Translations under genes and position numbers: made by a program
In this document: positions 1 to 64,000 of the stretch, one piece after another
Layout of the letters: each line of letters opens with the position of its first letter
How positions within the stretch are numbered: the first letter of the stretch is position 1
The notes under the pieces: model-generated
Databases searched by the model: none
Told to the model about the DNA's origin: nothing
The model's input: the letters and a program-made list of their open reading frames with translations, nothing else
Origin: Akkermansia muciniphila
Lineage (GTDB): Bacteria > Verrucomicrobiota > Verrucomicrobiia > Opitutales > Opitutaceae
Direction of reading: 5' to 3'
DNA length: 64,000 nucleotides
NCBI GenBank assembly: GCA_945888375.1
Contig: CAMCZZ010000014.1
Location: forward strand, 1 to 64,000

Positions 1-120
1 CTTTTTCCAGTTGTAGATCGTCTGGCGGCTGACGCCGAGCAGTCCGGCAAGGGTGCTCCATTGCGTCGAGCCATTGACTTTACCTTGGGCGGTGGCGGGT
101 GGGGTGGCGGGTTGTTTCAT
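1..120 (-). CDS. N-terminal part of a helix-turn-helix protein (runs off the left edge)
   Basis: Reading the minus strand from an ATG at 120 gives 40 codons open to the edge. They begin MKQPATPPATAQGKVNGSTQ and continue into a segment with residues TLAGLLGVSRQTIYNWKK. The last part looks like a DNA-binding helix-turn-helix of the type found in excisionase-like, terminase-small-subunit-like and MerR-like proteins (Leu-Gly-Val-Ser turn, then Arg-Gln-Thr recognition helix). The rest of the protein is outside the window, so the family cannot be fixed. Its place inside a likely integrated island fits an element-encoded regulator, but that is inference. Confidence 0.5.
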   Translation of the reverse strand, partial: MKQPATPPATAQGKVNGSTQWSTLAGLLGVSRQTIYNWKK

Positions 121-231
121 TTGTAAATGAACCGGCGGAAAGTTATTCTTGGAAATTGTTAATTGGTTGCATTACCTGATCCCCTGCCTGAGTGTGATAA
201 CTTTCTTGCCCCCCCTTATCCGCCCGAGAGG

Positions 232-516
232 TCATAGACCCCGCTCCGGATTCCAAGCCAAGGCCACAAGGTCGTCGGCAATCTCAAGGTCGCCGGGCTT
301 GGCGTTGTCGCGTAGCCTCGAAGCAAGATCGCTCATGCGCTTCACACGTTCGGAGTGCTCCTTGATCATGGCGCGCTTCCGTGTGGTGAGCAGTTCGCTT
401 GCGGATTGAGCCTGGGCGGCGAATGCGTCGCGGTCACCGGCGGCGATGATGATGAAGCTACCGTTGGCTCGGGCAAGATCGAGGGCTTTTCGGGTCGGCT
501 TAGGCGCGGCGCTCAT
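232..516 (-). CDS. Small hypothetical protein, mostly alpha-helical
   Basis: 94 codons starting MSAAPKPTRKALDLARANGS. The middle (about residues 30-75) is rich in Lys, Arg, Glu and Ala in a pattern that suggests helices or a short coiled coil. I recognise no family. It lies between the helix-turn-helix fragment and the GNAT-like gene on the same strand, with about 110 nt on the left and 80 nt on the right. It may be a genuine accessory gene, but the overlapping frames are also open, so confidence is moderate. Confidence 0.4.
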   Translation of the reverse strand: MSAAPKPTRKALDLARANGSFIIIAAGDRDAFAAQAQSASELLTTRKRAMIKEHSERVKRMSDLASRLRDNAKPGDLEIADDLVALAWNPERGL

Positions 517-596
517 ACAAAGGTGCTACCTGTCAAAAACGCGAGCGCCGGCCGGGCGACAGCCCCGCAGTCGGTATCGCGCTCGTCATCTCGCCC

Positions 597-1478
597 TTAT
601 GCCGGCGTCAGCCGTAGATGGACGCGGATCTGACGCCGAATTGCGCGACATCCGCAGCGTCGGGCGAAATTGACCGTCTCCCGATCCTTGCCCGGCTGGC
701 AACTGAAGCGAAACGAAGTGAAACCGGCCGCCTGCCCGACCATGGATATCGCATCCAGTAGCCTCAGATTGATCGACGAGGACGAAGCCATGTAGTCCGG
801 GGCCACTACTCGGTTTTCAATGTAAAAGCGCCCATTGTCGGCCGAGATCGTCAAGATCGCCCCGACTATACGATCCTGCTCGGTGCACACCATGCAGAGA
901 CGCGGATCATAACGCCGAGAGAGCCGGGCGCGCGCCCGTTCTTCATCCATCAGCCCGTGAGCCGCCACCATGGAGGAAACAGGTGCATGATCGTCTTCCC
1001 GCAGGGGCCGGACGACAAAACGTTCCGCATGCTCCCGGGCGCGCCTCAAAAGAGGCGAGATCCTCTCGCGAAATGTGAGGACGTTGCCCTCATAAAAAAC
1101 GTCTTCTTGGAAAATGCGCGCGCCCCGCGACTCCAACCAAGGAACGTCGGGGGATTCGCCGGTGAAACTAAACGCGATGGTATGGGCGCCAAGCTCTCGG
1201 GTCAAAGCTCCCGCGGCATCGAGCAGAGCCTCGTGCGCCGCCCCGCCGCGCCAGGCGGGACGAACGGAAAGCAGGCACGACACGATCCCCGATGGAGAAT
1301 CCGGTTCGAGTATCAGCACGCCGCCGACAAGCCGTTCCGGTTCTTTTGCCACCAGCACCAGAGGGCGGAAAGCGCCTATGGGGCCGGTGGCTTTAAAGAT
1401 GGTCTTCAGCCGGGGAATCTCATCCGGCCAAGGCGGTCTCAATTCCAATCCCGGCGGAAGCATCGGAAGCGCCGTCAT
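597..1478 (-). CDS. Tandem GNAT-like N-acetyltransferase protein
   Basis: A 293-residue protein that reads as two GNAT-type folds in a row. The N-terminal half (about 10-140) has the pattern LVAKEPERLVGGVLILEP followed by a segment like the acetyl-CoA-binding beta4-alpha3 region (SVRPAWRGGAAHEALLDAAG). The C-terminal half (about 150-290) repeats this with VCTEQDRIVGAILTIS and a later hydrophobic helix. The acceptor substrate is unknown. Its ATG overlaps the end of the upstream fusion gene by 4 nt (ATGA), so the two are probably co-translated, and it may modify the same surface molecule. Family assignment is by pattern only. Confidence 0.6.
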   Translation of the reverse strand: MTALPMLPPGLELRPPWPDEIPRLKTIFKATGPIGAFRPLVLVAKEPERLVGGVLILEPDSPSGIVSCLLSVRPAWRGGAAHEALLDAAGALTRELGAHTIAFSFTGESPDVPWLESRGARIFQEDVFYEGNVLTFRERISPLLRRAREHAERFVVRPLREDDHAPVSSMVAAHGLMDEERARARLSRRYDPRLCMVCTEQDRIVGAILTISADNGRFYIENRVVAPDYMASSSSINLRLLDAISMVGQAAGFTSFRFSCQPGKDRETVNFARRCGCRAIRRQIRVHLRLTPA

Positions 1479-4201
1479 GACACGCCCTCCTTTTGCCGAT
1501 GCAGCGAGGGATCGACACAGGCGGCCATTGCACCCGGATTGGGCAGAAGGTCGCCAAGGAAGGCCGCCAACTCGGCCGCCACGGTCGCCGGCTCGCGCAA
1601 CAGCCGCGCATGCCGCACGCGGAACAGCGGGCGGCCGTTTTTTTCGGCCCAGGCGAGTATCTCGTCACGATGACCGGCAAGCATGGCCGCTCGCTCCGCG
1701 AAGGGCGGAAGCACCCGGGCGGGCTGCTCGGCCAAGATCATGGCCTCTTGGGATCGACATATCTCCTCCACCTGACGATCGACCCAGATGATCTTGCAAG
1801 GCAGCGAGGCGGGGACGAACGGCAGTTGAGATGAAACGACTTTCACGGCATGTCCCGCGGCTTCGAGCAGGCGCTCCGGATGGCGGTGAAGCTGTTTCAC
1901 CGGCTCCCATTCGAAAAATCCCTTCGGATTATGCCGATCGGCCACCCGGATACCGTCCGATTTCACCGGAATCCCGCCGGCGACCAGCATTTGCATCAAA
2001 AGCGAAGTGCCGGAGCGGGGCAGTCCCGATACGATCACCGCGCTTGCCAGATTTTTGGAGAGGGCGGGCGCGGTCTTCACCGGAGGCGCACAACGCGTTT
2101 GCGGCGCACCATCCCGCCGCCTCAGGTTTCGCCTCCGATACAGCTCGCTGAGACGGCTAGCGGAAGCCTCGCGCACTTGTCGGACCATATCGGAGTTTAC
2201 GACCGCCTTTTCGGTTTCGTCCTCCTCAAGAACTCCGGAGAAATCGAAATCGTCGAACGACAGGACGGTCCGGGGCGAGGCATCCGCGGACGACAGGGGC
2301 GACCACCTCGCCGTCCGCCTGCCGTTCGGCGCGAACACGGTGGGCCGCAGGTCATAGGCGCGCGCAAAACAAGCGGAAGCGTCCTCATGCCTTCCCCGGT
2401 TCTGTAGGATTTGTCCGAGACTAAAATGGGCGAGCGCCCAGGACGGAGCGACCGCGGCAAGATCGAACGCCAGGCGCTCGGCTTCTTCCAGCCGCCCCGC
2501 CCGCAGCAGGGACCGCAAGAGTAGCATGCGTGCCCGGGCGGATGCGGGGCATTGCTCCAGCCACTGAGCCGCAACCTCTTCCGCTTCGCTCCAACGTTCG
2601 AGATGCAACAACGCCAACCCGAGGAGAGCAAATCGCCGTTCTGGCGGCAGGGAGCGGCCGGCATCGCTTCGCAGCAATTCGACCGTCTGGACGTGATCGC
2701 CCAGCCGAATCGCAAACTCCGCCACGGTCGCGATCGCATCTGGTTGCCCGGGAAGGTAGTCGCGCACGGTCGCCAAGGTGAGTCGCGCCTCCGCCTTCAA
2801 CCCGAGCCCGATTTGGCAACGAGCCAGAGGCACGGCGATATGCACGGACTCGGGGTTATGAAAATAGGCCTCCTCGAAGTATCCCAAAGCCTCCGTCAAC
2901 CGGTCGGCATGGAGCAGGGCGTGCCCCAGATTCCACGCGTTTTCACGACGGGTGAGTTCCTCGGCGTTGTCGAAAGGGTCGTCGCCCATCGAGACATACC
3001 CGAGTTCCTGGAACGTGCGCAGCAACTCGCGCTGGTCCAGCTTGGTGACATCGTGGGCCGGGAGCGGAGAGATCGGATCCTCCCGTTCCCAAGAAGCGAT
3101 CAGGGTCGGTGTCACCGTGGTGCGAAGGGCTTCGGTCAGCACCGCGCCTGGCATGTCCCGCCCCACAGGCAATCCGGCGGCATGCAACAAACTCGGCGCG
3201 ATGTCGAACAAGGTGGCCGAGCCGAGCCCTATCCCGCCTTCGCGAAAAAGCGGGCCCGCCGCCGCAAGGATGCCAGTGGGCCTGTGCCAGGCCGCGATCC
3301 CGGCGGTAATGGACGGGGTGTGCGCCAATCGCTCCTCCCCGGACAGAAACCCATGATCCGAGACCAGCATCACGGACGTTTCAGGTCCGAGCCGCGCCAG
3401 CAGATCTCCCATGAGCAAATCCTGCAATTCGTAGGCCCGGTCCAAGACCTGCCGATAGAGGCGAAAATCCGCGTCGCCGACCCCCGGCATTTGCGGAGGG
3501 GCATATTCGGCGAAATCGTGGCAGATCCAATCTATGAAATGGAAATAAACGGCGAGAAAATCGACGGGCTGGCTGGAGGCTATGTCGATGGCCGCATTGT
3601 GGATGCTGTAGAGTTCGGAAAGGTGCTTCAGAAGCCGTTGCGCCCGGGCGTCCCTGGCGAGGCGCTCTGGATTCAGATCGGCCGAAAACCACGTCAGCAA
3701 ACTTTGCTCAACCTCATTCGGAGCGACGCGACACCCTTCCAAATCACTCGTCATCCGCGCCGGAAACACCGCGCCGGGTGCGAGTTTTCCCTCCTTGCCG
3801 GTGAAGCGGCCGAAAGCCTCGGATACGCAGACCCCGTTGACCGGTTCCGCCGGGTGCGAAGCGAACCAACCCGCGACGTGGGAAGACCGGCCCTGCTCGG
3901 AGAAAATGCGCCAAAGCGGTTTGCGGCGACGCGCGTGGCTGGAGATCGGCTGGATGGAGGTCGTGGCCGCATTCCATTCGGTAAAGCCTATGATACCATG
4001 CTCGGCCGGATGGTGGCCGGTCGCGATGGTGTTCCATAGCATCGGGGAAAGATAAGGTGGAAAGCTTTTCAAATCCGCGCGAACCCCTCGGTTCAGGAGA
4101 CCGGCCAATACAGGCATGCGACCTTGCCGGAGTAGAGGATCTATGACGCTCCAATCGGCGCCATCCCACCCCAGCAGGAGAATTTTGGCTTTCGACGACA
4201 T
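1475..4201 (-). CDS. Alkaline-phosphatase-superfamily phosphodiesterase + TPR + sulfotransferase fusion
   Basis: A 908-residue, three-part protein. Residues 1-380 are a type I phosphodiesterase/nucleotide-pyrophosphatase-like alkaline-phosphatase fold: GWDGADW near residue 12, a PPYLSPMLWNTIATG nucleophile region, HFIDWICHDF, and the metal-binding VSDHGF near residue 282. Residues 415-650 are TPR-like helical repeats. Residues 720-908 are a sulfotransferase with a PAPS-binding GLPRSGTS loop near residue 726. No signal peptide is visible, so it is likely cytoplasmic. It overlaps the GNAT-like gene by 4 nt and follows a PEP-CTERM gene and its terminator. A role in phospho-, nucleotidyl- or sulfo-modification of a surface glycan is inference. 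The domain calls are good; the substrate is unknown. Confidence 0.8.
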   Translation of the reverse strand: MSSKAKILLLGWDGADWSVIDPLLRQGRMPVLAGLLNRGVRADLKSFPPYLSPMLWNTIATGHHPAEHGIIGFTEWNAATTSIQPISSHARRRKPLWRIFSEQGRSSHVAGWFASHPAEPVNGVCVSEAFGRFTGKEGKLAPGAVFPARMTSDLEGCRVAPNEVEQSLLTWFSADLNPERLARDARAQRLLKHLSELYSIHNAAIDIASSQPVDFLAVYFHFIDWICHDFAEYAPPQMPGVGDADFRLYRQVLDRAYELQDLLMGDLLARLGPETSVMLVSDHGFLSGEERLAHTPSITAGIAAWHRPTGILAAAGPLFREGGIGLGSATLFDIAPSLLHAAGLPVGRDMPGAVLTEALRTTVTPTLIASWEREDPISPLPAHDVTKLDQRELLRTFQELGYVSMGDDPFDNAEELTRRENAWNLGHALLHADRLTEALGYFEEAYFHNPESVHIAVPLARCQIGLGLKAEARLTLATVRDYLPGQPDAIATVAEFAIRLGDHVQTVELLRSDAGRSLPPERRFALLGLALLHLERWSEAEEVAAQWLEQCPASARARMLLLRSLLRAGRLEEAERLAFDLAAVAPSWALAHFSLGQILQNRGRHEDASACFARAYDLRPTVFAPNGRRTARWSPLSSADASPRTVLSFDDFDFSGVLEEDETEKAVVNSDMVRQVREASASRLSELYRRRNLRRRDGAPQTRCAPPVKTAPALSKNLASAVIVSGLPRSGTSLLMQMLVAGGIPVKSDGIRVADRHNPKGFFEWEPVKQLHRHPERLLEAAGHAVKVVSSQLPFVPASLPCKIIWVDRQVEEICRSQEAMILAEQPARVLPPFAERAAMLAGHRDEILAWAEKNGRPLFRVRHARLLREPATVAAELAAFLGDLLPNPGAMAACVDPSLHRQKEGVS

Positions 4202-4219
4202 TCGGATTCCGATGCAGGG

Positions 4220-4251
4220 AAAAGCCCGGCTCCAATCAAAGGGAGCCGGGC
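4220..4251 (-). terminator. Rho-independent terminator after the PEP-CTERM gene
   Basis: A perfect 10-bp stem (GCCCGGCTCC / GGAGCCGGGC) with an 8-nt loop, followed on the minus strand by four T. It sits between the PEP-CTERM stop (4286) and the fusion-gene start (4201). It could end the PEP-CTERM transcript or act as a leaky attenuator for the fusion gene only 18 nt further on. Confidence 0.8.
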
Positions 4252-4285
4252 CTTGGCTAAGTTCTGCTAAAATCGCGGAGCGAAA

Positions 4286-4908
4286 TCAGGCGGCGCGTTT
4301 TTGACGGCGACCGAAGGCGGCGACACCGCCCGCGAGGAGGGCGGCCATGGCCGCGGCGCTCGCCGGTTCGGGAATGGCGCTGGTCTGTCCCGCTAGGATG
4401 GCACCATCGGAATTGTAGCCGAAAGCGAGCAACTGGAGCGTGTTGGCCGCATCGTTATAATTGATCTTTACCCAAGCCTGGGCTTGATCAAAGTTAAATA
4501 TGCCGAGGTAACCCACGCCGTCGTTGGGGGAGTTCCACGAACCAACCCCCATGAATTCTAAAGTGGCATAGGGCGACATTCCGTTGCCGAAACTCAGAGG
4601 TTCACCTTCGGCCAGCTTGATCGCTCTTCCTGATGCAGTGGGGTTAAACCATACGTTTCTCGCCTCGACATAGAGACTATCGTTCAATTCAGGCTTGCCG
4701 CCAGAGATGATCTTGAGATCGGTGCCAAAGATGGGCGACGTCGAGGCCGACATGGAATCGAAATCGAGGTAGATGCTGCCGGGCGTCGTTGTGGAGAAGC
4801 TAAGGCCCGCCGAGGAAACATCGGCGGAAAAGAACGCGGCTTGCGCGGACTGCGAAGCGGCGACGCCAATGGCCGCCGTGATCAGTTTATGAGTAGTTTT
4901 TTATGCAT
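4286..4908 (-). pseudogene. PEP-CTERM surface protein with a frameshifted signal peptide
   Basis: The C-terminus is a textbook PEP-CTERM sorting signal: IPEPASAAAMAALLAGGVAA, then a basic FGRRQKR tail. This signal is recognised by exosortase for export to the envelope or exopolysaccharide layer. The in-frame ATG at 4753 would leave no signal peptide. Upstream in the same frame the translation reads KLITAAIGVAASQSAQAAFF, a good signal peptide, but it lacks a start codon. An ATG at 4908 reads MHKK in another frame, and one more A in the A6 tract (4897-4902) would join the two into a 207-residue precursor. So this is either a real frameshift, a slippage switch, or a sequencing error. The middle region (about residues 45-160) has a beta-rich composition with no named domain. 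Confidence 0.75.
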
Positions 4909-4920
4909 AAAAGGGCTTTT

Positions 4921-4949
4921 TTTGATGTTTTTTTTTTTACTAATGTCAA
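4921..4949 (-). promoter_or_regulatory. Possible promoter with A11 tract for the PEP-CTERM gene
   Basis: A perfect -35 hexamer TTGACA lies at 4949-4944 on the minus strand. It is followed by a spacer holding an uninterrupted run of eleven A (4938-4928). At 17-bp spacing the -10 would be ATCAAA, a poor match. Homopolymer-length change in the spacer could tune expression. The -35 is clear; the promoter as a whole is tentative. Confidence 0.35.
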
Positions 4950-5069
4950 CAATTTAAAAGCGTCCGCATGCAAAAACCTCTGTGGATAGGCTTATGGAAA
5001 GCCAACGCACCCAGGCAATTCCTTGTCGGAACGGAACCAAACTCCAATCACTGCCCGCCAATTTTTGCC

Positions 5070-5252
5070 TCACGGCGCCGGCGTGAATTTCGCGACGTCC
5101 ACGATCACGTGGCCGTCGGTGTCGGTGTTGTCGATGAAGACGCCTTCCGCGCCGTCGGCGGCGAAGGTGTAGGTGCCGAGCGGATACCAGTCGCCTCCGC
5201 CGGTCCGCTGATCGACCTCGTGGGGCTCGCTCGCGCCGGCGTGCAACACCTC
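5070..5252 (-). pseudogene. 3' remnant of a golvesin/xanthan-lyase-type carbohydrate-binding domain gene
   Basis: Minus-strand reading to a TGA at 5070-5072 gives HAGASEPHEVDQRTGGGDWY, then a stretch with residues PLGTYTFAADGAEGVFI, and finally GHVIVDVAKFTPAP. This matches the end of the golvesin C-terminal-like domain common in Verrucomicrobia and Bacteroidetes secreted enzymes (VDQ, W..LGTY.F, DG.VV.DA..F). No start codon is available, and homology stops where a tRNA 3' fragment begins, so the 5' part of the gene appears to have been cut away by recombination. Confidence 0.55.
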
Positions 5253-5280
5253 GTGGGTTTGATTCCCATCTGCTCCACCA
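5253..5280 (+). tRNA. 3'-terminal fragment of a tRNA gene (putative attachment site)
   Basis: The 28 nt form a T arm and acceptor 3' half: stem GTGGG, loop TTTGATT, stem CCCAT, then CTGCTCC, discriminator A and an encoded CCA. The spacing is exactly that of a tRNA. No matching 5' acceptor GGAGCAG, D arm or anticodon arm precedes it, so this is a fragment and the amino acid cannot be named. Such fragments are left at the distal end of elements integrated into a tRNA 3' end. On this model the chromosome resumes at 5281 and everything to the left, including an intact tRNA beyond the window, belongs to the island. Confidence 0.6.
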
Positions 5281-5425
5281 GATTTTACGACCGCGGCGGA
5301 GGTGAAATTCAGGCAACGCCGGGGCTTGGTCCGGCCTTTGCTGTTGTGCGGGGCGGCCTTCCGCCAATTTTCCCCCCGACCTGCACGAACGTCCTGACCC
5401 AGTCTTCCACGATTCCTTTTTTAAT

Positions 5426-5956
5426 ATGAAAAAAATCACCAAGCCCGCCGCCAAGTCCTCCCCGTCCGCGGCCAAGGAGGCCAAGTCCGCCAAGGCCGCC
5501 AGTCCCAAGCCCGCCCCCGCGCCGGTTCGCAAGGCCAAGCCCGCTGCGAAAGCCCCGGTGCTCAAGGTGGCCAAGGCCGCTCCGGCTCCCGCCGTCTTGA
5601 GCGAGTTGGTGCCCGCCCGGCCCAAGCCGACCAAGGCGCCGAAGGTCGTGAAGGCCCCCGCCGCCGAGCCGACGGTCGAGCCCAAGGCCGGGGGCAAGTC
5701 CGCCCCGATCACCATCGTCGCGGTGGTGGACGTCGGTTTCGGCAACGCCTTGACCCTTCGTGGCGAGGGGGCCGGCCTGAGCTGGGACACCGGCCTACCG
5801 CTGGCCTGCGCCGCGGCCAATCGCTGGACGATCTCGCTGCCGGACTCCGCGGCACCGGTGACCTTCAAGTTTTTGGTCAACGACTCAGTCTGGAGCGTGG
5901 GCGAGAACTTCACCCTCGTCGCCGGGGCCAGCGCGGTCTTCTCACCGGCTTTCTGA
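5426..5956 (+). CDS. Basic Ala/Lys/Pro-rich tail + carbohydrate-binding-like beta domain
   Basis: Residues 1-95 are a low-complexity, histone-H1-like Lys/Ala/Pro tail (MKKITKPAAKSSPSAAKEAK and similar). Residues 97-176 form a compact domain with the pattern VDVGFGNALTLRGEG, LSWDTGLPL, and FKFLVNDSVWSVGENFTL. This resembles CBM20/CBM48-type starch- or glycogen-binding modules of AMPK-beta-like proteins. There is no signal peptide, so a cytoplasmic role in glycogen or nucleoid binding is possible, but this is inference. The start ATG has no clear Shine-Dalgarno site. The 3' end overlaps the convergent acyltransferase gene by 15 nt. Confidence 0.7.
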   Translation: MKKITKPAAKSSPSAAKEAKSAKAASPKPAPAPVRKAKPAAKAPVLKVAKAAPAPAVLSELVPARPKPTKAPKVVKAPAAEPTVEPKAGGKSAPITIVAVVDVGFGNALTLRGEGAGLSWDTGLPLACAAANRWTISLPDSAAPVTFKFLVNDSVWSVGENFTLVAGASAVFSPAF

Positions 5957-6658
5957 GGCTGGCGCGGCGGGCGCGTCGGCATTCAGCTCCTGCAGTGCGC
6001 GCTCCAACTCGGCCTGGCTGTTTTCGCCGCGCAGCTGGCTGGCGGGTAGCTCGCGCAGCCGCAGGTGCACCCGGCTGAAAGGGCGGGGCAGGTAAAACTT
6101 ATCCCAACTGGGCAGACGCCACGCGGCCTCAAAGTGCATGCCGACGAGCATAATCGGCACCCCGGCCCGTCGGGCCACGATGGCCGCGCCGGGTTTGCAC
6201 GTGTAGCACGGGCCGCGCGGGCCGTCGGGTGTGATACCGGCGTCGTGGCCCGCGCGCAGAACGGCGATCAGGGCCGACACCGCCTCGCGACCGCCGCGGG
6301 AACTCGAGCCGCGGACGGCGCGCAGGCCCACGCTGTTGAAAAAAGCAGTCAACCAGGCTCCGTCCTTGCTGGTGCTCACCAGCGAGTGCAAGGGACGCTC
6401 CGGCCGAAAGCGCCGCGAGACCTCGGCGGCGGCGAAGAGCCGGTTGTGCCACAGGACAAACAGGCACGGCCCGTCCAGCCCGGCGAGCAAGCGGCGGGAT
6501 TCCCCGGAAAGGGTGATGCGCAGGGTGAGCGTCCAAAGGCGCATCAGGCAACCGGCCAGCCCCGCCAGGCCGCGTTTCCAGCCGTGGATAACCTGGGGCA
6601 CCGGGGCAGACTGATGGGGGGCGGGGGGAGTGGACATGGCGGGACGGGGCACGTTCAA
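5942..6658 (-). CDS. Lysophospholipid acyltransferase family protein (DUF374)
   Basis: 238 residues with the DUF374 pattern: LFVLWHNRLF near residue 67 (in place of the HxxxxD box), LVSTSKDGAW, the block GSSSRGGREA, and ITPDGPRGPCYTCKPGAA. The family transfers acyl chains to lysophospholipid or lipid A-type acceptors at the inner membrane. A hydrophobic helix near residues 30-50 may anchor it. The start overlaps the end of the upstream thioesterase gene by 4 nt (ATGA), so the two form an operon, possibly for lipid remodelling. The precise acceptor is not deducible. Confidence 0.8.
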   Translation of the reverse strand: MNVPRPAMSTPPAPHQSAPVPQVIHGWKRGLAGLAGCLMRLWTLTLRITLSGESRRLLAGLDGPCLFVLWHNRLFAAAEVSRRFRPERPLHSLVSTSKDGAWLTAFFNSVGLRAVRGSSSRGGREAVSALIAVLRAGHDAGITPDGPRGPCYTCKPGAAIVARRAGVPIMLVGMHFEAAWRLPSWDKFYLPRPFSRVHLRLRELPASQLRGENSQAELERALQELNADAPAAPASESR

Positions 6659-7083
6659 CCCGCATCCACCCAGGCAGCCAGCGCGGGCGGCAGCGGGGCG
6701 CGGTCGCGGGTGCGGGCCTCGATGCAGACGTGCTCGGTGCGGGCGAGGGCGGCCCGTTTTTCCGTCGCCGGCGTGGCATCCTGGCCCGGCATGATTTTCC
6801 AGAGGGTGAAGTCGAGGGCGAAGCTGTGCTCGCTCAGGCGCGCGGGCGTGACCTCGATGCGCAGGTGGTCGCCGCAGACCAAGGGGCGGAGATAGGAAGC
6901 TTCGCTTTTGGCGATCGGCACGACCAAGCCGGTATCGGCAAAAAACCTCGCCAGCGGCAAACCGGCGACGGCGAGAGCCTCTTCATAGGCTTCGTGGCAA
7001 ATCGACAGGTAGCGCGCGAAAAAAACCACCCCGGCGGCATCGGTGTCGGCGAAGCGGACGGTGCGGGTGTGCGAGAAAGGCAT
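6655..7083 (-). CDS. Acyl-CoA thioesterase, hot-dog fold (4HBT family)
   Basis: The chosen start (ATG at 7083) gives MPFSHTRTVRFADTDAAGVV, a typical N-terminus for 4-hydroxybenzoyl-CoA-type thioesterases. The Asp in FADTDAAGVVFFARY is the catalytic one, and CHEAYEE follows on the hot-dog helix. A longer reading to 7272 would add 63 unlikely residues and overlap the divergent polX gene. In menaquinone makers this family supplies DHNA-CoA thioesterase, which fits the menB and menG genes elsewhere in the window, but a general acyl-CoA role is equally possible. Confidence 0.75.
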   Translation of the reverse strand: MPFSHTRTVRFADTDAAGVVFFARYLSICHEAYEEALAVAGLPLARFFADTGLVVPIAKSEASYLRPLVCGDHLRIEVTPARLSEHSFALDFTLWKIMPGQDATPATEKRAALARTEHVCIEARTRDRAPLPPALAAWVDAG

Positions 7084-7195
7084 CGGCAAGGCATGACGCA
7101 GGAAGGCGCCGGGTTGAAGGCCGAAAAAACGGGTTGTTTCCGCGCACCACGCGGCCGGAAGTTGACCCAACGCTCCGGCTGGATGCTCTCGCCTG

Positions 7196-8965
7196 ATGAA
7201 CAAGCACGAGATCGCGGCGAGGTTGGAGGAGATCGGCACGCTCCTGGAGTTGCAGGGGGAGAATCCCTTCAAAACCCGTGCTTACCAAGGCGGGGCGCGC
7301 GCGCTCGAGGCGCTGGAGGCGGACGAGTTTACCGCCCGCATGGCGGCCGGCACGCTTGGCGAGCTGAAGGGTTTCGGCGAGGCGCTGGTGGACAAGATCG
7401 GCAAGCTCCACGCGACGGGGCGGCTCGAGTTCTACGACAAGCTCCGCGCGCAGATCCCCGACGGCGTGATCGCGCTGCTCGAGGTTCCCGGGCTGGGCCC
7501 AAAAAAGATCAAGGCCCTGCGCGAGCAACTCGGCGTGGAGTCGCCGGAGGCCCTCGCCGAGGCATGCCGGGCGGGCAAGGTGGCGGGCCTCGCGGGTTTC
7601 GGCGAGAAGACGCAAGCCAAGTTGCTCGAGGGGCTAGCGAACCGGGCCGCCTACGCCAAGCGCCACCGTTGGTGGGATGCGCGGGCGGTGGCCGCGCCCA
7701 TCGTGACGGGCTTGCGGGCGCTGCCCGGCGTGCGGCGGGCGGAGGCGGCGGGGTCGTTGCGGCGCAATCTGGAGACGGTGGGCGACCTCGATTTCATCGT
7801 CGCGGTCGGGGCGGCGGAGGCCGCCGCCATCACCGCCTGGTTTTGCGGGCAAGACGGGGTCAAGGAGGTCACGGCGCGGGGCGATACCAAGGCCAGTGTG
7901 CGTTTCACCAGCGGTTTGCAGGCGGACTTGCGCATCGTGCCGGAGGCGCAGTTCGCCTTTGCGCTCCATCACTTCACCGGCTCGAAGGAGCACAATGTCG
8001 CCCTGCGCCAGCGGGCCCTCGCGCGGGGGTTCTCGTTGTCGGAATGGGGGCTGGTGCCGGACGCCGGCGAGGGCACGGCCAAGGAAAAAGCCGAGGCGGG
8101 CCTGAGCCTGCGCGCGGAGGACGAGGCGGAGTTGTTTGCCCGGCTGGGCCTGGCCTTCATCCCGCCGGAGCTGAGGGAAGGGCTGGGCGAGCTCGAGGCG
8201 GCGGAGGCGGGCGGCTTGCCGCGTTTGCTCGAACTGGGCGATTTGCGCGGGGCTTTTCACAACCACACGACCGAGTCGGACGGGAAAAACACGCTGGCTG
8301 AAATGGCGGCGGCGGCGGAGGCCTTGGGTTGGGACTATCTGGGCATCGCCGATCACTCCAAATCCAGTGTGCAGGCGCGCGGGCTGGATGAGAACCGGCT
8401 GGCGGCGCAGGTGGCGGCCATTCGTGCGCTCAATGCCGCCGGCTCTTTCCGCACTTGGGTCTTTGCCGGGGTGGAGTGCGACATTTTGCCGGATGGCCGG
8501 CTTGATTATGACGAGGCCGCCTTCGCGGCGTTCGGCCTCGATTACGTCGTGGTCTCGGTGCACAGCGCGTTCACCCAGGATGAAGACGAGATGACGCGCC
8601 GCCTCGTCCGCGCCATCGAGCATCCCCGCACGACGATGCTGGGCCATGCCACCGGGCGTCTCCTCCTGCGGCGCGAGGGCTACAAGGTGAACCTCGCCCG
8701 GGTGATCGATGCCGCCATCGCGCACCGTGTGATCATCGAGCTAAATGCCCATCCGTCCCGGCTGGATCTCGATTGGCGGCACTGGCGCCGGGCGGCAGAG
8801 CGGGGTTTGCTCTGCTCGATCAATCCCGATGCCCACGACACCGGCGGACTGGCGCACGTCGAGGCCGGCGTGCGCGCCGCCCGCAAGGGCTGGCTGGCGG
8901 CGGAAAACGTCTTCAACACCCGGGATCTCGCCGGGGTGCGTCGCTGGTTCAGTGAGCGGCGCTGA
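7196..8965 (+). CDS. polX: DNA polymerase X with C-terminal PHP domain
   Basis: 589 residues, the usual size for bacterial PolX. The N-terminal 8-kDa-like region has helix-hairpin-helix motifs ([30 protein letters not shown]). The polymerase beta-like palm carries the nucleotidyltransferase signature [17 protein letters not shown] around residue 183. From about residue 340 a PHP domain follows with [24 protein letters not shown] and [10 protein letters not shown] metal ligands, giving 3'-5' exonuclease and AP-endonuclease activities. It acts in base-excision-type gap-filling repair. Divergent from the thioesterase; its stop overlaps the convergent MidA-type gene by 17 nt. Confidence 0.95.
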
Positions 8966-9998
8966 CCGCGCTGGCGGGCTTGAGCGCGTGGAGCACTTGG
9001 AATTTCTGCCCCATTTGCGCGGGGTGCAGCAGCTGCATGAGGGCGCGTTTGCGGGGGCTGTTGGGTTTACCGCTCTCGGAGGCGAGGGCCTGGTCGAGGG
9101 CGTCCGCAGCGTGGTGGACTAAAAAGCTTTCCTGCGAGGCGACGGACGGGGCGGTGCAACCGCCGTCCGTGAGCGCGGCGCCGAGCCAGTCCCAGCACAC
9201 GTGGGCGGTCAGGTCTTGTTCCCCGGGCCGGGCGAGGAGGTCGTTGTGCTGGCTGTGCTGGAAATACGCCCGGGCGGTGCCGGCGGGGACGGAGTGGCCG
9301 AGCTCGGCGAAGGATTTGCCGTAATCAAAGGCGAGGAAGAGTCCGTGCCAGGGCTGTCTGGCGAGGGTAGCGGCGAGCGCGGCGGCGGCCAGCGGCGCAT
9401 CAAAAAGGTAGGCCTCGGGCGTCTCGGATAAGGGTGGCAGCGAGGCGAGGCTATCCGCCGGGGCGGGCCCAAGGTCGCGCTCGGCGAGGGCGGTGTCGTT
9501 GGCGACCAGCGCGACTCCAAGCTCATGCCAGGCCTCGGCGCGGCGGATAAAACGGCGCACCGGTTGGGCGTCGAAAAGCTCGTTGGAGAATACGATGCAG
9601 GGGCCGGTTAAGACGAGGGGTTCGCCGAGCCGCAGGGTGTGCCGGGCCGCGAAGGGATGGGTGGCGGCGCCAGCTAGAACCCCGCCGCCCGGCTCGGCGC
9701 CGATTTCGACAAAGGTATGCGCGGCGGGCGCGAGGCCGGCGTCGGTGAGCAGCTTGGCGGCGGCGGCCGCGACCAATTCGCCGAAGAGCGGCCCCAGGCT
9801 CGAGGCGGTGTAGAAATCCGTGCCGCGGGCACGGCCCACCCGGGTGCGGGCGCGCCGGTAGTAGCCGAGCTCGGGGTGATAGAGTGCTAGGCCCATGAAG
9901 GCATCGAAGCGCAGCGTATCCGCGCCGCCGGCGGCGCGGCGGAAGGCGGTGGCGAAGGCGGGCGAGGGCGGGGCGGGGGGAGGATTGGACGATGCCAT
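8949..9998 (-). CDS. SAM-dependent methyltransferase, MidA/NDUFAF7 family
   Basis: 349 residues of the former DUF185 family. The signature N-terminal block is present ([19 protein letters not shown], then [19 protein letters not shown]), followed by a SAM-binding glycine loop [11 protein letters not shown] near residue 125 and [13 protein letters not shown]. In mitochondria the homologue methylates an arginine of a complex I subunit; the bacterial substrate is not established. The start is 34 nt from the divergent S41 protease gene. Confidence 0.88.
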
Positions 9999-10032
9999 TT
10001 ACAAACTAGTAGCGCATGGGCACGGTGCGGGG

Positions 10033-11352
10033 ATGTTCAAACGGATTATCAGCATAGGGCTGGGCGTGATCGCGGGGTATTTGATGACCCTCGGGGTCCT
10101 GCAGGTGGTCCAGGCCTGGGGTTGGTGGCCGGACCGCGCCACCGAACGCGCGGCCGCGCAGGTGCGCGAAGTCATGCTGCTGGCCAACAAACACTATGTG
10201 GATGCCGGTGCGGTCGAGGCGGAGCGACTCGCGGCTCAGGCCATGGCGGGTCTGGCGCGGGGGCTGGATCCGTATTCGGAGTATTTGCCTTCGGCGGCTT
10301 TTGACCGGCTGGAGGAGGAGATCGAAAGCAAGTTTGGCGGCATCGGCGTGCAGGTGGAGGAGGTGGACGGGCGCATTTTCGTCATCGCTCCCGTCGCGGG
10401 CACGCCCGGGGAGCGGGCCGGCATCCTGCGTGGAGATGTGCTGGTGAAGGTGGATGGGGTGAGTGTGCACGGCTGGAAGCTCGACCAGTTCATCGGCAAA
10501 ATCCGGGGCGAGCCCGGCACCGAGGTGTTGGTCTCCCTCGAACGCGGCGAGCCGGCGCGGGAGCTCGAATATCGTTTAAAGCGGGAGGTCATCCGCGTGG
10601 AGAGTGTGCGCGACGTCATGATGCTCCCGGGGGGGATCGGCTACGTGCGGCTGGGGATGTTCGCCCAAAAGACCGGCGAGGAATTTGCGGCGGCGGCGGC
10701 CCGGCTCCGGGCCGAGGGGCTGCGCGCGCTCGTGGTCGATTTACGCAACAATCCCGGCGGCTTGCTCACGGCAGCGGTGGACGTGGCGGAGGATTTTTTT
10801 CCGAAGGGAGAATTGATCGTTTATACGGAGGGACGCACCCCGGCCGACCGGGCGGAATTGCGCTCCGGCGGGAGCGGTGAGCGGTTAACGGTGCCGGTGG
10901 CGCTCCTGGTCAATGGCGGGAGTGCGAGTGCGGCGGAGATCGTCGCCGGCGCCATGCGGGATGCCGGCCGCGCGGTGCTGGTGGGGGAAAAGACCTTTGG
11001 CAAAGGCTCCGTGCAGACCATTTTCCCGCTGAGTGGCGGCGCGGGCTTCCGGCTGACCACGGCGCGCTACTACACGCCCTCGGGGGTGAGTATTCACCAG
11101 CGGGGCATCGCGCCGGATATCCTAGAGCCCATGAGCCCGGAGGAGGAAAAGGCCGTCTTTCTCGGGCGGCTGCGGCCGGAGATCACCGATCCGGTGGAGT
11201 TTAAACAAAAGTTCGGGGTGGCTGCGGTGCCCGACCGGCAGCTGGCGGCGGCTTTGCGGGAGTTGCAGGCCCAACTGGCTGGGGCTGCGCCCACCCGCGG
11301 GCCTGCTGAAATACTGGAAAAACCGGCGCAGGAAGGGAAGGTAGCACCATGA
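10033..11352 (+). CDS. S41 family carboxy-terminal processing protease
   Basis: The start at 10033 follows a G-rich site and gives MFKRIISIGLGVIAGYLMTL, an N-terminal membrane anchor; a longer frame from 9895 would run back into the divergent gene. There are 439 residues: anchor 1-25, a PDZ domain about 90-170 (FGGIGVQVEE, GERAGILRGDVLVKVDG), and a peptidase core. The catalytic Ser is probably 299 in NGGSASAAEI, with Lys 324 in GEKTFGKGSVQ, the same 25-residue spacing as in Prc/CtpA. It trims protein C-termini in the periplasm. It overlaps tsaD by 4 nt, suggesting translational coupling. Confidence 0.93.
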   Translation: MFKRIISIGLGVIAGYLMTLGVLQVVQAWGWWPDRATERAAAQVREVMLLANKHYVDAGAVEAERLAAQAMAGLARGLDPYSEYLPSAAFDRLEEEIESKFGGIGVQVEEVDGRIFVIAPVAGTPGERAGILRGDVLVKVDGVSVHGWKLDQFIGKIRGEPGTEVLVSLERGEPARELEYRLKREVIRVESVRDVMMLPGGIGYVRLGMFAQKTGEEFAAAAARLRAEGLRALVVDLRNNPGGLLTAAVDVAEDFFPKGELIVYTEGRTPADRAELRSGGSGERLTVPVALLVNGGSASAAEIVAGAMRDAGRAVLVGEKTFGKGSVQTIFPLSGGAGFRLTTARYYTPSGVSIHQRGIAPDILEPMSPEEEKAVFLGRLRPEITDPVEFKQKFGVAAVPDRQLAAALRELQAQLAGAAPTRGPAEILEKPAQEGKVAP

Positions 11353-12416
11353 TCCTCGCCCTGGAGACCTCTTGTGATGAAAGTGCAGTCGCGCTTTTTG
11401 ACCCGCAGCGGGGCTTGGTCGCCGAGTGGGTGCACAGCCAGATCGCGATCCATGAGCGCCATGGCGGGGTGGTGCCCGATCTGGCCGCGCGCGAGCATTT
11501 GCGCACGATCGAGCCCTTGCTTGGTCGGGCGCGGGATGTGACGGCGGGTTTTGCCGGCGTCAGCAGCATCGCGGTGACGCAGGGCCCCGGGCTGGCGGGG
11601 TGTCTGGCCATCGGCCTGGCCTCGGCCAAGGCGCTGGGCCTGGCGCTCGCCTGCCCGGTCATTGGGGTAAATCACCTGCGTGGCCACGTGTGGTCCCCTT
11701 TCATCGGCCTGCACGCGGCGGAGCCGGGGGACTTTGGAGCGAAGCTCGCTGCGCTTTTGCCGCATCTCGCGCTGGTCGTCTCGGGTGGGAATACCCTGCT
11801 GGCGAGGCTCGATGCAGAGCGTGGCATCACGGTGCTCGCCAGCACGCGCGACGACGCCGCCGGGGAAGCTCTGGACAAGGGGGCGAAGCTCCTCGGGCTG
11901 GGTTATCCGGGGGGGCCGCTGGTGGAGCGGCTGGCAGCGACGCGCGGTGCGGGTGGAGGTCCGGCGCGGGCGGAGGCGTTTGATTTTCCCCGGGGGCTGG
12001 GGCCGCGGGCGGAATTGGATTTCAGCTTTTCCGGCTTAAAGACCGCGCTCCGTTACCAACTAGAAAAAATGAGTCCGGCCGAGGTGGAGGCGGGCATGGG
12101 AGACCTCTGTGCGAGTTACCAGCAGGCGGTGGTGGATGCCTTGGTCCGCAAGGCCGGCAGCGCGCTCGAAACCCGCGGTCCCTTTCGCAGTCTCGGGCTA
12201 TCGGGGGGCGTGGCAAACAACCGCGTGCTGCGCGGGGCGCTCGGCGCGCTGGCGGCGCGCCGTCGCCTTCCCCTCCTCGCGGCGGAGCCCCGGCATACCG
12301 GAGACAATGCCGGGATGATCGCTTTCGCGGCCTGGGCCGACCCGGCGGTGCGGGCGCGCGCGGCGGAGGGGGAGGGGCTGGAGATTCAGCCCGGCTGGGA
12401 AATCGGGCAGGCCTGA
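11349..12416 (+). CDS. tsaD: tRNA N6-adenosine threonylcarbamoyltransferase
   Basis: 355 residues starting MILALETSCDESAVALFDPQ, the classic TsaD N-terminus. Other motifs are HGGVVPDLAAREH, the iron-binding HLRGH (His pair near residues 108 and 112), LVVSGGNTLL, DDAAGEALDKGAKLLGLGYP and SGGVANNRVLR. With TsaB, TsaC and TsaE partners it makes t6A37 in ANN-decoding tRNAs. Cotranscribed with the S41 protease. The short gap to the convergent rpoN gene is 11 nt. Confidence 0.97.
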   Translation: MILALETSCDESAVALFDPQRGLVAEWVHSQIAIHERHGGVVPDLAAREHLRTIEPLLGRARDVTAGFAGVSSIAVTQGPGLAGCLAIGLASAKALGLALACPVIGVNHLRGHVWSPFIGLHAAEPGDFGAKLAALLPHLALVVSGGNTLLARLDAERGITVLASTRDDAAGEALDKGAKLLGLGYPGGPLVERLAATRGAGGGPARAEAFDFPRGLGPRAELDFSFSGLKTALRYQLEKMSPAEVEAGMGDLCASYQQAVVDALVRKAGSALETRGPFRSLGLSGGVANNRVLRGALGALAARRRLPLLAAEPRHTGDNAGMIAFAAWADPAVRARAAEGEGLEIQPGWEIGQA

Positions 12417-12427
12417 CCCACGGCGGC

Positions 12428-13933
12428 TTAGCTCGTATAATCGCGGCGGAGATTGCTGGGCAGCAGCCCGAGCTCCTCGCGGTATTTGGCCACGGTGCGG
12501 CGGGCGATTTTGATGCCCTTGCTCTGCAGCTTCGCCACCAGTTCCTGATCGCTCAGGGGCTGGCTCCTGTCCTCCAGGAGGATGAGCTCGTTGATCATCT
12601 CCTTCACGCTCTTGTTCGAGACTGACTCGCCGGTGGAGTTCTCGTAGCCCGGGGTGAAGAAAAACTTCATATCGAACACCCCGTGCGGTGTGCGGATGTA
12701 TTTATTGGCGATGGCGCGGCTGACGGTGGTTTCGTGCACGCCCACGACGTCGGCGATCTGGGTCATGGTCAGCGGGCGCAGTTTGTGCACGCCTTCCTCG
12801 AAAAAGTCCCGTTGCACCTTCAGGATTTCGCGGGTGATGCGCTCGATCGTCTGCTGGCGCTGCTCGATTGAATTGATGATAAACTTACCCGAACGCATGC
12901 GTTCACTCAGGTAGTCACGCTCCTGTTTGCTGAGGGTGCCGCGGGCGATCATCTCCTTGTAGGTATTGGAGATGCGCAGGCGCGGGATGTAGTCGTTGTT
13001 CAGGATGATTTTCCACTCATCCTCGTCTTTTTCGACCACGACATCGGGCACGACCACGCGGTTGTTATCGTCGGCAAACTTGCGACCGGGGGCGGGGTCG
13101 AGGCGGCCGATATCCTCGATCGCCTCCTGCACCTCGTCCATATCCGCGCCGGTTTTGCGGGCGATTTCGGGGATGCGGCGCCGGGTGAGGAGGGTGAAGT
13201 GATCACGCACGATGCGCGCGGCGAGAGATTCGCCGCGGCCTTTGTTTTGCAACTGGAGAAGGAGGGATTCGCCGAGATTGAGGGCGCCGATGCCGATGGG
13301 GTCGAAGGTCTTGAGCAGGCGGGCGGCTTCCTGGGCGGCGGCGAGGGGCAGACCGGCCTGAAGGGCGGCCTCGGAGGGGGTTTGAGTGAGGAAGCCGCGC
13401 TCGTCGAGGCCGCCGACCAAGTGGCGGAGGGCTTCCTGCACCTCGGGGGTAACCTCCAGCATATCGGCTTGGCGCAGAAGATGTTCCTGTAGGGATGTCT
13501 CGCTGACGAGAGAGTCGAAAAAATGCTGACGGCGCTCGGCGTCTTCGGAGGTGAAGGGTTGGTTGCCCGAGCCCTCGGCGAGGTAATCGCGCCAGTCTTC
13601 GCCGAGTTTGGCGAGCACCTCAAATTCCTTGGAAAAATCTAGGGATTCCGGGGCGTCGCCCGGGCTGTCTTCGGCGGGTGGGGGCGAGGCATCGGCGCCT
13701 TCGTCTTCGCCGGAGGTGGGGGCGTCCGGCGGGCTTTCGGCGGCGGCGTCTAGGCTGTCGGTCTCGCTGGAGATGTCCTCGAGAGTGGGATTGGCCTCGA
13801 GTTCCTCCTGGATGACGGAGCGGAGGTCGAGCGCGGCGACTTGCAGGATTTTCAGCGACTGGCGCAGCTGGGGGGCCAGCACCAGGGACTGGGTCTGGCG
13901 TTGGCGGAGATCTTGGTTAAAGCCGGCGCACAT
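12428..13933 (-). CDS. rpoN: RNA polymerase sigma-54 factor
   Basis: 501 residues. Region I is Gln/Leu-rich (QTQSLVLAPQLRQSLKILQ) and binds activators. It is followed by an acidic linker (residues about 50-110), the core-binding region, and the C-terminal DNA-binding part, with helix-turn-helix around VVGVHETTVSRAI and the RpoN box ARRTVAKYREEL near residue 480. It directs polymerase to -24/-12 promoters that need AAA+ activators; in PEP-CTERM-bearing bacteria sigma-54 often controls exopolysaccharide and sorting-target genes. A Ser/Thr kinase gene lies 56 nt upstream on the same strand. Confidence 0.97.
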   Translation of the reverse strand: MCAGFNQDLRQRQTQSLVLAPQLRQSLKILQVAALDLRSVIQEELEANPTLEDISSETDSLDAAAESPPDAPTSGEDEGADASPPPAEDSPGDAPESLDFSKEFEVLAKLGEDWRDYLAEGSGNQPFTSEDAERRQHFFDSLVSETSLQEHLLRQADMLEVTPEVQEALRHLVGGLDERGFLTQTPSEAALQAGLPLAAAQEAARLLKTFDPIGIGALNLGESLLLQLQNKGRGESLAARIVRDHFTLLTRRRIPEIARKTGADMDEVQEAIEDIGRLDPAPGRKFADDNNRVVVPDVVVEKDEDEWKIILNNDYIPRLRISNTYKEMIARGTLSKQERDYLSERMRSGKFIINSIEQRQQTIERITREILKVQRDFFEEGVHKLRPLTMTQIADVVGVHETTVSRAIANKYIRTPHGVFDMKFFFTPGYENSTGESVSNKSVKEMINELILLEDRSQPLSDQELVAKLQSKGIKIARRTVAKYREELGLLPSNLRRDYTS

Positions 13934-13989
13934 CGAGCGTTCAGGTCTTTCGGAAGCGCAGGGCAGGGGGGGCCTGCGCCGATTCGCGC

Positions 13990-15012
13990 TCAGGCCGCCA
14001 GCAGGTCGCGCAAATACGACCCCAATTTTTCATTGGTGGGGCCGTAGCCTTCGCCGTAGAGGTAAACTTCCAGGGCGGTGAGGATCTCGGTGGCGGACTG
14101 GTAGCGCTGTTCGCGATCCCGGGTCAGGGCTTTCTGGATAATCACTTCGAGCTTGGGATCGATGTCTGGACGCAAGGTTGAAAACTGCGGAATGGGCAGG
14201 TTGAGGATGTTGCGGCGCGACTCGAGGCGATCCTGGCTGCGGAAGATATTACGGCCCAGCAGCAGTTCGGTGAGCACGATGCCGAGGGGGAAGACATCAG
14301 CGCGGGCATCGGTCACGGCGTAGCTGGCCTGCTCGGGCGAGAGGTATTCATCTTTACCCGCAATCACTTGCCCTTCTTCGTTATACATCAGATCCAGCGC
14401 CTTGGCGATGCCGAAGTCGGTCAACTTCACGTCGCCCTCATGGCCGATCATGATGTTTTTCGGACCGATGTCGCGGTGCACGATCCCGAGCAGGCGGCCT
14501 TCGCGGTCGCGTTTGTTGTGCGCGTAGGCGAGACCGCGGGCGATGCGGGAGATGATGAAGGCGGCCAGATCGACCGGGATGTGGCGGCGGAGCGCGATGT
14601 GGCGTTCGAGGAATTGCTCAAGATTCACGCCGTTCACGTATTCCATCACCATGAAATACTGGCCGCTGATCATGCCGAGGTGGTAGGTCTGGACTATATT
14701 GGTGTGGACCAAATCAGCCACCAGACGGGCTTCACCGATAAAATTGTTCTGAAACTCGGGGATGGTGGAATACTCTTCGCGAATCAACTTTACCGCCACC
14801 GTTTTGCGGAATTGGCCGGCTCCCCGCTGGCAGGCCTCGTAAACCATACCCATGCCGCCATCCGCTATCTTGCGGACCATCTCGTAGTGTATTTCATTAA
14901 AAATGTGTTTTAGCGTGCTCAAGGTTGGGTCAGGAAAGCAGCCTCCGCCTGGCTGGCAAGCGGGTAAATCCAGTCTAGCACGGATTATGCTTCCGTGGTT
15001 ATGCGTCGGCAC
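13990..15012 (-). CDS. Cytosolic Hanks-type serine/threonine protein kinase
   Basis: A kinase domain fills nearly the whole protein: glycine loop [12 protein letters not shown], catalytic Lys in [10 protein letters not shown], catalytic loop [13 protein letters not shown] in [10 protein letters not shown], and activation segment DEYLSPEQ. The Lys normally found two residues after the catalytic Asp is Gly here (HRDIGPKN), as in the HRDxSPxN kinases of myxobacteria. No membrane or sensor domain is present. The ATG at 15012 adds about 30 unconserved residues; a TTG at 14922 ([20 protein letters not shown]) is an equally good start and leaves room for a promoter shared with the divergent Fe-S gene. 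Confidence 0.88.
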
Positions 15013-15058
15013 TTTTTAGTGACACGGAGTGATAAACCCACCGCCGGCGGATTGACAG

Positions 15059-15403
15059 TTGGGGGCGAACGTGGACTTTGCGGGCGTGATCACGCTGACT
15101 TCCCGCGCCGCCGCGCAAATTCGTTCCATGCAGCAAGAACTGGGGGCGGAGCGCAAGGCGCTGCGCCTCTTGGTCGAGTCGGGCGGCTGTTCGGGTTTCC
15201 AGTATGGTATGTCTTTTGACGAGCCCAAGCCGGATGATGCGCAGTGCGAGAGCGAGGGTATCCCGATGGTGCTGGATCCGGCCAGTGCTGCCTACCTGGG
15301 CGGCACGCAGATCGATTTTGACGACGGCCTGCAGGGCAAGGGTTTCGAGATTAAGAACCCCAATGCCCAGAGCACTTGCGGCTGCGGGAAATCCTTTAGC
15401 TAG
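15059..15403 (+). CDS. HesB/IscA-type iron-sulfur cluster assembly protein
   Basis: 114 residues with the A-type carrier pattern: LRLLVESGGCSGFQYGM with the first Cys, then IDFDDGLQGKGFEIKNPNA and the CGCG pair near the C-terminus. It accepts and delivers Fe-S clusters to apo-proteins. The start shown is a TTG; a GTG at 15071 has a better spaced GGGGG site and gives (V/M)DFAGVITLTSRAAAQIR, which I think is the more likely start. It stands alone between the kinase and the convergent menG gene. Confidence 0.9.
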   Translation: MGANVDFAGVITLTSRAAAQIRSMQQELGAERKALRLLVESGGCSGFQYGMSFDEPKPDDAQCESEGIPMVLDPASAAYLGGTQIDFDDGLQGKGFEIKNPNAQSTCGCGKSFS

Positions 15404-15441
15404 GGGACCAACGGACGGCGGGATGCCATCCCGTGCCGGTT

Positions 15442-16137
15442 CTAACGCGTGGCGGAGTGGAGCGCCACGATACCAAGCGTCAGTCGGGCGCAGGAGACCT
15501 CGCGGAAATCGGCGTCCCGCAGTTCCTGGCTGATTTCGGCATGGCCGGGGTAGGCCTCGATCGAGGCGTTGAGGTAGGCGTAGGCGGCGCGGTCTCCGGT
15601 TAACCAGCCCGCGATCGGAGGGAGCAGGCGTTTGGTGTAGAAATAATAGAGCGGGCGAAACCACTCGGCGGGTTGGGAAAACTCCAGCACGTGCAGTTTG
15701 CCGCCGGGACGAAGCACGCGCCGCATTTCGCTGAGCGCGCGGTGCCGGTCCGCCACGTTGCGCAGGCCGAAGGAAATTGTCACCGCATCAAAGGATTCTG
15801 CTGCGATGGGCAGGGCGAGCGCGTCCCCTTGGCGGAACTCGATGGCGGTGCCCTTCCCGCGGGCCTTTTGTTTGGCTATGGCCTGGTCGAGCATGGGCTG
15901 GCAAAAATCCATGCCCACGATTCGGGCATCGTCCGGCAAGGCCCGGGCGAGTGCAAAGGCCACGTCACCGCTACCGGTGGCCAGATCGAGCAAGGCAGCC
16001 GGCTTGGCCTTGATCACCGTTCGCACTAACCGCCACCGCCACCAGCGATCCACGCCCCCGCTGAGCAGCAGATTGGCCGCATCATAACGGGCGGCGATCC
16101 GTGCGAACATGGTATTTACGGCGATAGGGTCGGGCAT
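15442..16137 (-). CDS. menG: Demethylmenaquinone methyltransferase
   Basis: The start at 16137 gives MPDPIAVNTMFARIAARYDA, the usual UbiE/MenG N-terminus; an ATG at 16179 adds 14 residues. Motifs include DLATGSGDVAFALA (SAM loop), GMDFCQPML, DALALPIAAESFDAVTISFG, and LRNVADRHRALSEMRRVLRP. It performs the last, C-methylation step of menaquinone synthesis. The presence of menB in the window and no ubiquinone genes favours menG over ubiE as its job. Single gene; its start faces the HU gene promoter region. Confidence 0.93.
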   Translation of the reverse strand: MPDPIAVNTMFARIAARYDAANLLLSGGVDRWWRWRLVRTVIKAKPAALLDLATGSGDVAFALARALPDDARIVGMDFCQPMLDQAIAKQKARGKGTAIEFRQGDALALPIAAESFDAVTISFGLRNVADRHRALSEMRRVLRPGGKLHVLEFSQPAEWFRPLYYFYTKRLLPPIAGWLTGDRAAYAYLNASIEAYPGHAEISQELRDADFREVSCARLTLGIVALHSATR

Positions 16138-16401
16138 AGGTATGACGCAGTTACGCAACCGGGAAATTGCACAAACCACGTTTCCCCTTTATGTGCCACG
16201 ACCTGCTCCGGTGCAAACGCGATATTGATATCTGCCTGCCAACACGCCGGATCGGTGAGTGCGGGGCGGGCTTGCCTGCGTGTAATTGCTAATAAATTGA
16301 TTTAAAGTAATCACCTTCAGTAGGTTAATATCTGAAATTCGGGGTATTTCGCGCTTTTTGCTGTGTTGGGTAATTGACGCAATTTGGGAATGATGAGTTA
16401 C
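16138..16401. other. A+T-rich intergenic region upstream of the HU-type gene
   Basis: About 310 nt separate menG from the HU-type gene. The right half is much richer in A and T than its neighbours and holds a good sigma-70 promoter (listed separately) plus a second partial -35 (TTGACG at 16374-16379). No gene is visible. Confidence 0.5.
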
Positions 16402-16430
16402 TTAACTGCGTTCTTAATCCTTAGTATAAA
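16402..16430 (+). promoter_or_regulatory. Sigma-70-type promoter for the HU-type gene
   Basis: -35 TTAACT (16402-16407), 17-bp spacer, -10 TATAAA (16425-16430). Transcription would start a few bases before the ATG at 16449, giving a very short leader. Confidence 0.5.
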
Positions 16431-16448
16431 CACTAAACCCCACCAAAC

Positions 16449-16784
16449 ATGCCCGCTGATCAAGCTAAGACCACCGCACAAGCCAATCTGACCAAGCGCG
16501 AAATCGTCCTCGAGATTTACGAGAAGACTGGGTTCCCGCAGAAGGAAATCGTGTCCACCGTGCAGATGACTTTAGACATCGTGATGAGCGCTCTGGCCAA
16601 GGGGCGCAACGTCGAGTTGCGCAACTTCGGCGTCCTTGAGGTGCAGCGCCGCAAGAAACGCATCGGCCGCAACCCGAACAAGCCCGCCGCCCCAGTGGTA
16701 ATCCCCGAGCGCGCCGTGGTAAAATTCAAGTCGGGCAAGATTCTCAAGCAGATGCTCAAGAAGCTGGATATCAGCAAGCTCTGA
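16449..16784 (+). CDS. HU/IHF-family DNA-binding protein
   Basis: 111 residues. After a 14-residue tail comes the HU fold: LTKREIVLEIYEKTGFPQKE, then GRNVELRNFGVLEVQRRKKR, the DNA-intercalating arm GRNPNKP, and VVKFKSGKILKQML. The arm and the NFG motif place it in the IHF/HU superfamily; it bends DNA and organises the nucleoid. Monocistronic, with its own promoter and two downstream hairpin terminators. Confidence 0.93.
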   Translation: MPADQAKTTAQANLTKREIVLEIYEKTGFPQKEIVSTVQMTLDIVMSALAKGRNVELRNFGVLEVQRRKKRIGRNPNKPAAPVVIPERAVVKFKSGKILKQMLKKLDISKL

Positions 16785-16793
16785 TAACCGCGG

Positions 16794-16857
16794 CGGGCGC
16801 CCGGCGCCCGTTTTTTCGGGCCGGCTCCCCGTGCGGGGGCCGGCCTCTTCGTTTTTT
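16794..16857 (+). terminator. Double hairpin terminator after the HU-type gene
   Basis: The first stem CGGGCG/CGCCCG (16794-16810) is followed by six T. A second stem, GGCCGG/CCGGCC (16819-16845), is followed by TCTTCG and six T. This is strong transcriptional insulation before hisS. Confidence 0.8.
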
Positions 16858-16962
16858 GGGGTCGCTCCCCGCCGTTCGCCCGCGCCAAGGTTTTCGTTTC
16901 GCGTCCGCCTAGTTTGTCGTGGCGGTGCGAGCCTCGTCCAGCCCGTCTCCACGTTTTCTCCC

Positions 16963-18288
16963 ATGGCCCAGTTCCAGTCCCTGCCCGGTTTTCGCGAATT
17001 CTATCCCGACGCCCTCGCGCGCCGCAATCACGTGTTCCGCCACTGGCGGCGCGCGGCCCACGCGTATGGTTTTTCCGAATACGACGCGCCGGTGCTGGAG
17101 CCGCTCGACCTGTATCGAGCCAAGTCGGGCGACGAGATCGAGGCGCAGCTCTTTTCCTTTGTCGATAAGGGCGGCCGCGAGGTTGCGCTGCGGCCGGAAA
17201 TGACGCCGACGGTCTGTCGTCTGGTGGGGGCGCGGGCCAACGCCCTCAAGCGGCCGGTGAAGTGGAGCAGTATCGGCGAGTTCTACCGCTACGAGCGCGC
17301 CCAAAAAGGCCGTGAGCGCGCCTTTTTCCAGTTCAACTGCGACATCTTTGGCGAGCCCGGTCCGGAGGCGGAAATCGAGCTCATCGGGTTGCTGGTGCAG
17401 GCCTTGGCGGGCTTTGGTCTGGGCCCGGAGGATTTTTACGTCCGGCTCAGCGACCGCACGCTTTGGTTGCACTACCTGGCCTCCCTCGGGCTGGACGATG
17501 CGCGCTCCAAGGCCGTGCTCGGCGCGGTCGACAAGTATGAGAAAATCGGTGACGAGGCCTTCAAGGCCTACACCGACGCCCACGGCCCGCTGCCGGAGGA
17601 AACCAAGGCGAGGATTCTCGCGTTTTTGAAGATCAAGAGCCTCGCGGCGCTCGAGACCGTGCTCGCTCCGCTGGGCGGCGAGGCCCTGACCGCGCGGCTG
17701 GGCGATTGGCGGAAATTACTCGGCGGACTGGCTGCCATGGGTTTGGGCGCGTATGTGGAAGTCGATTTCGGCGTGGTGCGCGGCCTCGCCTACTACACGG
17801 GCTTCGTCTTCGAGGCCTTTGATCGCAAGGGCGAGCTGCGTGCGATCGCCGGCGGCGGGCGCTATGATGATCTGGTGGAGAAGCTGGGTGGTCCGGCCCT
17901 GCCGGCGGTGGGCTTCGCCATTGGAGACGTCACCATGGGGCTCTTGCTCGAGCAGCGCGGCCTGATGCCGGCCTTTGGACCCAACGCCGAGGTCTATGTG
18001 GTGATCGGCGGCGAAGCCGAGCGGACGGCGGCCTTTGGGGATATCGCCGCACTGCGCGCGGCGGGTTATCGCGTGGAGTATCCGCTCAAGGATCTCGCCT
18101 TCGGCAAGCAGTTCAAGGCGGCCGCCGAGTCGGGCGCGAAGCTGGCCTTGATCTACGGCGGAGACGAACTCGCCAAGGGCGTGGTCAAGCTCCGCGATCT
18201 GACCGACCGCAGCGAACACGAGGTGCCGCGGCCGGTCGTGGTTGAGGCGGTGCGGGATTACTTTACCAACGGCGGCTCCGGGCTGTAA
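16963..18288 (+). CDS. hisS: Histidyl-tRNA synthetase
   Basis: The start at 16963 gives MAQFQSLPGFREFYPDALAR, typical for HisRS; earlier in-frame codons would overlap the terminator. There are 441 residues of a class II synthetase: motif 1 region VLEPLDLYRAKSGDEI, motif 2 GEFYRYERAQKGRERAFFQ, histidine-binding RGLAYYTGFVFE (usually RGLDYYTG) and AGGGRYDDLVEKLGG, motif 3 near GFAIGDV, and a C-terminal anticodon-binding domain from about 335. Motif 2 and the two His-binding motifs argue for an active synthetase rather than HisZ. Monocistronic. Confidence 0.94.
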   Translation: MAQFQSLPGFREFYPDALARRNHVFRHWRRAAHAYGFSEYDAPVLEPLDLYRAKSGDEIEAQLFSFVDKGGREVALRPEMTPTVCRLVGARANALKRPVKWSSIGEFYRYERAQKGRERAFFQFNCDIFGEPGPEAEIELIGLLVQALAGFGLGPEDFYVRLSDRTLWLHYLASLGLDDARSKAVLGAVDKYEKIGDEAFKAYTDAHGPLPEETKARILAFLKIKSLAALETVLAPLGGEALTARLGDWRKLLGGLAAMGLGAYVEVDFGVVRGLAYYTGFVFEAFDRKGELRAIAGGGRYDDLVEKLGGPALPAVGFAIGDVTMGLLLEQRGLMPAFGPNAEVYVVIGGEAERTAAFGDIAALRAAGYRVEYPLKDLAFGKQFKAAAESGAKLALIYGGDELAKGVVKLRDLTDRSEHEVPRPVVVEAVRDYFTNGGSGL

Positions 18289-18468
18289 ACGCGGATACCG
18301 CGACTATCGCGGGTCGTTTCGCGTAACCGGTTGGCCGGCGGCTTTGCCGTATCACCCGTGAATAGCCCCTTCCCGATGCAGGCCTGGGGGCGCACCGAGC
18401 CTGCGGCTCAACCACTGGCACGCTCCTTCGGCGGATTGGACAAGCGCGGCAGCCGGTTTTTAACGCAC

Positions 18469-20571
18469 TTACGATGCCGGGTTTGCCGAGCGGGCTTTCG
18501 TTGCGAGCAACTTCTTCATCACTTCCGCCAGAAGGGCCTTGGTGAAGGGTTTGGCCAGTTGCACGGTCACACCCGCCTCCAGGAGCTCCGCCTGCGACTC
18601 CTCGGAAAAGCGACCGCTCATCGCCGCGATGGGCAGGTCTTGGCGCAAGCGGCGTAGCGCCCGGGCGAGGGTAATCCCGTTCATCTGGGGCATATCCATA
18701 TCCAGGATCACGGCACTTAGTTGGGCCCGGTGCTCGGTGGCCAGCAGCAGACCCTCCAGGCCGTCGGTCGCGGCCAGAGGATTAAATCCGAGATTGGTGA
18801 GGACGGCGCAACCGATCTCCCGGATGGGCGCCTCGTCATCCACCAGGAGGATGGTCTCCCCCTGTCCGCAGGACTCGAGGGACGGAGGGACTGCGCGCTG
18901 CGGAAGGGCGACCTCGCTGCTCACCGGCAGGTGCACGGAGAAGATCGAGCCCTTGCCGACTTCGGAATAGGCACGGATGAAGCCGCCGTGGCATTTGACG
19001 ATGCCCAGGACGGTGGAGAGCCCCAGTCCGGTGCCTTTTTGAGGGCCTTTGGTCGTGAAGAAGGGCTCGAAGATATGGTTGAGGATATCCGGCGGGATGC
19101 CGGTGCCGGTATCCATCACGCTGAGTTTTACATACTGGCCGGGGCGGGCATCCGTCTGGTAAGCGGCATACACTTCGTCCACCAGCACGGGTTTGATTTC
19201 TAGGGTGAGCTTACCGCCTTGCGGCATGGCGTCGCGTGCATTGACGCAGAGGTTGAGCAGGATCTGGTGCAGCTGGGTCGCGTCCCCCATGATTTTGGGG
19301 AGCTTCGGGTCCAGCGCGATTTGCACGGCGATATTCTTGGGGAAGGTGCTTTTGATGATGCTGTGCATCTCCCTGGCCAAATCGCTCAGCTCAAGCGGGG
19401 CTCGGGTGCTTTCCGCCCCTTTGGCAAAAGTCAACAGCTGGCGCACCATGTCGGCGGCCCGCCTGGCGCTAGCCTGGAAAATATCCAGCATTTGGGATTG
19501 TTGGGGGTGCTCCTGGCGGAGCATTTCCCAGCCCATGATGATAGGGGAGAGGGCGTTGTTGAGATCGTGGGCGATGCCGCCGGCCAGGGTGCCCAAGGAC
19601 TCCATGCGCTGCGAGCGGTTCTGCTGGTCCTGTAGGGCCTTTAGCTGCGTGTTATCCAGGTGTGATACGACAATCCTCACCGGACCATCGCCGGAAAAAC
19701 GACTCGCGCGGCACAAAATCCACTGCGCTCGCCCCGGTAAGTGCCAGTTGAATTCCAAAGTGAAATCCGGTTTCAGGCCCGCGATCACCTCGCGGATGCC
19801 CGTGACCAGCATGGTGGCCGCTGGCGGGGCCTGGCGGCTGGCCATGAGCTCCTCCAAATAGTTGGCACCCACCCCGGTCTCCTGAGCGGTGAGACCACGA
19901 CTCTCGGCCAGCTCCGTCCACGCCCGATTGCTGGAGATGATCCCGCCTCTTTCATCTAGGATCACGATGGCGGTTTTGAGTGAATCCAGTGTATTTGCTG
20001 TAAAGCGTTCACTTTCGTGCAGCTGCTGGTTGGCAAGCTGCAGCTGGGCGCTTTTTTTGGCGAGTTTGCTGGAGAGCAGTTTGGAATCGGCGAGCGTCGC
20101 TTTGCTGGCCTGAAATACCTGCAGCATATCGACCGTGTGGTCGTGGACCGCGAAGTCGGCGAATTCCAACCCAAACTCAGTCAACTGCTCGGCATCGGTG
20201 AGCCAGGGGGAGCCCAGAAAGACATGGCAGCCCGGCCCAGTGCCCGGCATGAAGCCGCCGCGCAGCTGGAGATGGATCACGCGGTGTTTGAAGAGGAAGA
20301 AGTGTTGGCAACCTTCATCCTGTTCGCGGTATAGATCATCGTGCGAGACCTCGGTGGTCGGGCGAAGGGTCTCGAAGACCTGGTGCAGGGATTTACCGAT
20401 CTCGATATCCGGGCAGAGCCGCTGCAGCACCTGGCCGGCCCCGAGAAACTTCAGGTTGTTATCGACGGCAAAATAAAATGGAAACAGGGCGGAAAAGCGC
20501 TCCGGCGACACCTCCACCCTAAACCCCGTTCCTTGACCGCCCGGCTTCACGATCTCGGCGCGGGAATCCAC
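18469..20571 (-). CDS. HNOBA-PAS-histidine kinase-receiver hybrid (NO-signalling kinase)
   Basis: A 700-residue hybrid kinase. Residues about 15-185 match the heme-NO-binding-associated (HNOBA) domain found in guanylate cyclases and H-NOX-linked kinases (FPFYFAVDNNLKFLGAGQVL) and end in a coiled coil (LLSSKLAKKSAQLQLANQQL). A PAS domain follows (about 195-310). HisKA has LAGGIAHDLNNALSP with the phospho-His near 340; HATPase has LNLCVNARDAMP, DTGTGIP and GTGLGLS. A receiver domain (about 575-695) has acceptor Asp in VILDMDMPQMNG. No membrane segments. It overlaps the upstream H-NOX gene by 25 nt, so the two form one sensor unit. Confidence 0.9.
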   Translation of the reverse strand: MDSRAEIVKPGGQGTGFRVEVSPERFSALFPFYFAVDNNLKFLGAGQVLQRLCPDIEIGKSLHQVFETLRPTTEVSHDDLYREQDEGCQHFFLFKHRVIHLQLRGGFMPGTGPGCHVFLGSPWLTDAEQLTEFGLEFADFAVHDHTVDMLQVFQASKATLADSKLLSSKLAKKSAQLQLANQQLHESERFTANTLDSLKTAIVILDERGGIISSNRAWTELAESRGLTAQETGVGANYLEELMASRQAPPAATMLVTGIREVIAGLKPDFTLEFNWHLPGRAQWILCRASRFSGDGPVRIVVSHLDNTQLKALQDQQNRSQRMESLGTLAGGIAHDLNNALSPIIMGWEMLRQEHPQQSQMLDIFQASARRAADMVRQLLTFAKGAESTRAPLELSDLAREMHSIIKSTFPKNIAVQIALDPKLPKIMGDATQLHQILLNLCVNARDAMPQGGKLTLEIKPVLVDEVYAAYQTDARPGQYVKLSVMDTGTGIPPDILNHIFEPFFTTKGPQKGTGLGLSTVLGIVKCHGGFIRAYSEVGKGSIFSVHLPVSSEVALPQRAVPPSLESCGQGETILLVDDEAPIREIGCAVLTNLGFNPLAATDGLEGLLLATEHRAQLSAVILDMDMPQMNGITLARALRRLRQDLPIAAMSGRFSEESQAELLEAGVTVQLAKPFTKALLAEVMKKLLATKARSANPAS

Positions 20572-21107
20572 GTTACTTCGAAGATATCGTGGTCCGCGCC
20601 TTCCGCTTTGGCCGCCGTCTGGCGGACGGTGGTAGGCGTTTTGAACATCTTGCCGAGCCCTATCATCAGCCCGACTACAAACTCAGCCAAGCCTTCCCGG
20701 TGCGAGTAGTAGTGGAGGTTCAGGGAGTGGTCCGTGATCTCGGTGCAGGCAAAACGCGGAGGCTGCAGTTTGGGGAAGATCATGGCCACCCGGCTGTGGA
20801 AATCAGGCAGGTTGCGCAGGAATTCTGGAAGCGACCGGCCGTTCGCCTGCATCAGGCCGCCGTAGCCCTTCTGGGCGGTGTGTAAGATCCAGTGTTCGCC
20901 AAAGCCGTGCAGGATCTCCGCCGCCGGGGTCTTGAGCAACTCGCTGGCGGCCCCCACCAGGTTGTAGGTGATCTCATCCGGGTAGCCCTCGTTGCTCATG
21001 AAGACCTCCACATCCACCCCCGCTTTGGCTCGAATCTGCTCCCACATGGCCTCGCCGTGGTGCATGACGACCATCTCTTCCACTGCCTTGTTTACCATGC
21101 CATACAC
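20547..21107 (-). CDS. H-NOX heme nitric-oxide/oxygen-binding sensor
   Basis: 186 residues of the HNOB family. The proximal heme ligand is His104 in NLPDFHSRVAMIFPKLQPP, and the propionate-binding YxSxR motif is Tyr133-Ser135-Arg137. It starts MYGMVNKAVEEMVVMHHGEA, as in standalone bacterial H-NOX proteins. It binds NO in the cytoplasm and controls a partner kinase; here the partner is clearly the overlapping HNOBA hybrid kinase. The last 15 or so residues are extra relative to the minimal fold. Upstream is an A+T-rich region shared with rpsA, where the promoter should lie. Confidence 0.92.
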   Translation of the reverse strand: MYGMVNKAVEEMVVMHHGEAMWEQIRAKAGVDVEVFMSNEGYPDEITYNLVGAASELLKTPAAEILHGFGEHWILHTAQKGYGGLMQANGRSLPEFLRNLPDFHSRVAMIFPKLQPPRFACTEITDHSLNLHYYSHREGLAEFVVGLMIGLGKMFKTPTTVRQTAAKAEGADHDIFEVTWIPAPRS

Positions 21108-21491
21108 AAATAAGAATGAGGGGTGGGTTTTTGAAATTTTAGACGCGTCGCGATAAAAGCGCCTCTGGCCGCTCAGGTTCGTGTATTATATTTATTTTAC
21201 ACTATCCCCGTTCTGCAATGGAAATTTATCAGGCGTTTTTCGTTTCGTTCGAGAAAAGACTTTGGCGTGCGGTCCCGTGGCTGCTTGCCGCCTGCAACTT
21301 TGCCCTTGCGGCGCAGTCCTCAGACAGGCGATTCTGATCGTTCGCGGTATTTTCTTTGGTCAGGCCGGTGACGCCGCGTCGCTCCCATCGGCCCAATCGC
21401 AGCAACCTTCAACCCGCGCGTCGCAAGGCGCGCCCGCGGTTCGGAGGCGTCTTCGGAGCGGGGACGTCATCGAGCCGTATTTCCGCACGTT
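21108..21491. other. Divergent regulatory region between H-NOX and rpsA
   Basis: 384 nt without a convincing gene. The left part is A+T-rich (TATTATATTTATTTTAC around 21184-21200) and probably holds promoters for both directions. A 39-codon frame (21218-21337, MEIYQAFFVSFEKRLWRAVP) could be a leader peptide but lacks a good ribosome site. rpsA leaders are often autoregulated by S1, so a structured mRNA leader of about 300 nt would not be surprising. Confidence 0.4.
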
Positions 21492-23162
<1,671 letters not shown>

Positions 23163-23195
23163 GCGCCCCGCGCCCGCTTCGGTTCGTCAACCCCA

Positions 23196-23231
23196 GCGCC
23201 CGGTCCTCCTCGGAGGCCGGGCGCTTTTTTG
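23196..23231 (+). terminator. Rho-independent terminator of rpsA
   Basis: Stem AGCGCCCGG / CCGGGCGCT extended by CCTCC/GGAGG around a 2-nt loop, ending in six T (23226-23231). Confidence 0.88.
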
Positions 23232-23253
23232 GGTTCAAACCGCTAAATCAGGG

Positions 23254-23477
23254 GGCCCACGAAACACACGAAAAGACACGAAAGGATCGATCCTGAGGAG
23301 ACGCTGACTGTTTTGCCCACGGAAGGCACCGACGGACACGGAATAGGGGATGCGGATTTTTAAACCACGGATGGCACGGATGATCACGGATGGATCGGTC
23401 TTATCCGTGAAAATCCGTGTGATCCGTGGTCAACTATCCGGATCGGCTTTCGTGTTATTTCGTGTGTTTCGTGGGCC
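23254..23477. repeat. Nested imperfect palindrome of ACACGAAA and ACACGGAT units
   Basis: The outer arms are 23254-23289 and 23444-23477; the first 20 nt (GGCCCACGAAACACACGAAA) pair perfectly. The inner arms, 23364-23391 and 23403-23430, are built of CACGGAT words (ACCACGGATGGCACGGATGA and its near-complement). A further unpaired CACGGA-rich block lies at 23315-23345. There is no coding potential. The same vocabulary recurs near 35.2-35.6 kb and 51.2-51.3 kb, so this is a family of dispersed intergenic repeats. Confidence 0.8.
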
Positions 23478-23500
23478 AAATCAGTCCGCCCCGTGCGCCG

Positions 23501-24778
23501 TCACACCGCCGCCAGTTCGCGGCGGCGTTCGAGGGCGAAGCGTTCCAGCTCGACCACCGCGTTTGCCGGGCCGTTTTCGAGCCGCAGCTCGCGGCCCACC
23601 TCCGCCGCCCGCTTGACCCGCACCGGGTCGGCCAGCAGGCGGTCGAGCGCGCCGTGGAGTTGCTCGGGCCAGACCGCTTTTTTGAGCCGGAAACCGCAGC
23701 CGAAGCGTTCGACCTCGGTGCCGAAGAAATTCTGGTCGCCGATGTGCGGCACCACGATCTGGGGCACGCCGGAGTAGAGCGCGCTGGCGGTGGTGCCGGC
23801 GCCGCCGTGGTGGATGATGGCCGAGGCGTGCTTGAAGAGCTGGTCGTGGGAGACCTTGCCGATGATTTTGATGTGTTCGGCGTCGCCGAACTGCGGGAAC
23901 TGGGCCCAGCCGCGCTGCACGATGATGCGGCGGTCGCGCGGCCAGGCGCGGATGAAGCGCTCCATCCAGGCGCCTGCGTCCTCGTAAACCATGCTGCCAA
24001 AGGTGAGCACCGGCACGCGCCCGCCCGCCGGCGCGGTGAATTCACGCAGCTCGGCATCAAGCGCCGGCACCTCGGCCGATTGCCAGCGCAGGTAGCCGAT
24101 GTAGCGGAAACGCGCGTCGATCTCGGCTCCCGGCACGCGGAAGAGTTTCTCCGGCACGGTCACGAGCACGCGCTCGGCGGGGCGCGAGAAGAAGTTGCGC
24201 ACCTTGGGCAGGCCGGCGGCGCGCAGGGCCTCGGAGACGGAGCTGTTGATGGTGCGATCGACGATCGCGTTGCCCGTCCGCCAGAGCCAGCGGTTCCACG
24301 CGCGGTGCGCGGCGCGGCCCAGCCAGCGGGGGGCGGGGATGTTTTCCGGCGGGTAGTCGGGGGAGGGGATGACGTGCGGCGCGAACGCGAGGGTGGCGAA
24401 AGGCACGCCATGACGGTCCGCGATGCCCTTGTTCATCGGGAAAAGGTAGCTGGAGACGAGCAGGTCAGTCTCGGGCATGATCGCATCCATCCGGGAAATC
24501 ATCTCCGGGATGTAGGAGCGGGCGCCGACGTAGATCTCGCGCAGCTGGTAAACGGGGTTACGGATCTTGTTGAGCCGCCCCATCCAGTAGGTGAGGTCGG
24601 CCTGCTCCCAATTCGGGCAAAGCGCGAAGAACTCCACCCCAGCGGCCTCGATCTCCGCCTGGTAGTGGGGGATGGTGGCAAAACGCACCTTGTGGCCGGC
24701 CTTTTGGAGGGCGACGGCCAGGGCAATGACCGGATAGATGTCGCCGGTGGATCCGTGGGAAGTGAGAACGATGCGCAT
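23501..24778 (-). CDS. GT1-type glycosyltransferase (UDP-glycosyltransferase-like)
   Basis: The start at 24778 gives MRIVLTSHGSTGDIYPVIAL, the nucleotide-sugar glycosyltransferase N-terminus with GSTGD loop; a longer frame adds 21 unlikely residues. 425 residues, GT-B fold. The C-terminal donor-binding signature is HASAIIHHGGAGTTASALYSG near residues 325-345, followed by PQIVVPHIGDQNFFG. Such enzymes glycosylate lipids, sterols or small hydrophobic acceptors (rhamnosyltransferase or UGT style). The product is unknown. It stands alone between repeat-filled intergenic regions. Confidence 0.88.
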   Translation of the reverse strand: MRIVLTSHGSTGDIYPVIALAVALQKAGHKVRFATIPHYQAEIEAAGVEFFALCPNWEQADLTYWMGRLNKIRNPVYQLREIYVGARSYIPEMISRMDAIMPETDLLVSSYLFPMNKGIADRHGVPFATLAFAPHVIPSPDYPPENIPAPRWLGRAAHRAWNRWLWRTGNAIVDRTINSSVSEALRAAGLPKVRNFFSRPAERVLVTVPEKLFRVPGAEIDARFRYIGYLRWQSAEVPALDAELREFTAPAGGRVPVLTFGSMVYEDAGAWMERFIRAWPRDRRIIVQRGWAQFPQFGDAEHIKIIGKVSHDQLFKHASAIIHHGGAGTTASALYSGVPQIVVPHIGDQNFFGTEVERFGCGFRLKKAVWPEQLHGALDRLLADPVRVKRAAEVGRELRLENGPANAVVELERFALERRRELAAV

Positions 24779-25189
24779 TGAGTCTAGGGAGCGTAGGAAG
24801 TGGCGATAGCACGGGCGAAGGGCGCCGGACGTTCGAGCCAACCTGTAGCTAGGGCCCTATTTGGGCGCAGGGCGAGTGCGGGGGCGTCACGTTTCGGTGA
24901 CGGCCAAGGCAGCACCCGGGACGGATGCGCTCCCCGAGTCGCCGGAAAGAGCGGAACCAGGGCAAAACTGGCCGCTGGCGAAACTGCGCACACCCCTCGA
25001 AAACAACGAGAAAGGTCCACGGTGGGTCCACACTGCTTTTTTAAGGGTAAAGCCCGCACCAAGGGACTTTTCCGTTGCGTCCCCCTGCCGGATTTTTCAG
25101 TCTGTCCACCTCCCCCCATGTGTTCCCCTGTCTCCCGCGACGGGCAAGGCTTTGCGAAAGCGCAGCCCTTCCGTTATTTAAGCGGCCGT
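24779..25189. other. Intergenic stretch with no recognisable gene
   Basis: About 400 nt. Several frames stay open because of base composition, but none shows a domain, a plausible start or a conserved pattern. A short imperfect hairpin around 25144-25170 (GGGC...GCCC) lacks a T run. Confidence 0.4.
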
Positions 25190-25236
25190 TAGTCCGGCCC
25201 CCGCATTCGACCGTTCCCCTCTCGGATCGTCCTGCC
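25190..25236 (+). repeat. Direct repeat copy 1, upstream of the DUF4258/DUF2283 pair
   Basis: Begins TAGTCCGG, shares the exact core CCGCATTCGACCGTTCCC, and ends CGTCCTGCC. The second copy is at 25891-25938, upstream of the MNT/HEPN pair. Confidence 0.75.
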
Positions 25237-25331
25237 CCCGCTAGTGATGTTCGCCCAAGCCATGACCCGCACCGCCTGCTCCCCCACCTGCTCGCCAGTC
25301 TAAGCCCTGCCGCCTGTGATCCATCCTCCAC

Positions 25332-25568
25332 GTGAAGCATACCGAGTTTTTCCTCCACACGCGGAGTCGAGCCGACCGGGCTTGCATCAAGGACGAGTGG
25401 ATTTTGTATGCCGTTCAAAACCCAGAAGCCCAAGAAATCCAAACCGATGGGCGTATACGCCGCTGGGCTAGAATAACCGAATTTTAAAACAGAGTTCTCC
25501 GCGTAATCCTCCTCGAAGACGGCTTAACCGTGCACAACGCGTTTTTCGACCGATCCAAAATCCTATGA
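25332..25568 (+). pseudogene. DUF4258-like toxin candidate broken by an in-frame stop
   Basis: From a GTG at 25332 the frame reads (V/M)KHTEFFLHTRSRADRACI, then KDEWILYAVQNPEAQEIQTD, then GRIRRWARITEF, and then meets TAA at codon 52 (25485-25487). The same frame continues sensibly as NRVLRVILLEDGLTVHNAFF and ends in TGA at 25566-25568, overlapping the ATG of the DUF2283 gene (ATGA). The expected codon is probably GAA, so one substitution inactivated it. Genes of this type paired with DUF2283 proteins are predicted toxin-antitoxin systems. The family name is by recollection of the sequence pattern. Confidence 0.7.
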
Positions 25569-25765
25569 AAATCAAATACTTCCCCGACTCCGACACGGCG
25601 CTCGTGGAGTTTGCCGAGACGCCCGTGGTCGAGACCAAGGAAATCAGCGAGGACGTTTATGGTGATTTCGACGCTGCCGGCCGCCTCGTGAGCATGACCA
25701 TCGAGCACGCCAAAACTTCCGCCCAGATCAAAGAGCTCAGCTACCAAGAACTCGTCACCGCCTAG
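25565..25765 (+). CDS. DUF2283 domain protein (likely antitoxin of a dead pair)
   Basis: 66 residues: MKIKYFPDSDTALVEFAETP, then VETKEISEDVYGDFDAAGRL and VSMTIEHAKTSA. This is the DUF2283 fold signature (Y.pdsD.l.i.f, D.dG.lv.iEi..As). Its ATG overlaps the stop of the upstream pseudogene, which would allow translational coupling in an intact copy. With the partner broken it may be a leftover. Followed by two near-copies of the pyrimidine-rich word TCGTTCTCTTTCT (25780-25812). Confidence 0.8.
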   Translation: MKIKYFPDSDTALVEFAETPVVETKEISEDVYGDFDAAGRLVSMTIEHAKTSAQIKELSYQELVTA

Positions 25766-25890
25766 CCCCGGACATCGTTCTCTTTCTTCCTACTCGTTCT
25801 CTTTCTCCCTTCCGCAATTTCGTCGTTACGCCCCACGCCGTCCACGTCATGATTTCCAGTTTCGGAAATTTACATTATTTACGCCTCCAC

Positions 25891-25938
25891 TAGTCTGGAT
25901 CTCCGCATTCGACCGTTCCCGTCTCCGACCGTCCTGCC
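25891..25938 (+). repeat. Direct repeat copy 2, upstream of the MNT/HEPN pair
   Basis: Near-copy of 25190-25236 (core CCGCATTCGACCGTTCCC identical). It ends about 20 nt before the MNT gene, so it may be a shared promoter/operator or the end of a mobile cassette. Confidence 0.75.
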
Positions 25939-25958
25939 ATTGCCCGTCTTCCCCCCCT

Positions 25959-26288
25959 GTGAATCGCCTGCCGCAAAATCCCGCCCAGCACCACCCCGCC
26001 GCCGATGCGGCGGCGGAGCGTTTGCGCGAGCTGGCCGAGCAACACCTGCCCCACGCCCGGCTCTGGATCTTCGGCTCCCGCGCTAAAGGCACCTACTTCC
26101 GCCGCAGCGATTTCGACGTGGCGGTGGAGCCGCTTCCGGGGTTCACGCACCAAGAATACGCGCGTTGGTGCGATGCCTTGGAAGCCGACCTGCGTATCAT
26201 TTACCCGGTGGACACCCATTGCATGGACGAGATTCCGCCGGCCTGGGTGGCGCGAATCCGCGAGGAGGGCGTGTTATGGAAAAACTAA
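25959..26288 (+). CDS. MNT-type nucleotidyltransferase (antitoxin of HEPN/MNT pair)
   Basis: 109 residues from a GTG start. It carries the minimal nucleotidyltransferase signature IFGSRAKGTYFRRSDFDVAV (Gly-Ser and the Asp pair that bind metal) near residues 38-57. In HEPN/MNT modules this enzyme AMPylates the HEPN toxin and silences it. The gene overlaps the downstream HEPN gene by 13 nt, the usual arrangement. A copy of a 48-bp repeat precedes it. Confidence 0.87.
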   Translation: MNRLPQNPAQHHPAADAAAERLRELAEQHLPHARLWIFGSRAKGTYFRRSDFDVAVEPLPGFTHQEYARWCDALEADLRIIYPVDTHCMDEIPPAWVARIREEGVLWKN

Positions 26289-26653
26289 GCAGCGCCCGGC
26301 AGGCTTTTATCACTTTGGAAAACGGTCTCCACTTTGCGGTGGAGCATGAGCTGAAACGCGACGCCGTGATCCAACGTTTTGAATACACCGCTGATACGAC
26401 TTGGAAGGCGGCCAAGGAAGTTCTCCTGCGTCGGTATAGTCTGGACGTTCGTTTTCCCAAGGAGGCGTTTCAGAAGTGTTTTCCGGTCGGCTTGGTGAAC
26501 GAGGAGACCTGTGCCGCCCTGCTGCGCCTGGTGGATGACAGAAACATCTCCGCGCACACCTACTCTATGGCCAAGGCGGAAGAGATCTACGGGCGGATTC
26601 CGGCCCATGCGGCCACTCTCGGCAAGCTCCTCTCCGCTTTGGAAAACGCCTAG
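26276..26653 (+). CDS. HEPN domain protein (HI0074-like, predicted RNase toxin)
   Basis: 125 residues from the ATG at 26276: MEKLSSARQAFITLENGLHF. It is an all-helical nucleotidyltransferase-substrate-binding-type HEPN domain. The RNase motif is present as RNISAHTY (Arg, four residues, His, then Tyr) near residues 87-94. It would cleave RNA unless modified by the MNT partner. Only 17 nt separate its stop from the first prepilin gene, so read-through into the cassette is likely. Confidence 0.85.
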   Translation: MEKLSSARQAFITLENGLHFAVEHELKRDAVIQRFEYTADTTWKAAKEVLLRRYSLDVRFPKEAFQKCFPVGLVNEETCAALLRLVDDRNISAHTYSMAKAEEIYGRIPAHAATLGKLLSALENA

Positions 26654-26670
26654 CTCCCCGCTTCCCCTCC

Positions 26671-27429
26671 ATGTCCGCCCCCCTCCCATCCCGAAACTTG
26701 AAAGCGTTTACGCTGATCGAGTTGCTGACCGTGATCGCGATCATCGGCATCCTGGCCGGTATTAGTTTCACGGCGTTTCGTGGGGTAGGGGACCAGGCAA
26801 GGCTTAACCGGGCCAAGTCGGAACTGGAAACCCTCTCGGTTAGCCTAGCGGCGTATAAACGCTACTTTGGCGATTATCCTTGGGTCGTCGATTATCCTTC
26901 CGTGGGCTATGACACCAATCCCGACCTTTACGATATGTCCGCGGCCAGCGCCATTCCGGCGGTGAATGATCGGGCCTACAATCTCGTCCGCGCCCTCGGT
27001 GGCCGCCTCGCCCCCAAGCGCGTGACGGCCAGTCCCTATGGCATCGTGCAGCGCCAAATCGATAAGGACGGGGCGATGGTAAACAAATACGCCCGCAGCT
27101 TTGTCGATTTTTCCGCCTTTAGGTTGGAACGCAGTAAAATCAGTGACGCCCCCGGCTCGGATCTCGCCACTTTGCCAGATCCGGTGGCCTCCCAGACAGA
27201 ACCGGATCCCGATTTCGGCAACGCCCTGCTCGACCCGTGGGGAAATCGCTATTTGTATTATTACAAAGTGCTCTCCTCCCCAACCAACTGGAAGTCGCCT
27301 GACTACGTGCTGTTTTCCGCCGGTCCCGACGGAAAAGTCGTTTTTTCGGCTACCACGGGCAAAAACGCCGGTAACATCACCGACAACAGCGCGGAGGAGA
27401 ACGCGGATAACATTTACGCTATTCCCTGA
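26671..27429 (+). CDS. Prepilin-type protein 1 of the cassette (GspG-like)
   Basis: 252 residues. A class III signal peptide ends before FTLIELLTVIAIIGILAGIS; position -1 is Ala (LKA/FTLIE) rather than the usual Gly, and Glu+5 is present. After the 20-residue hydrophobic stem comes a globular part with a C-terminal DPWGNRYLYYYKV segment typical of type II secretion major pseudopilins. It opens a run of six same-strand genes. Role: pilin-like subunit of an envelope pseudopilus. The unusual -1 Ala should still be cleavable but less efficiently. Confidence 0.88.
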   Translation: MSAPLPSRNLKAFTLIELLTVIAIIGILAGISFTAFRGVGDQARLNRAKSELETLSVSLAAYKRYFGDYPWVVDYPSVGYDTNPDLYDMSAASAIPAVNDRAYNLVRALGGRLAPKRVTASPYGIVQRQIDKDGAMVNKYARSFVDFSAFRLERSKISDAPGSDLATLPDPVASQTEPDPDFGNALLDPWGNRYLYYYKVLSSPTNWKSPDYVLFSAGPDGKVVFSATTGKNAGNITDNSAEENADNIYAIP

Positions 27430-27483
27430 TTCCCGGTTCCGCTCCCACTCCCCATCTCCTATCAACATCGCCCCTTTACCACC

Positions 27484-28266
27484 ATGAGCCTCCCCCGTTC
27501 GTTTTTTGCCCGGCGTTCCGTCTCGGGCTTTACTCTCATCGAGTTGCTGACCGTGATCTCTATCATCGGCATTCTGGCAGCGATCACCATTCCGGTGGTC
27601 GGCGGCGTGCGGGAAAAGACCCGCAAGACCAAGACGCGTGTGCAGTTTATCCAGTGGTCAGCCGGTGTGCGCCTTTTTAACCAGACCTACGGCTACTACC
27701 CGCGCTTTGAAAGCAACACTGTCGCCTCGCGCCATCGGGTCAATGGCACCCTCACTTACGATGACACCTCCATGGCCGATGACGCCTATCTTTTCCGCGA
27801 AATCCTTAGCGGCAAACCGGCCAAGCTCTCCGGCACAGATTTTGTCTTTGGTAGCTCCGAGGAAACCTTGACCACCGCCCAGAATCGTAAGCGCTTGCCG
27901 CTCTTGAATTTTGATATCTCTGAAATCACCTCCAAAACCGGCGCTGACAGCGGAGACAGTGAGATTTTAGTAGATGGCGCGTTGAAGGACGCCTTTGGCA
28001 ACGTGGAGATCGTGGTGCTGGTGGACCGTAACTCTGACGGATTTATTAATACCAGTGATCTTGCTGCGGGCGTGTCGAACTACCCGACGGTGATGGGCAA
28101 AGGAAACAAGGGCACGCTCCCCTCCGCGACGATCGACGATTACATCAAGGACTCCGACGGGTCCGGCAAGGGCGTCCGCGGGGACGTTATTTTCTATAGT
28201 CCCGGGGTGGGGGCCAAGGGAACCTCCACCGAGATCACTAAGGAAGAAGCGGTCTGGAGCTGGTAA
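27484..28266 (+). CDS. Prepilin-type protein 2 of the cassette
   Basis: 260 residues. Cleavage site SVSG/FTLIELLTVISIIGIL with canonical Gly -1 and Glu +5. The globular domain includes DAFGNVEIVVLVDRNSDGFI, the position where major pseudopilins bind calcium. The 45-nt gap to the next gene holds an imperfect stem-loop (28264-28292) that could dampen read-through. N-terminus very similar to prepilin 1, so the two may be paralogues. Confidence 0.87.
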   Translation: MSLPRSFFARRSVSGFTLIELLTVISIIGILAAITIPVVGGVREKTRKTKTRVQFIQWSAGVRLFNQTYGYYPRFESNTVASRHRVNGTLTYDDTSMADDAYLFREILSGKPAKLSGTDFVFGSSEETLTTAQNRKRLPLLNFDISEITSKTGADSGDSEILVDGALKDAFGNVEIVVLVDRNSDGFINTSDLAAGVSNYPTVMGKGNKGTLPSATIDDYIKDSDGSGKGVRGDVIFYSPGVGAKGTSTEITKEEAVWSW

Positions 28267-28311
28267 CGGGCAGGCCCTCGCTTCGGGCGTTAACCCTTAT
28301 ATACCAAATCT

Positions 28312-29085
28312 ATGAGCACTCATCACCGCCGGGCCTTTACTCTGGTCGAACTGATGATAGTGATTGCGGTCATCGGCATACTGACTGGGTCGCTGGTGGC
28401 GGTCCTGCGGACGGGAGGCAAAGGGCCAGCCCTGCAGGCCGCTCAGGCTACGCTTTCTGGCTTGGTCTCTTCCGCCCGTGCTCGGGCTGCCTTGGATAAT
28501 AATACCGCCACGGTGATTATTTGGGCAAACAGTAACGACTCCTCGACCTACCTCCGCCGCGCGGCCATCGCGGTGCGGGTGGATACTAATAACGATGGAG
28601 TGGTGGATGACTATGCCATACAGGGGGGCATACAGGATCTTCCCCGGGGTATCTTTTTTGTTCCAGAAAATGCCGACAGTAACCTGCCTGCTATGTTGGA
28701 ACCATTAGTTGACTGGCGCACGCCAAGCACACTCGTTTATACTGAATCTCAGGCATCCGGTAACGGCACAACCAGTTCGAGCACTTCAGGTAAAGGATTT
28801 AAGCGGCTCGAGGACGGTTCACCGCCTCAATGGCAAAACGATCCAGACGCTCCGGCCACCTATTACGAAAGCATCGCGTTCGATGCTTATGGTAATCTTG
28901 TGTCTAAGGTTGGTAATAACCTAATTAGTTACCTTGCTGTTGCCCCCGGCGATATTGCTACCGGGACCAGTTCGTCCGATCGAGGTGTCATTTTTCGCTC
29001 GGTGGACAACTTGCGGGGGCTTAAGCTAAGTGCCTATGGCCTACCAATACTATTGAATGAAAAGGCTGCCTTTGATACTAATTAA
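28312..29085 (+). CDS. Verru_Chthon cassette protein D-like prepilin
   Basis: 257 residues. Signal RRA/FTLVELMIVIAVIGILTG. It then shows LQAAQATLSGLVSSARARAA followed by a beta-rich domain, as in GspH/FimT-like minor pseudopilins, matching cassette protein D of Verrucomicrobia. Ser/Thr/Gly-rich segment near residue 150. Codon use is visibly more A+T-tolerant than in the flanking genes. Assignment to D rests on size, order and N-terminal pattern. Confidence 0.75.
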   Translation: MSTHHRRAFTLVELMIVIAVIGILTGSLVAVLRTGGKGPALQAAQATLSGLVSSARARAALDNNTATVIIWANSNDSSTYLRRAAIAVRVDTNNDGVVDDYAIQGGIQDLPRGIFFVPENADSNLPAMLEPLVDWRTPSTLVYTESQASGNGTTSSSTSGKGFKRLEDGSPPQWQNDPDAPATYYESIAFDAYGNLVSKVGNNLISYLAVAPGDIATGTSSSDRGVIFRSVDNLRGLKLSAYGLPILLNEKAAFDTN

Positions 29086-29098
29086 GCGCCCCTTTTTC

Positions 29099-29878
29099 AT
29101 GACAAATCGCCCTCCAGTGTTCACGTCCCGGCACCGCCGGGCCTTTTCGCTTATCGAAGTGGTGGTCGCTATCGGCATTTTTGCCGTAGCCGTTATCTCG
29201 ATCATCGGATTACTGCTACCTAACACCCAAGCCGTCACGGAGCAGATCGAAAGTGACGTCGCCCGCCGGTTGATGGAAAATGTGCAGGCCGAGTTGCAGC
29301 GACACGCCCGCTCGGTGACAGCGGCCCAACCTATCGGAACCAGGGGTTTGGACAACTTTGATGATCTATTCTTTACCGGAGCGCCAGCTGGACGAACCAA
29401 TTCGCTCTATCTGGTCGCCACCCGAGATGGCTCGCGTGTGCTGCTTACGGGGGAAGATCCATACCGAGCTTGGAACGACACCTATAACAATCCCTATCAA
29501 CCCGACGCATCAGGTAACTATTCTATCGTCCCCGTTAGTGATCAATTGGCCGCGGAGAATAACCTCATCACCAATACCACCCCTGGAAATCCTCCGGGCA
29601 TCGCATTTCGCGACCGCTACTACCTGATCGAGGTGTATCTGCTCAGGTCACCCGCTTACCCAACGACCGAGCCGACTGCCGACACCGCCGGATTGGCTTT
29701 TATTCCGGTCGGAGTAAAAGTGCTGTGGCCTTATCGGCTACCCGACGGGCCTTCCAACCCCAATTCCACCTCCGCTTACAACTCGCGTGGCACCTCAGCC
29801 GCGCCGGAACTGCCATGGCAGGTGGTTTCACCATTTAAGCATTCGGTTTTGAACTTCAATCTCACGATTTCCCCATGA
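29099..29878 (+). CDS. Verru_Chthon cassette protein B-like prepilin
   Basis: The start at 29099 (MTNRPPVFTSRHRRAFSLIE) lies just after the previous stop; an ATG at 29057 in the same frame would overlap it. About 259 residues. Class III signal RRA/FSLIEVVVAIGIFAVAVI, resembling GspI/PilV-type minor pseudopilins. The C-terminal domain is variable. The stop overlaps the next ATG by 4 nt, so translation is coupled. Probably sits at the pilus tip with proteins C and A. Confidence 0.77.
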   Translation: MTNRPPVFTSRHRRAFSLIEVVVAIGIFAVAVISIIGLLLPNTQAVTEQIESDVARRLMENVQAELQRHARSVTAAQPIGTRGLDNFDDLFFTGAPAGRTNSLYLVATRDGSRVLLTGEDPYRAWNDTYNNPYQPDASGNYSIVPVSDQLAAENNLITNTTPGNPPGIAFRDRYYLIEVYLLRSPAYPTTEPTADTAGLAFIPVGVKVLWPYRLPDGPSNPNSTSAYNSRGTSAAPELPWQVVSPFKHSVLNFNLTISP

Positions 29879-31131
29879 GCCCGGTTCCCGAAAAGTTAGT
29901 GACTAAGCAAAACCGGCCCCTGCCGCACCCTAATGGGGGCTTTACCATCGTGGAGTTGTTGATCGCGAGTGCTCTGTCCTTGGTGGTTCTTGGTTTGATG
30001 GTCCAGATCACTTTTTCAACTCTCCAGACTTTTGATAAAGTAACCGGCACCTTAAATACTAAAAAACAGGCCCAGTTTATTTTTGATTACTTAAGGCGGG
30101 ATTTTGGTTCAATAGTGTGGCGGCAAGATGGGAATGTTTGGCTTTTGGCCACGGTTCAACCCGACCAGGACGCGAGTAACTCGGGTCGGGGTGACACAAA
30201 TATGAGCGACGCCGACTGGTCGGTAGGCGGGGCAGGCACCTACAAGCCGGGAATCAAAACCGCGGGTAACGACGATTCCTCCTTGCGTCTGGAAAAGCCC
30301 GGCGGCATCGGCACTGACCGTTGGTTCGACTTGGCGGAGTATCGTTTTGGCCAGGCCGGGGTTTGGCTGCGTTTTTTCACCAATCAGATCACTGATTCAG
30401 AGACCTCCGCAGCGCCAGTCGCCGTATCTTACCAGATCGTTCGCAATTTTCCCCAGCCTAACCAGACCAACGATCGGGAAAGACGTTATTTGCTTTTCCG
30501 GTCCGTGGTGAGGCCTGGTCCAGTTGGCGTAGCGACAGCGAGTCAGCAATCGTCGGTCCTGAATTCCGGTTACGACCTTACTGATCCCACCTATAATGAG
30601 ATTCCCGCCACGGCTACCAATGGGCTTCCCGCGAGTGTGCGTAAGCCCGATCGACAAGTTATGCTTGCATTAAACGTCCTAGATTTTGGGGTGCGTTTCT
30701 GGCGGCGAGACCCAGCAACCGGTCGTAACATCCTTATCTTTCCGGCCAGTGGTAACGGGACCAATAATCTGCCTAGCAACGCGAATCTTGGCTACGCCGT
30801 TACTGGCGATCAACCGGCGGTCGCCAACTATGATGGTCAACCCTCCACAAATATTCTTCGTTTCGGCGCGACTCCTCATAGCGGCCATCTCTCCACGGTC
30901 AATTTCCAGACCGCCGGTGAAACCCAAGGGGGCTACCCGGACTATGTAGAAGTGATGGTGCGCATACTCACAGACGAGGGCGCGCGCATCATCGCCGCCT
31001 ATGAAAACGGCGATCAATTGGCACCAAACGCCACAACTCAAGCCGCTAGAGACACCTACTGGTGGACGCTCGCCGAGCAACATAGCACCGTCTTCATCGA
31101 TACGATCCCCCTTCCCGCCCGCCCCTTCTGA
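29875..31131 (+). CDS. Verru_Chthon cassette protein C-like prepilin (GspJ/PilW-like)
   Basis: 418 residues. Signal NGG/FTIVELLIASALSLVVLG, then the long stem and a block typical of GspJ/PilW proteins (QAQFIFDYLRRDFGSIVWRQ). The remaining 300 residues are beta-rich and Asn/Thr-rich, consistent with an exposed domain. Coupled to B by ATGA overlap, and followed after one base by protein A. Confidence 0.78.
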   Translation: MSPVPEKLVTKQNRPLPHPNGGFTIVELLIASALSLVVLGLMVQITFSTLQTFDKVTGTLNTKKQAQFIFDYLRRDFGSIVWRQDGNVWLLATVQPDQDASNSGRGDTNMSDADWSVGGAGTYKPGIKTAGNDDSSLRLEKPGGIGTDRWFDLAEYRFGQAGVWLRFFTNQITDSETSAAPVAVSYQIVRNFPQPNQTNDRERRYLLFRSVVRPGPVGVATASQQSSVLNSGYDLTDPTYNEIPATATNGLPASVRKPDRQVMLALNVLDFGVRFWRRDPATGRNILIFPASGNGTNNLPSNANLGYAVTGDQPAVANYDGQPSTNILRFGATPHSGHLSTVNFQTAGETQGGYPDYVEVMVRILTDEGARIIAAYENGDQLAPNATTQAARDTYWWTLAEQHSTVFIDTIPLPARPF

Positions 31132-31132
31132 G

Positions 31133-34100
31133 ATGCCTGCCATGCCTTTGCGCCCCCGATCTTTCCTGCGAGTAAAACCCGAGCGGGGCATCGCCTTACT
31201 CGTCACTATCCTTTTGTTGTCTTTTTTGGTGCTTCTGTTGGTTGCGATGAGTTCCCTGGTCCGGGTCGAGTCCAAGGTCGCCGCCAATCACGACACCGTG
31301 GCCCAAGCGCGTCAAAACGCCTTGCTAGGCTTAAACGTCGCGTTGGGCAAACTGCAGGAAACCGCAGGGCCAGACCAAAGAATCACGGCCACTGCTGACC
31401 TTGTCTTTAACAACCCGGATCAAAAGAATCTCACCGGAGTCTGGATTCCCGGAAACGCCAATCCGATTACTTGGTTGGTGAATGGCAATGAGGACCTTAG
31501 AGGCCAAACACCCACAATCTCGCCAAACAGCGCTTCCGTCGACAAGACGTTATCCACCACAAGAATTTTCGACGTGGCAGACGAAACAATTACCGTGACT
31601 GGTCATCCTATACATTCTCCGGCGGGCCTGCGGCGGTATGATGACTCTTTACCTCCGGCCGAAATCTTTGCGCCGGGAGGCGCTGGAGTATTCAGGTTTG
31701 GTGACGGCCATGTGTATTTACTAGGCAACGGCTCGTTAGATATCGATCCCTCGCCGGCGGAACCGAACTACCCAACCGGGAGCGTGCTTGGTAATTCTTA
31801 CAAGCATGCTATCGATGAACGGGTGATTGTCCGAAAAAGCCCGATTATCGTGGACGGCGCAAAACTGCCCGGTCGAGATCCCGGCCCGACGGCTACTCCG
31901 ACGCCTTACACGGTCGGGCATTACGCCTACTGGGTTGGGGACGCCGGGGTAAAAGCATCGCTCTCGGCCGCAAATCGGTATGACCAGGTAAATCATGATG
32001 ACAGCACTGCGGCGGGCGACGGGGTCGACTACGAGGTGGCCGCCGGAGCGGGTGCGTTAACGCCCGATTATGTAGCGCGTAAACTCCTCAACGGCATGCA
32101 ACTGCAGGGTAATCGTTACGACCTTTTGCTTCGTCCCGGGCCTGGAGCTGACGATATCTTTGTTTCCGAAAATCATCCCTCGTTTCTCCGCGACAAGGCG
32201 AATGGGACGGTCTCCAGTGTCGATAGACTGCTTGCCTACGGAATAGTGGTGCATCCTGACGGCCGCGATTATATCCAGCGCCTCGAAAGCGCTTCTCAAT
32301 ACCCCTATTTATCTCAGTTACTATATGCGAATCCGGCCATTGCATTGCCGAACCGTGAAGATTACGAAGCGGTTATCGGACACCGCCTAAAACAGCTCTT
32401 TCACGACGTCACGCCTCAGACCTATGGTGTTTTGACCAATATGCGCTTGGGCGGTCTGCGTTATGATCTTAGTTATCTCGGTCGGGCGAAGTATAACGCA
32501 GTGGCTGACTACAACAGCGCAGTCACGGCAATAGATGCAGATTCGAGCCTATCAGCGGCCGATGTGAACAACCTAGTGAGCGGGCTTGAGACCTTTGCGA
32601 ATGTCTGGCGTCCATCGAAGGTAAGCGCCGGCCAAGGGACGCAGCCTGTAGATCCCTCGACAAAACATGGACTCTTACGGCTGCAAGTGCCACTGGTTGC
32701 GCCACCGTCGGCACAGTTTTCAATTGTTGGCGGGTCCACATCTTATCCGCTAGTCCCAGTTATCTCTGAGCTGTCCGTGATCGGCACATTCAAATCCGAT
32801 GGCGATGGCGCGCTCAGAGTGGGAATGGCGGGTGAAGTTGAACTCTGGAATCCCTATAATGCCGAACTATACATTCCGCCGACGCAAAGTTTAAGGTTCA
32901 ACTTAGATGTAGTTCGCGCAGGGACGCTGTTATTGCAGGACATTGCGGTAGAGGATACCGGCAACGGCTTTAGCGACGTTGTGAGTCTGGCGCGCACACT
33001 TGGCTGGAATGGCACAGATCCGGATTTTTCGGTAACAGTTAATCTCACCGGCGGAAGTCCGGCTGCGAACTTGCGACGGTGGGGGCCCGGTCGGATCTCT
33101 AAATGGAGCTTCACCCTACTGGCGAATGATACCTTCGGGTTGACCACGAGCGCCTTGAAGTTGGGCGGCTACACAATCAACGCAAGCGACTTCTCGATCA
33201 ATCACACCAACGCTGCGAACACGTTGCTAAACGTGAAATTGGTGCTCCGAAATGCCGGTGCAGACTCTAATCTCTACTCGCTGGAGAATGTGATTTTGGC
33301 GGCGGTTGGAAGTAGCGTTCAGACCAATCTCTTTCAATTTTACCTGCGCTTGAACGAGGACACAGATTACACCGGGACAGCTTGGCTTGCGCAAATGAAC
33401 CCGCTTGGGCCTACTGTTGGCGCTCGCGCCGGTGGAGGCATAGACCCGACTTGTTCAGTAAAACCCATTATCGACAGCGGCACGCCTGCGGCGCCAGGCC
33501 TGGATTCGCCGACCACGAATCTCCTTTTGCTCAATGACACCACAGCGGGGGCAACACCGGTGATTCTCGCGGATGTCCCGAGGCAGGATGTGGTGGGAAT
33601 TGGTGCACTGCGACACCTGGTGGTCAATCCGGCTGCGTCAACCCGCACGAATTCAATCGCGACCAAAGGCGCCGGTAACCCCAATAACATCTTTGAAGAC
33701 TTTTTTGTTTCCACCGTTCCCGGGGACCAGAATGCCTGGGGTCTCAAATCGGGAGACCCGCTACCCAACAGTTCGATGGTCGTCTTTGACCCTGCGCCTG
33801 GTGGCAATTCGCCTTTGAACGATCTTTGGAGCGGAGACACTACGCCTCCCGTCAACCCAACCCTCAAAGGGCTCCAGAGCGAAGCCTCCGCCCAGTATTT
33901 GTTGGTTAAAGACGCCTTTAACATCAACTCGACCTCCGTGTCGGCATGGCGGGCCTTGTTGGGCGGCGTCTTGCCCACACTTGCGGATAACGCTGTCAGT
34001 CATGATTATGATTGGGCGGCGGCGTCCTTTGATTTGCGAGCAAATTGGAGGTATTTTGAGGGCCCGGGCACGGATACAACCGTTCCATTGCGTAATGTGT

Positions 34101-34732
34101 TCTTCCGCTTTCCTCAAACGGCTCCCGATCTGGGTGTGAATTACGGGACATGGAAGGGTAACCTAGCTAACGGTGTAGCCAATGTTCGGCGGACGGCCAG
34201 TTACCGAGGTGGGGTGCGTGAGCTAACCAACGCACAGATTGATAGTCTTGCGCTAAACGTTGTGGCGACGCTCAGAGCTCGAGGTAGTCCCTTTGAATCT
34301 GTAACCCAGTTCGTGGATGCGGGAGTCCTACAAGACGCGATTGACGCGGTTGCCAGTATCAATGCGCCAAATCCCAGCAATGCTTTGCCCGAAGGGTCGG
34401 CTGCGTATCTGAGCCAAGGCGACATCCTTGAGCTTATCGGGCACCGGCTTTTTGCCCGGTCCGACACTTTTATCATTCGGGTCTATGGCGATGTGACGGA
34501 ACCCACGGTGTTTACCCGGGGTAGCGACTCCGCCCATGAAGTGCCGAAAGTGACGTCGCGCGTCTGGCTCGAGGCCACGGTGCAGCGCACTCCAATCAAA
34601 CACCCCACTGCGGATGATCCGGACGACAACATGACCCCGACCAATCCCGCCGGCGCTCCTTTGCAGGTGGGCAACTTTGGGCGGCAGTTCCGGATTCTCA
34701 GCATCCGCTGGCTGCGACCTGACGAGGTATAA
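31133..34732 (+). CDS. Verru_Chthon cassette protein A-like, 1199-residue membrane-anchored surface protein
   Basis: The start at 31133 follows the C gene stop by one nt (MPAMPLRPRSFLRVKPERGI). The N-terminus, ERGIALLVTILLLSFLVLLL then AMSSLVRVESKVAAN, is like PilX/GspK-type prepilins: Glu/Arg before a long hydrophobic stem, without a consensus FTLIE. The following 1100 residues are rich in Asn, Thr, Ser, Gly and Asp with many short beta-like stretches and no named enzyme motif. By order it is the large last protein of the cassette, a candidate adhesin or tip protein. Composition is clearly less G+C-rich than neighbours. Confidence 0.78.
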   Translation: MPAMPLRPRSFLRVKPERGIALLVTILLLSFLVLLLVAMSSLVRVESKVAANHDTVAQARQNALLGLNVALGKLQETAGPDQRITATADLVFNNPDQKNLTGVWIPGNANPITWLVNGNEDLRGQTPTISPNSASVDKTLSTTRIFDVADETITVTGHPIHSPAGLRRYDDSLPPAEIFAPGGAGVFRFGDGHVYLLGNGSLDIDPSPAEPNYPTGSVLGNSYKHAIDERVIVRKSPIIVDGAKLPGRDPGPTATPTPYTVGHYAYWVGDAGVKASLSAANRYDQVNHDDSTAAGDGVDYEVAAGAGALTPDYVARKLLNGMQLQGNRYDLLLRPGPGADDIFVSENHPSFLRDKANGTVSSVDRLLAYGIVVHPDGRDYIQRLESASQYPYLSQLLYANPAIALPNREDYEAVIGHRLKQLFHDVTPQTYGVLTNMRLGGLRYDLSYLGRAKYNAVADYNSAVTAIDADSSLSAADVNNLVSGLETFANVWRPSKVSAGQGTQPVDPSTKHGLLRLQVPLVAPPSAQFSIVGGSTSYPLVPVISELSVIGTFKSDGDGALRVGMAGEVELWNPYNAELYIPPTQSLRFNLDVVRAGTLLLQDIAVEDTGNGFSDVVSLARTLGWNGTDPDFSVTVNLTGGSPAANLRRWGPGRISKWSFTLLANDTFGLTTSALKLGGYTINASDFSINHTNAANTLLNVKLVLRNAGADSNLYSLENVILAAVGSSVQTNLFQFYLRLNEDTDYTGTAWLAQMNPLGPTVGARAGGGIDPTCSVKPIIDSGTPAAPGLDSPTTNLLLLNDTTAGATPVILADVPRQDVVGIGALRHLVVNPAASTRTNSIATKGAGNPNNIFEDFFVSTVPGDQNAWGLKSGDPLPNSSMVVFDPAPGGNSPLNDLWSGDTTPPVNPTLKGLQSEASAQYLLVKDAFNINSTSVSAWRALLGGVLPTLADNAVSHDYDWAAASFDLRANWRYFEGPGTDTTVPLRNVFFRFPQTAPDLGVNYGTWKGNLANGVANVRRTASYRGGVRELTNAQIDSLALNVVATLRARGSPFESVTQFVDAGVLQDAIDAVASINAPNPSNALPEGSAAYLSQGDILELIGHRLFARSDTFIIRVYGDVTEPTVFTRGSDSAHEVPKVTSRVWLEATVQRTPIKHPTADDPDDNMTPTNPAGAPLQVGNFGRQFRILSIRWLRPDEV

Positions 34733-34838
34733 TTGTCGGGAGCAGGGAGTTTTTTGTTTTTAAACCAAACACCGACTTTGGTCGCCGCGATCTGGCGCAA
34801 CCTGGCGGGTATCTGGGTTTAAAGGCTCCACGGCGCCG

Positions 34839-35174
34839 TGCGTCGTTGCAGCCGCCGGCTGCATCGTTGCACCGGAATCGTGCACCGTTGTTGCCGGCCG
34901 GTGCATCGATGCGGTCGGCGGGTGCATCGTTCTTGCGGCCCGGTGCATCGTTTTAACGGATTTGTGCATCGTTCCTGTCGTCCGCTGCATCGTTGTAGCG
35001 GGCCGCCGCATCGTTGTAGCCGGCCGGTGCATCGTTGTAGTCGCCGACTGCATCGTTGTTGCGGACGGCTGCATCGTTGTAGTCGCCCGGTGCATCGTTG
35101 CTGTCGGCCGGTGCATCGTTGCAGCCGGCGAGTGCATCGATGCGGTCGGCGGGTGCATCGTTCTTGTCGCGGAC
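34839..35174. repeat. Array of sixteen 21-bp tandem units
   Basis: Cores of the form TGCATCGTTG begin at 34839, 34860, 34881 and then every 21 bp without a single slip to 35154. The rest of the unit is a variable GTAGCCGGCCG-like G+C block. Units at 34902 and 35133 share GTGCATCGATGCGGTCGGCG and the following unit, showing a block duplication. Because 21 is divisible by 3 and units lack stops, several frames are open on both strands, so coding cannot be inferred. No spacers, so not CRISPR. A 21-bp period is two DNA turns, which would put every core on one face. Confidence 0.9.
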
Positions 35175-35191
35175 AGCAACCGGATCGGTTT

Positions 35192-35534
35192 AACCACGAA
35201 GGCACGAAGGGCGGAAAGTGGTTATAAGGCAGTTGCTCGCCAGGAAGCGGGCGGCGGCGCGACCTCAAGATCTTGCGGATATCGCGGAGCTTCTTAGTTT
35301 AAATCCAGATGAAGGAAGCTAAAGCGACAACCGATTGGTCCTGCGCAGGTTGGACCGAGCACGCCGTGCTTCGGCGGGAGATCGCCCGGACCATGAGCTT
35401 CGCCGACCGCTTAAAGTGGTTGGAAAGCGCAAACCGGTCCGCGCGGTGGTTGCAGGCCGCCCCCGTGGTCGAACCGCCGCCTTTCGCACGTCGCGGTAAG
35501 CAGTCAACCCTCGCGCCTTCGTGACTTCGTGGTT
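35192..35534. repeat. Inverted repeats enclosing a small gene
   Basis: AACCACGAAGGCACGAAGG (35192-35210) is repeated in inverse with one mismatch at 35516-35534. The interval holds the 71-codon gene. The words belong to the same ACGAA/ACGGA family as the repeats at 23.3 and 51.2 kb. A further related block (GCACGAAGACGCAAAGGCGC) is at 35571-35590. Confidence 0.75.
35309..35524 (+). CDS. Small conserved-looking hypothetical protein (possible orphan antitoxin)
   Basis: 71 residues: MKEAKATTDWSCAGWTEHAV, then TMSFADRLKWLESANRSARW. The pattern W..AGW.EH followed by T...RL.WLE.A recurs in many short proteins next to toxin genes, but none is adjacent here. The stop lies inside the right-hand inverted repeat, so the last 15 residues may be encoded by repeat sequence. 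Function unknown. Confidence 0.45.
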   Translation: MKEAKATTDWSCAGWTEHAVLRREIARTMSFADRLKWLESANRSARWLQAAPVVEPPPFARRGKQSTLAPS

Positions 35535-35742
35535 CGCACCGGTGCGGGAGACGACACGGATGATCTTTTGAAGCACGAAGACGCAAAGGCGCGAAGGTCC
35601 GAGGAAGATTCCGGAAATAGAAATACGCTTTAGTCCGGCCTTGGCGCCTTCCTCCTGCCTTCGGCGGTCTGGCGACCCTTTGTGGTTCCCGGTTTGTCCT
35701 TTGCCTTGCCCGGCGGGGCGGTTTGGCACGAACGTCGCGGGT

Positions 35743-36321
35743 ATGTCTGAACGCGCCGCCATCCCATCCCTTACCGCCCGTGCCGGGTTTGCCTTGGCCA
35801 TGGCTGCGGTCGTGGGGGTATCCAACTGGCTGGTCCAGTATCCCATCAATGACTACCTGACTTGGGGGGCGTTTTCCTACCCGATCGCCTTTTTGGTCTC
35901 GGATGTCTGCAACCGCTGCTTCGGGCCGGGCCGCGCCCGGGAGGTCGCTTTCGTCGGGTTCGCGGTCGGCATCGGGCTCTCGCTCTGGCTTGCCAGCGTG
36001 CAAATCGCGGCCGCCTCCGGCACGGCTTTTCTCGTCGCCCAGCTCCTGGATGTGGCGGTGTTTAACCGGCTGCGCCGCGCCTCTTGGTGGAAGGCTCCCC
36101 TGTGGGGGTCGGTGAGCGCCTCCATCCTCGACACGGCGATCTTTTTTTCCATCGCCTTCCACGGCACCGGGGTGCCCTGGCTGCCGCTGGCGGGGGGGGA
36201 CCTGGTTGCCAAGCTCCTCATGGCCGTGCTCCTGCTCGCGCCCTACCGCGCGCTGGTGCGGCGTTTCCTGCCTGAGGCGTTCCCGTTGAACGGGGCATCC
36301 CGACCGGTTGTTTCCGCCTGA
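35743..36321 (+). CDS. Queuosine precursor transporter, VUT/YhhQ family
   Basis: 192 residues from the ATG at 35743 (MSERAAIPSLTARAGFALAM). Six hydrophobic helices. Family blocks NWLVQYPINDYLTWGAFSYP and IAFLVSDVCNRCFGPGRARE are clear. It imports preQ0/preQ1 or a related queuine precursor for tRNA modification. No other queuosine gene is in the window. It is followed 33 nt later by the ribokinase gene on the same strand. Confidence 0.88.
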   Translation: MSERAAIPSLTARAGFALAMAAVVGVSNWLVQYPINDYLTWGAFSYPIAFLVSDVCNRCFGPGRAREVAFVGFAVGIGLSLWLASVQIAAASGTAFLVAQLLDVAVFNRLRRASWWKAPLWGSVSASILDTAIFFSIAFHGTGVPWLPLAGGDLVAKLLMAVLLLAPYRALVRRFLPEAFPLNGASRPVVSA

Positions 36322-36354
36322 GCGACAGCTCGTCGTTCGCCTCCCTTTTTCACC

Positions 36355-37338
36355 ATGTCCACCGTCCCCTCGGTCGTCGTTGTCGGCAGCTACGTGCAGG
36401 ATCTCACCTGGCGGTGTGCCGCCTTTCCCGCCGCCGGGCAGACCACACTCGGCGTCTTCGCCACCGGTCCCGGCGGGAAGGGCTCCAACCAAGCGGTGGC
36501 GGCGGGGCGGGCGGGAGCCGACGTGCTTTTCGTCGGGGCGGTCGGGGCGGATGCCTTTGCGGCCGTGGCGCAGGCTTTTTATACGGAGAACCAGATCGCG
36601 GCGCGCTTCGTGGCCAAGCCCCGCCTCGCCACCGGCACCGCCGCCATCCTGGTGGATGACGCCGGTCAAAACGAAATCGTGGTCGCCCTCGGCGCCAATG
36701 CCGCCCTCGCTCCGCGCGATCTGCCGCCGGCGTTGTTCAAGGGTGCGAAACTCGTGGTCACCCAGCTCGAGACGAGTCTCGTCGCCGTCGCCCATACCCT
36801 CCGCACCGCCCGCCGCGCCGGCGCCGCCACCCTGCTCAATCCCGCGCCGATGCGGCCTGATTTTAACCCCGCCCTGCTGCGCGACGTCTCCATCCTCGTC
36901 CCCAACGAAACCGAATTTGTCGCCTTGGTGAACCTCCTCGGGCTCGCGCCCCGGAAAGCCGCCTACACCGAGGCGGCGCTCGCCGCCGAAGCGCCCGCCG
37001 CCTTGCAAGCGCTTTGCCGCCGCCTCGGCCCACCGGTCGTGATCGTGACGCTCGGCAAACGCGGTTGTTTCGTGTCCCGCGCCGAGGGCGGAGAACTGAT
37101 CCCCGGCCACGTGGTGAAAGTGGTGGATACCACCGGCGCGGGCGATGCCTTCGTCGGCGGGTTTGCCCACGGGTTTGTGCAACACGAGGGCGATATAGCC
37201 GCCGCCGCACGCGTGGGCCAGGCCGTCGCCGCCCTGTCTGTGACCAAGGCGGGCACCGCGCCGGGCATGCCGACCGCGCGTGAGCTGGCGCGGTTTTTGA
37301 AAATCCGGCCCAGCCCGTCCGCCGCCACCCTTTCATGA
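36355..37338 (+). CDS. rbsK: Ribokinase, PfkB family
   Basis: 327 residues. N-terminal PfkB signature TGPGGKGSNQAVAAGRAGAD near residues 37-56 and the C-terminal signature VVDTTGAGDAFVGGFAHGFV with the catalytic Asp near residue 263. ATP-binding region VIVTLGKRGCFVSRAEGGEL. It phosphorylates ribose, or deoxyribose when coupled to deoC. The stop overlaps the deoC start by 4 nt, which favours a (deoxy)ribose catabolic pair. RbsK is preferred over other PfkB sugar kinases from overall motif match and context. Confidence 0.85.
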   Translation: MSTVPSVVVVGSYVQDLTWRCAAFPAAGQTTLGVFATGPGGKGSNQAVAAGRAGADVLFVGAVGADAFAAVAQAFYTENQIAARFVAKPRLATGTAAILVDDAGQNEIVVALGANAALAPRDLPPALFKGAKLVVTQLETSLVAVAHTLRTARRAGAATLLNPAPMRPDFNPALLRDVSILVPNETEFVALVNLLGLAPRKAAYTEAALAAEAPAALQALCRRLGPPVVIVTLGKRGCFVSRAEGGELIPGHVVKVVDTTGAGDAFVGGFAHGFVQHEGDIAAAARVGQAVAALSVTKAGTAPGMPTARELARFLKIRPSPSAATLS

Positions 37339-38033
37339 ACCTCACCCCTGCCCAGCTCGCCGCCACGCTCGACTCGACTAACCTCCGGCTCGATGCCTCT
37401 GCCGCCGACATCACCGCTCTCTGCCACGAAGCCGCCGCGCACCGCTTTGCCTGCGTGATGATCTACCCGGCCTCCGTGCGGCACGCTGCCGGGGTGCTGG
37501 CCGGCACCGGCATCAAGATCGGCACGGTCATCGGCTTTCCCAGCGGCCGTTTTTCCACCGAGGCCAAGGCGGCCGAGCTCGACGCCATGCACGCCGCAGG
37601 GGCCGAGGAGGTGGACATCGTGATGAACTACGCCGCGCTGCGCGACGGTGCCACGGGTGCAGTCGCCGCCGAGCTCCGCACCCTGACCCAGCGCGCCCAG
37701 GGTCACGGCCAGCTCGTGAAGATCATCGTCGAGACTTGCTACCTGGATGCCGAGCAACGCCTCGAAGCCCTCCGCCTTTGCGAAGAGGCCGGAGTCGAGT
37801 TTATCAAGACCTCCACCGGCTTTGGCAGCGCCGGCGCCAAGGTCGAGCACATCGCCGCCTGGGCCGCCGCCCGCCGTGGTGGCATCCGCATCAAAGCTTC
37901 CGGCGGCATCAAAACCCTCGCCGACGCCCGCGCCTTGCTCGATGCCGGTGCGGTCCGTCTCGGCACCAGCAGCGCTGCCGCCATCGTAGCCGAGCTCACC
38001 GGCGGCGCGGCGGCCGCCGCCGGTGGTTATTGA
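37335..38033 (+). CDS. deoC: Deoxyribose-phosphate aldolase
   Basis: 232 residues of the class I DeoC family. The Schiff-base Lys is in VEFIKTSTGF near residue 156, the second active Lys in IRIKASGGIKT near 183, and EVDIVMNYAALRDG supplies the Asp. It cleaves deoxyribose 5-phosphate to glyceraldehyde 3-phosphate and acetaldehyde. Coupled to ribokinase; with the thymidine phosphorylase homologue at 49.7 kb it could form a deoxynucleoside degradation route. Confidence 0.92.
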   Translation: MNLTPAQLAATLDSTNLRLDASAADITALCHEAAAHRFACVMIYPASVRHAAGVLAGTGIKIGTVIGFPSGRFSTEAKAAELDAMHAAGAEEVDIVMNYAALRDGATGAVAAELRTLTQRAQGHGQLVKIIVETCYLDAEQRLEALRLCEEAGVEFIKTSTGFGSAGAKVEHIAAWAAARRGGIRIKASGGIKTLADARALLDAGAVRLGTSSAAAIVAELTGGAAAAAGGY

Positions 38034-38081
38034 GCCGGCGGTCGGCTTGACCGCTGAAAAAGGCACACCCAAGGTAACTCC

Positions 38082-38291
38082 ATGCCATCGGTCACCATCA
38101 CCCTCAAGGTTTCGGCCGTCCGTAAGAAGGCGCTGCAAGCCCAGGCGAAGCGCGCGAAAAAGAGTCTAAACGCCTACGTGCTTGAACGCGTGGAGAACTC
38201 CTCGGTCGATTGGGATGCGTTTCTGAAAACCCTGCCGCCCCTGGAGCACCCGCCCGGGGTGCCCACCGACCTCTCCACCCGCGAGTGGTGA
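38082..38291 (+). CDS. Ribbon-helix-helix-like antitoxin
   Basis: 69 residues. MPSVTITLKVSAVRKKALQA and AKRAKKSLNAYVLERVEN match a short strand plus two helices of CopG-type antitoxins; the tail (LPPLEHPPGVPTDLSTREW) would wrap the toxin. Its TGA overlaps the start of the PIN gene by one base, the usual antitoxin-first order. Confidence 0.7.
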   Translation: MPSVTITLKVSAVRKKALQAQAKRAKKSLNAYVLERVENSSVDWDAFLKTLPPLEHPPGVPTDLSTREW

Positions 38292-38716
38292 TGGCCTCGC
38301 CCTCTCCCCGCTACCTAGTGGACGCCGGCCCTTTGGTCGCCGCCTATCTGCCGCGCGATTCGCATCATGCCTGGAGCCGGGCCGTCATGCAGGGCACTGG
38401 CGCGGTGCTTTACACGACCGAGACGATCCTCGCCGAGGCCGCCCATTTCCTGAAACCGGCCCCGCGTTCCCTCCATGCGTTGATCACCACCGTCCATTCG
38501 GGAATGATCCGTCTGATCTCCCTCTTCCCCGTGCACCTGCCCCGCGTCGCGGAGCTCATTCGTGACTACCCCGGTCGCGCCGATCTCGGTGACGCCTCGC
38601 TCGTGGTGCTCTCCGAACTGCATCCGCGCGCCACCCTCATCACCATCGATCAACGCGATTTCAGCGTTTACCGCCGCGCCGGCGGCAAACCCGTGCCCTG
38701 CCTTTTCCCCTCTTGA
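38291..38716 (+). CDS. PIN-domain toxin (VapC-like)
   Basis: 141 residues from the ATG at 38291: [20 protein letters not shown]. The acidic PIN residues are visible: Asp in YLVDAGPL, Glu in TETILAEA, Asp in ADLGDASLV and Asp in ITIDQRDF. Predicted endoribonuclease that acts on tRNA or rRNA when its antitoxin is lost. Its stop overlaps the TTG start proposed for the helicase. Confidence 0.85.
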
Positions 38717-41328
38717 ACACGCCCGCTTCCGCTGCCGCCCCGCCCCTCGCCCCGCCTACGCTCGCCGAGGCGGCGAACGACGATCTGCTGCTCTCGCGCT
38801 TCCTCGACGCCGTGGCGGCCAAGGGCCTCTCGCTCTACGCCGAGCAGGAGGAGGCAATCCTCGAACTTCTCGCCGGCCGTCACGTCATCCTGAATACGCC
38901 CACCGGCTCGGGGAAATCCCTCGTCGCTGCGGCCGCCCACTTCTTCGCCCTCGCGCGCGGCAAGCGCTCCGTTTACACCTGTCCGATCAAGGCGTTGGTG
39001 AATGAAAAGTTCCTGTCGCTCTGCCGCGATTTCGGCCCGGAGCACGTCGGCATGATGACCGGCGACGCCACCGTGAACGCCGCTGCGCCCATCCTGTGCT
39101 GCACCGCCGAGATCCTCGCCAACCAGGCCCTCGCCCGTGGCGACGATGCCCGCCTCGCGGTGGTCATCATGGACGAGTTTCACTACTACTCCGACCAGGA
39201 ACGCGGCGTCGCCTGGCAGGTGCCGCTGCTCGCCCTCGCCCGCAGCCGCTTCTTGCTCATGTCCGCCACTCTCGGCGACACCCGGACCATCGAGCGCGAG
39301 GTCGAGCGCGTCACCGGCGCGCCCCTGGTTGTGGTGCGCAGCGACCGCCGCCCGGTGCCGCTGCACTTCGAGTGGTCCGAGACTCCGCTGGCCGAGCGGG
39401 TGGCGCAACTCGTGACCGAGCGCCGCGCGCCCGCCTACCTCGTCCACTTCACCCAGCGCGCCGCCGCCGAGACCGCCCAGAACCTGATGAGCCTCGCGCT
39501 CTGCTCGAAGGAGGAAAAGGCCGCCCTCGCCGACGCCCTCGCTGGCGCCCGCTTTACCAGCCCTTACGGCAAGGAGTTGAAACGCTGGCTGCGCCACGGC
39601 ATCGGCCTGCACCACGCCGGCCTCCTCCCGCGCTACCGCATTCTCGTGGAACAACTCGCGCAGAAGGGCCTGCTCAAGCTCATCTGCGGCACGGACACGC
39701 TCGGCGTGGGCATCAATGTGCCCCTGCGCACCGTCGTCTTCACCCAGCTCTGGAAATACGGCGGCGCGAAGGCCTCCACTCTCAGCGTGCGAGACTTCCG
39801 CCAGATCGCCGGCCGCGCCGGGCGCAAGGGCTACGACGATGTCGGCTACGTCGTGGTGCAGGCTCCCGAGTGGGTGATCGAGAATTTGCGGGCCGAGCAA
39901 AAGGCCGCCGCCGATCCGTCGAAGAAAAAGAAACTCGTCAAACAATCCGCCCCCGAGGGCGCCATCGGCTGGGACCGCAAGACCCTCGAACGCCTCCAGA
40001 CCGCGCCGGCCGAGCCGCTGGTGTCACGGTTTTCGGTTTCCCACGGCATGCTTCTTCAGGTCCTCTCGCGCGACGCCGACGGCTGCCGCGAGATGCGGCG
40101 ACTCATCGCCGACAGCCACGAGCCGCCCGCGAAGAAAAACGCCCATCGCCGCCGCTCCTGGCAGTTGTTTCGCGCTCTGCTCGACCGCGGTATCGTCTCC
40201 CTCATCCCCCGCCAGCCCTCCGGCCGCCGCCTGCAGGTCAACCTCGCCCTGCAGGACGATTTTTCCCTGCACCAGGCGCTCTCGCTCTACCTCATCGACA
40301 CGGTGCAGAAGCTCGATCGCGAGTCGCCCGACTACGCGCTGGATGTGCTCACGCTCTGCGAGGCCATCGTCGAGGACCCCGAGGTGATTCTCCGGGCCCA
40401 GGTGAGCCGGGCCAAGGGTGACGAGATCAACCGCCTCAAGGCCGAGGGCGTGCCCTACGAGGAGCGCATGGAGAAGATCGAGGGCATCGAGCACCCCAAG
40501 CCGCTGCGCGAGTTTCTCTACGAGACGTTCAACGCCTTCGCCGCCGCCCATCCTTGGGTGGGACAGGAGAATGTGCGGCCCAAGAGCATCGCCCGCGAGA
40601 TGCACGAGCGTTGGATGAGTTTTGCCGACTACGTGCGCGACTACGGGCTGGAGCGGGCCGAGGGGCTGGTGCTGCGCCACCTCATGCAGGTGTGGAAGGT
40701 GCTCGCCCAGACGGTGCCGCTTTCGGCCAAAACCGAGCCCGTGCTGGAGCTGGAGACGATGTTCGAGGCGCTGGTGCGGGGCATCGACTCCAGCCTGATT
40801 GACGAGTGGGAACGCCTGCAGGCCGGCGAGGCGCCGGCGCCGGTGCCAACCGAGGATGCGGCAGCGTTGGTGGCCGCTAAATTCGGCTCCGGCCCGCGTG
40901 AGCTCACGCGCGATCCGGTGGCGTTGAAGCGGGCGGTGCGCGTGGCCATCCACCTGGTTTTGCAGGATGCCGCCGCGCGCGACTGGGAGGCCTGCGCCGC
41001 CCGGGTGTTGCCCGGCGAAGTCACCGACGAAGTGGTCGCGGCCGAGGCGAAGCGGCTGGAAAAAGCGTTCGCCGCGCATGCCGAGGCGCGCGTCCGCTTC
41101 CGGCTCGATCCGGCCGGGCGGGCGGCGGAGCACACCCACTTCGACGAGGCTGAATTTGGCGCGGCGGAGTGGCGCGTGGCGCAGGTGCTGGTCGATCCCG
41201 AGGAGGTCAACGACTGGGAGGCCGGCTTCGTGCTCGACCTCGCCGCGACCCGCGCGAGCGGCCGGGTGGAGCTGCGGCTGGTGGGGGTCGGTGAGACCGG
41301 CTCAGAACCAAGCGTGGCCGGGGGCTAG
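38713..41328 (+). CDS. DExH-box RNA/DNA helicase, Ski2-like with C-terminal DUF3516
   Basis: 871 residues from a TTG at 38713 that overlaps the PIN stop. Walker [21 protein letters not shown] near residue 60, motif [12 protein letters not shown], motif [13 protein letters not shown], motif [16 protein letters not shown] near residue 360. The long C-terminus matches the DUF3516 extension of bacterial Ski2/Mtr4-like helicases. Probable role in RNA turnover or ribosome/DNA maintenance. The 3' end overlaps the convergent zinc-ribbon gene by 27 nt. Confidence 0.9.
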
Positions 41329-41601
41329 GGCGAGCACGGCCAGCCAGAGCAAAAGCAGGGCGCCCACGACCAGCCAGAGCGGGTGCGGCCCGGCACGCAG
41401 CGGGCGGCGTGGGGACGCGTTTTCCTCTTCTGAGGCGAAGGCCGCGTCGGGCAGATCGAGCCCGTCGTAACGGGTGTCGTCCTCGTTCCACCCGGTGCGC
41501 TCGTCGGCGCCGCAGTGGGGGCAGGCGGTGGCGCGGGGCGGCACGGCCTCGCCGCAAACCGGGCACTCGGCGGGCGCGCGGCGGGTCGGAGGGCGGGACA
41601 T
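41302..41601 (-). CDS. Zinc-ribbon protein with C-terminal membrane anchor
   Basis: 99 residues. Two Cys pairs, CPVCG and CPHCG (residues 13-30), form a zinc ribbon. An acidic linker follows, then one transmembrane helix ([20 protein letters not shown]). Last gene of a seven-gene minus-strand run, 34 nt after the TolC-type gene. Function unknown; possibly a small envelope or quality-control adaptor. Confidence 0.75.
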
Positions 41602-41635
41602 GGGGCGGGCGGAGCCGGAGGGCGGCGGGTCGCGA

Positions 41636-43273
41636 TCAGGGCGCGAGGGTGATCTGGTAACGTTCGGCGGCGTTGCCCTCGAGGCGGTCGAGGTTGGCCT
41701 GGGCGGTGCGGAGCGACACCTTGGCCTGGAGTTCGGAGAGCTTGGCCCGATCGAACGCCTCTTGCGTCTCCTGCACGCGGCGGAAGGTGGACAGGCCGGA
41801 ATCGTAGCGGGCTTTTTCCACCTCGTATTCTCGACCGCTCAGCTGGGCGGCGAGGGTGGAGAGGCGCAGGTTCTCGGCGCCGGTCTCGAGGGCGCGCACG
41901 GCATTGCGCACGGAGACGAGGATCTGTTGCTCGATCTGGGCGAGGCGAAGCTCTTCCCGCTCGCGTCCAGCGCGGGCTAGGCGCAGGCGGGCGCGTTCTT
42001 CGCGGAAGCCCCAGGGGAAGCTCAGGGACAGGTCCACCTGCCAGTTGTAGCCATCGCCCGACCACAGGTTGGTGCTGGCGTCCTTGGCGGTCGCATCGGT
42101 GCTGTTGTAGCCGGCCTGGGCTCCGAGATCGAGCTGGGGCAGGCGGGCGTTTTTGGCCGAGGCGACATCGATCTCCTGCTGGCGGATGGAGGCGAGGGCA
42201 GAGGCGTATTCGGGGGTGTTGGCGCGGGCGCGGGCGAGGCTGGCGGCGAGGTCGATCAGGGGTTCGCTGATCGGGGGCAGAGCGACGGGGCCGACCGGGT
42301 TTTCAAAGGTCTCCTGGCCGAGCAGGCGGAGCAAATCGTCCTCGCGGTCGCGGGCGGTCTGGCGGGCGAGCAGCAGGTCACGGGCGGCGGTGGCTACGCC
42401 CACCTCGGCCTGGAGCACTTCGAGATCGGTGGCGACGCCGGCCTCGCGGCGGGCGCGGTTTTCCTCGTAAAACTTTTTCCGCACCTCGAGCGAGAAAGAC
42501 CGGATGCCGACCTGTTCCCGGGCGAGGGCGAGATTCGAGTAGGCGACCTCGACGTCGCGCACGAGGGTGAAGACCTGGGCGGCGAAATCGGCGCGGGCGC
42601 GGGCGGTGCCGAGGCGGGCGCGTTCGAGCGCGGAGTTGTTGATGGTGGTGCCTGCGCCTTTCAGCAGGGGCTGCCGGACGGAGAGGCCGATGTCCGAATT
42701 ATAGGCGGGGTTGAGCGTGCTGCTGGAGGTTTGGGTGCGCTCATTACGATTCAGCCGGGTGGTGCCGGTGATGGTGGCGCCGAGCGGGATTTTTTGGGAA
42801 AGGCTCAGGCGGGCATTGTCGTCGTCGGAGCGGGTGCCGGGCACGGGCAGGATGTTGCCGTTGGCGTCCACGGTGGCGCGGGTGCTCTGGGACTGGCCGG
42901 TGGAGGCGGAGGCAGTGAGGGTGGGGTCGTAATCGGAGCGAGCGATCTCGACGGTATCGCCGCTCGTGGTGGTGGTGAGGCGCTGGAGCTGCACGTCGAA
43001 GTTGGCTTCGAGGGCACGGGCGATGGCGGTCTGGATTCCCAGGGGTTCGGCGAAGGGCACCGCGGGGGCGGGGGCGGCGAGGAGGGCGGCGACGGGGGAA
43101 GGCGGGGCCGGGGGCGTCTCGGGGGCGGCGGCGGCTTCGGTGCGGGGCAAGAGCGGGGTCAGGCCGGTTTCCGCCGGGGCGGGCTCATCCGCGGCGGCGC
43201 GGGCGCCGGGCTGGGCGTGCAGGGCGAGGAGGGTCGCGAGGGCGGGCAGCAGGGAGCGGGCAGGGAGGGTCAT
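41636..43273 (-). CDS. TolC-family outer-membrane efflux/secretion channel
   Basis: 545 residues from the ATG at 43273 (MTLPARSLLPALATLLALHA), which gives a signal peptide; the longer open frame is not coding. After an Ala/Pro-rich segment two TolC repeats are seen, each a long helix pair with beta strands (LGIQTAIARALEANFDVQLQ, later EPLIDLAASLARARANTPEY). Forms the trimeric duct for type I secretion or RND efflux. No pump gene is adjacent. Its ATG overlaps the stop of the FmdB-type gene by 4 nt. Confidence 0.88.
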   Translation of the reverse strand: MTLPARSLLPALATLLALHAQPGARAAADEPAPAETGLTPLLPRTEAAAAPETPPAPPSPVAALLAAPAPAVPFAEPLGIQTAIARALEANFDVQLQRLTTTTSGDTVEIARSDYDPTLTASASTGQSQSTRATVDANGNILPVPGTRSDDDNARLSLSQKIPLGATITGTTRLNRNERTQTSSSTLNPAYNSDIGLSVRQPLLKGAGTTINNSALERARLGTARARADFAAQVFTLVRDVEVAYSNLALAREQVGIRSFSLEVRKKFYEENRARREAGVATDLEVLQAEVGVATAARDLLLARQTARDREDDLLRLLGQETFENPVGPVALPPISEPLIDLAASLARARANTPEYASALASIRQQEIDVASAKNARLPQLDLGAQAGYNSTDATAKDASTNLWSGDGYNWQVDLSLSFPWGFREERARLRLARAGREREELRLAQIEQQILVSVRNAVRALETGAENLRLSTLAAQLSGREYEVEKARYDSGLSTFRRVQETQEAFDRAKLSELQAKVSLRTAQANLDRLEGNAAERYQITLAP

Positions 43274-43518
43274 TGACGTTCGAATTCGCCGGCGGATGTT
43301 TTTTTGAAGACGGAAAAGCCGAGGTTCTTGGCGTCGGAGACGGACAAGGGTTTGAGAAGTTTCGGTGTATTCACGCTCTCGATCGAGGCGCGTGCGACGG
43401 CCTGGCCGCAGGTCGGGCAATGGTCCAGCGCCGGCTCGGCCGCGGAGTGCCGATGCTCGAAGCCGTCGCCGCAAAGGCGGCACGGGCTTTTGACGGGGGC
43501 GTAGCGGTGGATGGGCAC
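43270..43518 (-). CDS. FmdB-type zinc-ribbon protein
   Basis: 82 residues from a GTG at 43518: (V/M)PIHRYAPVKSPCRLCGDGF, with CRLCG and CPTCG pairs about 25 apart. This is the FmdB regulatory-protein zinc ribbon (MPiYrY....C..CG pattern). A C-terminal Lys/Glu tail follows. Translationally coupled to the TolC-type gene (ATGA). Role unknown. Confidence 0.78.
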   Translation of the reverse strand: MPIHRYAPVKSPCRLCGDGFEHRHSAAEPALDHCPTCGQAVARASIESVNTPKLLKPLSVSDAKNLGFSVFKKTSAGEFERQ

Positions 43519-43606
43519 GGAGCGAGGAGGGTGCGGTCCGAGTGGACTCGCAAACCGAGGGAATGGCGAACGGGAAACTAGGCAACTCCCGTGCCGGTGG
43601 CCCGCC

Positions 43607-45307
43607 TCAAGGCGCGGCGGGGGCGGACTTGGCGAGCTCGGTCTCGACGAGCGAGGCCAGCAGCGACTGGGCGTTGGCCTGGCCGAGGTTATCGGCGAGG
43701 CGGGTGCGCATTTCCTGGAAGGCGGTGCTGGCGGGGTCAATGACGGGTAGCTGTTGATCGACGGCGTAAACGAGCAGACCGGCCTTTTCGCCAGTGGGCA
43801 GGAAGTCGCTGACTTTGCCCTTGGCGAGGCTCTGGAGGGCCTGGATGGCGGTGTAGTCGAGATCCTCGGGGAAGCTGCCGGAGAGGTTGAAGGGCTTCGG
43901 GTTCTTCAGGGTGACTTTCAGGCCGGCGGCGGTGGCGGCATCGGTCACGGTATCGACAAAGGGTTTGCCGAGTTTCGTCGCGAGGGTGGCGGCGACCTGC
44001 AGGTTGCGACCGGCCTCGTTGAACAGGCGGCGAAGCTCGGCGGCGCGGTAGTCGGCGAGCACGGTGGATTTGACCTCGGCGAAGGCGGGGGCGCGGGCGG
44101 GCAGGGTCTCGCGCCAGACGAGCACGGCGGCGCCTTCGGGGGTCGGGAGGGGGTTGGAGTAGGGGCGTTCGGCGGAAAGGCGCTCGGCTTCCGGGAGGAT
44201 CTGCGCGGAGGCGGTGTTGCCGCCGAGGGTGGAGGGTATGGCGCCGGGGGCGATGGGGCCGAGCTCGGCGAGGGTGGAGCCGGGTTGCTGGGCGACGAAG
44301 GCGGCGAGGTCGGCGGGCTTCACATTGCGCTCGAGCAACTGGACGGTGAGGTCGGAGGCGGCGGCGAGGGCGGCTTTATCGGCTTCTTTTTGACGGAGCT
44401 CGGCCTCGACGGTGGCGCGGGCGGCGGCGAACGCGGCCTCGGGGTCGGCGGGCTTGCCGGTGGCTGGATCGAGCTTCAGGGCAGGGCTGCCGGCGGGGGC
44501 GGGGTAGGCGGAGGGATTGGCGTCGAAGGCGGCGCGGATGCTGGCGGCGGACAGGGTCACGCCGGCCAGGAAGGGGCGGGAGGAGACTTGCAGGGCGGCG
44601 ACAGCTACGCGCTCGGCAATCTCGTAGCGGCGGGCGTTGGTCTCGAACCACTTTTGGAGGGTGGCGTCGGAGGTGTCGAGGGCGGGGGCGAAGCTGGAGC
44701 CATCGATGCTGGCGAGGGCGAGGGACCAAGTGGTATCGCGTTTGGCGAGCAGGTCGGAGACGTCGGACGCCAGCACGTAGCCGGGGCCGGCCAGGAGTTT
44801 TTCCAAGTTCTGCACGCGCACGTCGTCGGAGATCACGCGGGAGACGTCGGCCTCGGTGGTGCGGGGATTGGTTTTCAGGGAGTCGATGAAGTCGGTGTAG
44901 CGCTTGGCGTCGAATTCGCCCTTGGCGTCGGCGAAGGCGCGCAGGCTGCGGATATGAGCCACCAACTGGTCGTCGGCCGGCTGCGGCAGGCGCAACTGGT
45001 CCACCAAGTGGAGGCTGGCGTGGCGGTTAAACGCATACTGGCTCAGCTGGGCCTCGGGGACTTCGCGCTGGGGGTTGTAGCGCAGGTAGATGCTCAACTG
45101 GGCATCCGCGACGAGCGTGCGCTGGTCCTCGGCGCGGGAGAGGTCGAGGCCGAAGAACGGACGGGAGGGGATTTGCCGGTCGCCGCCGCCACCGAGGCCT
45201 TGGGAGGCGTTCGTGACGAACACGAAAGAAATAATCACAAGGACCAACAGGGTAAGGAAGACCCACTTAAAGTGCTGTTGGAAGGTGCGCTGAATCCAGG
45301 AAATCAT
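43607..45307 (-). CDS. SurA/PpiD-like periplasmic folding factor
   Basis: 566 residues from the ATG at 45307: MISWIQRTFQQHFKWVFLTL, a single N-terminal membrane anchor with periplasmic body, as in PpiD. A SurA-N-like helical region follows (about 60-260). Residues 260-480 are Ala-rich. A standard parvulin core is not obvious by eye, so catalytic PPIase activity is uncertain. Likely helps outer-membrane proteins such as the neighbouring TolC to fold. Confidence 0.75.
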   Translation of the reverse strand: MISWIQRTFQQHFKWVFLTLLVLVIISFVFVTNASQGLGGGGDRQIPSRPFFGLDLSRAEDQRTLVADAQLSIYLRYNPQREVPEAQLSQYAFNRHASLHLVDQLRLPQPADDQLVAHIRSLRAFADAKGEFDAKRYTDFIDSLKTNPRTTEADVSRVISDDVRVQNLEKLLAGPGYVLASDVSDLLAKRDTTWSLALASIDGSSFAPALDTSDATLQKWFETNARRYEIAERVAVAALQVSSRPFLAGVTLSAASIRAAFDANPSAYPAPAGSPALKLDPATGKPADPEAAFAAARATVEAELRQKEADKAALAAASDLTVQLLERNVKPADLAAFVAQQPGSTLAELGPIAPGAIPSTLGGNTASAQILPEAERLSAERPYSNPLPTPEGAAVLVWRETLPARAPAFAEVKSTVLADYRAAELRRLFNEAGRNLQVAATLATKLGKPFVDTVTDAATAAGLKVTLKNPKPFNLSGSFPEDLDYTAIQALQSLAKGKVSDFLPTGEKAGLLVYAVDQQLPVIDPASTAFQEMRTRLADNLGQANAQSLLASLVETELAKSAPAAP

Positions 45308-45378
45308 AGGGGGAAAGGGAGGAACGTGAAGCAATGCTAGGGCGGCAGGCAACCGCGAATCGCGAGGGGTGGGTCGGC

Positions 45379-46917
45379 TCACTCGGGGTGGGCAGGCATG
45401 GGGTGTGCGCTGATCAACTCGTCGAGGGAGCGTTGGAAAAAGGCGCCGCGCTGGAAGCTGTTCAGCTCCTTGTCGTAAGAGAGCACGATTGGATCGATAT
45501 CGGTCAGGGTGGGGCCGGTGGGGTCGCCGCCATGATCGTCGTCCAGGCGTTTAAAATCGGCCAGGGTGGTGTGGTTCAGCGGCCGGGCGGGCTGGTAGCG
45601 AAGGTCATTCTCCTCGTTGCCTTTCGCGGCGGGAACGGGCGAAAGGAGGTTCATGTTGACGAGGCGGTTGAGGCACTCGTTCAGGATCTGGGTGGGCACG
45701 CCGAGTTCGGTGCCGAGTTCGCTGGCGGTGCACGGGGGGCGGCAATCGCGGAAACGCCGGCCGATGCGGAGGAGCACGGTGAGGGAAAGGCGTTCCCGCA
45801 TCGACTCGGCGAGGGTGTTCCACGCGGCCTGGCTGTTGCGGAAATGAACGTTCTGGAGGGCGTAGCTCACCTGGCCGCCCAGCAGCAGGAAAAACCAGAA
45901 TACATAGAGGCCGAACATCAGGATGGGCAGGATGCCGAGGGAGCCGAAGAGGCTGCGCTGTTGCACAACTTTCGACAGGTAGAGGAAGGCGAGGTAGTTA
46001 TTGGCCACTACCAGAAGGCCCACCAGCACGGCTCCCGCCACGGCGCTCCGCCAGAGCACCCGGGTGTTGGGGATGAATTTATAAAAAAGGGTAAGAACCA
46101 GCATCAGCAAAACGACGGACAGGGACGGTAGCAACCAGCGCAAAAAATGCACCAGAGTGGCGCCGAGGCCGAAGGGCAGGGTTTGCTCCACGAGGTTTAG
46201 GTAGGCGCCGGCTGAGAGGCTGGTCACGACCGCGAAAAATAGGACGGCTCCGAGCGTCAGCACGGTCCAGTAAAAGACCACGCGCATGACCCAGGAACGC
46301 CCCTGCCGCACGCCCCAGATCTCGTTGAAGGCATTCTCCACCGAGGTAAACAACTGGAGCACGATCACAATCAGGGTGACGATGCCGACGATACCGGCGG
46401 TGCTGTTGCGGGAGCCGGCGATGAAGCCATCGATGAGCTCGACCAGTTCGGGGTTGACCTTGGGCGGGGGGGCTTCGGCGGGGGCGGTCCCGGCCTCTTG
46501 GGGGGCGAGCTTCAGATTCGCGGCCGCGATGACATCGGAGCGGGTGACGGGTTTGGCGCTGGAGGGCTGGCTGGCCTCGAGCTCCTCGTATTGGGTGACC
46601 TGGGGGGCGACGAACTTGATCAGCCGGTTGAGGGTATTGACCGCGAGGTGCGGGTCTTGCCGGTCGAGCACAAATCCGGCGACCAGGACGGCGATGGCCA
46701 TCAAGGGTCCCAGCCCGAGCAGCGTGGAGAAGCTCAGGGAGGCGGCGCGGCTGGGGGCCTTGGTCTCGTTTAGCCCGGTGAGGGTGATGGAGATCACGCG
46801 CAAGCAGGCATAACACCGGCCGCGCAGCGACCGGCTTTCCAGATACTCGTTCAGCCAGATGTCGCGGGCGCAAATCTGGCTGGCGCGTTGCCAGAGGGGG
46901 AGGCCGGGAGCGGACAT
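45379..46917 (-). CDS. YihY/BrkB-family inner-membrane protein
   Basis: 512 residues from the ATG at 46917 (MSAPGLPLWQRASQICARDI). Six transmembrane helices in the YihY pattern: TLTGLNETKAPSRAASLSFS then LLGLGPLMAIAVLVAGFVL, NAFNEIWGVRQGRSWVMR, and FYKFIPNTRVLWRSAVAGAV. A large insertion (about residues 85-170) and a winged-helix-like C-terminus (TASELGTELGVPTQILNECL) extend the family. Formerly annotated as RNase BN; the true function is unsettled. 8 nt downstream of the GYF_2 gene. Confidence 0.88.
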   Translation of the reverse strand: MSAPGLPLWQRASQICARDIWLNEYLESRSLRGRCYACLRVISITLTGLNETKAPSRAASLSFSTLLGLGPLMAIAVLVAGFVLDRQDPHLAVNTLNRLIKFVAPQVTQYEELEASQPSSAKPVTRSDVIAAANLKLAPQEAGTAPAEAPPPKVNPELVELIDGFIAGSRNSTAGIVGIVTLIVIVLQLFTSVENAFNEIWGVRQGRSWVMRVVFYWTVLTLGAVLFFAVVTSLSAGAYLNLVEQTLPFGLGATLVHFLRWLLPSLSVVLLMLVLTLFYKFIPNTRVLWRSAVAGAVLVGLLVVANNYLAFLYLSKVVQQRSLFGSLGILPILMFGLYVFWFFLLLGGQVSYALQNVHFRNSQAAWNTLAESMRERLSLTVLLRIGRRFRDCRPPCTASELGTELGVPTQILNECLNRLVNMNLLSPVPAAKGNEENDLRYQPARPLNHTTLADFKRLDDDHGGDPTGPTLTDIDPIVLSYDKELNSFQRGAFFQRSLDELISAHPMPAHPE

Positions 46918-46925
46918 ACGGTGGC

Positions 46926-47690
46926 TCAGGTCGTGAACAAAAAGTGGGCCAGGCCGCAGGCGCCGGCCACTCCGAGGACGGCGGCGGCGAGCACGGTGGC
47001 CAAGCGCAGGACGATGGTGGAAAAATACAAGCCGCTGGCGGCGGCCGCGCTCAGGGCGAGCGGGTAGGACTGGTCTTCGAGGGCAAAGAGCGAGCCGGCG
47101 AACCCGAGCCCGAGCAGGGCGGCGAAGCGCACCCCTGGATACACGGCGACCGCGCCCAAGGCGAGGCACACCCCGAGGCTGAGATTAAGCAGACCCAGCA
47201 GGGCGAAGGGGGCCTGCAGGATACCGCGCAAATCTGCGGCCATGACCACATCGATCAGGGGCAGCAGGTAGGCGGCGGCGGTGATAAAAAGAATCGCCAT
47301 CGCGGTGTTCAGGCCGATGCCGGCGGCGCGGGCCTGCGCGATGGCGGGATCGGCGCGATGGCGCGTCTCCTGCGTGCGACCTTCGGCAGCGAGCAGCATC
47401 TCGCCCACGGTGATCGCGCGCCCCTGTTCCCGGGGGATGTTGAGCGGGTGTATGTGGAGGGGCTCCTTGGCTTTGACCCGCAGGCTTTTTTTGGCGGGGA
47501 ACAGGGCTTCGAGCAGGGCGGCGTTGGTGTTGATCGTCAGCCATTCCTCGGCCGCGGCGTCGTAATACAGCGTGTCTGAGTCGGCTTTGCCGTTTTCGGC
47601 CAGCGAGGTGAGTTGTTCAAGGGTGAAGGGCCCGCGTGCCTCGGTCTCCTCGGCTTGGCGGATATAAAACTCCTGCGTGGACAGTGACAT
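46926..47690 (-). CDS. GYF_2 (DUF4339) domain membrane protein
   Basis: 254 residues. An N-terminal GYF_2 module (EFYIRQAEETEARGPFTLEQ, then ADSDTLYYDAAAEEWLTI) of about 60 residues is followed by a basic linker and five to six hydrophobic helices. GYF_2 modules bind proline-rich or partner peptides, often in membrane-protein assembly contexts. No partner is identified; the downstream BrkB-type gene is nearly contiguous. Confidence 0.8.
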   Translation of the reverse strand: MSLSTQEFYIRQAEETEARGPFTLEQLTSLAENGKADSDTLYYDAAAEEWLTINTNAALLEALFPAKKSLRVKAKEPLHIHPLNIPREQGRAITVGEMLLAAEGRTQETRHRADPAIAQARAAGIGLNTAMAILFITAAAYLLPLIDVVMAADLRGILQAPFALLGLLNLSLGVCLALGAVAVYPGVRFAALLGLGFAGSLFALEDQSYPLALSAAAASGLYFSTIVLRLATVLAAAVLGVAGACGLAHFLFTT

Positions 47691-47760
47691 TGGCGGCTAG
47701 GCTAGGCGGGGGTTCCGGTGCTTGTCCAACGACGAATCAAGCGAGCGGACGCGCAGGGGA

Positions 47761-49551
47761 TTACATACGCACCAGTGTGCGCAGTCCGAGCAACCCGAGG
47801 CCGGTCTCGAGCAGCAACAGGGTGCGGGCGCAGAGACGCAGGCGGCGGGCGCGCACGGCGGGGTCGTCCACCGCGACTTTTTCCACGGTGTAGAAGGCGC
47901 TGAAGGCGCCGGCCAGCTCGTAGAGGTAGAGGCAGAGCACGTGGGGGCGCAGCGAAGTGGTGCACTGGGCCTGGGCGTCGGCGAACTGCACCAGTTTGCG
48001 GGCCAGGGCCAGTTCGGCGGGGCTTTCCAGCGGGCTGGCGCCGGCCTCGGAGGCGGGGTCGCCGGGGGTGGCGCCGAGCTTGCGGAAGATCGAGTGGATG
48101 CGGGAGACGGCGTAGAGCAGGTAGGCGGCGGTGTTGCCTTCGAGGGAGATCATCTTGTCCCACGCGAAGGTGTAATCGCTGGAGCGATTTTGGGAGAGGT
48201 CGGCGTATTGCACCGAGCCGATGCCGACGATCTCGGCGATGGCGCTGCGTTCGCGCTCGGCGAGTTCGCCGGACTTCTCTTCCACCAGGCGGCGGGCGCG
48301 CTCGATGGCCTCGGCCAGCAGGTCCTTCAACTTGATGTTTTCGCCGTTGCGCGTTTTCAGGGGGCGGCCGTCCTCGCCCAGCACGGTGCCGAAGCCCAGG
48401 TGTTCGAGGCGCAGGAGCGGGCGGTTAGTCCGCGCGAACCATTTTTGGGCGGTCAGAAAAAGTTGTTCGAAATGGTCGCCCTGCCGCTTGTCGACGACGT
48501 AGAGAGCGGTGTCGGCGCGGAAGTGCGAGGCCCGGTAAAGAATGGTGGCCAGATCGGTCGAGGCGTAGTTGGCGGCGCCGTCGGCTTTGCGCACGATGAA
48601 AGGGTTGGGCCGCTCGGCCTGGCGGGAGTAGCGCGGGTTTTCGTCGTGGAAAACCACTAGGGCGCCCTGGCTTTCCTCGGCCACGCCGCAATTGACCAGT
48701 TCAGAATAAACGGCGGAGACCTTGTCGTTGTAAAAACTCTCGCCGAGGGTGTGGTCGAAACGGATGCCGAGCTGGTCGTAGATTTTCTGGAAGGCGGCGA
48801 CGGAAACCTCGCCGATGCGGCGCCAGATGGCGAGGTTCTCGGGGTCGCCGGCCTGGAGTTTCACGAGCTCGGCGCGCGAGGCTTCCAGCACGGCCGGATC
48901 GGCGTCGGCGGTGGTGTTGCCCGTCTTGTAAAGCCGTTCAAATTCCTCCAGCGGAGCCTCCGCTAGGGCGGCCTCGAGGGCGGCCTGATCTTTGGCGAGC
49001 GCTTGTTTATACGCCCAGATGATTTTGCCGAAGGAGGTGCCCCAATCGCCGATATGATTATCCCGGATCACGTGCGCGCCGGCGAAGGCGGCGATGCGGG
49101 CCACGGCTTCGCCGATGACGGCGGAACGCAGGTGGCCGACGTGCATTTGTTTGGCGGTGTTTGGCGAGGAATAGTCCACGACCCAGGTCTGGCCGGCCAG
49201 GAGGGTGGCTGCGGCGGTTCGCAGGGTCGCGGGCGAGCCGAAGTTGGCCAGCCAAGTTTCCAGCGTAGAGGGGCGGAGGGTGAAATTAAGAAAACCCGGT
49301 CCGGCGATCTCAACCGTAGTGATGGCAAGGAGTTCCGGCGGGAGGGCGGCGACCAGGGCCTGGGCGACGGCGCGGGGATTTTGTTTGGTCTGCTTGGCGT
49401 AGGCGAGCACGCCATTGGCTTGGAAATCCCCGTGCTGGGGGGCGGCTACGCGCACCTCGGGGATAAAGAGGGCGACGTCAAAGCCGGCGGTGGCGGCGGC
49501 TTGTTTCAGGCCTGCGTCGAGCGCGGCGGCGAGGTGGAAGGGCACGGACAT
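47761..49551 (-). CDS. argS: Arginyl-tRNA synthetase
   Basis: 596 residues from the ATG at 49551 (MSVPFHLAAALDAGLKQAAA). Class I signature SPNTAKQMHVGHLRSAVIGE with HVGH near residue 132, IGDWGTSFGKII, and a C-terminal DALR anticodon-binding domain with Tyr-rich helix (LCLYLYELAGAFSAFYTVEK). No KMSKS, as in most ArgRS. First gene of the minus-strand run; divergent from the phosphorylase. Confidence 0.95.
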   Translation of the reverse strand: MSVPFHLAAALDAGLKQAAATAGFDVALFIPEVRVAAPQHGDFQANGVLAYAKQTKQNPRAVAQALVAALPPELLAITTVEIAGPGFLNFTLRPSTLETWLANFGSPATLRTAAATLLAGQTWVVDYSSPNTAKQMHVGHLRSAVIGEAVARIAAFAGAHVIRDNHIGDWGTSFGKIIWAYKQALAKDQAALEAALAEAPLEEFERLYKTGNTTADADPAVLEASRAELVKLQAGDPENLAIWRRIGEVSVAAFQKIYDQLGIRFDHTLGESFYNDKVSAVYSELVNCGVAEESQGALVVFHDENPRYSRQAERPNPFIVRKADGAANYASTDLATILYRASHFRADTALYVVDKRQGDHFEQLFLTAQKWFARTNRPLLRLEHLGFGTVLGEDGRPLKTRNGENIKLKDLLAEAIERARRLVEEKSGELAERERSAIAEIVGIGSVQYADLSQNRSSDYTFAWDKMISLEGNTAAYLLYAVSRIHSIFRKLGATPGDPASEAGASPLESPAELALARKLVQFADAQAQCTTSLRPHVLCLYLYELAGAFSAFYTVEKVAVDDPAVRARRLRLCARTLLLLETGLGLLGLRTLVRM

Positions 49552-49678
49552 TCGCGAAGTGAAGGCTTCGGGGGAGTCGCCGCGCAAGCCCCGTTATAGG
49601 CTCGACTTTTACACAATTTATGGTGAAGTCGAAAGTTTCCGGCCCACCGGCCCGTCCATTTCTTTTCTTTAACTACAC

Positions 49679-51022
49679 ATGTCGAAACGCACTATTCCCC
49701 AACGCCGCTTTATCAAGCCATCGTTCACCTCTCTGATCGAGAAAAAGCGTGATGGCCAAGAGTTTAACCAAGAGGAAATCCGCTTCATCATCGACAGCAC
49801 GCTGGATGGCGAGATGCCCCAGCCCCAATTGGCGGCCTTGTTGATGGCCATATACTTCCAGCAGATGTCTGCCCAGGAGACAGCCATCCTTACGGAAGAG
49901 ATGATGCTTTCCGGCGAGGTGATTGATCTTTCCAGCATCGCGAAGCCCAAGATCGACAAATACTCCACGGGCGGGGTGGGCGACAAGACCTCCCTTGTCC
50001 TGGTGCCTTTGGCCATGGCCAGCGGCGTGGTGGTGCCCATGATGTGCGGTCCCGAGCATGATTACGTGATCGGCACCCTCGAGAAACTCGCCTCCGTGCC
50101 CGGCCTGAAGACCAATCTCTCGGTCGATCAATTCACCAACCAACTGGCCAAAATCAACGGTGCGATCTGCGCCCAGACCCCCGATCTCGCTCCGGCCGAC
50201 GCCAAATTCCTCGAGCTACGCAAGGAGACCGGCACCATCCCCAGCCTCCCGCTTATCACCGGCAGCGTGCTCTCCAAGAAGCTCGCCGAGGGCAGCGAGG
50301 GTCTCGTGATCGATGTAAAATGGGGCAATGGCTCCTTCATCAAGGATCTCGAGCAGGCCAAGCAACTCGCCCGCGCCATGACCCGGGTCGGCCGTTCCTT
50401 GAAGCGTCGCTGCGTCGCCCTGGTGACCGACATGAACCAGCCGCTCGGCGATACCGTCGGGACCTCGTTGGAACTCAAGGAGGCCATCCAGCTACTGAAG
50501 GGCGAGGGCCCCGAGGATATGAAAGAGCTCGTGCTCAAGCTGGGCATGGAAATCGTCCGCCTCGCGGGCGTCGCTGGCTCCACCCTTTCGGCCAAGCAGA
50601 CCGTCGAGCGCCACCTCACTGACGGCACTGCGCTGGAGAAGCTCAAGGACTTGGTGAAGGCCCAGGGCGGCGACGCCTCCTACATCGACGACCCGGAAAA
50701 ATTCCCCAAAGCCAAGTATATCCGCAAGCTGCCCGCGCCCAAGCGCGGTTATGTCCATACCATCAACGCCGCCATGATTGCCCGCGGCGTGCACATCCTG
50801 GGCGCCGGCAAGGACAAGCCCAGTGATAAAATCGACTTCGCGGTCGGGGTGTCGGAGATCAAGAAGGTCGGCACCCAGGTCAAACAGGGCGAGCCCCTGA
50901 TGATGATCCACTACAATGACGAGGCCAAGCTCGAGCAGGCCTTGAACTACTTCAAGGATGCCTACCGTCTCGCTCCCAAGCGCCCGACTCCGCCTCCCTT
51001 GGTGGTGGAGCGCGTGGCCTGA
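49679..51022 (+). CDS. Thymidine/pyrimidine-nucleoside phosphorylase homologue with altered substrate loop
   Basis: 447 residues. The family core is clear: KYSTGGVGDKTSLVLVPLAM (phosphate loop), PSLPLITGSVLSKKLAEGSE with the Ser and Lys that bind the base, and the domain-3 AMIARGVHILGAGKDKPSDK. However, the canonical GRGLGHTGGTLDK block reads CGPEHDYVIGTLEK, and YALRDVTATVDS reads FLELRKETGTIPS, retaining the Arg. So the fold is certain but substrate preference may differ from thymidine. It would release deoxyribose 1-phosphate for the deoC route. Followed by a strong terminator. Confidence 0.85.
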   Translation: MSKRTIPQRRFIKPSFTSLIEKKRDGQEFNQEEIRFIIDSTLDGEMPQPQLAALLMAIYFQQMSAQETAILTEEMMLSGEVIDLSSIAKPKIDKYSTGGVGDKTSLVLVPLAMASGVVVPMMCGPEHDYVIGTLEKLASVPGLKTNLSVDQFTNQLAKINGAICAQTPDLAPADAKFLELRKETGTIPSLPLITGSVLSKKLAEGSEGLVIDVKWGNGSFIKDLEQAKQLARAMTRVGRSLKRRCVALVTDMNQPLGDTVGTSLELKEAIQLLKGEGPEDMKELVLKLGMEIVRLAGVAGSTLSAKQTVERHLTDGTALEKLKDLVKAQGGDASYIDDPEKFPKAKYIRKLPAPKRGYVHTINAAMIARGVHILGAGKDKPSDKIDFAVGVSEIKKVGTQVKQGEPLMMIHYNDEAKLEQALNYFKDAYRLAPKRPTPPPLVVERVA

Positions 51023-51042
51023 GGCCGTTGCCTGTGAAGGAT

Positions 51043-51072
51043 AAAAAACCCGGCCCTTGGGCCGGGTTTTTT
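51043..51072. terminator. Bidirectional rho-independent terminator
   Basis: A6-CCCGGCCC, 2-nt loop, GGGCCGGG-T6. Works after the phosphorylase on the plus strand and could also stop kup transcripts coming from the right. Confidence 0.9.
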
Positions 51073-51188
51073 AGTGGGCGCGGAGACCCTGTTTGGAAGG
51101 GAGCGGGGAGGGCCGCTCCGGATCAGAAAAGGGCGTAGCCCTCGGGGTCCAACCCCCGGCATTATCCTAAATTCCGCAGTTCAACTTT

Positions 51189-51313
51189 ACCACGGATTAC
51201 ACGGATTCAGAGCGTTGCGAGGGCGGCTAAGGCCTAAAATGATTCACCCGCCAAGTGAAGATCACTGGATTCATAACGCTTTGGTTATCGGTGTTCTCCG
51301 TGTAATCCGTGGT
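51189..51313. repeat. Inverted repeat of CACGGAT-type words
   Basis: ACCACGGATTACACGGA (51189-51205) is perfectly repeated in inverse at 51297-51313, with 91 nt between and no gene. Same family as the palindrome at 23364-23430. Confidence 0.8.
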
Positions 51314-51333
51314 TTCCACTGCGTTTTTTAGGA

Positions 51334-53250
51334 TCAGAGCTGCACGGGCAGGCCGATTTCGATGATCTGGGTGGGCAGGATGCGGTAGTAGTCTTTCACC
51401 GGGGAGGCGTTGCGGCTGAGGAAGGCGTAGAGGCCCTTTTGCCATTCGAACATGCGCGCGTTCCCCCCGAGGATGATCATCTCGCGGTTGAAGTAGAACG
51501 TCGTGGCGGCGAGGTTGAGCGGCACGCCCTGCGCCTTGATGCGCTCGACCATCTTGGCGACGTCGGGCGACTCCATGTAGCCGTAGCGCACGACGGCCCG
51601 CCATACGCCTTCGCCGATGGACTCGAGGCTCATGCGCTCCTCTTCGTCGACGGCGGGCACTTCCTCGGTCAGGATGGTGAGCAGAACGGCGTTTTGCTGA
51701 AGGCACTTGTTGGCCTTGAGGTGATGCAGGAGGGCGAGGGGGGTGCCCTTGGGGGTGGCGACCATAAATACCGCCGAACCGGGCATGCGGACGATGTTTT
51801 TGCTGCGGGCGATGCTGGCGAGGTCGAGCTCGGTCACGGCGGAGCCATAGACCTTTTCCTGAATCTCGTCGCGACCGCGGCGCCAAGCGTGCATGATGGC
51901 GAGGATGACCACGGCCATCGCAAGGGGCAGCCAGCCGCCGTCGAAAAACTTGTGGAGGTTGGACTTCAACAGGGCGAGGTCGACCACGAGAAACACGCCG
52001 GCCAGACCGGCGGCGCGGGCCCAAGACCAGCGCCAGCGGTGGCGGGTGACCCGGTAAAAAGCGTAGGTGGTGACGGCCATCGTGCCGGTGACGGCGATGC
52101 CGTAGGCAGCGGCGAGGGCATCGGACGAGCGGAAGCTGATCACCACCCAGATGGAGCCGATGGCGAGCAGCCAGTTCATCAGTGGGATGTAGATCTGGCC
52201 GGAGTGCTCGGCGTTGGTGTGGATAATCTTCAGGCGCGGGAAGTAGCCGAGCTGGATGGCTTGGCGGGTCAGGGAGAAGACGCCGGAGATCAGGGCCTGA
52301 CTGGCGATGATGGCGGCGGCGATGGACAGTAGCACCAGACCGAGGCGGAGCGGCCCTTCCGGGGCGAGGGCGAAGAAGGGGTTGAGGTCGCCCTTGGGGC
52401 CGTCGGCGTAGATCTCGGGATGCTCGATCACGTAGGCGCCCTGGCCGAAGTAATTCAGCACGAGGCCGGGGAAGGCCACGAAATACCAGGCGCCGGCGAT
52501 GTAGCGGCGGCCGAAATGGCCCATGTCGGCGTAGAGCGCCTCGGCGCCGGTGACGGCGAGCACGATCGCGCCTAGCAGGGCGCCCATGCCGATGGGGTCA
52601 TGGACGAGGAGCTGGTAGCCGTAGAAGGGATTGAGCGCGGCGAGGATGGCGGGGTTGTCGATGATTTTGACCCCGCCGAGCAGGCCGAGGACGAGAAACC
52701 AGAGTCCCATCACGGGGCCAAAGAAGAGCCCGATGGTGTGGGTGCCCTTGCGTTGGACGTAGAAGAGGGTGCCGAGGATGACCACGGCGAGCGGCACCAC
52801 GAAACGCTCCATGGCGGGGTTGATGTTTTTGAACCCTTCGGCTGCGCCCAGGACCGAGATGGCGGGCGTGATGACGCCGTCGCCGTAGAGCAGGGCGGCA
52901 CCCAAGAGAATGACGATAGTCCCGAAACCCAGACCGCGGGCGACCGAGGCGGGGCGGGTGTCGCTGAGGGCCAGCAGGGCGAAGATGCCGCCTTCGCCGC
53001 GATTATCGGCCTTCATGATGAAGCTGAGATACTTGATGCTGACGATGAAGGTCAGGGCCCAGAAAATCAGGGAGAGGATGCCGAGCACGCGTTCTTCCAG
53101 GGGAAGGGTGAGCGCGGAGTGCTGGAGGCACTCGCGCATGGTGTAGAGCGGGCTGGTGCCGATGTCGCCGAAGACCACCCCTAGTGCCCCCAGGCTAAGA
53201 CCGAGACTGGCTCGGTTGGACGAAGGGGACGGCGCGGGGGCGGTGCTCAT
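51334..53250 (-). CDS. kup: Kup-type potassium uptake transporter
   Basis: 638 residues from the ATG at 53250 (MSTAPAPSPSSNRASLGLSL). The family signature GALGVVFGDIGTSPLYTMRE is at residues 21-40. About 12 transmembrane helices follow (e.g. LALSDTRPASVARGLGFGTI, LLYGDGVITPAISVLGAAEG) and a cytoplasmic C-terminal domain of about 150 residues. Proton-coupled K+ import at low pH or low K+. Monocistronic; divergent from menB with a 109-nt gap. Confidence 0.95.
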   Translation of the reverse strand: MSTAPAPSPSSNRASLGLSLGALGVVFGDIGTSPLYTMRECLQHSALTLPLEERVLGILSLIFWALTFIVSIKYLSFIMKADNRGEGGIFALLALSDTRPASVARGLGFGTIVILLGAALLYGDGVITPAISVLGAAEGFKNINPAMERFVVPLAVVILGTLFYVQRKGTHTIGLFFGPVMGLWFLVLGLLGGVKIIDNPAILAALNPFYGYQLLVHDPIGMGALLGAIVLAVTGAEALYADMGHFGRRYIAGAWYFVAFPGLVLNYFGQGAYVIEHPEIYADGPKGDLNPFFALAPEGPLRLGLVLLSIAAAIIASQALISGVFSLTRQAIQLGYFPRLKIIHTNAEHSGQIYIPLMNWLLAIGSIWVVISFRSSDALAAAYGIAVTGTMAVTTYAFYRVTRHRWRWSWARAAGLAGVFLVVDLALLKSNLHKFFDGGWLPLAMAVVILAIMHAWRRGRDEIQEKVYGSAVTELDLASIARSKNIVRMPGSAVFMVATPKGTPLALLHHLKANKCLQQNAVLLTILTEEVPAVDEEERMSLESIGEGVWRAVVRYGYMESPDVAKMVERIKAQGVPLNLAATTFYFNREMIILGGNARMFEWQKGLYAFLSRNASPVKDYYRILPTQIIEIGLPVQL

Positions 53251-53359
53251 GCTTATGTAAGGGACCAGCACTGACTGACGCGGGGCGGGAGTCAACGGCG
53301 GCCGAGCGAGCGCGTCCCGGCGTTGACGGATGCTTGGGCGCGCGCAGGGTGGCACAGCC

Positions 53360-54196
53360 ATGAAACCCATCGTTTGGAAGACCGTGAAGACCTACTCCGA
53401 CATCCGTTATGAAAAAGCGGATGGCATCGCCAAGGTCACCATCAACCGTCCCCACCGGCGTAATGCCTTCACGCCGGATACAGTGCACCAGCTCTATGCG
53501 GCTTTTCTCGACGCCCGCGAGGACCCTGCCATCGGCGTGGTGCTTTTAACCGGTGAGGGCCCGCACACCGATGGCAAATACGCCTTCTGCGCGGGTGGCG
53601 ACCAGGGCGTGCGCGGTTCCGCCGGCTATGTCGGCTCGGATGGCGTGCCCCGGCTTAACGTGCTCGATTTGCAGCGGCTCATCCGCTCCATGCCCAAGGT
53701 CGTAATCGCGCTGGTGGCGGGCTATGCCATCGGCGGGGGGCATGTTTTGCACGTGGTCTGCGATCTCACGATCTCGGCGGACAACGGGGTTTTCGGGCAG
53801 GTCGGCCCGCGCATGGGCTCTTTTGATGCGGGCTTCGGCAGTGGTTATCTGGCGCGCCTGGTCGGCCAGAAAAAAGCACGCGAGATCTGGTATCTTTGCC
53901 GGCAATACTCGGCGCGCGAGGCCCTCGACATGGGGTTGGTCAACGCGGTGGTGCCGGTCGCCGAACTCGAGGCGGAGGGGGTGCGCTGGGCGAATGAGAT
54001 CCTCGGGCACTCGCCGCTCGCCATCCGGGCCCTCAAGAGCGCCTTCAATGCCGAGCTGGACGGTCAGGCGGGCATCCAGGAGCTGGCGGGAAATGCGACC
54101 CTGCTCTACTACATGACGGACGAGGCCAAGGAGTTCCACGGCGCGCAACGGGAGAAACGCCCGCCTGACGCCCGGCGTTTCCCCTGGCTGCCTTGA
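53360..54196 (+). CDS. menB: 1,4-dihydroxy-2-naphthoyl-CoA synthase
   Basis: 278 residues from the ATG at 53360. Crotonase fold with [20 protein letters not shown], oxyanion-hole [11 protein letters not shown], and the MenB-specific [20 protein letters not shown] and [20 protein letters not shown]. The C-terminal [20 protein letters not shown] is typical of MenB. Closes the naphthoate ring in menaquinone synthesis. Works with the menG gene at 15.4 kb and possibly the thioesterase at 6.7 kb. Confidence 0.95.
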
Positions 54197-54269
54197 GCGG
54201 CGCCAGATCGTGGGCCGGCCGCGCGATGCAGGGTTGCCAAACGGCGGGGAGGGCCGCCACTTTGCCATC

Positions 54270-54773
54270 ATGACCCGCCCCCGTTTTTTCCTTTCCCTGC
54301 TTCTCCCCCTCGTGCTCGCCATTTTCTCCGGATGCGCGACGTCCAAGAAAAAAGACTATCCCGAGACCGTCGCCCGTTTCCTGCTCGAGGCCAGTCCTTC
54401 CGAGGCGGGGGCCACCGTGCAACTGCCGCGCAGCGGGACCACCATTCTGGTCGCGCCTAAGACCTATTTTACCGAGTATGACATCGTGAGCTGCTCGGCG
54501 GTGATGAACGAGCTCGGCCGCAGTCTGGTTTTTAAACTCACGCCCGAGGCCGCCCGCGACCTCTTCCGCCTCACCGCCACTAGCCGGGGCAAGCGCTTGG
54601 TCACCGTGGTCAACGGTGTCGCCATCGGGGCCCGGCGCATTGAGGATCCGCTCTCGGACGGTTATCTGGTCACCTATGTCGAGGTGGACGACGACAAGCT
54701 GGACGAGTTTGCCAAAAACATCGTGAGCACTTCGGTCGATGGCCGTAAGGAGCTCGAAAAGCGCAATCGCTGA
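54270..54773 (+). CDS. Lipoprotein with a SecD head-like domain
   Basis: 167 residues from the ATG at 54270. Signal peptide with lipobox IFSGCATS (Cys 22), so lipid-anchored. The body (about 35-160) has LVFKLTPEAARDLFRLTATS then GKRLVTVVNGVAIGARRIED, resembling the P1-head subdomain of SecD, where this beta-alpha fold binds translocating protein. Here it is a stand-alone lipoprotein. Its stop overlaps the LytM gene start by one base (TGATG), so they are coupled. Confidence 0.75.
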   Translation: MTRPRFFLSLLLPLVLAIFSGCATSKKKDYPETVARFLLEASPSEAGATVQLPRSGTTILVAPKTYFTEYDIVSCSAVMNELGRSLVFKLTPEAARDLFRLTATSRGKRLVTVVNGVAIGARRIEDPLSDGYLVTYVEVDDDKLDEFAKNIVSTSVDGRKELEKRNR

Positions 54774-55879
54774 TGGCTGCGGCGGAGGTGCCCCGAGGCA
54801 CGTGGAGGGCGGGTCTGCGCGTGATCGCGCTGGTGTGCGGATGCGCCCTGGTGGGCTGCCGGGACGGCGCGGGTGCCGCCGCCGCAGGCCTGCCGCAGTC
54901 TGGCACCGCCAGGCCGGCCGCGGCGGTGCCACGGCGGGTGGAGCTCGTCTGGCCCACCCCCAACCGCGCTTACGCGGAGGGACGCGATATCGCGGCTTTC
55001 GTCCAACCGACGGCCTCCGGGGTGGCGACTTCCGGGTTGTTTGGCAGCGTGCGCAGCGGCGGGCGCCAATTCCACGAGGGCCTGGATCTCTTGCCGCTGG
55101 AGCGGGACCGGGCGGGCGAGGCGCTTGATCCGGTTTTCGCGGCCCTGGCCGGGGTGGTGCGGCACATCTACCGCAAGCCGGGCGGCAGCAACTACGGCCG
55201 CTACATCGTGCTGGAGCATCCGGCGGAGTCCCCGCCGGTTTACACCCTTTACGCGCATCTCGCCGAGGTGTCGCCGGACCTCGCCCCGGGCGCGGTGGTG
55301 CGGGCGGGGCAGACCATCGCCCGCATGGGACGCAGCGCGTCCGGCGGGGGCATCCCCAAGGACCGGGCGCATCTGCATTTTGAGATCGGGGTGCGCCTCA
55401 GCGATGGTTTTGAGGGCTGGTATCGCGGGCGTGGCTTTGGCAGTCCGAACGAGCAGGGGCTGTTCAATGGCATGAATTTGCTCGGGCTGGATCCACTTGA
55501 GTTTTTTGCCCGGGCGCGTTCCGACGGGTTGGCATCGCTCGACGTCGTGTTTCAGACCTTGCCGACGGCGGTGCGGGTGCGGGTGGCGTCGCCTGACGCA
55601 CCGGATTTCCTTCGTCGTTATCCCTCGCTAAAAGAGTCGGCGGCCGGAGGGGGCGGGGGTTGGGAAATTGATTTCTCCGCCACGGCGGTGCCTTTGCGCT
55701 GGCGGCGTCCTTCTGGGGAGAACTTCAACGGCTGGCGTCGGGGCGAGGCCCGGGTGGTGTTTCAAGACGAGGCCTTGCTGGCAGCCAACCGCGGTCGGGA
55801 TCTGGTGGATAGACGGCGTGGCGTGGTGGTGCCGGGGGAGGATTTGGAGACGGTGCTTGGCCTGCTTTTCGGCCGCTAG
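54773..55879 (+). CDS. M23/LytM-family metallopeptidase lipoprotein
   Basis: 368 residues. N-terminal signal with VCGCALVGCRDG, probably a lipoprotein. The M23 zinc site is intact: HEGLDLLPLE (His and Asp), YTLYAHLAEV and HLHFEIGV. Two unrelated C-terminal segments (about 230-368) are of unknown role. It would cut peptidoglycan cross-links or regulate amidases. Paired with the SecD-head lipoprotein. Confidence 0.88.
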   Translation: MAAAEVPRGTWRAGLRVIALVCGCALVGCRDGAGAAAAGLPQSGTARPAAAVPRRVELVWPTPNRAYAEGRDIAAFVQPTASGVATSGLFGSVRSGGRQFHEGLDLLPLERDRAGEALDPVFAALAGVVRHIYRKPGGSNYGRYIVLEHPAESPPVYTLYAHLAEVSPDLAPGAVVRAGQTIARMGRSASGGGIPKDRAHLHFEIGVRLSDGFEGWYRGRGFGSPNEQGLFNGMNLLGLDPLEFFARARSDGLASLDVVFQTLPTAVRVRVASPDAPDFLRRYPSLKESAAGGGGGWEIDFSATAVPLRWRRPSGENFNGWRRGEARVVFQDEALLAANRGRDLVDRRRGVVVPGEDLETVLGLLFGR

Positions 55880-56167
55880 GGGCCGGCCTGCCCCACGGGT
55901 GCAATCGGCTCATCTTCGGGCCCGTTTGTCGGTAGTTCAGGCTAAGTCACCAAAGCTACCATTTCATAAACCTCCTTTTCGCTTGGGTTTAAGACACTGT
56001 TGGCATCCGGGATTATCCTAAAGAGTGTTGGGCTGCACTTTTTAGTTGCATATAGTTGCACTATATCTCGGTGTTTTATGCGAAGCTTTTTACTTTTTAC
56101 TTTTTAATTTCAAGACACTACGGTATTATTGTTTTTATTCGATTAGTTCTCCTGCCTACCTAAACAC
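55880..56167. other. A+T-rich region with short tandem repeats upstream of an orphan gene
   Basis: The right half departs sharply from the G+C-rich background. It holds TAGTTGCA twice at a 10-bp step (56043-56050, 56053-56060) and the 7-bp word TTTTTAC nearly three times (56087-56106). It probably contains the promoter and perhaps operator sites of the gene at 56168. No coding sequence seen. Confidence 0.5.
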
Positions 56168-56605
56168 ATGATCGACAACACTTTTGCCTCGCTTTATTGC
56201 GCGCAGCGTAAGATTGAGCAGGGGGATTATGCCAAGGCAGTTATGAGCGAGACTCTATATCCGCACGCGAAGGTGGTTGCACCTCTGGTCCGTTTGCTGT
56301 GGCCGCGGCATTTCGCGGCGGATCATGACTTTATTGAGGCAGTGGGTAAGTTGCGCCGATTTCGGGAGGTTTTTAATGAAGCCGAGGATTTTGCGCATCA
56401 TCCGGACAATGTGGGCTTTTCCCGGGACACGCTGAACCTGCGGATTTCTTCGCGGCGTATGAGGCGCCTTGTGCGCGAGGTCTTGCATCCTGAGTTGAGT
56501 GGTCTGGACAAGGCGCAGGACCAGTCGGTTGCGCCCTTCAAGGCCGAGCCGGAGCAAGATGCTCCTGCTTCTAGCGATCGGGATTGCGGTTCGGGCACCA
56601 GCTGA
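56168..56605 (+). CDS. Hypothetical protein of unknown family
   Basis: 145 residues: MIDNTFASLYCAQRKIEQGD, then LVRLLWPRHFAADHDFIEAV. It is helical and basic, without signal peptide or membrane segment; the tail (PFKAEPEQDAPASSDRDCGS) looks disordered. The distinct A+T-rich promoter region and the absence of gene partners suggest a separately regulated or acquired gene. I recognise no domain. The start is the first ATG after the A+T-rich region. Confidence 0.6.
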   Translation: MIDNTFASLYCAQRKIEQGDYAKAVMSETLYPHAKVVAPLVRLLWPRHFAADHDFIEAVGKLRRFREVFNEAEDFAHHPDNVGFSRDTLNLRISSRRMRRLVREVLHPELSGLDKAQDQSVAPFKAEPEQDAPASSDRDCGSGTS

Positions 56606-56621
56606 GCTGCGCTCCTGCAGC

Positions 56622-56780
56622 TGCCCGGGTCGCTTCGCGGCGACTTGGCGCCCCCTTTGGGCGGGCGCCCCGATTCGAGATGGCATCCGGGTTTTTTCGC
56701 CCTGCGGGCTCTCCCGCCGCCTACGGCTCCGGGCTGCGTCAGCTCTGCCTCGCTCCGTCCTTCGCTCGGTCCGCGCCGAA
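56622..56780. repeat. Dispersed repeat, copy A
   Basis: Starts TGCCCGGGTCGC, then GGCGACTTGGCG and, further on, CTCCGTCCTTCGCTCGGT and CGCGCCGAA. It corresponds block by block to copies at 59655 and 62471. No gene is apparent; the interval between the orphan gene and the tRNA is otherwise featureless. Confidence 0.65.
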
Positions 56781-56929
56781 ATCGGCTCGGCTCCTTGCCC
56801 CGCGGCTCTGCCGTCCAACTGAAGGAGCCCGGCCGACGCCGGGTCGTCGGGTGGGATAAAGTCGGTCCTTGCGGACGTGCCCCGGATCGACTTTCGATGT
56901 CAACGCGCTTTGCGGCGCACTGGCTAGTT

Positions 56930-57013
56930 GCCCGGGTGGTGGAATGGCAGACACGAGGGTCTTAGAAGCCCTTATCGAAAGGTGTGCAGGTTCGACTCCT
57001 GTCCCGGGCACCA
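56930..57013 (+). tRNA. tRNA-Leu (anticodon UAG)
   Basis: 84 nt with encoded CCA. Acceptor GCCCGGG (56930-56936) pairs with CCCGGGC (57003-57009), discriminator A. Anticodon loop CTTAGAA places UAG at the centre, reading CUA. A long variable arm (around TATCGAAAGGTGT) marks a class II tRNA. T arm CAGG-TTCGACT-CCTG. The P-type ATPase gene begins 60 nt downstream without a terminator. Confidence 0.95.
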
Positions 57014-57073
57014 GCAGGGCGGTTCGTTTTGTGTTTTGTCCGGCGTGGGTTGGTGCTGCGGTTGTCGAACTCC

Positions 57074-59041
57074 ATGTCGCCTGCTGAAATTGATCCCGAT
57101 CTCGAACCCGGTCTTCGGGCGGACGCGCGGGCGGTGGCGGCGGCCTGGCTGCGGATCGGGATAGGCGCGGCGGTGGCGGCGCAAGCGATGGTTTTTTCTC
57201 TCGCGGTTAACCTCACCCCGGCGGAGGGCGCGGCTTATTGGCTGGTTCATGGCGGATTGTTGGCCAGTGCGCTGGGGGTTTTGTTTTTTTTGGGGCGGGA
57301 TTTGCTCGGCGGGGCCTGGGCGGCGCTGCGCGCGCGGCGGGTGACCATCGACTTACTCTTTTTGCTCACCCTGCTGGGGGCCTTGGGCGGCTCCCTCCTC
57401 AGCACGTTCACGGGGACGGGCTCGGTTTATTACGAGGTGGTGGCGGTGCTGGTCGTGGTCCACACCCTGGGCAAGCTGGCCGGGGCGCGCAGCCGGGCGG
57501 CGGCGCTGCGGGCGGCGGACGCGGAGGCGGGGAAATATGACCGTTGCGCGGTGTCCGGGGGGGATGGCCGCGAGGAAATCCGGCTGGTGACGCAGCTGCG
57601 GGGCGGGGAGCGCGTGGCGGTGGCGGCGGGCGGCTCGATCTGCGTCGATGGCGTGATCCACGAGGGGTGCGCCTATGTGGAGGAGGCGGCGCTCACCGGC
57701 GAATGGCGGCCGGTAGCGCGTGGCCCGGGCGACCGGGTGTGGGCGGGCTCGCGGGCGCTCGACGGTCGTTTGGTGGTGGTGGCGGAGGCCGGGCCGCGAC
57801 GGTTGGACGGGGTCTTGCGGGCGGTGGCGGAGGCGCGCCTGGCGCCCTCGCGTTTCCAGGCGCGGGCGGATCGGTTGATGGCGTGGTGGCTCCCGGTCGT
57901 GGCGGGGGCAAGCGTGGCTACTTTTCTCGGCTGGTGGCTGGGGGCGGGCGTGCCGTGGGCGCGGGCTTTGTTCAACGCCATGGCCGTGCTTTTGGTGGCT
58001 TGTCCCTGCGCGATGGGGCTGGCGACGCCGGTGGCGGTGTGGGGCGGGCTGGCGCGGCTGGCGCGGCTCGGCATCGTGGCGCGTAGCGCGGATTTCCTGG
58101 AGGCGTTGGCCGAGGTGGACTGGGTCTGCTTTGACAAAACGGGCACGCTCTCGGAGGAGGCTTTGGTGGTGCGCCGCTGGGTATTTGAGCCGGCTTGGGT
58201 GGGGCGTGCGATGGAGTTGAAGGCAGCGGTGGCGGCGGTGGAGCGAGGTCTGGAGCACCCGTTGGCGCGGGCTTTGGCGGTCGCCGGGGCGGAGAGGGGG
58301 CAGGAGGCCGAGGAGCGTCACTTTGAGCCGGGGGCCGGGGTGGAGGGGGTGGTCGCGGGGGTGGGGCGGGTGCGGGTGGGCGAGCGGACCTTCGCGGGTG
58401 GGGAGGCGCACGATCCGGTTGACGGCAAGTGCGTCTGGGTGGCGGTGGATGGCGTGCCTGCGGCGCGAGCGATCCTGGATGAGCGCTGGCGCGAGGGGTT
58501 GGCCGAGACCGTGGCGGGCTTGCGCGCGCTTGGTTTGGAACTCGAGGTCTTGACCGGCGATGCGCAGGCGCCTGGGGAGGTCGGGGGGGTGCCGGTGCGG
58601 GCCGGGCTGACGCCGGAGGAAAAACGGGCGCGGGTGGCGGTGCTCTCGGCGGAGGGGCGGCGGGTTTTGTTTGCCGGTGACGGAGTGAATGATGCGGCCG
58701 CGATGGGGGTGGCTGCGGGTGCGCTGGCCTTGCGGGGTGGAAGTGCCCTGGCCCGGGCGGCAGCGATGGCGGTCTGTGCGGGGGATGACTTGCGGCGTCT
58801 GCCGGAGGCGGTGCGGGGGGCTCGGCGGGTGGCGGCGGGCGTGCGGGCCAATTTGCGCTTCGCGGCCGGCTACAACCTCGCCGGCATGGCGCTGGCGGCG
58901 TCGGGTTGTCTGCACCCCGTGGTGGCGGCTTTGCTCATGGTGGGCTCAAGCGTTTGGGTGGGGGCGCGGGCGGTGCGCAGTGCGGAGGCGGCCGAAACCA
59001 GATTCCGCAGCTCAATTAAAGGTCAATCCCGGGCGGCTTAG
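57074..59041 (+). CDS. Heavy-metal (copper-type) P1B ATPase lacking an N-terminal metal-binding domain
   Basis: 655 residues from the ATG at 57074 (MSPAEIDPDLEPGLRADARA). Key motifs: actuator ALTGEWRP, intramembrane ACPCAMGLATPVAVWGG (CPC), phosphorylation DKTGTLSEEA, HP motif GLEHPLARAL, and hinge FAGDGVNDAAAM. No HMA or CxxC domain at the N-terminus, unlike CopA; this resembles the CtpA/CcoI group that loads cytochrome oxidase with copper. Metal choice is inference. The stop overlaps a convergent LuxR remnant by 3 nt. Confidence 0.9.
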   Translation: MSPAEIDPDLEPGLRADARAVAAAWLRIGIGAAVAAQAMVFSLAVNLTPAEGAAYWLVHGGLLASALGVLFFLGRDLLGGAWAALRARRVTIDLLFLLTLLGALGGSLLSTFTGTGSVYYEVVAVLVVVHTLGKLAGARSRAAALRAADAEAGKYDRCAVSGGDGREEIRLVTQLRGGERVAVAAGGSICVDGVIHEGCAYVEEAALTGEWRPVARGPGDRVWAGSRALDGRLVVVAEAGPRRLDGVLRAVAEARLAPSRFQARADRLMAWWLPVVAGASVATFLGWWLGAGVPWARALFNAMAVLLVACPCAMGLATPVAVWGGLARLARLGIVARSADFLEALAEVDWVCFDKTGTLSEEALVVRRWVFEPAWVGRAMELKAAVAAVERGLEHPLARALAVAGAERGQEAEERHFEPGAGVEGVVAGVGRVRVGERTFAGGEAHDPVDGKCVWVAVDGVPAARAILDERWREGLAETVAGLRALGLELEVLTGDAQAPGEVGGVPVRAGLTPEEKRARVAVLSAEGRRVLFAGDGVNDAAAMGVAAGALALRGGSALARAAAMAVCAGDDLRRLPEAVRGARRVAAGVRANLRFAAGYNLAGMALAASGCLHPVVAALLMVGSSVWVGARAVRSAEAAETRFRSSIKGQSRAA

Positions 59042-59355
59042 CGGTCGAGGATGCCGCGTTGCAGGGCGAGGCTGGCGGCGTGGGTGCGGTCCTTGGCTCC
59101 GAGTTTTTGCATGATGCGCGTGATATGCAGCTTAACCGTATTGTCGCTGATGTTGAGTTCGCTCCCGATAATCTTGTTGGAACTGCCCTTCACCAACTGC
59201 TCGATAACTTGGATTTCCCGCGCGGTGAGATCCGGACCCTGGCGACCAGCACCTTCCCGAGGCAGGCTGGGGATTCTTTGAAAATGCCGAGTAATACCTT
59301 GGACGATACTCCTTCCGGCAAAGCGCGGTATTCGGCTTTTTAAAGGAGGATGAGC
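59038..59355 (-). pseudogene. Headless LuxR-type response-regulator remnant
   Basis: Minus-strand reading ends QRGILDR-stop and contains the full LuxR helix-turn-helix: DLTAREIQVIEQLVKGSSNK, IIGSELNISDNTVKLHITRI, MQKLGAKDRTHAASLALQRG. Upstream the frame holds about 40 more linker-like residues and meets a stop at 59356-59358 with no ATG, GTG or TTG between, so the receiver domain and start are missing. Best read as the 3' piece of a NarL/FixJ-type regulator gene. Confidence 0.7.
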
Positions 59356-59489
59356 CTATGGCCCGCTCCGGTGCGGGTGAATTGTTTTGGCCGCGGGAGC
59401 TGAAATTGAGTTGTTACTTCGTTCAGCCACAGCCGGTCTTCAGGCAGCGTGCAGAGGGTAGTTCCCACCCCCGGCGCCGGGGTCCTTTA

Positions 59490-59650
59490 GGGCCTGTAAT
59501 TAAATAAGTTTAACAAGATGACGCCGAGATTTTGGTCGCGAGCAAGGCGCGTGCGAGGGCGCATCCCCGCAGGGGCTGGAACCGAGCACGCAACGCAGTT
59601 CCCGGCCTAAGGATCAAGCCATGTTGTAACAGTTATTTAATTACAGGCCC
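59490..59650. mobile_element. 161-bp MITE with perfect 18-bp terminal inverted repeats and TTA target duplication
   Basis: The left end GGGCCTGTAATTAAATAA is exactly repeated in inverse at the right end (59633-59650), and similarity continues inward for about 12 more bp. It is flanked by TTA on both sides (59487-59489 and 59651-59653), a 3-bp duplication of TNA type as made by IS5/IS1031-group transposases. No gene inside; it must move using a transposase elsewhere. Confidence 0.88.
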
Positions 59651-59654
59651 TTAG

Positions 59655-59817
59655 TTGCCCGGGTCGTGTCGAGGCGATTTGGCGGCCCCTTGCGGTGGGG
59701 CCCTCGGGTCGAAATACTCTCTGGGTATGGTTCACTCGGCGGGCCCACCCTCCGCCTTCGGCTCCGCGCTGCACCATCTTCCGCTTCGCTCCGTCCTTCG
59801 CCTGGTTCGCGCCGAAT
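59655..59817. repeat. Dispersed repeat, copy B
   Basis: Starts TTGCCCGGGTCGTGTCGAGG immediately beside the MITE. It shares GGCGATTTGGCGGC, CTTGCGG, GGTCGAAAT, CTCCGTCCTTCGC and CGCGCCGAA with copies A and C. No protein-coding evidence. Confidence 0.65.
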
Positions 59818-59907
59818 TACTTTCCCGTTTCCGGCGGCGGTGGCGCAAAGATGGCGCTGGCGGCGAGGGCCCGGGCGGCTTTGCTTGGGTAACGTCTATT
59901 CTTCACC

Positions 59908-60246
59908 ATGAGCCCAACCACCTACCACATCCTTCACGTCGTCTCCCTGCTCGCCCTCTACGGCGGCACTTTCTACGCCTTCGCCGCCCCGGCGGAGACG
60001 CGCAAGGGCACCCTGATTTTTTCGGGCATCGCCTCCCTGCTCATGTTGATCTCGGGCTTCGGTCTGCTGGCCAAGCTCCAGCTCGGCTTTCCGGTCTGGG
60101 TGATCGTGAAACTCGTCTGCTGGCTGGGCCTCTCCGCGCTGGGTGGCATCGGCTACCGTCGTCGTGGCGCGGTCGGGGCGCTCAAGGGGACTGCGCTCGG
60201 CCTCGCGGCGGTGGCGGTCGTCATGGTCTACACCAAGCCATTCTGA
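59908..60246 (+). CDS. Small four-helix membrane protein
   Basis: 112 residues: MSPTTYHILHVVSLLALYGG. Four hydrophobic helices (about 7-26, 38-56, 63-80, 90-108) with short loops; an invariant-looking His near the start (YHILHVV) resembles small SirB-like or heme-associated membrane proteins, but no firm family match. It sits 10 nt upstream of the DNA polymerase gene on the same strand; a link is not obvious. Confidence 0.7.
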   Translation: MSPTTYHILHVVSLLALYGGTFYAFAAPAETRKGTLIFSGIASLLMLISGFGLLAKLQLGFPVWVIVKLVCWLGLSALGGIGYRRRGAVGALKGTALGLAAVAVVMVYTKPF

Positions 60247-60256
60247 GCGCACGCTG

Positions 60257-62440
60257 ATGTCCGGCGCGCTCTGCGGGCTCTGGGTTGCTGACGACGGCCG
60301 CGTCCATACCTGCGTCGAGACGGCGACTGGCGGGCGCGAGACGCGGGCTGAGGGTTTGCGGCCTTTTGCCTGGCTGGCGGAGGGTGACTATCCGGCGGGC
60401 GAAGGCGTGATGCTCGAGCCGCTGGCCGGGGCCGGATTTTTCACCCGCTTGGCCCTGGCGGATAATCTGGCCTGCTTCGAGGCGTGGCAAGATGCCTGCA
60501 AGGCGGCTGGCGCGAAGGGGCTCGACGTCGTGCGTCCGCTCGAGAGCCAATACCTCCTTCAGGCGCGCCGGCGGCTCTTTGCCGAATTGCCCTTTGGCCG
60601 TTTGCGGCGCTGCCAGCTCGACATCGAAACCGGCTCGGCCTCGGGAGCCTTTAGCGATGCGGCACAGGCGGATGACCGGGTGCTCGCCATCGGCCTGCGG
60701 CAGGGTGGGGTGAATCGTTTTCTGGTGCTGGCAGAGGAGACCGATGCCGCGGAAAAGCATTTGCTGGAGGAGCTCAACGAGGCTCTGGCCGAGCTCGATC
60801 CCGATACCATCGAGGGGCACAACCTCTTCAAATTCGACCTCGACTACCTGCGCCAGCGGGCCAAGCGGCACAAGGTCCCTTGTGCGTGGGGGCGTTTTGG
60901 CCAGCGGGCCAAGTTTCGCGCCAGCCGGCTCAAAGTCGCCGAGCGCTGGGTGGACTTCCCGCGCTGCGATCTGCCTGGGCGGACGGTTATCGATACTTAC
61001 CTGTTGGTGCAGCTCCACGACATCACGGCGCGCGAGCTTCAGTCCTACGGCCTCAAGGAGGTCGCGATCTACTTCGGCGCGACCACCGATGAAGATGGGC
61101 GCACCTACCTGGCGGGGGATCGTATCGCGGCCGCCTACCGGGAGGATCGCGAGACCTTCCTCGCCTACCTCGGCGATGATCTTCGCGAGACGGCGGGAGT
61201 GGCGGACGTCCTGCTCCCGACCTACTTCGAGCAAACCAAGACCTTCCCCATCCTCTTTCAGGAGGCGACGCTGCGTGGCACCACCGGCAAGATCGACCTT
61301 CTCTTCCTGGAGGACTACTATCACGCCCGTCGGGCCTGCCCGGTGCCTCCGGAAATCGCGCCCTTCGAGGGCGGCTACACCCGGAGTTTTCAGGAAGGGG
61401 TCTTCCGCCACGTCCTGCACTTCGACGTCGCCTCGCTCTACCCGAGCCTCCTGCTCCTCCTTGATCGCAACCCGCGCAACGACCCGCTCGGGGTGTTTAT
61501 CCCGCTGCTCCGCCGGCTGCGGACTTACCGGCTCAAATACAAACAGATCGCGCGCACCGGTCCAACTCCCGAGGAGCGGGCGGAGGCGCAGGCGCGGCAG
61601 GCGAGTTTCAAGATTTTGATCAACTCCTTCTACGGTTACCTCGGTTTCTCCGGCGCGCGTTTTGGCGACGGCGAGCTAGCGGCGGAGGTAACCCGGCGCG
61701 GGCGCGAGTTGTTGCAGCAATTGATCGAAGGTTTCGCGGCGGAGGGCGCCACGATCCTTGAGGCGGACACGGACGGCATCTACCTTTCTTCAGAAGCGTA
61801 TTTTGACCGGCCGGGCGACTTGCTGGCCAAGGTCGAGAAACTTCTCCCGGCGGGCATCGAGCTCGAGCACGACGGCCGTTACGACGCCATGTGGTGCTAC
61901 AAGGCCAAAAACTATGCCCTGCGCGAGGGCGACAAAGTCATCTTGCGGGGCAGTGCACTCCGTTCGCGCGGTATCGAGCCCTTTCTGAAGGGGCTCACCT
62001 GGCATCTGATCCGCTACCTTCTGGGCCTTGCGCCGGAGTCGCCGTTGGGGCGCATCGCCCAGCTCCGCCGGGAGATCGCGGCCCGTGAATTGCCAGTCGC
62101 GGAGCTGGCGAAGGCGGAAATCCTCGGCATGAATCCGGACGCCTACGAACGCTTCATCGCGGAGGGCGGCAAGCCGCGCCGGGCGGCGGCCGAGGCGGCG
62201 CTCCAGCTCAACCCGCGACCGCGGATGGGCGAGCGCGTCAGCTACTACCTCACGCCCAAGGCCAAGGGGCGGACGAGTGATTGGCAGCGGGCGCGACCGC
62301 TCGCGCTCCACGATGCCGGCGCGCCGGAGACGGGCTACGATCCGCAGGCCTACCTCGAAAAACTGGACGACTGGCTGGAGCGCCATGGCGCGCTCCTCGG
62401 GGCGGCTCCGGCGGGTGGCGTGCAGGGCGAGCTGCTCTGA
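60257..62440 (+). CDS. Family-B DNA polymerase with 3'-5' exonuclease
   Basis: 727 residues from the ATG at 60257. Exonuclease motifs: CQLDIETGS, EGHNLFKFDLDYL, and YLGDDLRETA. Polymerase motif A DVASLYPSLL near residue 395, motif B FKILINSFYGYLGF near 455, motif C EADTDGIYLSSE near 505. Similar in plan to DNA polymerase II but shorter, without extended N- or C-terminal regions. A DNA-repair or translesion role is likely. Ends just before dispersed-repeat copy C. Confidence 0.9.
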   Translation: MSGALCGLWVADDGRVHTCVETATGGRETRAEGLRPFAWLAEGDYPAGEGVMLEPLAGAGFFTRLALADNLACFEAWQDACKAAGAKGLDVVRPLESQYLLQARRRLFAELPFGRLRRCQLDIETGSASGAFSDAAQADDRVLAIGLRQGGVNRFLVLAEETDAAEKHLLEELNEALAELDPDTIEGHNLFKFDLDYLRQRAKRHKVPCAWGRFGQRAKFRASRLKVAERWVDFPRCDLPGRTVIDTYLLVQLHDITARELQSYGLKEVAIYFGATTDEDGRTYLAGDRIAAAYREDRETFLAYLGDDLRETAGVADVLLPTYFEQTKTFPILFQEATLRGTTGKIDLLFLEDYYHARRACPVPPEIAPFEGGYTRSFQEGVFRHVLHFDVASLYPSLLLLLDRNPRNDPLGVFIPLLRRLRTYRLKYKQIARTGPTPEERAEAQARQASFKILINSFYGYLGFSGARFGDGELAAEVTRRGRELLQQLIEGFAAEGATILEADTDGIYLSSEAYFDRPGDLLAKVEKLLPAGIELEHDGRYDAMWCYKAKNYALREGDKVILRGSALRSRGIEPFLKGLTWHLIRYLLGLAPESPLGRIAQLRREIAARELPVAELAKAEILGMNPDAYERFIAEGGKPRRAAAEAALQLNPRPRMGERVSYYLTPKAKGRTSDWQRARPLALHDAGAPETGYDPQAYLEKLDDWLERHGALLGAAPAGGVQGELL

Positions 62441-62470
62441 TGCCCCGGTCTCAGCCTGGATCCCTCCTTG

Positions 62471-62578
62471 GCCCGGGTCGCGTCGAGGCGACTTGGCGGC
62501 ATCTTGCGGAGGGGCACTTGGCTCGAAATAAGTTCCGGGTATTGTTCACCTCCCTGCTACCCCTCCCGCTGCATGATC
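62471..62578. repeat. Dispersed repeat, copy C (shorter)
   Basis: GCCCGGGTCGCGTCGAGGCG, then ACTTGGCGGC, CTTGCGGA, GCTCGAAATAAG. Matches copy B over about 105 nt and then ends next to a gene remnant. Confidence 0.65.
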
Positions 62579-62583
62579 TTGGC

Positions 62584-62717
62584 TCAGTTGCTGGTGCCGT
62601 AGTATTTTTTGTAGCTGCGGTAATACCGGTAATTTGAATAATACTCGATCCGGCGGGCGGAGAGGCCGTTCAGCACCACGCCGAGGAGCTCGTTTTTGCC
62701 CTGCTTGAGGGCTTTAA
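62584..62717 (-). pseudogene. 3' end of a bacterial tyrosine kinase (Wzc/CpsD-like) gene
   Basis: Minus-strand frame to a TGA at 62584-62586 reads IKALKQGKNELLGVVLNGLS then ARRIEYYSNYRYYRSYKKYY and GTSN. This is the last strand of the P-loop fold (LGVVLNG) and a cluster of eight tyrosines, the autophosphorylation tail of BY-kinases that control exopolysaccharide export. The N-terminal 90% of the gene is absent; it is fused out of frame to the FecR-like fragment upstream. Confidence 0.7.
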
Positions 62718-62921
62718 TAAGTAGGATGCTTCGGCATCGAACACGGATTTCTCAACGAGGTCTTCCACTTTTTCCCCATTATCGACTTGGGCAAAACCGG
62801 TTACCTCGGCTACGTAGAACTTGCTCGTGGGGCTTTTACGGTTGGAGCTTGTTTGGGCCAATGCCACCCCGGCCGAGAGGGCGAGTAGCACGGTAAACGG
62901 AAGGAGGGCTTTGGCTTTCAT
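62670..62921 (-). pseudogene. 5' fragment of a secreted FecR-like domain protein
   Basis: MKAKALLPFTVLLALSAGVA is a clear signal peptide. TSKFYVAEVTGFAQVDNGEK then VEDLVEKSVFDAEASYL looks like the start of a FecR-type beta domain. After codon 68 (about 62718) it runs into the tyrosine-kinase tail sequence in a different frame and stops after 83 residues. A deletion joining two genes of an exopolysaccharide locus would produce exactly this. Confidence 0.65.
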
Positions 62922-63060
62922 GAATTTGACTTATTTTTCACGATGCGAGCCGTCATGTCGAAGACCAATTGGGGGCGTTTCATTGCCGGGCGGGGTGGAT
63001 AAGCCCCGCTTTTGAGGGGGATCTTATTTGTCGGGGCCTCTGGGTGTCTGCGTTGGCCGT
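62922..63060. other. Intergenic region between leuS and the FecR-like remnant
   Basis: 139 nt with no gene; may contain the old promoter of the FecR-like gene. No terminator hairpin with T run is evident for leuS. Confidence 0.35.
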
Positions 63061-64000
63061 TTAAGCCACCACGATATTCAGGATTTTACCCGGCACGTAA
63101 ATAACCCTCCGGATGGCTTTGCCCTCGAGGTGGGGCAGGGCGTCTGGGTGGGTTTGGGCGGCGAGGGTGGCGTCGGCTTCAGTGGCGCCGACGGGCAGGA
63201 GGATTTCGGCGCGTTTTTTACCATTAATCTGCACCACTACCTTGTTTTCGGTGGCGACGAGACGGGCTGGATCGTAGGCGGGCCAGGGGGCGAGCCCGAG
63301 GCTGGGGGCCGAGGCGGTGCCGCCGAGGCGGGTCCAGAGCTCCTCGGCGAGGTGGGGGGCGAGGGGGGCGAGGAGTTGCAGGAAGGCCAGCGCGTCGCGG
63401 CGGGCGATACGCTCGGCTTTTTGCCAAGCGTTGACAAAGATCATCAACGTCGAGACGGCGGTGTTATAGCGTAGGCCCTCGATATCGTCGCCGACCTTCT
63501 TGATCGTCTCGTGCAGGAGTTTGGCGAGTTCCGGCGAAGTGGCGTCCTCGGCGTCGGTGATTTTCGGGTTGGTTGCGCCGGAGTCGCGTTCCACGCATTC
63601 GCGCCAGACTTTTTGCAGAAAACGGTGCACACCCTCGATGCCGGAGGGATTCCAGGGTTTCATTGCCTCAAGCGGGCCGAGGAACATCAGGTAAAGCCGG
63701 AGTGTATCGGTGCCGTGGCTGCGGATGATGTCGTCGGGGTTGGCGACATTACCGCGAGATTTGGACATCTTTTCCCCGTCCTCGCCGAGAATAATGCCTT
63801 GGTGGAACAGGCGGGTGAACGGCTCGGGGGTGGGCACCACGCCGAGGTCGAAGAGGACCTTGTGCCAGAAGCGGGCGTAGAGCAGGTGGAGCACGGCGTG
63901 CTCGGCGCCGCCGACATAGATGTCGGGCCCTTTCCAGTAATCGAGGGCTTCGCGGGAGGCGGGGGCGTCGGGGTTTTGCGGGTCGAGGTAGCGCAGGTAA
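63061..64000 (-). CDS. leuS: Leucyl-tRNA synthetase, C-terminal part (runs off the right edge)
   Basis: 313 codons from the edge to a TAA at 63061. The fragment begins YLRYLDPQNPDAPASREALD and contains DIYVGGAEHAVLHLLYARF, then the KMSKS loop GEKMSKSRGNVANPDDII and the anticodon-binding domain; the end VIYVPGKILNIVVA is the standard LeuRS tail. The catalytic N-terminus lies beyond the window. Charges tRNA-Leu, one of which is encoded at 56.9 kb. Confidence 0.95.
   Translation of the reverse strand, partial: YLRYLDPQNPDAPASREALDYWKGPDIYVGGAEHAVLHLLYARFWHKVLFDLGVVPTPEPFTRLFHQGIILGEDGEKMSKSRGNVANPDDIIRSHGTDTLRLYLMFLGPLEAMKPWNPSGIEGVHRFLQKVWRECVERDSGATNPKITDAEDATSPELAKLLHETIKKVGDDIEGLRYNTAVSTLMIFVNAWQKAERIARRDALAFLQLLAPLAPHLAEELWTRLGGTASAPSLGLAPWPAYDPARLVATENKVVVQINGKKRAEILLPVGATEADATLAAQTHPDALPHLEGKAIRRVIYVPGKILNIVVA

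Follow-up and report, generated by a model that had tools for sequence, protein, structure and literature searches.

A family of 21-bp palindromic repeat arrays kept in register, one of them downstream of a prepilin-type gene cassette

The window analysed here (64,000 bp, positions 1 to 64,000 of contig CAMCZZ010000014.1 of the Akkermansia muciniphila assembly GCA_945888375.1, a member of the Opitutaceae according to GTDB) carries, downstream of a cassette of prepilin-type genes, a tandem array of 21-bp units without a single indel. Intergenic tandem arrays of bacteria are generally regarded as neutral, and the question raised by this locus is what keeps such an array in register.

Composition and distribution of the arrays

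The units of the window array (Table 1) start at 34839 + 21n, the last of them at 35154, and the perfect phasing of 16 units described in the first-pass annotation is confirmed. Each unit is comprised of a 12-bp dyad core (TGCATCGTTGTA-like, with its centre between positions 6 and 7) and of a 9-bp GC-rich linker, in which a second dyad centre is located at position 17. The same annotation had described a conserved core with a varying other half; this is true of the cores, which read TGCATCGTTG exactly in 7/16 units and with one mismatch in the other 9/16, but the linker is not free to vary, having G16 in all 16 units, G13 in 14 and C18 in 13. Tandem Repeats Finder (TRF) returned five rows for the window, four of which correspond to this array and one to a weak 16-bp repeat of 2.9 copies, making the array the sole strong tandem repeat of the window, and no further row with at least 8 copies at a period of at least 10 was found in 1.21 Mb of sequence sampled from the host genome and its sister G011, a sample that includes the window. 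A two-unit pattern allowed up to 2 mismatches gave 52 matches (18 + 34) over the whole host genome, compared with 0 for the reversed, uncomplemented control.

The array is located downstream of the cassette, as had been annotated, but not directly 3' of it, since it begins 106 bp past the stop codon of the last cassette gene. The Verru_Chthon label given to the cassette is weakly backed: the match of this gene to Verru_Chthon_A (TIGR02600) covers the N-terminus only and reaches 21.8 bits for a cut-off of 332.3; a match to GspK (22.9 bits, cut-off 130) is likewise confined to the N-terminus. The leader between gene and array falls within a stretch of approximately 176 bp that recurs (82%) on the left of C37, another array in this genome, and a right border similar to that of the window array (AGCAACCGGATCGG) is found at four other arrays (C37, G011 C8 at 114811, G002 C397 and G006 C124). 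As the window and C37 arrays share both leader and right border, they are copies of each other or of a third array.

Beyond the right border lies an inverted repeat, named REP-like by eye, with arms TTTAACCACGAAGGCACGAAGG and CCTTCGTGACTTCGTGGTT separated by approximately 300 bp. It sits in a 468-bp stretch having 96% identity to the right flank of a G011 array, and the 71-aa ORF between its arms, for which zero Pfam matches were obtained, belongs to a stretch common to G011 and G002. The right ends of several arrays adjoin, or lie near, REP-like sequences starting with TTTAACC or similar: TTTAACCACGAAGGCACGAAGG in the window, C37, G011 C8, G002 C397 and G006 C124, TTTAACCGCGGATTACGCGGA after C7 and G011_C28, and a variant of it after G011_C8b. 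To judge from these shared sequences, the arrays and this class of REP-like repeats look as if they were spreading together.

Table 1. Coordinates and unit numbers of the arrays and of the features around them.
Feature	Position	Strand	Basis or remark
Last gene of prepilin-type cassette, 1243 aa	31001..34732	+	family search; upstream neighbour, outside the array family
Segment of 784 bp (leader, array, most of right flank)	34733..35516	.	opposite 18 bp at the orthologous locus of G012
Leader, 106 bp	34733..34838	.	sequence comparison
Window array, 16 contiguous 21-bp units	34839..35174	.	TRF and unit reading; dyad tests
Right border	35175..35188	.	sequence comparison
REP-like inverted repeat	35189..35534	.	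arms 35189-35210 and 35516-35534
71-aa ORF	35309-35524		between REP-like arms, right flank of window array
Other host genome arrays			C10, 20 units; C37, 16; C7, 17; C4, 17
G002 arrays			C12, C397, C85, C406, C191
G011 arrays			C8 (two, one of them G011_C8b), C28, C17
G012 array			C96
G013 array			C97
G006 array			C124, 2 units
Period-42 array, G011 contig C2	L321:2983-3270		autocorrelation
VapC-like gene and small adjacent ORF, G002 and G011	L078:6714-7641, L080:4298-5226		after the array
259-aa ORF (G002) and 280-aa ORF (G011)	L078:4824-5603, L080:6092-6934		between cassette and array
Cyanobacterial array examples	L145:4607-4781, L156:4760-4955

Searching the host genome and related genomes with patterns and profiles identified 17 arrays in 6/15 genomes of the genus, five of them in the host genome, and none in the remaining 9/15, several of which are incomplete. 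G002_C85 and G013_C97 extend up to contig ends and G002_C191 begins approximately 24 bp from one, which makes their copy counts provisional; a G013 stretch lacking a 21-bp repeat (G013:C4) and a single match to a loose pattern (G216) were left out of the array count. With a first profile model (E 0.001), 9 of the 252 genomes of the family, genus included, gave a match, the three beyond the genus being single weak ones (G020, G060 and G154; E 5e-4 to 8e-4). A second model matched 5/15 genomes of the genus and 2/288 genomes of a phylum sample, both within the genus, and no clear relative beyond the genus emerged from the family search and the phylum sample. Autocorrelation also pointed to a diverged array in G011 with a period of 42 (2 x 21) and GTCGGATAAT-like text in each unit, which the profile searches did not pick up.

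Two other identities were considered and rejected. The units are contiguous, degenerate and without spacers, unlike a CRISPR array, and a plasmid or phage origin was set aside after searches of plasmids and phages with the window sequence 34720-35620, and of viral contigs with two exact patterns, had returned no match. None of the literature titles listed describes these arrays, a statement that applies to those titles only.

Register, dyad symmetry and substitution rate

When the 17 arrays, each with 400 bp on either side, were scanned with their own weight matrices, 226 in-phase units were found together with 1 weak off-phase match, located in a flank. Over the 230 units of the 17 arrays, all 213 unit-to-unit steps are of 21 bp, with no net shift. 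Minimum spanning trees estimate approximately 848 substitutions over these steps, a count that the shortest possible tree could halve, and 30 to 119 indels would be expected at indel-to-substitution ratios of 0.035 to 0.14 (approximately 15 on the halved count at the lowest ratio). The flanks of homologous arrays show 0.09 to 0.14 short indels per substitution; as many of these indels fall within homopolymers or arise from the alignment itself, a ratio of 0.035, counted by hand, was used as well. Homologous arrays are all in phase (C7 with 17 units, G011_C28 with 15 and G011_C8b with 17), and unit-by-unit alignment of C7, G011_C28, G013_C97 and G011_C8b displays whole units gained or lost. When C7 and G011_C8b are aligned freely at base level, short gaps appear that cancel out, and because the unit-by-unit alignment is blind to gaps within units, it is net shifts that are excluded. 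A single-base difference does appear beyond the last clear unit.

The first-pass annotation had proposed to look for relatives in which phase is kept while copy number varies, and this is what was observed, the arrays ranging from 2 to 20 units. A constant spacing of whole helical turns is thus held across relatives, as in a phased array of protein-binding sites, and the drift of unit length by indels at the rate of the flanks, by which a minisatellite would be recognized, was not seen, with the qualification that several flank indels lie within homopolymers and that the matrices and models of the register test were built from in-phase units.

What the arrays have in common besides their register is a centre of symmetry. 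When the 21-bp unit is treated as a circle, its best dyad is centred between positions 6 and 7 in 17/17 arrays, with a second centre at position 17, so that the two centres are 10.5 bp, or one helical turn, apart, and each unit is an imperfect 21-bp palindrome. By column permutation the dyad is significant (p < 0.05) in 15/17 arrays, the exceptions being C10 (p 0.122) and G011_C28 (p 0.067), although the arrays are related and these tests do not represent 17 independent cases. The array cores fall into four types, TGCATCGTTG in the window type, TAGATCGTTCTA in G002, TGCTCCGTTGCA in C7 and TACTCCGGAATA in C4. The annotated argument that conservation of core and phase points to protein-binding sites is therefore retained for the phase, whereas the TGCATCG core differs even within one genome; the sites share a dyad centre instead of a recognition core. 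CG occupies positions 6-7 in 186/229 units. Between the consensus units of different arrays, pairs 2/11, 3/10 and 4/9 show joint changes of their two members, and further consensus units break these same pairs; complementarity is low at pairs 5/8 (29% of 229 units), 13/21 (23%) and 15/19 (34%), and no co-variation between the half-sites of a unit was detected within arrays.

The letters themselves change about as fast as their surroundings. Comparing C7 with G011_C28, G013_C97 and G011_C8b, 80/903 array sites differ (units aligned at 14/21 matches or more; 89/924 when a C7/G011_C8b unit with 12/21 matches is included), versus 101/1116 flank sites, the latter taken from BLAST-alignable stretches that may bias the flank rate downward and with the W/C37 and W/G011a pairs left out. 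Core and linker are alike, with 0.100 and 0.131 changes per site, respectively (61 aligned units, four pairs), and units inside an array differ on average at 4.2 to 10 of 21 positions. The letters are thus without visible constraint, and a binding site of fixed sequence is made less plausible by a substitution speed close to that of the flanks. Spacing and dyad, unlike the letters, seem to be constrained, which would place the constraint on DNA geometry.

Gain and loss of arrays, and alternative readings

The orthologue of the last cassette gene in G012 (78% identity) is followed by 18 bp and no array, at the place where the window carries its 784-bp segment. Likewise, 106 bp come after the G011 orthologue (93%) of the XerC-type gene, compared with 572 bp, including the C10 array, in the host genome. 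At a third locus the array has 5 units in G002, 4 in G011 and 2 in G006; the right-hand neighbourhood is common to the three genomes, and the cassette on the left is common to G002 and G006, the G011 contig stopping there. Arrays are gained or lost in their entirety, and within them copy number varies in steps of whole units.

The lack of an array behind the G012 orthologue means that the window array does not belong permanently to the prepilin cassette, and the annotated tie between the two has to be loosened. A boundary or recombination site that moves with the cassette is accordingly the least probable of the readings, and we consider it very unlikely. Arrays do follow prepilin-type cassettes in the window, at G002 C397 and at G006 C124, that of G011 C8 follows a gene of the kind that ends the cassette (the contig stops there), and a stretch at C37 contains the end of the cassette gene; yet no array was found in G009 or G010, in which the cassette protein has 9 and 8 matches, respectively, and other arrays sit elsewhere, adjoining an XerC-type or a BRO-type gene. 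The XerC-type gene beside C10 scores 293 bits against an XerC cut-off of 335. At the loci read (all except those of G002_C85, C406, C191, G006, G013_C97 and G011_C17) the arrays sit between ORFs of annotated size. Inspection by eye of the ORFs listed beside arrays revealed no rep or par gene; 8 + 5 proteins were checked against protein families.

Some neighbouring genes differ between copies of the locus. In G002 and G011 the array is followed by a VapC-like toxin gene with a small adjacent ORF (50.5 bits for the G011 copy, the one tested, under the cut-off of 80), where the window has a queuosine-transporter-like gene. The 259-aa and 280-aa ORFs located between cassette and array in these two genomes gave no NCBIfam match, nor did the 280-aa one give a Pfam match, Pfam having been searched for this ORF only; the window copy has no counterpart of them ahead of its array.

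Presence and absence at two orthologous sites are also what a dispersed, lineage-specific satellite without host function (a minisatellite family) would produce, its whole units multiplying by slippage or unequal recombination, its arrays spreading as naked unit blocks or with REP-like flanks, and its palindrome being maintained through template switching at quasi-palindromes or just passed on by descent. The substitution rate close to that of the flanks, the restriction of the arrays to 6/15 genomes of one genus and the flank pieces common to different sites fit this explanation, which we regard as a serious possibility. It accounts less well for a dyad that stays at one centre through four core types, and for the lack of a net shift despite the wide differences between units: units that differ so widely imply a slow turnover, during which single-base indels should accumulate like substitutions.

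The first-pass annotation had named a protein of 7-residue repeats as the alternative, and this reading is disfavoured; we consider it unlikely. Of the six frames examined for stops, that from unit position 3, which would encode [LVM]-x-R-[SC]-x-[RQ]-[PR], is free of them inside 13/17 arrays, with 5 stops seen in 16 arrays where random substitution predicts 20.4, and within-array pN/pS is below 1 in 11/12 arrays (0.49 to 0.97; 1.13 in C406; C191 was scored on the opposite strand). Most of the stop deficit is gone, however, once column composition is kept (8.4 expected), and a frame on the opposite strand has a similarly low within-array pN/pS, as the symmetry predicts. Between homologous or related arrays, nine pairs gave pN/pS values in the position-3 frame of 0.92, 0.53, 1.34, 1.20, 0.99, 0.94, 0.99, 0.94 and 2.09; the synonymous versus nonsynonymous comparison proposed for each frame leaves no frame consistently under purifying selection. 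Stops occur in G002_C397, G002_C85, G006 and the last units of C7, the upstream ends of the frame differ between unrelated arrays, and among the upstream residues read (up to 40) an M is present at C85 only. One open frame under purifying selection in all members, as a heptapeptide-repeat gene would have, was not found.

A transcribed RNA element, in which a long hairpin downstream of genes would act as terminator, 3' end stabiliser or sponge, appears about as improbable. The window and C10 arrays both lie 3' of a codirectional gene, the fold energy of 34838-35173 is low relative to dinucleotide shuffles (z -8.6 for the + strand and -7.3 for the - strand), and the window array folds better than its own column shuffles, 1/60 and 0/60 of which were as good. 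Against this, most other arrays do not beat their column shuffles, and shuffling the order of units does not consistently weaken the fold (z -1.9 to +2.2 in 22 strand tests on 11/17 arrays); as this shuffling costs little, the fold seems to be a side effect of the palindrome. No Rfam family reached its cut-off, the best being a miRNA model with 32.6 of 100 bits, and promoter and terminator scans gave nothing above chance.

A candidate docking array and its likeness to known systems

The reading that we tentatively favour, closely followed by the satellite without host function, is that a dimeric protein docks on the array, the units of which are in helical phase. A putative dimeric DNA-binding protein with a rather lax sequence preference would sit on the repeated dyads; at 21 bp, or two helical turns, all dyads would face the same side of the helix, so that neighbouring dimers could touch and bind cooperatively along the array. 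Binding strength would then be set by the number of units and by dyad and spacing, not by the exact letters, and possible outputs would be nucleoid anchoring, silencing or the control of neighbouring genes. With letters drifting at about the flank rate and spacing and dyad fixed, the arrays are naturally suited to asking whether DNA geometry can be under selection by itself. Should they be read by a protein, it would be a DNA binder lax in sequence and strict in phase, from a phylum that has received little study; otherwise, a mutational mechanism is needed that preserves register and palindrome in the absence of selection.

Arrays with the same period exist elsewhere. Among 49 loci picked by record title from 80 of the 118 loci listed, heterocystous cyanobacteria (Nostoc, Tolypothrix, Chlorogloeopsis and others) carry at least 45 arrays headed TGCATCG with 443 units, 6 to 14 in each, arrays of at least 6 units being counted (examples in Table 1). 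Six off-phase cores lie nearby, and each reading frame is open in at most 26 of these 45 arrays among the listed loci. They resemble the arrays of the genus in their 21-bp register, in having TGCATCG at the head of the unit and in a second half that varies between arrays, whereas their dyad centre lies elsewhere and is mostly not significant; as the search itself asked for TGCATCG with a 21-bp period, the result speaks for the existence of such arrays in another lineage, not for homology. A bolder extension of the docking reading, which we hold to be rather unlikely, would see genome-scattered anchoring arrays in which one multimerising protein reads the 10.5-bp dyad rhythm and no fixed sequence, sequences drifting while function stays, with the cyanobacterial 21-bp arrays as an independent invention.

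Plasmid iterons and centromeres (RepA iterons, sopC, ParR/TubR sites) are composed of tandem, frequently dyad-bearing units that span approximately two (or four) helical turns and are read cooperatively by a protein. The arrays described here are similar in their tandem units, helical-turn spacing and dyads, but differ in that several arrays with differing cores are found per genome, that no Rep or Par gene was noticed beside them, and that they are missing at orthologous sites of sister species. Bacterial minisatellites such as VNTR and MIRU loci are tandem, intergenic, lineage-restricted and variable in copy number by whole units; the present arrays share these properties (intergenic where their surroundings were read), yet keep to a single unit length across 17 arrays with four core types and have a common dyad centre. 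With REP/BIME elements they share a palindromic extragenic unit that is multiplied and dispersed through the genome, and five arrays are adjoined by the REP-like inverted repeat; unlike those elements, they consist of 21-bp head-to-tail palindromes in long, contiguous series.
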